Of a stretch of 22,575 nt of DNA, positions 1 through 22,575 are shown piece after piece. The DNA is from a virus. Position numbers and translations under genes: made by a program. Under the pieces are notes generated by a model. That model had not been told where the DNA came from. It saw nothing but the letters and a program-made list of their open reading frames with translations, and ran no database searches. How positions within the stretch are numbered: position 1 is the stretch's first letter; every line of letters begins with the position of its first letter. The stretch lies in IMG/VR virus record IMGVR_UViG_3300027872_000025, positions 1 through 22,575 of that record; one strand, written 5' to 3'.

Positions 1-1107
1 GATCGTCGTCTGGACGAAGCCAGGGTTCCCGGTCGAGGGGATGACGCCGTCCCACTGGCGGGTCGGGTTATTCGGGACGAACTTCGAGGCGTCGTTGTAG
101 CCGGTGAAGGTCGGGATGAGCTGGCGGCAAGGGTACACGCATCGCTCCTGGAACGACGTCCGGTTCGTGCCGGCGAAGCTCCAGTTCTTGAAGTATCTCC
201 ACTGACCATCGAAGAAGCGGACGCCGGCCGGGCCGCGCGTGTTGCCGCCGGTCTCGGTCGCGGCGCCAGGGTCCGCGAGCCCCGACTGGCTGGGCCCGGA
301 CGCGGAGAAGCTCCGGTTCCACTTTGAAGTCGAGCCGGAGATGTATAACGGATAAGGGAACTCGACCGGCGTCGCGAACGTGTTCAGAAAGCCCTGGTAG
401 AAGGACGTGTAGGTCGAGCCGATCCGGAAGATGCCGGAGAGGGCGCGCGGCGTGACGTGCAGCCAGCACTCGATCGAGCCGTCGGTGAGCGGCGTGAACG
501 ACGCGATCTCGTTCGGCGAGAGGTAGGAGAAGCCCGGCTGGTCCTCGAGGGCGAGGATGGTGTTGAAGCCGGTCATGCCGAAAAGCTGCCAGTTGAATAC
601 CGCGATGTCGGTGTCGCGGACCTCGAGGATCCCGATGAAGATCTGGTCGGCGCCGGCGTTGCCTGGCCCCTCGAGGAGGACCTCGCGCTCCAGGACCTGG
701 GTGCCGGTCCCGCCGGCGATGAGGACGTTGTTGATGTTCGAGGCAGAGGCCGCGTCGTTCCGGTTGATGACCCAGTTCTGCGTCTCGAAGGTCAGGTCAA
801 ACGTGGCATCGTCGTTGCCGGTACCGCCCGTGACGGCGACCGGGTTGCCGGGCTGCGCCGAGTAGGCGCCGCAGTTAAATATCCGGACCCCGTCGACCAC
901 GCCCGCGGCGACGCTGGTCACCTCCAGGGTAAGCGATAGGCTGTTGACGACCGTGCCGCCGGTAACGTCCAGGATATCCCCGATGGCATACCCGGTACCG
1001 CCCGCGTTGACGGCTACCGCGACGCCGTTGTCGTTCGTGGCGAGATCCAGCAGCCGAAGCAGGGCCTCGTCGTATCCGGTGACCGTTACATTGTGTGTGG
1101 CGCTCAC
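1..1107 (-). CDS. Distal tail / virion structural protein, 3' end cut by window edge
   Basis: The reading frame is open from a GTG at 1107 to the left edge: 369 codons with no stop. The start follows AGGAGG by a few bases, and that site overlaps the tape measure stop codon, so the two genes are coupled. Residues about 35-105 hold a beta-rich motif beginning GGTGYAIGD, with later AVTGGTG and NDDATFDLTF. I know this pattern from many phage virion proteins. The middle (about 115-230) and C-terminal part are rich in Asn, Gly, Ser, Thr and aromatics, as in receptor-facing or tail-tip proteins. The position directly after the tape measure is where siphovirus distal-tail and tail-tip genes sit. I do not recognise a specific named family, and the full length is unknown. 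The structural role is an inference from position and composition. Confidence 0.75.
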   Translation of the reverse strand, partial: MSATHNVTVTGYDEALLRLLDLATNDNGVAVAVNAGGTGYAIGDILDVTGGTVVNSLSLTLEVTSVAAGVVDGVRIFNCGAYSAQPGNPVAVTGGTGNDDATFDLTFETQNWVINRNDAASASNINNVLIAGGTGTQVLEREVLLEGPGNAGADQIFIGILEVRDTDIAVFNWQLFGMTGFNTILALEDQPGFSYLSPNEIASFTPLTDGSIECWLHVTPRALSGIFRIGSTYTSFYQGFLNTFATPVEFPYPLYISGSTSKWNRSFSASGPSQSGLADPGAATETGGNTRGPAGVRFFDGQWRYFKNWSFAGTNRTSFQERCVYPCRQLIPTFTGYNDASKFVPNNPTRQWDGVIPSTGNPGFVQTTI

Positions 1108-1115
1108 TGCTCCTC

Positions 1116-3296
1116 CTAGCCCAGGACCTGCCTGACGGCGTTCGGGTTTTTCTGAATTACGTTGATGATCGCCTGGGTACCTTCCGGCGTCTCGATCCCC
1201 GAGGGGATATCGGCCGGGTCGGTGACGTTGACCACGTTGACCGTGGGCGCCGCCTGCGCCGCCTGGCTGATATTCACATTCGGTTCGATGGATCCAGAGC
1301 CCACTGGATTGAATATCTCTGGCCCGCGCTCCCCGACCAGCACGGGCTGGCCGCCGCGGACGGTCCCGCCCGCCTGCTTGCCGCCGCCGAAGAGCCCGCC
1401 GACGAACGACAGGAAGCCGCCGAAGCCGCCTCCGCCGTCGCCGCCCAGGTTGCCGAGGATATCGAACACCTCCGCGGCAAGGGCCTCGGCCGCCAGCTGC
1501 TGCAATAGCTGCGCGAACTTAAACGGTAGCTCGTCCAGGCCCTCGTTGAGCGGGTCCGCGATGATCCCGGTGAGCGTGGTTTCCGCCGTCTCGGATACGT
1601 CGTCGAAGAAATCCTGCAGGGACGGCAGGGCGTCGTCGAGGGCGGCCTTTTCGTCGAGCAGCGTTTGGGTTAGATCACGGATCTTGGCGGCCTGCTCCTC
1701 GGTAGCCCCGGCTGCCAGCGCCCGGACCTCGGCGTTGACCGCGATGGCTATGTTGGTGGCGTCGAGCAGGAGTATCTCCTCCTCCAGCGCTGCGATCTCG
1801 TCGTCGAATTCTTGCGCCAAGTCGGCTGCTTCGATCTCGTCCCGCAGCGCGCGATTGGCCGCGACCCCTTCGTCGCGCAGCCTGACGAAATTCGCGCGAA
1901 GCTCATCGACCGCCTCCGAGGGCAGTAGATCGCCGAATATCTCGGCCTCGGCCGCGGCGAGGGCGAAGTCCTCCTGCAGGCGTCGGATCGCCACGTCGGC
2001 ATCGTCGCCGAGTTCGGCTTGAAGCTGGAGTGCGGCCTGCTCCTGAGCCAGCGCTATACCGAACTCCTCGATGGCGTCTCGCGCCTCGGTGATGTCGTCG
2101 GCGGCATTGGGATCGACCGGGATGCGGAATTCCTCGCCGGCCGTGGGATCCGAGAACTCCTCTCGGGTTGCCAAGCGATCCGTGAAGGCCAGAAAGCGGT
2201 CCTCGATCCCCTTAAGCTCCGCGTCGATTTCGGCGCGGGCGCCGATGGCCGTTTCTACCTGCTCGTCGAAAAACTCTCGGACGCCCGTTATCTGGCCGAA
2301 CGAAACGAACTCCAGCGCCGCCCCGAAGCGCTCCCCGATAACGCCGGTCGTGCCGATGACGTCGGCTACCAGGCCGGCAAGCTGCGTGTCCAGGCTGGTG
2401 ACGAAATCGAAGATGGCCCGGCCGCCAACGATAACGCCCTCGACGGTGGTGTTGACCCACTCGATTATTTCCTCCCGGTTCTCGTCCAGGAACAGCGAGA
2501 AATCGCGGATGGCCACGGAGATCGCACCCGTCGCCCCGGTGGCCTGATCGATGCCGCCGACGAGGAACTGAAACGAGTTTTTAAGGTTGGTGATCGACTG
2601 CGATACGGTCGGGATCGTCTTTGCAAATTGCGCGCCGAGGCCCTCGCCTCCCTCCAGGATCGCCCTGAAGAACTCCTCGGACGTTACCTTGCCCTCGATG
2701 ACCAGGTTCCGCAGACGGCCGACCGAGCCGCCGGCTTCGTCGAGGCCGCGGGCTACCGCCTGGGCCAGCGGGAACGCGCCCTCGAGGATGGAGTTGAATT
2801 CCTCGGCCCGGACGATGCCCGACGAGAAGGCCTGCGATAGTTGGCGCAGCGCACCGGATGCCTCAGAGGCCGCCCCGCCCTGAACGGCGAGGGCCTGGCC
2901 GGTGATCTCGACAAGCTCGAATAGCTCCTCCTGGGAGGCGCCTAGCTCGCCGGCAGCGATGCTGGCGCGGCTGAAGAGCGAGACCGTCGCGCCGAACTCC
3001 TGCCGCGTGTCCTGGGCGATGGCGAACAGGCGCTCGTTGGCCGCAGTCAGTTCGTCGGTACTATCGGTGACAATACGGAGGCGGTTCTGGACCTGTTGGT
3101 AGGCGTCGGCCGTGCGGATAAGCTGGCGGATACCGAGCGCGCCAACCACGCCGACGAGCGCGTTTCGGAGCGTGAAGATCCGCTGCCCGACGCCACGGAC
3201 GCGTCCGCCGAACCGCTGCAGGGCTGCCCCGCCGGCACGAAGCCCGCGCTGGATCCCCGAGGGATCTACGACGATGCGGATTACGCGATCAGTCAC
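1116..3296 (-). CDS. Tail tape measure protein
   Basis: 726 residues. The protein fixes tail length and is thought to be ejected with the DNA. Residues about 60-250 match the tape-measure N-terminal domain (TIGR02675 type), including NRLRIVTDS, a QGG segment and EEFNSILEG. A hydrophobic segment lies near residues 45-60. Long alpha-helical, Glu/Ala-rich coiled-coil stretches fill about 400-570. A Gly-rich linker (about 620-645) leads to the conserved C-terminal element VGERGPEIFNP at 654-664, a hallmark of lambda gpH-like proteins. The start is GTG and overlaps the stop of the frameshifted chaperone gene (GTGACTGA). 726 residues is at the short end for the family. At the usual approximate 1.5 angstrom per residue it would predict a tail of about 110 nm (inference). 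Confidence 0.95.
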   Translation of the reverse strand: MTDRVIRIVVDPSGIQRGLRAGGAALQRFGGRVRGVGQRIFTLRNALVGVVGALGIRQLIRTADAYQQVQNRLRIVTDSTDELTAANERLFAIAQDTRQEFGATVSLFSRASIAAGELGASQEELFELVEITGQALAVQGGAASEASGALRQLSQAFSSGIVRAEEFNSILEGAFPLAQAVARGLDEAGGSVGRLRNLVIEGKVTSEEFFRAILEGGEGLGAQFAKTIPTVSQSITNLKNSFQFLVGGIDQATGATGAISVAIRDFSLFLDENREEIIEWVNTTVEGVIVGGRAIFDFVTSLDTQLAGLVADVIGTTGVIGERFGAALEFVSFGQITGVREFFDEQVETAIGARAEIDAELKGIEDRFLAFTDRLATREEFSDPTAGEEFRIPVDPNAADDITEARDAIEEFGIALAQEQAALQLQAELGDDADVAIRRLQEDFALAAAEAEIFGDLLPSEAVDELRANFVRLRDEGVAANRALRDEIEAADLAQEFDDEIAALEEEILLLDATNIAIAVNAEVRALAAGATEEQAAKIRDLTQTLLDEKAALDDALPSLQDFFDDVSETAETTLTGIIADPLNEGLDELPFKFAQLLQQLAAEALAAEVFDILGNLGGDGGGGFGGFLSFVGGLFGGGKQAGGTVRGGQPVLVGERGPEIFNPVGSGSIEPNVNISQAAQAAPTVNVVNVTDPADIPSGIETPEGTQAIINVIQKNPNAVRQVLG

Positions 3297-4070
3297 CGCC
3301 TAGCCCCTTCTTCTGTTTGCGCTGGCGCTCTTTCGATTCATCGATGCCCTTCCAATGCGTGAGCAGGACGGTGTCGACCTTCCAGACGATCCGTTTCACG
3401 GTATCCGGGTCCAGGCCGTATGCCAGGCAGTACTCGACGATGGCCATCACGGGGATGCGCCCGCGCGGCGTCCGGCGCTCGGTTTGGAGATCCTGGTACG
3501 CCTCCCAATAGACGAAAAACCGCGCATCGATCTGCGGCGGCTCCTCGATATGCTCGGGCGCCGTAAGGCCGCGCTCCTTGTAGGCGGCGATGATCTTGTC
3601 CGAGACTTCGGCATCCCCGATCCGGAGCGCGTGATCGAGGACCGCTGTCAGTTTCCCGCCGCGGCCTCTTCGTGTTCCACGCGGAAGTTCGACCACTGCA
3701 GCGCCACGCGCTGGATGCCCTGGAAGAACTTGGGCACCCGTTTGAAGAGGGCCACCGCATTCTTCTCGCTGAACTTCAGTTTGGGATCCTTCTTGTCGGC
3801 CGGGTCGACCCACTCCCATTCCGAAATAACGGTCTTGGCGTAGATCTTCCAGAGCATTTCCCGGTCTGCGTCCTCGTCCATGTCGTCCAGGCCGTTGCCC
3901 TTCAGCCCGATGGATAGTTCCGACAGCTCCCGCCGATAGTCGGCGTTGAGCGCGGCGTCGGCTGGCCGGACCTTGACCAAGCAGATGACCTTCCCCGCGA
4001 ACTCGATCTGACACTGCCGCCCCTCGCTAATAAGCCGTTCCGATGTTTCAAAAGCCTCATAAACCCTCAC
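3289..4070 (-). CDS. Tail assembly chaperone GT fusion made by -1 ribosomal frameshift
   Basis: This is a frameshift product: complement(join(3289..3651,3651..4070)), 260 residues. Residues 1-140 are the G protein. Ribosomes then slip back one base on GGGAAAC and continue with LTAVLDHALRIG for 120 more residues of T domain, ending GLGGD. In lambda-like phages G and GT coat the tape measure, and the T domain recruits tail tube subunits; neither is in the finished virion. The T frame is open well upstream of the slip site, but that upstream part only mirrors G, has no ribosome binding site of its own, and I do not treat it as expressed. The last codons overlap the tape measure start. Gene order (tube, G/GT, tape measure), overlap, slip heptamer and hairpin all agree. 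The T domain has a tail-chaperone look but no motif I can name. Confidence 0.9.
3615..3640 (-). promoter_or_regulatory. Stimulatory hairpin downstream of the frameshift site
   Basis: Ten bases after the slippery heptamer the coding strand has CCTCGATC, a 10-base loop, then GATCGGGG. These pair over 8 positions, with one G-U wobble and mostly strong pairs. This spacing and strength fit an mRNA structure that pauses the ribosome on the heptamer. Whether it extends into a pseudoknot cannot be decided by eye. Confidence 0.7.
3648..4070 (-). CDS. Tail assembly chaperone G (unshifted product)
   Basis: 140 residues, the same length as I recall for lambda gpG. The GTG start at 4070 is preceded by GGAGG with about 5 bases spacing. 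The protein is mixed alpha/beta with a long charged C-terminal half and ends EEAAAGN. The stop TGA follows the slippery heptamer directly, so the decision between G and GT is taken at the last two codons. In the family G is made in large excess over GT and keeps the tape measure soluble and extended before tube polymerisation. It lies between the tail tube and tape measure genes, the conserved place for this pair. An 11-nt gapped inverted repeat (GGGCC/GGCCC, 4082-4097) abuts the ribosome binding site and might tune translation; that is weak inference. Confidence 0.9.
   Translation of the reverse strand: MRVYEAFETSERLISEGRQCQIEFAGKVICLVKVRPADAALNADYRRELSELSIGLKGNGLDDMDEDADREMLWKIYAKTVISEWEWVDPADKKDPKLKFSEKNAVALFKRVPKFFQGIQRVALQWSNFRVEHEEAAAGN
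3651..3657 (-). promoter_or_regulatory. -1 frameshift slippery heptamer GGGAAAC
   Basis: On the coding strand the G frame reads GCG GGA AAC TGA. The heptamer G GGA AAC fits the X XXY YYZ rule: both tRNAs can re-pair on GGG AAA after slipping back one base. The next codon then becomes CTG instead of the TGA stop. Lambda uses the near-identical GGGAAAG at the same place in its G/T genes. The -1 frame is exactly the frame that stays open to 3289. Confidence 0.92.
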
Positions 4071-4109
4071 GGTTTCCTCCTGGGCCTTTGCCGGCCCGGT
4101 CGCTGTTAA

Positions 4110-5624
4110 CTACCGGGCGAAGTTCACGCGCTGCGCGGATATCGTGTATCCGAGCGTCGAGTCGAGAATCGCCTGGTAGGTTCCGGGGATCGTGACGTCC
4201 GCGTTTTTGCCTGGGACGTCCGGCGCTCCACCGGAAAACTTGATGCGCGGCAGGTCGAAGATCATGGATCGCCCGTCCCCGCCCTGGGTGATTAGATCCA
4301 GCGACGTCTCCGCGTTGGTCAGTATGATTTGCAGGATCTCGTCGTTGTCGAAATACGTCGACAGGGTGCCCGTTACCGATAGCTCCCCGACGCCGATTCC
4401 GGATGCGCCGAACACGCCCACGGCCGGTTGGCGGCGCAGGTTGTTGTTGATTTCAATCGTCGCCTCCAGCACGAAGTTGACGCCCGCGGCGTCGATGGGA
4501 TCCACGCCCCGCCCGAGCCGCCCGATATCGTTCGAGGTGTTGTACACGTCGAACTGCTCGGCGGGTACGTCCACCGGGAGGGCTGCATACAGTTCCGGGT
4601 ACGTCGGTGAGTTATCCGACACCGCAGAGTTGAAGCCGAACCAGGTCAACGAGCCGACGGCTATCGCCTGGGGCGCAAGGGTCATGTTGAAGTTGTTCAG
4701 CGCCATGCCGAGGAATAGCTCGCGGGTGATCGGGGTGTGATCCTCGAACCGCCGCTCGACCGCGTTCTGGTGGGCGTCGATATTCTCGGCACCGTTCTCT
4801 ACCCGGCTGCCGTAGAAGGCCTGCACCTGTTCGGTAGCCGCGGCGTCCGTTGCCATACCCGTCTGCGCGTCGCTGGTCATGGTGTCGTTGGTAAGGTCGA
4901 TCTCGCGCGCCCGCGCCCACACGTTATTGCCGGCGGTAGCGAAGTCCGCGAATTTGAACCACTGCCCGATGAGCGTCGGTAGGCCAGGGCCGAAGGCATT
5001 GTCCAGGGCGCCCGCCGGGAACTGGAACACGGCGTCGCCGCCGCCTACCGTCACCGAAACGTCGCCGTTGCCCTGGGCCGCGAAGCCCGTGACGTTGATG
5101 CGGGTATCGGCGTCGGCCGTCTCCGTGCCGAGCAGGGCGTCGGTCGCCGTGCCGGCCAGCGGGTTGACGGTGAGGACGTTGACCGCGATGCCGGTGATCT
5201 CATAGATGCCGTCGCCTACGTCCCCGGTCAGCAGTTTCTGCAGCCGGATGATCTGGCCGACAATGAAGTCGGCGCCATCGTCAACGGTAACGGTACCGAC
5301 CCCGAAGGCCGTGATCTCGCCCGTGCCTAGCTTCTCGATGGTGGCGTTGTACGTCGAGAAAAGCGCGTCCTCGATGAGGCTGTCGAAGGCCTCGAACGAT
5401 AGCTCGATGCCGGTATCGCCGCCGGCCTCGGCGCCCACCAGGATCAGGTCGGTGATCTGGCGGTCGGGCCGGATCTCGTTCGACACGATGGTGTTCGGGG
5501 CGAAGGCTAGATTCGGCGTGCCGGTAAAGCGCAGCTGGTCTAGGTTGAAGGGACCGCCGGGTATCGGGGCAGTCCGCTGTGAACTTCTGAAAAAACGAAG
5601 CCCTACTCGATTTGTGTCAGACAT
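4110..5624 (-). CDS. Major tail tube protein
   Basis: 504 residues, ATG with AGGAG just upstream. It forms the rings of the tail tube. The N-terminus (about residues 20-95: start of the tube fold, then a segment on ligand-independent assembly with ...ELSFEAFDSLIEDAL) and the C-terminus (NADVTIPGTYQAIL, then TLGYTISAQRVNFAR) look like the tail tube family that pairs with G/GT chaperones (Pfam phage_tube_2-like, by my reading). At 504 residues it is far longer than usual tubes (roughly 150-320). The extra length includes a beta-rich, Gly/Asp/Thr-rich stretch at about 105-215, which looks like an inserted surface domain. It lies directly before G/GT and after the tail terminator. The tube assignment rests on order and overall look; the insert boundary is approximate. 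Confidence 0.82.
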   Translation of the reverse strand: MSDTNRVGLRFFRSSQRTAPIPGGPFNLDQLRFTGTPNLAFAPNTIVSNEIRPDRQITDLILVGAEAGGDTGIELSFEAFDSLIEDALFSTYNATIEKLGTGEITAFGVGTVTVDDGADFIVGQIIRLQKLLTGDVGDGIYEITGIAVNVLTVNPLAGTATDALLGTETADADTRINVTGFAAQGNGDVSVTVGGGDAVFQFPAGALDNAFGPGLPTLIGQWFKFADFATAGNNVWARAREIDLTNDTMTSDAQTGMATDAAATEQVQAFYGSRVENGAENIDAHQNAVERRFEDHTPITRELFLGMALNNFNMTLAPQAIAVGSLTWFGFNSAVSDNSPTYPELYAALPVDVPAEQFDVYNTSNDIGRLGRGVDPIDAAGVNFVLEATIEINNNLRRQPAVGVFGASGIGVGELSVTGTLSTYFDNDEILQIILTNAETSLDLITQGGDGRSMIFDLPRIKFSGGAPDVPGKNADVTIPGTYQAILDSTLGYTISAQRVNFAR

Positions 5625-5646
5625 GGCGGTCTCCTGTTAGCCGGTC

Positions 5647-6081
5647 TCACACCGAGCGGAATGAATCGTATTCGACCTGAGCGTTAACATTCACTTGGAA
5701 CCATTGGTTCACGCGTCCGATTTCCGTCAGGCCTGTGTTGCGAATTCGGATGCCGGTGAGGTGCGTTGACTCGCAAAAGTCGAGCAGTATTTCCGCCAGC
5801 CGATCTGCCTCTTCCTGGCCGGTATTGAACCGAACGAAAACCTGCGCTGCGAATACTACCACCCTCCTCACCTGTACACTTGCGCCCGCGCCGAGCGACG
5901 CTAGGTCCCCTGTCGCGTGAGCTAATCCAGCAGAAACATAGGCTTGCTGATTGCGCGGATTAAAACTGACGTTATCCCAGGCCACTATATCAAGGCTCTC
6001 GCCTGCCGTCGTCCAGTGCGCGCCGAAAGCGGTGCGGAACGTATCGCGGAACTCTGCCGGCGTTCGTGTCGAAGCACCCAT
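5647..6081 (-). CDS. Tail terminator / tail completion protein
   Basis: 144 residues. I choose the ATG at 6081 because it overlaps the previous stop as TAATG; longer upstream starts would run deep into that gene. The pattern of an N-terminal helix (PAEFRDTFRTAF), a strand run ending in VFVRFNTGQEEADRLAEIL, and a C-terminal segment WFQVNVNAQVEYD fits the DUF4128/lambda gpU-like tail terminator family, which caps the tail tube and joins it to the head. Its place is right: after the gp10-like gene and immediately before the tail tube gene. There are no catalytic motifs, as expected. Sequence identity in this family is low, so the call rests on length, secondary structure pattern and order. Confidence 0.7.
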   Translation of the reverse strand: MGASTRTPAEFRDTFRTAFGAHWTTAGESLDIVAWDNVSFNPRNQQAYVSAGLAHATGDLASLGAGASVQVRRVVVFAAQVFVRFNTGQEEADRLAEILLDFCESTHLTGIRIRNTGLTEIGRVNQWFQVNVNAQVEYDSFRSV

Positions 6082-6545
6082 TAGCGTAAGTCTCGCCTGC
6101 CGCCCGGGACCGACAGCGCGGCGTCGATTTGATCGTCGATCCAACCGGGCTCACTGGCCGGCGGCGATACGGCATGGCCGCCCGCGGCAAGGACGCCCGC
6201 GTAAGGCACGTTGTTTTGAATCACCAGGCGGGCTTTCGAGCGCCCGCGACTGTGCCCTTCGATCACGCCCTGGCCGCCCGCTATGGTAGTCGCGCCGTTG
6301 GAATCGGTGCCCTCCACCTCGGCCTCGTTAAAGCCGCCGACTGACACCAGCCAGTTGCGTTTGAAATGCCCACCGACGTAGCCGGCCGGGGCGCCGGCAG
6401 GGTTGACCCAATTGTCCGGGTTGCCGACGGGTGAGGCGGCGACCACGTTTCGCAGTATCGCCAGGGACGTTTCGCCGATGTCCTCGAATAGCTCGAGTTC
6501 GATCTGCCGGAGGATCTCGCGCGCGTTGAATCGCTTGGAGGCCAC
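6081..6545 (-). CDS. HK97 gp10-like neck / tail-completion protein
   Basis: 154 residues with a GTG start that shares one base with the previous stop (TAGTG). The N-terminal helix is followed by ILRNVVAASPVGNPDNW, then a Gly-rich centre (GHFKRNWLVSVGG), then NNVPYAGVLAAGGHAVSPP and PGWIDDQIDAAL. The 'N..PYA..LA.GG....P.....' arrangement is typical of the HK97 gp10 family, which sits at the head-tail interface. The neighbours are the head closure protein upstream and the tail terminator downstream, the usual order. The exact position in the neck varies between phages and is inferred here. Confidence 0.8.
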   Translation of the reverse strand: MASKRFNAREILRQIELELFEDIGETSLAILRNVVAASPVGNPDNWVNPAGAPAGYVGGHFKRNWLVSVGGFNEAEVEGTDSNGATTIAGGQGVIEGHSRGRSKARLVIQNNVPYAGVLAAGGHAVSPPASEPGWIDDQIDAALSVPGGRRDLR

Positions 6546-6913
6546 TACGGTGCCCTCACCTGGAATTTATACAGGAAATCCGTCTTGCCCGGGTGTACCC
6601 GGATGACGTCCAGCACCTCCTTCGTGGTGCCCTCGTCGACGATAGCGGAGCCGGCCGGCGGCACGGTACTGCCCAGGGAGAGCCCCGCGACCAATACCGT
6701 CTCGTCGCCCTGCTGCACGATATTGCCGTCGATCAGGCTGCGCGCAATAGGAACCACCACCGCCGGCACGACGATATCGGTGGTCTCGCTTTTCTCGTTT
6801 ACCTCCCAGGGCTTGGTCGGGTCGGCCGGCTGCCCGATAGGGATCTGCACGGTGACCTGGCGGTCCTCGCCGAACTTCCGAATCAAACGCAGAGCGGTAT
6901 CTTCGAGCGCCAT
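6545..6913 (-). CDS. Head closure (neck) protein
   Basis: 122 residues, ATG one base after the previous stop. It is a small beta-rich protein: VTVQIPIG, VVPAVVVPIAR, VQQGDETVLVAG, then VLDVIRVHPG and YKFQVRAP. A beta-barrel protein of about 110-120 residues that lies between the DnaT-like adaptor and the gp10-like protein is the usual head-closure (Hc1-type, SPP1 gp16 position) protein, which plugs the connector after packaging. The sequence shows the beta pattern and order. The function is inferred from synteny. The ribosome binding site is poor, so it is probably translationally coupled to the gene before it. Confidence 0.68.
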   Translation of the reverse strand: MALEDTALRLIRKFGEDRQVTVQIPIGQPADPTKPWEVNEKSETTDIVVPAVVVPIARSLIDGNIVQQGDETVLVAGLSLGSTVPPAGSAIVDEGTTKEVLDVIRVHPGKTDFLYKFQVRAP

Positions 6914-6914
6914 G

Positions 6915-7454
6915 CTACCCGGCCCGGGCCGTAAGGCCTGCGATGCCGACGCGTAGCCAGCGGCGTATCACTAGCTCGGCGCGCGGGAAGGGCTTAAACC
7001 GTCGCGGGCTCGTGTTTTTATAGGACGTGGCCGTCGCCAGGACATCCACCTTCTCGCTGATGCTGCCGATCTCCCGGCCGGTCTCATCGTACTGCGGGGT
7101 CGGGGCCAGCGCTGACGGGGCTGCCTCAAACGCATACTCGATGGAGGCGTTGCCGACCTCCTCCGGTATCTCGTCCGCCGGGACCAGGACGCCAAGCTCG
7201 TCGAACACCCGGTTGCGCGGCCATTCGAGCCGCTGGCTTGAGGAAAAGCGCTCTCCCTTGTAGCGGCGCCGGTAGGTCTGGTCCAGGTAGTCCGCGCCCT
7301 GTATCAAAGCCGAGCTGCGCTCCTTCGATGAGAAGGCTTTCCACGCCGTTTTCCGGTCGGAGTTTTCGAGGTACTGATCGGCGTCGTCGAGGTTCGCGTA
7401 AACGTTCGCGTCGTCGAGCCCGGTGCCGTCCTCTTTTACCAGGGTGATCGCCAT
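6915..7454 (-). CDS. Head-tail adaptor, DnaT-like family
   Basis: 179 residues. MAITLVKEDGTGLDDANVY opens the protein and is followed by a helical part with SALIQGADYLDQTYRRRYKG, then LEWPRNRVFDELGVLVP, and a basic C-terminus (RRFKPFPRAELVIRRWL). The 'A..Y.D....R..G......Q.L.WPR' arrangement is what annotators call 'DnaT-like ssDNA-binding'. In phage genomes it occupies the connector adaptor (Ad1) slot and binds the portal ring. It is a structural adaptor here because of its place between the capsid region and the head closure gene; a role in ssDNA binding would not fit the context. A TAGGAA site precedes the ATG. Confidence 0.8.
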   Translation of the reverse strand: MAITLVKEDGTGLDDANVYANLDDADQYLENSDRKTAWKAFSSKERSSALIQGADYLDQTYRRRYKGERFSSSQRLEWPRNRVFDELGVLVPADEIPEEVGNASIEYAFEAAPSALAPTPQYDETGREIGSISEKVDVLATATSYKNTSPRRFKPFPRAELVIRRWLRVGIAGLTARAG

Positions 7455-7463
7455 TTCGATTTC

Positions 7464-7841
7464 CTATTTCGTGATGTCCTGCTGGAAGATATACCGCTCC
7501 TTGGCAACGGTCAGAATCTTGCCGGCGGTATCCGTCTGTTCGATATCGTAAAAATACTCCTCTGGCTCCTGATCCGCGTCGCCGGGCGACCAGGGGAACT
7601 CCACCTCGCCGGCGGGCCCGTCGGTTATCGTGCCGACGATGCTGGCGATCTCCGTGCCGATAGGCACGCCCGGGTCCGGGTCCTCCTCGGTGTTCACGGT
7701 CATCTTGAAACCGAAGCCGGTGACGTCCAGGGCCACGACGGGGCTGCTCTCCGGGTCCAAGACGAAAATCTTATCGGGAGCGGTGTCGCCGCGTTTGCGG
7801 GCGATGCATATTCCCGCTCGGTCTGTGTCGCATGAGGCCAT
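7464..7841 (-). CDS. BppU-N-terminal-like virion protein
   Basis: 125 residues, ATG after AGGAG. It contains RKRGDTAPDKIFVLD followed by a beta strand run (VTGFGFKMTVNTEEDP) and ends EYFYDIEQTDTAGKILTVAKERYIF. That order (RGDT, a strand naming a modelled 'function', then a 'Y.Y.I......G...T.....' end) resembles the N-terminal domain of phage baseplate upper proteins. Short proteins of this type often sit just before the head-tail adaptors in siphoviruses, as here. In the sequence I see a compact beta domain with an acidic middle. The tie to a baseplate or fibre is inference. It could be an anchoring module for the long repeat protein encoded immediately upstream (10 bases away). Confidence 0.6.
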   Translation of the reverse strand: MASCDTDRAGICIARKRGDTAPDKIFVLDPESSPVVALDVTGFGFKMTVNTEEDPDPGVPIGTEIASIVGTITDGPAGEVEFPWSPGDADQEPEEYFYDIEQTDTAGKILTVAKERYIFQQDITK

Positions 7842-7850
7842 CGTCGTCTC

Positions 7851-9860
7851 CTATGGGACCGATTGCGTGGAGTTGTCCTGATCTATTGAGATCGTTTGCC
7901 GGGTATTTTGCAAGAATACCAGCAAGGACTGCAGCGAGTTAGGAATGCGTCGTGCGGTCTGATCGAACATCGAGCCGGCAAGCGTAAACGCCAGTTCGGC
8001 GAGCCCGCTCAATTCGCCGACGCCGCGCAGCGTACCGTCCGCATCGATAGTCAACTGCGCCGAGCCCTGCATCGCGCCGAGCCCGACCAGGTTGCCGGAT
8101 GCGGTGACGACCATATCGGCGCTGCCGGCGAGCGCACCGACACCGAGGATATCGCCTGCGGCGTCGATTGTAAGGTCGGCCGTCCCCTGAATGAATCCGG
8201 GCGCGGCGAGGGTGCCGGTCGGCGTAATTACCAGGCTGGCGCTTCCGAGGATATTGGCCGTGGCGATCATGGTGCCGTCGGCCGTGATGGTCATCGTCAG
8301 GCCGCCGGCCAGCGCCCCGGTAGCCAGCAGCGTACCGGCGGCGTCCAGCGTCAGCGGTACGGTGCCGGCCAGCCCACCGATGCCAGCAAGAACGCCCGCC
8401 GGATCGATAGCAAGGCCCAGGCTACCGGTCAAAGAGCCCAGGCCCGCCAAGGTCCCGGCGGGCGTAAGCACTAAATCGGCGCTGCCGGCGATGGCCGCCA
8501 AGGCCGTCAAATTGCCCGCGAGCGTAAACGTGAGGCTCGCTGCGCCCAACAAACCGCCGGTGGCTACCAGCGTGCCGGCAGGCGTGATCGTGAGGCTGGC
8601 AGCGCCAGCCAGCGCGCCTAGACCGGCCAGCGTCCCCGTGGCGGTGATAACCAGCGGCACCGTGCCGGCAATGGCCCCGCCCGCCGCGTCGACCGCGTTG
8701 CCCGTAACGTCGAAAACCAGCGCCGCCGTGCCTACCAAATCGCCCCGGCCGACAAGCGTCGCCGCAGGCGTAAGCAGGAGCGCGACGGAGCCGGCCAGTT
8801 CACCTTGCGCGCCAAGGGTGCCCGTGGGTGTTAATACGATGGCGCTGCTGCCAAGCAGGGCTCCGAGGGCCTGTAGCGTACCGGCGGGCGTCAATACCAG
8901 GGAGGCCGATCCGGTAAGTGCGCCGGTCGCCTGTATGGCCCCGGCCGGCGTGATCAGGAGGGCCGCCGACCCGGCAAGCGCACCGCGACCGAGCAGCGTG
9001 GCCGTCGGCGTAAGGACCAGGTCGGTGGATCCGAGCAGCGTGCCGAGCGCCTGCATGGTTGCCGTCGGCGCGATGGCCAGAGCGACGGAGCCGGCAAGCT
9101 CGCCCCGGCCGACGAGCGTGCCCGCGGGCGTGATCGTCATATCCAGCGAGCCGGAAATCTCCCCGGCCTGTAGCTCGATGATTTCGACGCCGACCATCAT
9201 CCAGTCCTTGTCGTTGTCGACGACGTGGGTGATCGTGTCGGTGCCGGTTGGCGGATTGATCCGCGTAAAAATCCCCATCGTCGAGGCGTTGCCGCCGTCG
9301 ATATTCTCGACGAAATACTGCTGCGTGTAGTCGGCGTCGATCGTCACGAAGTCGTCGTTCCTGGGATAGCCCATATTCAGAATGAGCGAGCCGGCATTGT
9401 CGACAGTAATGACGAGTTCCGCGTCGGTGTTATCGGTCCCGCCGCCGCACGTCGGCGAGGCGCTGGTGCCGTTTGTGTTGCCATAGTCGCCGTTGATGGG
9501 CGCCTGGTTTTCAGCACCGGAGATTCGGTTAACGGTGATATGCGCGCCGCTGTCCAGCGGGTCGCCGTTGAACGTGGTCACCAAAGTGAAGCTCGACGGC
9601 GAGCCGAACGCCCACCAGAACTCGGCGCGCGGCTCGGAGAGCCGTCCGCCACACGCGACCGTCCCCGACACCAGCGCCCAGGTAAGGCCGCCGCCGGTCA
9701 TCGAAAGTACCTCGCTCGTTCCGGGCGTCCCGTTGCTCGTCCAAAACACGACGCTGACGAGGTAGAACTGGTCGGTCCCGCCGGGGACGCTCGGGACGTC
9801 AAGGAAATCGTCCGGGACCGTCATGAGCGCGGCCGTCACGCTTTCATAAACGGTACTCAC
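7851..9860 (-). CDS. Large repeat-containing virion protein with N-terminal globular domain
   Basis: 669 residues; GTG start overlapping the previous stop (GTGA). Residues 1-230 form a beta-rich domain with many Trp/Phe/Tyr and motifs LTWALVSGTV, AEFWWAFGS and TLVTTFNGD. It looks like a jelly-roll or lectin-like fold. Residues 237-638 are about twenty repeats of 20 residues with consensus GSAxLxLTPAGTLxGxGxLA; one copy has 22. Each copy splits into two 10-residue halves that both begin G-S/T, as expected of a stacked beta-strand solenoid. The repeats contain almost no Lys, Arg or aromatics. A short charged, Gln/Ser-rich tail (639-669) closes the protein. It lies in the capsid/connector interval, not in the tail fibre area. 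A capsid fibre or decoration protein is possible, but no homologue with known function comes to mind. Confidence 0.85.
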   Translation of the reverse strand: MSTVYESVTAALMTVPDDFLDVPSVPGGTDQFYLVSVVFWTSNGTPGTSEVLSMTGGGLTWALVSGTVACGGRLSEPRAEFWWAFGSPSSFTLVTTFNGDPLDSGAHITVNRISGAENQAPINGDYGNTNGTSASPTCGGGTDNTDAELVITVDNAGSLILNMGYPRNDDFVTIDADYTQQYFVENIDGGNASTMGIFTRINPPTGTDTITHVVDNDKDWMMVGVEIIELQAGEISGSLDMTITPAGTLVGRGELAGSVALAIAPTATMQALGTLLGSTDLVLTPTATLLGRGALAGSAALLITPAGAIQATGALTGSASLVLTPAGTLQALGALLGSSAIVLTPTGTLGAQGELAGSVALLLTPAATLVGRGDLVGTAALVFDVTGNAVDAAGGAIAGTVPLVITATGTLAGLGALAGAASLTITPAGTLVATGGLLGAASLTFTLAGNLTALAAIAGSADLVLTPAGTLAGLGSLTGSLGLAIDPAGVLAGIGGLAGTVPLTLDAAGTLLATGALAGGLTMTITADGTMIATANILGSASLVITPTGTLAAPGFIQGTADLTIDAAGDILGVGALAGSADMVVTASGNLVGLGAMQGSAQLTIDADGTLRGVGELSGLAELAFTLAGSMFDQTARRIPNSLQSLLVFLQNTRQTISIDQDNSTQSVP
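7947..9152 (-). repeat. Coding tandem repeat, about 20 units of 60 bp
   Basis: These are in-frame 60-base units encoding the 20-residue repeats described for the 669-residue protein. Codon choice differs between copies although the protein pattern is kept. That suggests old copies kept by selection at the protein level, not a recent expansion. One unit is 66 bases, adding two residues (near residue 390). No spacer or palindromic direct repeat is present, so this is not a CRISPR array. Confidence 0.9.
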
Positions 9861-10243
9861 GGACGCGGCTTCCCGACATTCGGATTGCCGCTCCGCAGGG
9901 AGCGCAGTCGGTTGCGCGCCCGCGCCGGCAGGTTGGCCTCGTTCGCGCCGGCGAACAGGCGGTGGATACCGATCATAATTTGCACGGCTTTGTCGTTCCA
10001 GGCGGGGTCGATTGCGACCCGTTCAAACGACTGGATGTCGGCTACCTGCGCGGAGGTAAGGGCGGGGAAATATTGAACCAGGGCCCTCTGTATCTCGGAC
10101 AGCGTGTCGTCCGCCGGATCGAAGCGGGTATCCGCCGGCCACCGGGTTTTGTTGTCGTGATCCGAATGGGCGAGATCGGCCAGCTCGTGCGTATCGCCGA
10201 GGTCAGGCGTGAATATCCAGACGATATTGTTCGCAAGCGCCAT
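9857..10243 (-). CDS. Unrecognised 128-residue virion-region protein
   Basis: ATG start with a CAGGGG site. The last four bases overlap the start of the repeat protein, so the two are likely translated together. The N-terminus reads MALANNIVWIFTPDLGDTH, then an Asp-rich stretch with DDTLSEIQRALVQYF, a helical middle (LTSAQVADIQSF), and a basic C-terminal tail rich in Arg and Asn (ARARNRLRSLRSG). There is no signal peptide or membrane segment. I do not know the family. Its coupling to the repeat protein suggests a partner such as a chaperone or anchor, which is only inference. Confidence 0.7.
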   Translation of the reverse strand: MALANNIVWIFTPDLGDTHELADLAHSDHDNKTRWPADTRFDPADDTLSEIQRALVQYFPALTSAQVADIQSFERVAIDPAWNDKAVQIMIGIHRLFAGANEANLPARARNRLRSLRSGNPNVGKPRP

Positions 10244-10258
10244 GTTGCCGACCCCTGT

Positions 10259-10729
10259 TCAATTTAGACGGGCATTGGCATTCGCGTCGGTTAGGATGCC
10301 GGCGATATTCAGCGTCCTGCTGGTATCTCCCGCCCACCGCTTGGCCTGCTTTCCTGCCTCCCGGAACCAGGCCGCGATCTGCATCGCGCCAGGCGCCGAC
10401 CACTGGATAATCTGATCGCTGATCTGAAACACGACCAGTTCGCCTTGCGCCCGTACCTGCCACGGGTGATTGCCGTGGCTCCCGTGGCCGTCGTCGAGTA
10501 TTACCTCGGACAGCTGCTCGGGACGGACGGGCTGGCGCTTCATGTCCGTTACCTCCTGCCGCGTGCAACCGGAGAGCCGGCCGGCTACGTTGGCAGATAG
10601 GCGCAGGCGCTGCGCGATCAGGAAAGCCGAGTGATAGGAAAACCGTGCGGCGTGCTTGCCGACGGTGAATACCACCACGTCGTCGTCAGTCGCTACCGAT
10701 ACGTCCTCACGTTTTGCCAGCTCGCTCAC
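10259..10729 (-). CDS. Unrecognised 156-residue protein
   Basis: GTG start overlapping the previous stop (GTGA). The first 25 residues are acidic, followed by a beta strand (DDVVVFTVG), then a helix SAFLIAQRLRLSANVAGRL, and later EVILDDGHGSHGNHPWQVRA and a C-terminal helix AAWFREAGKQAKRW. A His/Gly-rich loop (HGSHGNH) near residue 105 could bind metal, but single sites like this are common and I do not call an enzyme. The neighbours are all capsid-region genes, so a virion or assembly role is most likely. Confidence 0.68.
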   Translation of the reverse strand: MSELAKREDVSVATDDDVVVFTVGKHAARFSYHSAFLIAQRLRLSANVAGRLSGCTRQEVTDMKRQPVRPEQLSEVILDDGHGSHGNHPWQVRAQGELVVFQISDQIIQWSAPGAMQIAAWFREAGKQAKRWAGDTSRTLNIAGILTDANANARLN

Positions 10730-11031
10730 GCGGCGAGCGAGGCTGCCAGCATCGCCTTCGTGTCCTTGGCCCCACGGCTACCCGCAAGCGTCGCGGCGCG
10801 CATGGCTTCGTGCGCGTCCTTCCACTCGGGATTGTCATCGAGGTCAGCTTCGTTACGGGTTGCGCGATAGTTAAGCTCGGCGTTTCGTCGGACCGCCTCT
10901 TTGGCGAACGCGGCGACCTGGCTGTCGTTGCCGGCAGCCTTCGCGCGATCCGTCAAGGTAGCGACCCGGGTCAGCCGCAATTCAATGCGCGCCTGACGTT
11001 TTACGTTTTTCAGAAATGACGAGAGTTGCAT
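10726..11031 (-). CDS. Unrecognised 101-residue helical protein
   Basis: ATG start, TAGGAG site overlapping the previous gene's stop. The sequence is almost wholly helical and highly charged: ARIELRLTRVATLTDRAK, FAKEAVRRNAELNYRATRNE and EAMRAATLAGSRGAKD. It ends in an Ala-rich tail. There are no cysteines or membrane segments. It may be a small assembly or chaperone-like protein. No family is recognised. The overlap with the next gene (GTGA) suggests the two are made in similar amounts. Confidence 0.68.
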   Translation of the reverse strand: MQLSSFLKNVKRQARIELRLTRVATLTDRAKAAGNDSQVAAFAKEAVRRNAELNYRATRNEADLDDNPEWKDAHEAMRAATLAGSRGAKDTKAMLAASLAA

Positions 11032-11040
11032 TTTGGTCTC

Positions 11041-11484
11041 CTAGTCCAGGCTAACATCCAAATCGCCGGCAGCGAATTCGGGCGTAATGCCTGTGCTGAC
11101 TGCGAGGCTGGCGGCAAGTGCGCCCACCATATTCAGGAAGCCGACGCCCGTCGAGGCGAAGCCGAGCCCGAAATGGGTGATCGTATCCGAGCCGGCGGTC
11201 GCTTGCGGGTATGTAATCGCGGCATCGTTATCCGCCACGCCGGACGCGACGGTCCAGCCGGCAGTGCTACGCGCAACACCGACGCGTGCATACGGTGTGT
11301 ATGTCGCCTCGTTGACCGTTTGGTCGCTGACCGATTCGGCGGGCAATGCCGTCAATAGGCTGGTGAAAAAGCTGCCCGCGCCGACGGAGGGTTGCAGGCC
11401 ACCGGCATCACCGACGTTCGGCGCTGCCACGTTTGTCATGATCAGATCGAGCAGATCATCTTCCCAAAAATCTTGTGCTGACAT
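11041..11484 (-). CDS. Virion protein of the 'tail fibre gp80-like' type, possibly capsid decoration
   Basis: 147 residues. The N-terminus is a helix (DDLLDLIMTNVA), a Gly/Ser-rich part follows, and then YARVGVARSTAGWTV, AAITYPQATAGSDTITHFG and a C-terminal small-residue region. I recognise the 'Y.RV.V.R...GW.......N...I.FP.A......HF' pattern from a family often labelled phage tail fibre protein (Gp80-like) that is widespread in siphovirus structural modules. The ATG follows TAGGAG. It has the longest leader in this cluster (89 bases), with a promoter-like element and a 12-base motif shared with the capsid leader. That suggests high, separately controlled expression, as for a decoration protein. 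The function is inferred. Confidence 0.72.
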   Translation of the reverse strand: MSAQDFWEDDLLDLIMTNVAAPNVGDAGGLQPSVGAGSFFTSLLTALPAESVSDQTVNEATYTPYARVGVARSTAGWTVASGVADNDAAITYPQATAGSDTITHFGLGFASTGVGFLNMVGALAASLAVSTGITPEFAAGDLDVSLD

Positions 11485-11516
11485 TTTCGGCTCCTAAGTT
11501 GATGGCATAGCTGGAG

Positions 11517-11528
11517 CCCTCACGGCCG
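11517..11528 (-). promoter_or_regulatory. Leader motif CGGCCGTGAGGG (copy 1)
   Basis: This 12-base motif lies 32 bases ahead of the ATG at 11484. The same 12 bases lie 31 bases ahead of the major capsid ATG at 13837, and the next few bases are also alike (YTC, then GCT). It may be a shared translational or transcriptional control element. Two copies are weak evidence on their own. Confidence 0.35.
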
Positions 11529-11538
11529 CTGCTTGGTG

Positions 11539-11568
11539 ATTATCACAGAAAACACGCTTACACGTCGA
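11539..11568 (-). promoter_or_regulatory. Candidate sigma70-like promoter
   Basis: On the minus strand, TCGACG (4 of 6 to TTGACA) lies 18 bases ahead of GATAAT (5 of 6 to TATAAT), with an extended-type TG just before it. It would drive the 147-residue gene at 11484 and the downstream accessory and connector genes. It falls in one of the few real gaps of the operon. Based on match to consensus only. Confidence 0.35.
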
Positions 11569-11573
11569 GTTGA

Positions 11574-11999
11574 TCATGTGAGCGTTCCGGTTGCGACCAA
11601 TAGTCGCTGGCTTTTCGGCCCGAAAAAATAAACCTGCAGTGTGCCGGTTGCTACCGCCGCACCTCGAGTAATTTGGAGATCTCGCCCCTCCCCGAAGAGC
11701 GCCCGGATGGTCGTCAGGTTTGCAAGGTCCTCCGCATTGCGCGCTTGCGAAATGCCGTCGCTAAACAGCGTGTCGCCAGCTGGTATTGCCGCCGAAGCGG
11801 CAAGCACCTCGACCAGGATGCGGACGTTTGCCGGGAGGGTGAGATCGTTCGGAAACACGGCCGACGCAGCGGCCGAACCGAAATCATGTGGTGTCGCTAC
11901 CAGGGACGCGAAGTCCGTCTGGTCCTGCTTTTTTCGGCGCCTCTCACGGGCAAACCATCCACGCGCGTCGTCCGCGCTGGCCCCGGTCGGCGTTGCCAT
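11574..11999 (-). CDS. Unrecognised 141-residue capsid-region protein
   Basis: ATG at 11999, two bases after the previous stop, with AGGA upstream. The N-terminal 30 residues are charged and basic (ARERRRKKQDQTDF), and the rest is beta-rich: VRILVEVLAASA, GDLQITRGAAVATG and LQVYFFGPKSQRLLV. That layout, a basic tail plus a small beta domain just after the capsid genes, fits a capsid cement or inner-capsid protein, but I recognise no family. Confidence 0.65.
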   Translation of the reverse strand: MATPTGASADDARGWFARERRRKKQDQTDFASLVATPHDFGSAAASAVFPNDLTLPANVRILVEVLAASAAIPAGDTLFSDGISQARNAEDLANLTTIRALFGEGRDLQITRGAAVATGTLQVYFFGPKSQRLLVATGTLT

Positions 12000-12001
12000 G
12001 A

Positions 12002-12697
12002 CTAGTCCTGGCCGGCGGCAGCTGCGTCCGGGACGGCTCCCTTCGCGTGGTCCGCGGCAGCCGAGGCTTCAGGCTTCACCGCACTGCGAAGCGGCCGGGC
12101 CATGCCACGGGCTCGCTGGCGGTGGAAGGCGGCGTCGATGGGAGCCTTGCCGGCTGCCTCAAGCAGCGCTTTAAGTCGGGCCGGCTCCAGCGCACGGTTT
12201 TTCCGCAGCGCTTTCTGGCTCTCGACGTATCCCTTCACGGCGTCGACCGGGCGGTCGCTCTTCACCAGGGACGGATACAGGTCCGCCATGAGCGCGCGGG
12301 CCTCCTCCTTGCAGGCGTCGATCTCCGCCAGGGCGGCCTCTAGCCTGTCCTGGACGCCGACTAGCTTTTCCCGGATGCCGGTCTTGCGCTTTTCCTCGGC
12401 GATGTCCTGTTCGGTAGGCGTCGGCGGGGCTACGAGCGCGTCGTCGTGGCGTACCTTGTCGGCGGCCCGTTTGTCGGCCAGCGGGTCGCGCCGGGCCCGG
12501 TCTACGACCGGAAGCGCGCCGTGTGCGCCCGTGTCCGGGGCGGCAGTTTGGGGAGGGTCAGCGGTAGGGGCTACCTCGGTCGGCGCCGGCAGCGGGGCAC
12601 TGGCGGCCTCGTCACTGGCGTGTTCCGGCCCCGATCCGCCGGAATCCGGCGATGCGGCGCTTTCCTGCCCTTCTTCGGGCTCGTTCGTTTCTGACAT
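12002..12697 (-). CDS. Acidic, disordered plus coiled-coil protein next to the capsid gene
   Basis: 231 residues. I choose the ATG at 12697 because AGGAGG lies 8 bases before it; the frame is open 20 codons further but without a good site. Residues 1-95 are rich in Glu, Ser, Pro, Ala and Asp and look disordered. Residues about 95-175 are charged helix (KRKTGIREKLVGVQDRLEAA, KEEARALMADLYP). The C-terminus is basic (FHRQRARGMARPLRSA), then Ala-rich. It lies 79 bases after the major capsid stop. This layout could suit a scaffold-like, capsid-tethered or DNA-binding protein. No family is recognised. Confidence 0.7.
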   Translation of the reverse strand: MSETNEPEEGQESAASPDSGGSGPEHASDEAASAPLPAPTEVAPTADPPQTAAPDTGAHGALPVVDRARRDPLADKRAADKVRHDDALVAPPTPTEQDIAEEKRKTGIREKLVGVQDRLEAALAEIDACKEEARALMADLYPSLVKSDRPVDAVKGYVESQKALRKNRALEPARLKALLEAAGKAPIDAAFHRQRARGMARPLRSAVKPEASAAADHAKGAVPDAAAAGQD

Positions 12698-12775
12698 TAG
12701 TCGGGCCTCCTGGTCCTGGTTTAAGGGGAGCCGGGCATCACGCCCGGCCTCCGACACGGTGATTGCGAGGGCTGC

Positions 12776-13837
12776 TTAGAACTCGGTCGTCACCAGGCGC
12801 GCGGCCTTGATCTGCTTCCGCTCGGGGAAGGTCCGCGCCCAGTTATTCACGCCATCGGTAATTTCGGCGTTGGTCGGGCCGCCGTCCGTATTGGCAACCG
12901 ACCCGGAAAGGAATCGGTGACCGACCGGATGCATGGTCCATTCGATCCGGCTGAAGAGGCTCTCGCCGCCGCCGCCGTTGCCCTGGTCCGGATCGCGATC
13001 GATCTCTGCCGGCACCTTGGGATTGCCGACGCCCCACCGGGACGCCATCGCTCCGAAGATCCAGGTGTCGAATACGCCCGCGGCGTTCGGCATCGAATCG
13101 TCGACGATGACACGCCGGCCGAGGAAGGTCGGAATATCGGCCGCCGCCGCGTTCGTGCTATCCGGAATGAAATCGATCAGGTTGTTTTTCTGCGCCTTCG
13201 AGAAAACAATCGAATGCATGAATACCGCCACGAAGTCGCTCTGCGAATCGCCTGCGGTAGTGATGGCATCGATGAATGCCTCGGCAGAAAAGTCCGTCAC
13301 GCCTGGGGTAAACGCTCCGCTGATATCGACCGACAGGTCGTCCTGGGCAGCGTTGTTGGTGATGCCCGCCCGCGGGTCGTCGTTCGGAGTCACCTGGGCG
13401 TTGTCGGCAAAGATGCCGGTCCAGGTAGACACGAACACAGCCTGTAGGCGCCGACGCCAGTAAGACGCCACGTTGGCTGCGATTGCGTTTGACGGGTCGT
13501 CGCCGGCAAGCGCGCTGACCAGGTCCATCGTTTTCCAGGACTGGTTTCGCGACAAGCGCGTGGCGAGTTCCTGGTTCGTCTGGATCTTGGCCGGCACTGC
13601 TATCTGCGCCGGGTCGTCGCTCGATACTCGATCCGCGAGGATATTCGAGTCGTCGTCGATATCACGCCATGAGGGCGCGTTGAAGGTTGTGCCACCGCCT
13701 ACGAGGAAACCGTCCAGGGCAGGGTCGCGAACGACCACGCCGCTGTCGACCAGCGCCGTTTTCTGCTCCGTGAGTGTCCGGACGTAAGGGGCGAAGATTT
13801 CCGGGACTACTACGTCCGCAATGCGTACCTCGGCCAT
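12776..13837 (-). CDS. Major capsid protein (HK97-fold type)
   Basis: 353 residues; ATG with AAGGAG. It forms the icosahedral shell. It begins MAEVRIADVVVPEIFAPYVR, typical of the capsid family sometimes called gp13-like. Further on are LTEQKTALVDSGVVV, FNAPSWRDID, QELATRLSRNQSW, and SSYWRRRLQAVF-like segments where capsids of this family have the spine helix. Near residues 230-265 there is SIVFSKAQKNNLIDFIP and RRVIVDDSMP, and the C-terminus ends NWARTFPERKQIKAARLVTTEF-like with a GSVANTDGGPTNAEI loop. There is no N-terminal prohead protease region, so cleavage is not expected. The scaffold gene is immediately upstream, as in this family. Confidence is high from order and N-terminal match; fold family is by recognition only. 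Confidence 0.9.
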   Translation of the reverse strand: MAEVRIADVVVPEIFAPYVRTLTEQKTALVDSGVVVRDPALDGFLVGGGTTFNAPSWRDIDDDSNILADRVSSDDPAQIAVPAKIQTNQELATRLSRNQSWKTMDLVSALAGDDPSNAIAANVASYWRRRLQAVFVSTWTGIFADNAQVTPNDDPRAGITNNAAQDDLSVDISGAFTPGVTDFSAEAFIDAITTAGDSQSDFVAVFMHSIVFSKAQKNNLIDFIPDSTNAAAADIPTFLGRRVIVDDSMPNAAGVFDTWIFGAMASRWGVGNPKVPAEIDRDPDQGNGGGGESLFSRIEWTMHPVGHRFLSGSVANTDGGPTNAEITDGVNNWARTFPERKQIKAARLVTTEF

Positions 13838-13868
13838 GAGATTCTCCTTGAAATTACAAAGAGCCGAA

Positions 13869-13880
13869 CCCTCACGGCCG
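13869..13880 (-). promoter_or_regulatory. Leader motif CGGCCGTGAGGG (copy 2), ahead of the capsid gene
   Basis: This is the second copy of the 12-base motif, 31 bases ahead of the capsid ATG. A weak -10-like TGTAAT lies just after it, but no good -35 accompanies that. It may mark leaders of strongly expressed virion genes. Confidence 0.35.
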
Positions 13881-13897
13881 GCAGTTACTTCGCGATC

Positions 13898-14737
13898 TTA
13901 CCTTACTGGTTCGGTCGCGCCTAGCTCAACACCTGCGACCTTCATCAAACGCATCGCGTTCGCCTTGTCAGCGGTGTACGCCTGCGACTGCTTGGTCATA
14001 TTCCAACCGGCCTTCGTCCACGGATTCCCTTTGCCGAGATCACCTCCGGCGCCGGCCCCGGCCCCTTCCCCGTCAGCGCCCGCGCCAACGGAGGCAGGCC
14101 AAAACATCCTGAAGGCCTTTTCTCTTGCTATCCCGGAAAAGTAATCGTCCGGCTTCATGTTCGGGCTCACCCCGTTGCCGGCCTCTAGCTTCGTGACTAC
14201 CGACCCGTCCTGCGCTACCTCGAAATTCGGCTCCACCAATGTGACCAGGTTGCTGACGCCCTCTGGCGTCGCGCCCGCGGTACTCGCGGCCTCGGTCAGC
14301 TTGTTTCTAATTGTTGTATTGCGGCTCTTGCCGAGCGCTGCGTCGCGCTCTTTTTCGAGTTTGCCATTCGCCTCGGTCAGGGAGGCCACGTTCCGTTCGA
14401 GGTCATGGAGTCGCACGGATACGTCTCCATCAATCTCGCCGCCGCCGGTCCCTTTTCCGTTCCCGCCGTCCGGCTTCACGCCAGGCGGTGCGAACTTCTT
14501 CAGCGCCCCTTCCACGATGTCTACTATGTCGTCACGACTAAGGCCGGCGCCCGCCTTACGGGCGAAATCGGTGCCGGCATCCTCGAGGCGTTTTTTCAGT
14601 GCTTCAGCGTATTTGTCGAAATCCTGCTGCGTCTTCATCCCCTTCACGTCCAGGACAAATTTGCCGTCGGATTCCTTGTAGTGGGCCGCGAGGCCCTCGG
14701 GTACGTCCGCCTTCGCGCTGATAATCGCTTCGAGCAT
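13898..14737 (-). CDS. Capsid scaffolding protein
   Basis: 279 residues. It guides assembly of the shell and leaves before DNA fills it. The N-terminal third is charged helix (KMKTQQDFDKYAEALKKRL-like), followed by a Gly-rich linker at about residues 85-100 (GGNGKGTGGGEIDG), then a coiled coil (VRLHDLERNVASLTEANGKL, 107-126). The C-terminus carries the family hallmark NPWTKAGWNMTKQSQAY and then ADKANAMRLMKVAG. The end of such scaffolds typically reads NPW....NLT.Q..L......A..L...AG. The gene lies 60 bases before the capsid gene and after the minor head gene, the usual order. The ATG at 14737 follows AGAGGAG. A candidate promoter and an 11-base palindrome lie upstream. Confidence 0.87.
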   Translation of the reverse strand: MLEAIISAKADVPEGLAAHYKESDGKFVLDVKGMKTQQDFDKYAEALKKRLEDAGTDFARKAGAGLSRDDIVDIVEGALKKFAPPGVKPDGGNGKGTGGGEIDGDVSVRLHDLERNVASLTEANGKLEKERDAALGKSRNTTIRNKLTEAASTAGATPEGVSNLVTLVEPNFEVAQDGSVVTKLEAGNGVSPNMKPDDYFSGIAREKAFRMFWPASVGAGADGEGAGAGAGGDLGKGNPWTKAGWNMTKQSQAYTADKANAMRLMKVAGVELGATEPVR

Positions 14738-14751
14738 CGTGGAGCGCTCCT

Positions 14752-14762
14752 CTCACAGTGAG
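14752..14762. repeat. 11-base palindrome CTCACAGTGAG just ahead of the scaffold RBS
   Basis: A perfect odd-centred palindrome (CTCAC-A-GTGAG) lies 14 bases before the scaffold ATG and directly before the AGAGGAG ribosome binding site. It also lies after the candidate promoter's expected start point. It could be an operator or an RNA element. Chance is quite possible at this length. Confidence 0.4.
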
Positions 14763-14778
14763 CATACGGGTCGGCGGG

Positions 14779-14807
14779 ACTATAACGCCGTCGACGGAAA
14801 AGGACAA
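14779..14807 (-). promoter_or_regulatory. Candidate promoter for scaffold/capsid genes
   Basis: On the minus strand TTGTCC (4 of 6 to TTGACA) is followed by a 17-base spacer and TATAGT (5 of 6 to TATAAT). Transcription would begin about 35 bases before the scaffold ATG. It falls in the 74-base gap between the minor head and scaffold genes, a sensible point to add extra mRNA for the abundant shell proteins. Confidence 0.45.
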
Positions 14808-14811
14808 AGGT

Positions 14812-15975
14812 TTACGTCGCCGGCACGGGCGCCCCGGGTAGCCGCGGCGCGGGAAGATTCGCGCGTTGGAACGTGCCGGGATCCTGGTCGTACAGTTGCC
14901 GAAGGGTCAGTCGCTGCCCGCTGTTGTCCACGAAGCCCTTCAGGTCCAGTTCGCCTGAACGAAAGAGCCTGCCTCGCGTCGGGCCTAATACCTCGTTCTG
15001 GAACGCGGCGTTTTGCCGGCGCAGCCATTCGGTGTAATTGACGTCGGCCGGGACCTTGCCGACCAGCTTGTCGATCGCCCGGCGCCGGGCCGGGCCCTTC
15101 AGATCGCCTAGCTGCCGCTGCGTCGCCGTGGTGAACGGACGCGAGCCCAATGCGCGCCCCTCGACTACCGGGATGCGTTGCGACCGGCAGTTGATGTGCA
15201 GAGGCGGGTGCGGGCCTTCGCCGGTCTTGAATATATCGCCGTCCAGGGACGAGCAGATGGCCGTGGTGCGAGCGTCGAGCGTGGCGTTGTAGCTCTCGCG
15301 CTTGATGAAGCGTTTATTTTTCTTGAATAGCTCCGAGCGGACGCCGTTGGTGATCGCCGCCATCGCGGTGTTCGCCAGCGTCAATGCGCCGCGCCTGGTT
15401 ATCTGGCGGACGCCATCGGTCCCGCCCAGGGCACGGGTGCCGAATATCCGCTGGCTGATTGCCCGGGGCGTCTCGTTGAAAACCAGGCCCTGCCGGATCT
15501 CGCCCATCATCCGGCGCCGGTCGCCTACCTCGTATGTGCGGAGCCAATCGCGGAGGATATTCCGCTCGAACGGCCGCGCGAACACGATGCCGCGCAGTTC
15601 CCGTGCGGTCGGTAGCGCCAGCGTGGCGACTACCGGCAGGCTGTCCTGGATCAGGTTGGCCGTAAACGCTGTCTCGGCGACGGCCAGGGCGACCAGTTCC
15701 TTGCGGATCTGCTCGTTGATGCCCTTGAACGTGGGCCGGTTTATCTCGGCGATCAGCAGCGAGGTTTTGATCATGCGCTTGGTCGTAGCCGGCCCGGGAT
15801 CCCATCCCAGGTGGGCGATGCGTTCCAGGCGGGCGTTCAGCCGGGCCCGCAGTTCAGGCTCGGCCCTATTCAGGAGCGCGACGACCCGGGCGGCCAGGCC
15901 CTTGCTGAAACGCAGCAGGCCTATCTGGTGCCGCAGCATCGCGTCCTGGATCTCGTCGTTGCTGGTGTGCGCCAT
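14812..15975 (-). CDS. Minor head protein, SPP1 gp7 / Mu F-like
   Basis: 387 residues. It sits on the portal inside the head and takes part in assembly and DNA delivery. The N-terminal two thirds are helical with a basic bias. The family core lies at about residues 229-270: YNATLDARTTAICSSLDG, then PPLHINCRSQRIPV, with Cys241 and Cys263. DAR(T)..C..LDG..........PP.H..CRS is the hallmark of this group (Phage_Mu_F, PF04233). The ATG overlaps the portal stop as TAATG, so translation is coupled. The C-terminus is basic and Pro-rich. The length fits the family. Confidence 0.92.
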   Translation of the reverse strand: MAHTSNDEIQDAMLRHQIGLLRFSKGLAARVVALLNRAEPELRARLNARLERIAHLGWDPGPATTKRMIKTSLLIAEINRPTFKGINEQIRKELVALAVAETAFTANLIQDSLPVVATLALPTARELRGIVFARPFERNILRDWLRTYEVGDRRRMMGEIRQGLVFNETPRAISQRIFGTRALGGTDGVRQITRRGALTLANTAMAAITNGVRSELFKKNKRFIKRESYNATLDARTTAICSSLDGDIFKTGEGPHPPLHINCRSQRIPVVEGRALGSRPFTTATQRQLGDLKGPARRRAIDKLVGKVPADVNYTEWLRRQNAAFQNEVLGPTRGRLFRSGELDLKGFVDNSGQRLTLRQLYDQDPGTFQRANLPAPRLPGAPVPAT

Positions 15976-17687
15976 TAGGCGTCATCGCCGGCGTCATCGC
16001 CGTCGTCATCGCCGTCATCGGCGGGCGGTCCTCCTGGCAGGCCTCCCGGTGGGCCGCCGGCCGCCTGGCCCATCGCGGCGTCGCGGGCTGCCACCATCCG
16101 TGGGTCGTTGAGATCGCCCGCGCCGTCCACGCCCAGGAAGGCGTCGGCCCCGGTGTCGAACGCGTCCATGTTGGATTCCTCGTCGATAGCCTCCAGCTCC
16201 TCCTCGAACGTAAGCTCGGTGTAATCCTTCTGGCGCATCCAGTTGTGGACGCTCTTCCAGGATAGCGGCACCTTTTTCGATTTGGCCGCGGCGAACTGAA
16301 CCAGCTGCGCCGGGTCCTGGTCCTCCGTAATGAAATCCAGGTTGGCCTCGACCTTCACCTCGTCCGGATCCGCGCCGACCCATACGGCGCACTGGCGCAG
16401 GGCCGTTTCGAGCCCGGTAGCGGACGTCATGGCGATGGTCTGCAGCGTGGCGGTCCTGGCGGCTACCCGGATCCGCAGCGTCTCGGCGGCCTCGGCGCCG
16501 GCACCGCTGGACAGCAGTTTGATGCCCTCCTCGCCGGCCCGGCGATAGTCGTCCTCCAGGGAGGTGCGCTGCTCGGAAAGCGCCTGCGAATTGGGGCCGA
16601 TAAACTTCGCGTCGGCGCCCTCGTCCGGCAGGTTGAGGTAGGCGCCCGAGCCGATGATCGGCTTGGCGTCGGCGGACGGGTTTTCGTCGCCGCCGCTGAT
16701 GTCCTGGCCGAGGATGACCAGCGTATCCTGCCCGGACATAAACAGGGCGGCCCGGTGGTCGGCCTCGCCCCGGTAGATCGCCAGCGATAGGTTCGCCAGA
16801 TTGATCAGCGGCACGTCGGCCGGCTGCGTCGCCAGGTCGGTGGTGTTGATAAACGTAAACGGTATCTCGTCCAGCGTCTTGCCCCGGATGGACGGCTGGA
16901 TGGCTGCCTGCAAATTGCCGTCGCGCTCGACGACGCTCGTGTAGACATTCGCTCCGGCGTCGCCCAGGGACAGCGCCCGGAAGCGCGGCACCAGGTTCCA
17001 CGTGAAACGGTTACCCGTATCGCGCTCGAAGCGGGTCTCGTCCAGCACGGTAAGCAGTAGCCGGCGGACGGCCTGGGAGCGCTTGGCGTCGTCCTGCTGC
17101 TTTACGTCCAGGGTCTCGGTGAGGTCGTCCCAATTCAGGATCTGCGGCGCCGGGTAGCGGATGATCAGCGGCAGGTCCCGGTTCGGATCCACGTCGAGCA
17201 GCAGCCCGAGGCGGCCGTACAGCAGCTGGTCCAGGTGGATCTGCACGAGCAGGTCGTTCAGCGATTCGCCCTTCGGCGTCGCCAGTTCCCGCATATCCTC
17301 CAGCGCCTTGGGCAGTTCGATGTTGGAGGCCTCCCGATCCAGGATGCCGGTGAGGGCGCGCGTCGTCTCCTTGACTAGCTCCGGGAAAAACGCCCGCGTG
17401 ATGTATGCGACGTAAAGCGCCAGGCCCTCGTCCGACAGCTTGTTCGGCGACGCGGAAAGGGCGCGCATACCGGAGGTGGCCGGGAGGTAGAGCGTGGTCT
17501 TGGATTTGATATGCCGCTGGCCCTCGTTGCTGTCAAACATCAGCACCCAATCGGGGCGCCGGGAAACGTAGTCCGGGTGCGGGTCGGATATGTTCGAGCC
17601 GCCCTGGGTGCTTTGCGGAGCGGTGGTAATGCCCGGCTGAAACGGGGCGGTGGTGTTGGCGAGTATGCTCGGGTCGTTGTGCGGCAT
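15975..17687 (-). CDS. Portal protein (DUF4055 type)
   Basis: 570 residues. It forms the dodecameric ring through which DNA is packaged. I choose the ATG at 17687 because it overlaps the TerL stop as TAATG; a longer open frame upstream is just TerL DNA in another frame. The N-terminal Asn/Thr/Pro-rich 40 residues are followed by the marker region DYVSRRPDWVLMFD (40-53) and KSKTTLYLPATSGM (61-74), typical of DUF4055 portals, then the large helical body. The last residues are Asp/Gly-rich, encoded by a 12-bp tandem repeat. It lies between TerL and the minor head protein, as usual. Confidence 0.93.
   Translation of the reverse strand: MPHNDPSILANTTAPFQPGITTAPQSTQGGSNISDPHPDYVSRRPDWVLMFDSNEGQRHIKSKTTLYLPATSGMRALSASPNKLSDEGLALYVAYITRAFFPELVKETTRALTGILDREASNIELPKALEDMRELATPKGESLNDLLVQIHLDQLLYGRLGLLLDVDPNRDLPLIIRYPAPQILNWDDLTETLDVKQQDDAKRSQAVRRLLLTVLDETRFERDTGNRFTWNLVPRFRALSLGDAGANVYTSVVERDGNLQAAIQPSIRGKTLDEIPFTFINTTDLATQPADVPLINLANLSLAIYRGEADHRAALFMSGQDTLVILGQDISGGDENPSADAKPIIGSGAYLNLPDEGADAKFIGPNSQALSEQRTSLEDDYRRAGEEGIKLLSSGAGAEAAETLRIRVAARTATLQTIAMTSATGLETALRQCAVWVGADPDEVKVEANLDFITEDQDPAQLVQFAAAKSKKVPLSWKSVHNWMRQKDYTELTFEEELEAIDEESNMDAFDTGADAFLGVDGAGDLNDPRMVAARDAAMGQAAGGPPGGLPGGPPADDGDDDGDDAGDDA
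15980..16015 (-). repeat. Three tandem 12-bp units encoding the acidic portal C-terminus
   Basis: Units of CGTCATCGCCGG/T repeat three times on the plus strand, with a partial copy after them. They encode the Asp/Gly run at the portal C-terminus (mostly D-D-G-D). Such a repeat can change copy number by slippage without shifting the frame. Confidence 0.85.
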
Positions 17688-19222
17688 TAGTGCGCTCCTA
17701 TAAGGGCTCCGGACGTTGGCGGGCGTGGTTGCCTTACGGCACGGTGGTAAGCGCGCGAGAAAGCGTCGACCTGGTCGGCAAACGCGCCGCCCGGAAAAGC
17801 GCAAAGCTCATCCATAAACGGCGTGTTCCACGAGGCGCGCACAATGTAGACATTCCCGGCTTCCGCCTGGGCCGCAGGTGCTTCGGCCCGGACTGTCTTG
17901 TCGCCGGATTCAGGCGAGTAGAAGATCCGATGGCGGGGAAAGTCGGCGGCAATATCCTCCGCCTGGGCCTTCCCTGCTTGGCCGGGGTCCTGCGGGAAAT
18001 CGATTGTTACGCCTCTCCCGTCCTGGTCGCCCACGTTTCTCATTGTTGATCGAACTTTACCGGGCGAACCGCGAAAACGAACCACGTCCTCGATGTAGAT
18101 TTTGCGCCCCACATAGTGCAATAGCAAACCGACGGTGTACGCAGCCCTGCTGGCTCCCGAGGCAGATGCGTCGGTAGCGGCGAGGTCGTAGCCGCGCACC
18201 CGCCAGCCGCCCTTCGGCACGTCGGCCAGCTCGACGAACTTGTCCTTGAACCAGTCGCGCTTGAATAGCCCGCCCTCCCGTGGGTGCGGCCGCTGCTGCA
18301 GCTGGCCCGCCCGGGCGTACCCGCCAAGCTCTATCTCCAGGGCGTGAAGGCGCTGCTCGTTGAATAGCTCGGGCCAGATCAGCTGCCCCTCTTCCTCGCG
18401 GAAATCCCCGCGCAGTGCCCGGCCGCTCTTCTTGAGCGTGATCGGCACGGATACAAACGGGTGTTTTTTCTCGTACCGCGCCGGCAGGCACAGGTGAACT
18501 AGCTCGGCCTCGTCCGCGATCATGTGGCCGGCATAGTCGCGCTCGTGCAGGCGCTGCATCATCACGCACACGCCTCCGTCCAGGGAGCGCACCCGGGTCG
18601 GCAGGGCCATGCGTAGCCGGTCGACGGTGTTGTCCCGGTAGTCGTCGCTCTCGGCCTGCTCGACGTTGTGCGGGTCGTCCAGGATAACGAAATCCCCGCC
18701 CTCGCCCATGATGCCGGCGACCGACGTCGAGAAACGGTAGCCGCCGCGCTCGTTGGCGAAGCGCGTCTTTTGATCCTGGTCTCGCCGGATCTGCAGTTTG
18801 GTTTCGCGCAGCGATCCGACCACGTTGCCCCACCGCTCTTGGTACCAGGGCGACCGGATCAGCTGCCGGGTCTTGTCCGCGTCCCGCAGCGCCAGGTCGG
18901 CCCGGTAGGAGGTCGCCATGAATCGTTTACTGACGCGGTCGGGCCGGGTCCAGCACCAGGCGTTCAGCAGTACCGATACGGACAGGCTCTTCATGTGCCC
19001 GGGCGGCACGTTGAGCAGCAGCCGCGGGATCTCGCCGGCTATGAAGGCCTCCAGGTACTCGTCCTGCAGGGCCAGGTGCCGGCCGTCAACGAAGGGCGCC
19101 GGGTCGAGCCATTCCCAGGCGCACTTGGTGAATGTATAAAGCGAATCCTCGCACCGCTCCGCCAGCATCGATTCGAGATGCGGGAGGTGTTCGAGTTTAG
19201 GCTTCGCCAGCGGCTGCGGCAT
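17687..19222 (-). CDS. terL: Large terminase subunit (ATPase and nuclease)
   Basis: 511 residues. It is the packaging motor that cuts concatemeric DNA and pumps it into the prohead. The ATPase part has Walker A NVPPGHMKS (71-79) and Walker B FVILDD (178-183, with catalytic acid Asp183 or its neighbour). The C-terminal RNase H-like nuclease part has the acidic set GYDLAAT (Asp346), FPQDPGQAGKAQ (Asp412) and FPGGAFADQVDAFSRAY (Asp483, Asp486). TerL starts inside TerS (26-base overlap) with a weak ribosome site, so it depends on TerS translation. It ends in the TAATG overlap with the portal. Length and motifs are all usual. No truncation. Confidence 0.97.
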   Translation of the reverse strand: MPQPLAKPKLEHLPHLESMLAERCEDSLYTFTKCAWEWLDPAPFVDGRHLALQDEYLEAFIAGEIPRLLLNVPPGHMKSLSVSVLLNAWCWTRPDRVSKRFMATSYRADLALRDADKTRQLIRSPWYQERWGNVVGSLRETKLQIRRDQDQKTRFANERGGYRFSTSVAGIMGEGGDFVILDDPHNVEQAESDDYRDNTVDRLRMALPTRVRSLDGGVCVMMQRLHERDYAGHMIADEAELVHLCLPARYEKKHPFVSVPITLKKSGRALRGDFREEEGQLIWPELFNEQRLHALEIELGGYARAGQLQQRPHPREGGLFKRDWFKDKFVELADVPKGGWRVRGYDLAATDASASGASRAAYTVGLLLHYVGRKIYIEDVVRFRGSPGKVRSTMRNVGDQDGRGVTIDFPQDPGQAGKAQAEDIAADFPRHRIFYSPESGDKTVRAEAPAAQAEAGNVYIVRASWNTPFMDELCAFPGGAFADQVDAFSRAYHRAVRQPRPPTSGALIGAH

Positions 19223-19700
19223 GGAGTTTCCGCTGCAGCACCGTGTAGAGCCGCAGTTCCTCGTCGTCGAGGGCGCTGAAATCCGGCAGGCCTGCCACCG
19301 GGGTCATGCTGCGGTCCGGGCTCGTTACCTCCAGGGCCTTGGTGGGCTTGTATAGCGGGTGCCGGCTTTTCAAAGTTAGCTCGAGCAGGCGATCGCTCTT
19401 GCGGGTGATCGTCCGGAAGCGCGTCTCCTTCGAGCCGTCCTGTTTCACGTGGGTGTACGGGGCCTCCTCGTCCTCGCCGAATATGCTGCGCTTGATAGAT
19501 TCGGCCTCGCAGTTGTCCAGGAAAAACGCCTCCTCCTCGTCCCAGGCGTCGGCGAATAGCGGATCCCGGTCCCGCAGGGCGTACCAGGCCCGCCGGGATA
19601 TCTCGCCGGCAACGGCGGCCTTTGTTACCGAGCCGGTGCTGTGTAGCCGATCCAGGAACAGCGCCCGGCGTCGTTTGGTGATGGCCTTTTTACGAGCCAT
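19197..19700 (-). CDS. terS: Small terminase subunit
   Basis: 167 residues. It recognises the packaging start site and hands DNA to TerL. The basic N-terminus MARKKAITKRRRALF and a helix-turn-helix-like region (about 15-45, containing SVTKAAVAGEISRRAWYALR) are typical: 'G....A...........W'. A middle part (DAWDEEEAFFLDNCEAESIKR-type helix, then a loop) is the oligomerisation region, and the C-terminus is Leu/Ala-rich. The ATG overlaps the end of the methyltransferase gene by 11 bases, and the 3' end overlaps TerL by 26. Family assigned by gene order and HTH region. Confidence 0.88.
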   Translation of the reverse strand: MARKKAITKRRRALFLDRLHSTGSVTKAAVAGEISRRAWYALRDRDPLFADAWDEEEAFFLDNCEAESIKRSIFGEDEEAPYTHVKQDGSKETRFRTITRKSDRLLELTLKSRHPLYKPTKALEVTSPDRSMTPVAGLPDFSALDDEELRLYTVLQRKLHAAAAGEA

Positions 19701-20940
19701 CGCCCTTGGCCTGGCCGACTAGATCCTCCTCGAACAGCTGCCGGTAGCGGTCGACCACCAGCTGGCAAAACAGCGGATCGATTTCTATGCAGCGGGCTAT
19801 CCGCCCGGTTAGCTCGGCGGCGATAAGCGTGGTGCCGGTGCCGGCGAACGGATCCAGGATCAGCTGGCCGGGGCTCGAATTATTGAGGATGGGGCGGCGC
19901 ATACATTCGACGGGTTTCTGGTTCGGATGCTCTAGCTCCAGGACCTGCAGGATATCGATATCCCACACGGTGGCCTCCTTGCGGCTACCCGTCCAGCCCG
20001 CGTCGCCGCCCTTGCGGACGGCATACCAGCAGGGCTCGTGCTGCCAGTGATAGTTGCCGCGGCTCATCGCGAAGCGATTCTTCCGCCAGATGATCTGCGA
20101 CCGGATTTGAAAGCCGGCGGATGCCAGGCCGTCCGCTACCTCGCTGGAGTGCAGGCCGCTGTGCCAAACGTATGCAGCGGTCCCTTTGAAATGCTGCCAC
20201 GCCTCCCGCCAATCGGAGCGGTCGTCGTTTTTGATTATCTCCCGGTGCGGGTGCGGCTTGTTTTTGTCGCGCCAGTTCGCGTCTAGGTTCACGCCGTAAG
20301 GCGGGTCGGTCACCATCAGCTGCGGCTTTTCGGCGCCGAGTAGCTCGAAGTGAACGGCCTTGTCGGTAGCGTCGCCGCAGATAATCTTGTGGGGTCCTAG
20401 CTCGATCATTTGGCCGGGCTGGATTTGGCTCTCTACAGGTACCGTCGTGGGATCGTCCTCGTCGGCCCGCCGGTTCGATTCGGCGCGGCGCTCTAGCTCG
20501 TTGACTATCTTGATCCGGTCCTTGTGGCTGAAGCCCGTCAGGTCCAGGTCAAACTGCGCGGCCTCCAAATCCGAAAACTCTATGTCGAGGATTTCGAGAT
20601 CCCATCCGGCTAATTCGGCCAGGCGGTTGTCCGCGATGATGTAGGCCCGGGCCTCGTCCGCCGTCATATAGTTCAGGTCCAGCGTCGGTACCTCGGCCAG
20701 CCCGAGCCGGGCGGCGGCTTGGCAACGGGCGTGGCCGGCGATGATTACCAGGCGCCCCTCCCCGTCGTCCCGTATGAGGACCGGGTTGGTAAAGCCGAAC
20801 TTGCGAATGGAGGCGGCGACCTTATCGACCTGGTCGTCGGTGTGGGTGCGCGGGTTGCGCTCGTAAGGTAGCAGGGCCTCGACCGGGCGATAGACGATCT
20901 CGGCCGTCGAGCCCGGCGGGTTTGAAGCGGTATCAGCCAT
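19690..20940 (-). CDS. ParB-domain / DNA methyltransferase fusion
   Basis: 416 residues. I take the ATG at 20940 (GGAGAG 5 bases before it) rather than the GTG one codon earlier. Residues 15-115 are a ParB-like domain: VEALLPYERNPR, VAASIRKFGFTNPVLI, and IIAGHARCQAAARLGLAEVP, the ParB box. Residues 165-400 are a beta-class (N4/N6) methyltransferase: the DPPY tetrad at 212-215, then EHPNQKP at 337-343, then DPFAGTGTTLIAAE (SAM-binding) at 363-376. This order (catalytic before SAM site) defines the beta class. All motifs are intact, so it should be active on adenine or cytosine-N4. No restriction partner is near. It overlaps TerS by 11 bases. The target sequence is not visible. Confidence 0.93.
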   Translation of the reverse strand: MADTASNPPGSTAEIVYRPVEALLPYERNPRTHTDDQVDKVAASIRKFGFTNPVLIRDDGEGRLVIIAGHARCQAAARLGLAEVPTLDLNYMTADEARAYIIADNRLAELAGWDLEILDIEFSDLEAAQFDLDLTGFSHKDRIKIVNELERRAESNRRADEDDPTTVPVESQIQPGQMIELGPHKIICGDATDKAVHFELLGAEKPQLMVTDPPYGVNLDANWRDKNKPHPHREIIKNDDRSDWREAWQHFKGTAAYVWHSGLHSSEVADGLASAGFQIRSQIIWRKNRFAMSRGNYHWQHEPCWYAVRKGGDAGWTGSRKEATVWDIDILQVLELEHPNQKPVECMRRPILNNSSPGQLILDPFAGTGTTLIAAELTGRIARCIEIDPLFCQLVVDRYRQLFEEDLVGQAKGDGS

Positions 20941-20952
20941 CACGGCTCTCCA

Positions 20953-20967
20953 GTTGAATCACTCAAC
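20953..20967. repeat. Inverted repeat GTTGA-n5-TCAAC, 12 bases ahead of the methyltransferase ATG
   Basis: Five-base arms with a five-base centre lie in the 125-base gap before the methyltransferase gene, right next to its ribosome binding site. It could be an operator or a methylation-controlled site. Arms this short can arise by chance. Confidence 0.4.
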
Positions 20968-21003
20968 CGCGCCTTTCTGTGCAGTTGTGATCCAAAGGGT
21001 AAC

Positions 21004-21019
21004 GGAACGGCGTCGTTCC
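21004..21019. repeat. Inverted repeat GGAACG-GCGT-CGTTCC in the gap between RusA and methyltransferase
   Basis: Perfect 6-base arms around a 4-base centre. In RNA it would form a small stable hairpin, but no T-run follows on the minus strand, so it is not a standard terminator. It could be a protein-binding site (for example packaging or regulator). Confidence 0.45.
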
Positions 21020-21068
21020 TGCACCCTTCGAGACGAAAAACGCGCAAAACGGATCGGAATGGGACGGA

Positions 21069-21530
21069 TTAGACGCTATCGATGGTGCTGCGGATGAGCA
21101 GCGGCAAATCGACCGGGAGTTCGGGGAAGGGCAGGTGGCCGTCGGCAATGATGATGCCGGGCATCCCGGACCAGAGTTTCGTCACGGCATAGTTCCAGAC
21201 GTGCGCGTCGTCGAGCCCGCGGTACACCGCATCGATCAGGGCCTTGACCAGGTTATCGCCGTCCGGCGTCTGCAGATGCGGATAGCCCACGTGCTGCTGG
21301 CGCTTCTTTTGCGACCAGGATCGCGGGCACTCGATCAGGAACAGCGCGTGGAAGAAGTCGCCCGGTAGCTCCAGGCGCTCCAGCGCGACGTGATCGCGAA
21401 AGGTCCGGTAACGTTTCACGGCCGCGCTCGGTGCCCATTTATCTCGACGCGTTTGTCGGGGCGCCGGGCAAGGCGTGATCTCGTACCAGTGGCTGTGGAT
21501 AGTCCTTACGGCCGGCTCCGGTACCGTCAC
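21069..21530 (-). CDS. rusA: RusA-type Holliday junction resolvase
   Basis: 153 residues from the GTG at 21530, which overlaps the stop of the small gene before it (GTGA); the frame is open further up but would fuse unrelated residues to a family of about 120. RusA is a metal-dependent dimer that cuts four-way DNA junctions. The family core is present: PSAAVKRYRTFRDHV, then PDGDNLVKALIDAVYRGLDD (89-108), with Asp90, Asp92, Lys96 and Asp108 at the catalytic positions, and VWNYAVTKLWS. In phages RusA near the terminase probably removes branches so that DNA can enter the capsid. The ribosome binding site is weak (GGCGGG), so coupling is likely. All key residues present. Confidence 0.92.
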   Translation of the reverse strand: MTVPEPAVRTIHSHWYEITPCPAPRQTRRDKWAPSAAVKRYRTFRDHVALERLELPGDFFHALFLIECPRSWSQKKRQQHVGYPHLQTPDGDNLVKALIDAVYRGLDDAHVWNYAVTKLWSGMPGIIIADGHLPFPELPVDLPLLIRSTIDSV

Positions 21531-21631
21531 GGGTGCCCGCCGGTGAAGCCGGTGATCAGTGCCGGCACGAATATCATCAACAGCACCACCACGACCAGGA
21601 TCACGATTAGCCAGATGAATCCCTTCCGCAT
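21527..21631 (-). CDS. 34-residue single-membrane-segment protein
   Basis: MRKGFIWLIVILVVVVLLMI is followed by FVPALITGFTGGHP. After two basic residues, positions 5-28 are nearly all hydrophobic, so the N-terminus should stay in the cytoplasm. It starts 3 bases after the stop of the 45-residue ORF and its stop overlaps RusA's GTG start. The ribosome site is weak. Tiny membrane proteins here could be holin-like or membrane-targeted host modifiers, or the ORF could be translated only as a coupling step to RusA. No family is recognised. Confidence 0.55.
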   Translation of the reverse strand: MRKGFIWLIVILVVVVLLMIFVPALITGFTGGHP

Positions 21632-21633
21632 GG

Positions 21634-21771
21634 CTATCCGATCCGGTTATAGAGGCCCTTGGCCCGGGCAACAAGCCAGGCGCCGATACGCGCGCTCGGC
21701 GGGTACAGCTGCACCAGTACAAGGCCGATCAGAATACCGAGGATGAGTGTCGTCAGGTCGAGTCCAAACAT
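21634..21771 (-). CDS. 45-residue membrane protein
   Basis: The sequence begins MFGLDLTTLILGILIGLVLV (hydrophobic segment about 6-21) and then has QLYPPSARIGAWLVARAKGL and a short basic/amphipathic tail. A GAGGAG site lies 7 bases before the ATG, the best ribosome site in this small-ORF run, so expression is likely. One segment plus a positive amphipathic C-terminus resembles small phage membrane proteins such as pinholin-like or regulator peptides. Function unknown; no endolysin lies nearby in the window. Confidence 0.6.
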   Translation of the reverse strand: MFGLDLTTLILGILIGLVLVQLYPPSARIGAWLVARAKGLYNRIG

Positions 21772-21783
21772 GGATCTGCTCCT

Positions 21784-21906
21784 CTATGAAAACCAGCAAA
21801 CGGCAAGCGCGATCGCGAGGATCACGATTGCGATAATCAGGCGTCTACAATCTGGCCGCCCGTCGCCGGGGCCGGGGGGCTTAGGTCCAAAGGGACACCC
21901 ACCCAT
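21784..21906 (-). CDS. Possible 40-residue membrane ORF overlapping the FN3-like gene
   Basis: It starts MGGCPFGPKPPGPGDGRPDC, then RR, then a hydrophobic run LIIAIVILAIALAVCWFS to the stop. It overlaps the last 70 bases of the FN3-like gene in another frame. GGAGG touches the ATG directly, which is too close for normal initiation, so this ORF is uncertain. Its hydrophobic end next to two other small membrane ORFs is the reason to list it. Confidence 0.35.
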   Translation of the reverse strand: MGGCPFGPKPPGPGDGRPDCRRLIIAIVILAIALAVCWFS

Positions 21907-22160
21907 CCTCCGAACGTCGCCGGGTCGCTCTCGTTGCCGGCAGCGTCTTTCTGGATGACGCAGAAATCGAAGGTCCCCTCGATCTCCGGGATGGATGCTT
22001 CAGGAATATCGGTGGTGGCGAAGCGGTCGGTTACGTCTCCCGCATCGATACCGGCCATCCAGTCGGCGACATCGGGTGCCGCGTCGCGTTGATACCAGTC
22101 ATAGAAGTCGGCGCCAGGAGCAGCGTCGACGGTGAGTTTTTTCGCTTTTACTTTAGCCAT
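21837..22160 (-). CDS. Small Fibronectin-III/Ig-like protein
   Basis: 107 residues. After a basic N-terminus (MAKVKAKKLTVDAAPG) comes a stretch with FYDWYQRDAAPDVADWM, then the FN3-like signature EGTFDFCVIQKDAAGNESDP (the 'GtY.y.V.a.D.aGN.S.p' pattern), and an end SPPAPATGGQIVDA. Single FN3/Ig-like domains are common on tail and capsid surfaces of phages. The upstream neighbour has a similar domain and shares the ending APATGG, so they look like tandem paralogues. ATG after TAGGAA. Surface role is inferred. Confidence 0.65.
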   Translation of the reverse strand: MAKVKAKKLTVDAAPGADFYDWYQRDAAPDVADWMAGIDAGDVTDRFATTDIPEASIPEIEGTFDFCVIQKDAAGNESDPATFGGWVGVPLDLSPPAPATGGQIVDA

Positions 22161-22169
22161 GAATGGTTC

Positions 22170-22575
22170 CTATTCGATGCCGCCGCCGGTAGCCGGGGCG
22201 AGCTTTATCAGCATCACGAATCCGCGAGGATACACCGTCGGATCGACGTGTGCCGGGTCGAGGCTAGAGATTAGAATCGAGCAGAGGATCGTGCCGTGCG
22301 TCGGGTGCGGTTCGGCCTCGGGCTCGGTACTGAGATCGCCGTCGGTGCGACAGGCCCGCGCGCTGACAAAATAGGTCCCGGCCCGGTTCGGCGTCCAGCC
22401 GATCTGCCGCTCGATCTCGGCGAGTTCGGCCTTCATCACCGGGAAGGCCACCGCCTTGGGCGGGAACTCCGACACGGTGATCTCGGTGAACAGATCCATC
22501 GTATCGACGTCGCTTTGTACCAGCGACCATTTGATCAGGCGCTCGTCGCCGGTGACCGCATACAGGAAGGCCTGA
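22170..22575 (-). CDS. FN3/Ig-like virion protein, 5' end cut by window edge
   Basis: The frame is open to the right edge without a start (135 codons visible). An internal ATG at 22499 exists, but coding-like sequence continues above it (AFLYAVTGDERLIKWSLV), so the true start is likely outside. Visible features are a helical part (VMKAELAEIERQIGW) then GTYFVSARACRTDGDLSTEP, which is like an FN3 strand pair, and SILISSLDPAHVDPTVYPRG, ending LIKLAPATGGGIE. It shares the GTY/GTF..., DG..S and APATGG elements with the next gene. Function in the virion is likely but inferred. Confidence 0.6.
   Translation of the reverse strand, partial: QAFLYAVTGDERLIKWSLVQSDVDTMDLFTEITVSEFPPKAVAFPVMKAELAEIERQIGWTPNRAGTYFVSARACRTDGDLSTEPEAEPHPTHGTILCSILISSLDPAHVDPTVYPRGFVMLIKLAPATGGGIE

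Follow-up and report, generated by a model that had tools for sequence, protein, structure and literature searches.

A repeat protein encoded between the capsid and connector genes of a siphophage: a probable neck-fibre stalk with exchangeable N-terminal heads

The protein REP (669 aa) is encoded between the capsid and connector genes of the 22,575-base virus record analysed in this work (the window, i.e. the entire stretch of DNA), which is part of a siphophage. REP is probably the backbone or stalk of an appendage near the neck of the virion, which resembles fibre I of the podophage GP4, carries exchangeable outer heads and has dimers of a gp80-like protein as its partner. This explanation is favoured due to the homology of a neighbouring protein to gp80, the co-occurrence of this protein with REP (in 8/8 of the complete gene intervals containing REP versus 0/8 of those lacking it), the conserved C-terminus of REP, the incongruent relationships of its heads and arrays, its repeat number, the 20-residue period of gp80-adjacent proteins elsewhere, and the loci of the phages Slickus01 and LSH1. 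We infer that REP is present in virions with the polarity described below, that it contacts the gp80 homologue and that it functions in adhesion.

Location of the REP gene and characteristics of its repeat array

On the minus strand of the window, the genes are arranged in the order terS, terL, portal, MuF, scaffold, capsid protein, a 251-aa and a 141-aa protein, followed by the gp80 homologue, the 101-, 156- and 128-aa proteins, REP, the 125-aa protein and Ad1, and then by Hc1, neck, tail terminator, tail tube, chaperone and tape measure (Table 1). This order agrees with the capsid-to-connector location, apart from the tail-tip genes, that the first-pass annotation had assigned to REP, and such a location suits a head or neck fibre. 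The capsid protein is about 54% identical to those of Pseudomonas phage PaMx25 and Sphingomonas phage MMDA13 (Nipunavirus/Chi-like phages), and the stretch of six genes from the gp80 homologue to the 125-aa protein, REP included, has no counterpart in these two phages or in Roseobacter phage RDJL3. The 125-aa gene is found in every complete REP locus, and the 128-aa protein may be specific for head type A, e.g. as a chaperone or a capping subunit. The protein encoded after the tape measure (window 1-1107) matched both PHROG 687 (structural protein) and PHROG 9703 (head decoration), and this is unusual for a tail-tip position.

Table 1. Features of the window in and around the REP gene
Feature	Position	Strand	Evidence or distribution
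Head-tail adaptor Ad1, which opens the connector module	6915..7454	-	PHROG 477, E=2.6e-36
125-aa protein between REP and Ad1, candidate anchor/adaptor	7464..7841	-	PHROG 1084, E=5.8e-6
REP, predicted 669-aa repeat fibre protein	7851..9860	-	GTG start; ORF, periodicity and family evidence
Conserved C-terminus of REP, residues 639-669 (IPNSLQSLLVFLQNTRQ...NSTQ), putative virion-side anchor	7854..7946	-	Conserved across head types
Repeat array, REP residues 237-638	7947..9152	-	Twenty repeats: nineteen of 20 aa and one of 22 aa
N-terminal head type A, REP residues 1-236	9153..9860	-	Mainly beta predicted, low confidence
128-aa small protein	9857..10243	-	Restricted to loci with head type A (window, L001, L002)
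156-aa small protein, same insert	10259..10729	-	Present in all REP loci
101-aa small protein, same insert	10726..11031	-	Most REP loci; absent from complete intervals without REP
gp80 homologue (podophage GP4 fibre I protein), putative bead/partner of REP	11041..11484	-	PF23140, E=2.3e-15
Major capsid protein	12776..13837	-	PHROG 247, E=1.4e-92

The 669-residue ORF described earlier was recovered at exactly the same position, and its array of about twenty repeats is borne out by autocorrelation analysis. The array consists of nineteen 20-mers and one 22-mer, and its identity at lag 20 is 0.398 versus 0.124±0.016 for shuffled sequences (maximum 0.19; 2000 shuffles), with similar values at lags 40 (0.384) and 60 (0.389). 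The consensus of the repeat is G-S-A-D/S-L-T/V-I/L-T-P-A-G-T-L-x-A/G-x-G-A-L-A, in which the G at position 1 is invariant. It had also been suggested that each repeat is made of two 10-residue halves starting with G-S/T. In support of this, positions 11 and 12 are occupied by G in 16/19 and T in 13/19 of the copies, but the similarity between the halves is weak, the identity at lag 10 being just 0.151. The near absence of charged and aromatic residues noted earlier was likewise observed, as only 24 of 400 residues are charged (none of them Lys), 5 are aromatic or His, and Cys is absent. The mean pairwise identity of the copies is 43% for protein and 52% for DNA, and no array was detected at the repeats by Tandem Repeats Finder; judged from these values, the copies are old. 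In comparison with L001, the nearest full-length relative, the array retains 67% identity at the protein level but only 38% at third codon positions, and purifying selection therefore acts on the protein pattern; strong selection on the shape had been suggested earlier from the low DNA identity and tight protein pattern of the copies. The residues 637-669 are 94% identical to those of L001.

Distribution of REP in environmental relatives and exchange of its heads

A search with the capsid protein brought together 48 environmental loci, and among those examined REP was present in 13, additional copies being found by a search with its C-terminus. Wherever the interval is complete, REP is always located between the gp80 homologue and Ad1. 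The complete copies are about 670 to 1320 aa long, and the comparison of repeat numbers in related phages, which the first-pass annotation had proposed as a check, gave 16 to 32 repeats in the relatives that were scored. Of the 16 complete intervals, 8 contain REP together with the gp80 homologue and the other 8 contain neither; however, these are loci of one phage group, some of which are nearly identical (viz. L009/L043 and L016/L017), and therefore there are fewer independent co-occurrence events than loci. Outside of these loci, no match to REP was found in Pfam, PHROG, INPHARED or PLSDB, the only match in PDB by sequence was at chance level, and no occurrence of its C-terminus in bacterial genomes was confirmed.

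All copies whose end is present share the C-terminal motif IPNSxQ...NS/TRQ, followed by NSxQ repeats of about 10 residues, whereas the N-terminal heads are of at least four mutually unalignable types. One type (type A) is common to the window, L001 and L002, and outside of the window it is seen only in these two loci; two further groups are formed by L009/L010/L016/L026 and by L029/L046, and the heads of L035, L036 and L038 are singletons. Comparison of the head types with one another by hhalign showed no homology, despite a likeness by eye, and when the heads were sought in other genes of the sister phages they were present in REP only. The window array is closest to that of L010 (76%), whose head is unrelated, whereas the window head is closest to those of L001 (72%) and L002, the arrays of L001 and the window being 65% identical. 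Similarly, the L010 head is closest to that of L026 (63%), while the L026 array is closest to that of L046 (78%). This incongruence shows that the heads have been swapped on a continuing shaft and anchor. As the C-terminus is conserved while the heads are exchanged, the C-terminus would face the virion, and the N-terminal head is probably the outer end of REP. In classical trimeric tail fibres the N-terminal anchor is conserved and the C-terminal tip is variable, and thus REP shows the opposite pattern. In L010, the REP gene is broken up into a pair of overlapping frames (10362-12761 and 12689-13012; 799 and 107 aa), due either to a genomic frameshift or to an error of assembly.

The gp80 homologue and the 20-residue period in other phages

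The GP4 fibre is reportedly made up of five gp80 dimers joined by a rope protein. The family profile of the gp80 homologues matches PDB 8jou_a (E=8.5e-6), and the chain counts in 8jou are 10 (for 8jou_a) and 3. A gp80 gene is followed in the phages Lacusarx and Mae-JY04 by a protein of 543 or 625 aa and then by Gp77 (GP4 fibre-tail adaptor family). The Bcep22-like phages give strong matches to both gp80 and Gp77, with a protein of 246-285 aa between them, which is adjacent to Gp77 in BcepIL02 and separated from it by one extra gene in BcepMigl; in BcepIL02, all three proteins (gp55-57) are annotated as virion-associated. The Bcep22-like middle protein has an identity of 0.271 at lag 20 versus 0.091±0.021, and a 20-residue period was observed in the gp80-adjacent proteins of phages unrelated to that of the window, viz. 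BcepIL02, CSP3, BcepMigl, Mae-JY04, MW202711 and MW202657 (z 3.3-10.4; 7.9, 10.4 and 3.3 for the last three, respectively). Only a weak period was seen in Lacusarx, RXM and MW202692. BcepMigl gp28 had no match in PDB by sequence, and the strict REP repeat profile found none of the gp80-adjacent proteins elsewhere. The REP repeat sequence was matched in phase clearly above shuffles only in MW202657 among these proteins, and one control reached a z of 2.6; hence, these data do not show that the repeats share an ancestor. The feature common to REP and these proteins is the period, the position and the partner.

The REP locus and those of GP4 and the Bcep22-like phages are alike in having a gp80-family gene in a module beside adaptor genes, and a neighbouring protein that shows a 20-residue period and ends in short repeats. 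However, the REP phage is a siphophage, its repeats number 16-32 in the REP family versus about 7-11 (counted by eye) in the GP4/Bcep22-like proteins, and the REP family has large exchangeable N-terminal heads. Further, the 125-aa gene gave no Pfam match at all, Gp77 (PF23148) included, and an hhalign probability of 0.1% against Gp77, and due to this the REP locus is not filed as a strict member of the GP4 fibre I group. The lack of detectable Gp77 kinship, the few in-phase repeat matches, the weak periods and the near-duplicate loci all count against a reading of the GP4 fibre I kind.

One example of a similar module is provided by Alishewanella phage LSH1, in which gp34-36 form a three-protein module whose members always occur together and were detected in virions by mass spectrometry [PMC13243795]. 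In this module, gp34 has a lyase-like head and a poorly modelled beta-helix-like tail, gp35 is a dimer, which matches 8JOU_g and is said to form a fibril linking the adhesin to the collar, and gp36 has an Ig-like fold; the authors were unable to account for the low-quality beta-helix beside the gp80 homologue and cautioned that it might be a hallucination [PMC13243795]. Thus, the earlier statement that no characterised protein has the plan of REP is only partly true, as gp34 has a similar plan. Slickus01, which carries a larger gp34-like protein [PMC13243795], was picked solely because it is named in this paper. When about 100 kb of Slickus01 and 50 kb of Slicko01 were scanned for a 20-residue period, two ORFs stood out. 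The stronger one encodes a 2313-aa protein of Slickus01 (L085:10380-17321), in which the last ~800 residues have a 20/40-residue period; after its gene come those of a 107-aa protein and of a 121-aa protein, the latter weakly matching Gp80 (E=0.0035, below the cut-off). The Slickus01 locus has the same set of parts as the REP/gp80 module. LSH1 and Slickus01 share with REP a head domain joined to a poorly modelled repeat-like region, a gp80-like dimer protein and a small third protein, and Slickus01 also shares the period. However, their heads are lyase-like beta-helices, their sequences are unrelated, and in LSH1 the gene is placed after the lysis genes.

Predicted structure of REP and alternative interpretations

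A rather unlikely alternative is that REP stands by itself as a spike or head fibre, built as a parallel beta-solenoid of the filamentous haemagglutinin type that is rigid on its own and does not need the gp80 homologue. In the AlphaFold2 monomer model (14 sequences), each 20-residue coil has three short strands, with pLDDT values mostly of 50-83 in the array and below 50 in the head. A second-look alignment matched the array model to the HxuA secretion domain (Z 16.1, rmsd 2.0 over 196 residues) and to the Marinomonas antifreeze beta-helix (Z 20.1). However, such alignments are what would be expected of any model of this kind, and repeats easily yield doubtful beta-helix models, as for the similar LSH1 protein [PMC13243795]. 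Foldseek of the REP model against PDB found nothing significant (best E 0.48), and in BFVD it gave only low-TM matches to repeat proteins. The filamentous haemagglutinin repeats (PF05594) are similarly low-charge beta repeats of about 20 residues, characterised by a right-handed parallel beta-helix, and the relative L038 exceeds the Fil_haemagg cut-off (25.8 versus 21.5 bits), with no single stretch passing. However, the REP of the window has no match to this family, lacks a secretion domain and lies in a phage structural locus, and the strict coupling to the gp80 homologue is left unexplained by this alternative. Based on these models, a free-standing beta-solenoid is possible, but the regular solenoid, the sugar-binding head and the homotrimer considered in the first-pass annotation are tentative; the division into a long repeat shaft and a separate, globular, all-beta-looking head is supported. 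Modelling of the head by itself gave an all-beta structure at a pLDDT of about 36, which is too poor for a fold claim or a structure search.

It is improbable that REP and the gp80 homologue are instead decoration or linker proteins in a lattice on the capsid surface. The genes adjoin the capsid genes, PHROG 240, which the gp80 homologue matches, is labelled 'head protein', and phage 7-7-1 has dimeric decoration and linker proteins together with capsid fibres [PMC12796354]; however, gp80 and its companions are fibre parts in GP4 (8jou; Pfam names), the REP module abuts Ad1, and related phages lacking the module have intact capsid gene sets. Least probable of all is a conventional tail or side fibre encoded away from the usual place, as the fibre-like plan and variable ends of REP, and the other fibre-like cassettes held by the same slot in sister phages, are outweighed by its reversed polarity of conservation, the lack of a match to the tail-fibre families of Pfam and PHROG, and a location ahead of the connector genes.

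Proposed function of REP

In the neck-fibre explanation that we favour, the C-terminus of REP and the 125-aa protein would hold the fibre on the virion, the 20-residue repeats would form a long shaft where the gp80-like dimers associate, and the array length would set the reach of the fibre. The exchangeable N-terminal head would be directed outward and would probably contact the host surface or surface polymers, and the repetitive array would let recombination exchange the heads while leaving the anchor untouched. However, the outer head need not be an adhesin, since the neck fibre of Anabaena phage A-1(L) has a distal carbohydrate-binding module for which no binding to the host was detected [PMC10966104]. 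This neck fibre (gp80-81-82) resembles the proposed one in its five flexible fibres, many copies of a bead protein and a large distal domain, but its beads stack head to tail with no rope, and so far as seen there is no sequence kinship.

We also put forward, as a tentative extension, that each 20-residue repeat may be a docking unit for one subunit of the gp80 family, in which case REP would be a ruler for the number of beads (about 20 here and up to about 32 in its relatives) and the repeats would be ordered only when bound to beads. If true, this reading would bring unrelated fibres from podo-, sipho- and myophages under a single scheme. The occurrence of a gp80 homologue beside a protein of 20-residue period is a pattern recognised in this work and is not taken from a published definition; it provides a sequence rule, which would find a widespread class of virion fibres that is mostly unannotated, and it offers an answer to the puzzle posed by LSH1, viz. 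a folded head beside long, poorly modelled stretches. Further, the REP family shows that phages exchange entire outer domains while the stalk stays constant, and the polarity of this exchange is reversed relative to the classical tail fibres.

Other cassettes in the REP slot

In the 8 complete intervals without REP, the slot is occupied by other fibre-like cassettes. In sister phages without REP, the structural cassette in this slot includes a sulfotransferase gene (L042:7385-8194; PF13469, E=2.8e-21), with a similar gene in L011 and L012. The alternative cassette of L011 also encodes a 509-aa protein (L011:12260-13789) without a Pfam match, whose GSFAQG-type repeats resemble YadA-like head repeats by eye. 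A protein of about 100 aa is encoded before the adaptor-position gene in the REP-less cassettes of L019 (8123-8419), L011, L012, L025 and L042; it starts near IPNSLGAG, and its IPNS motif is reminiscent of the C-terminus of REP.
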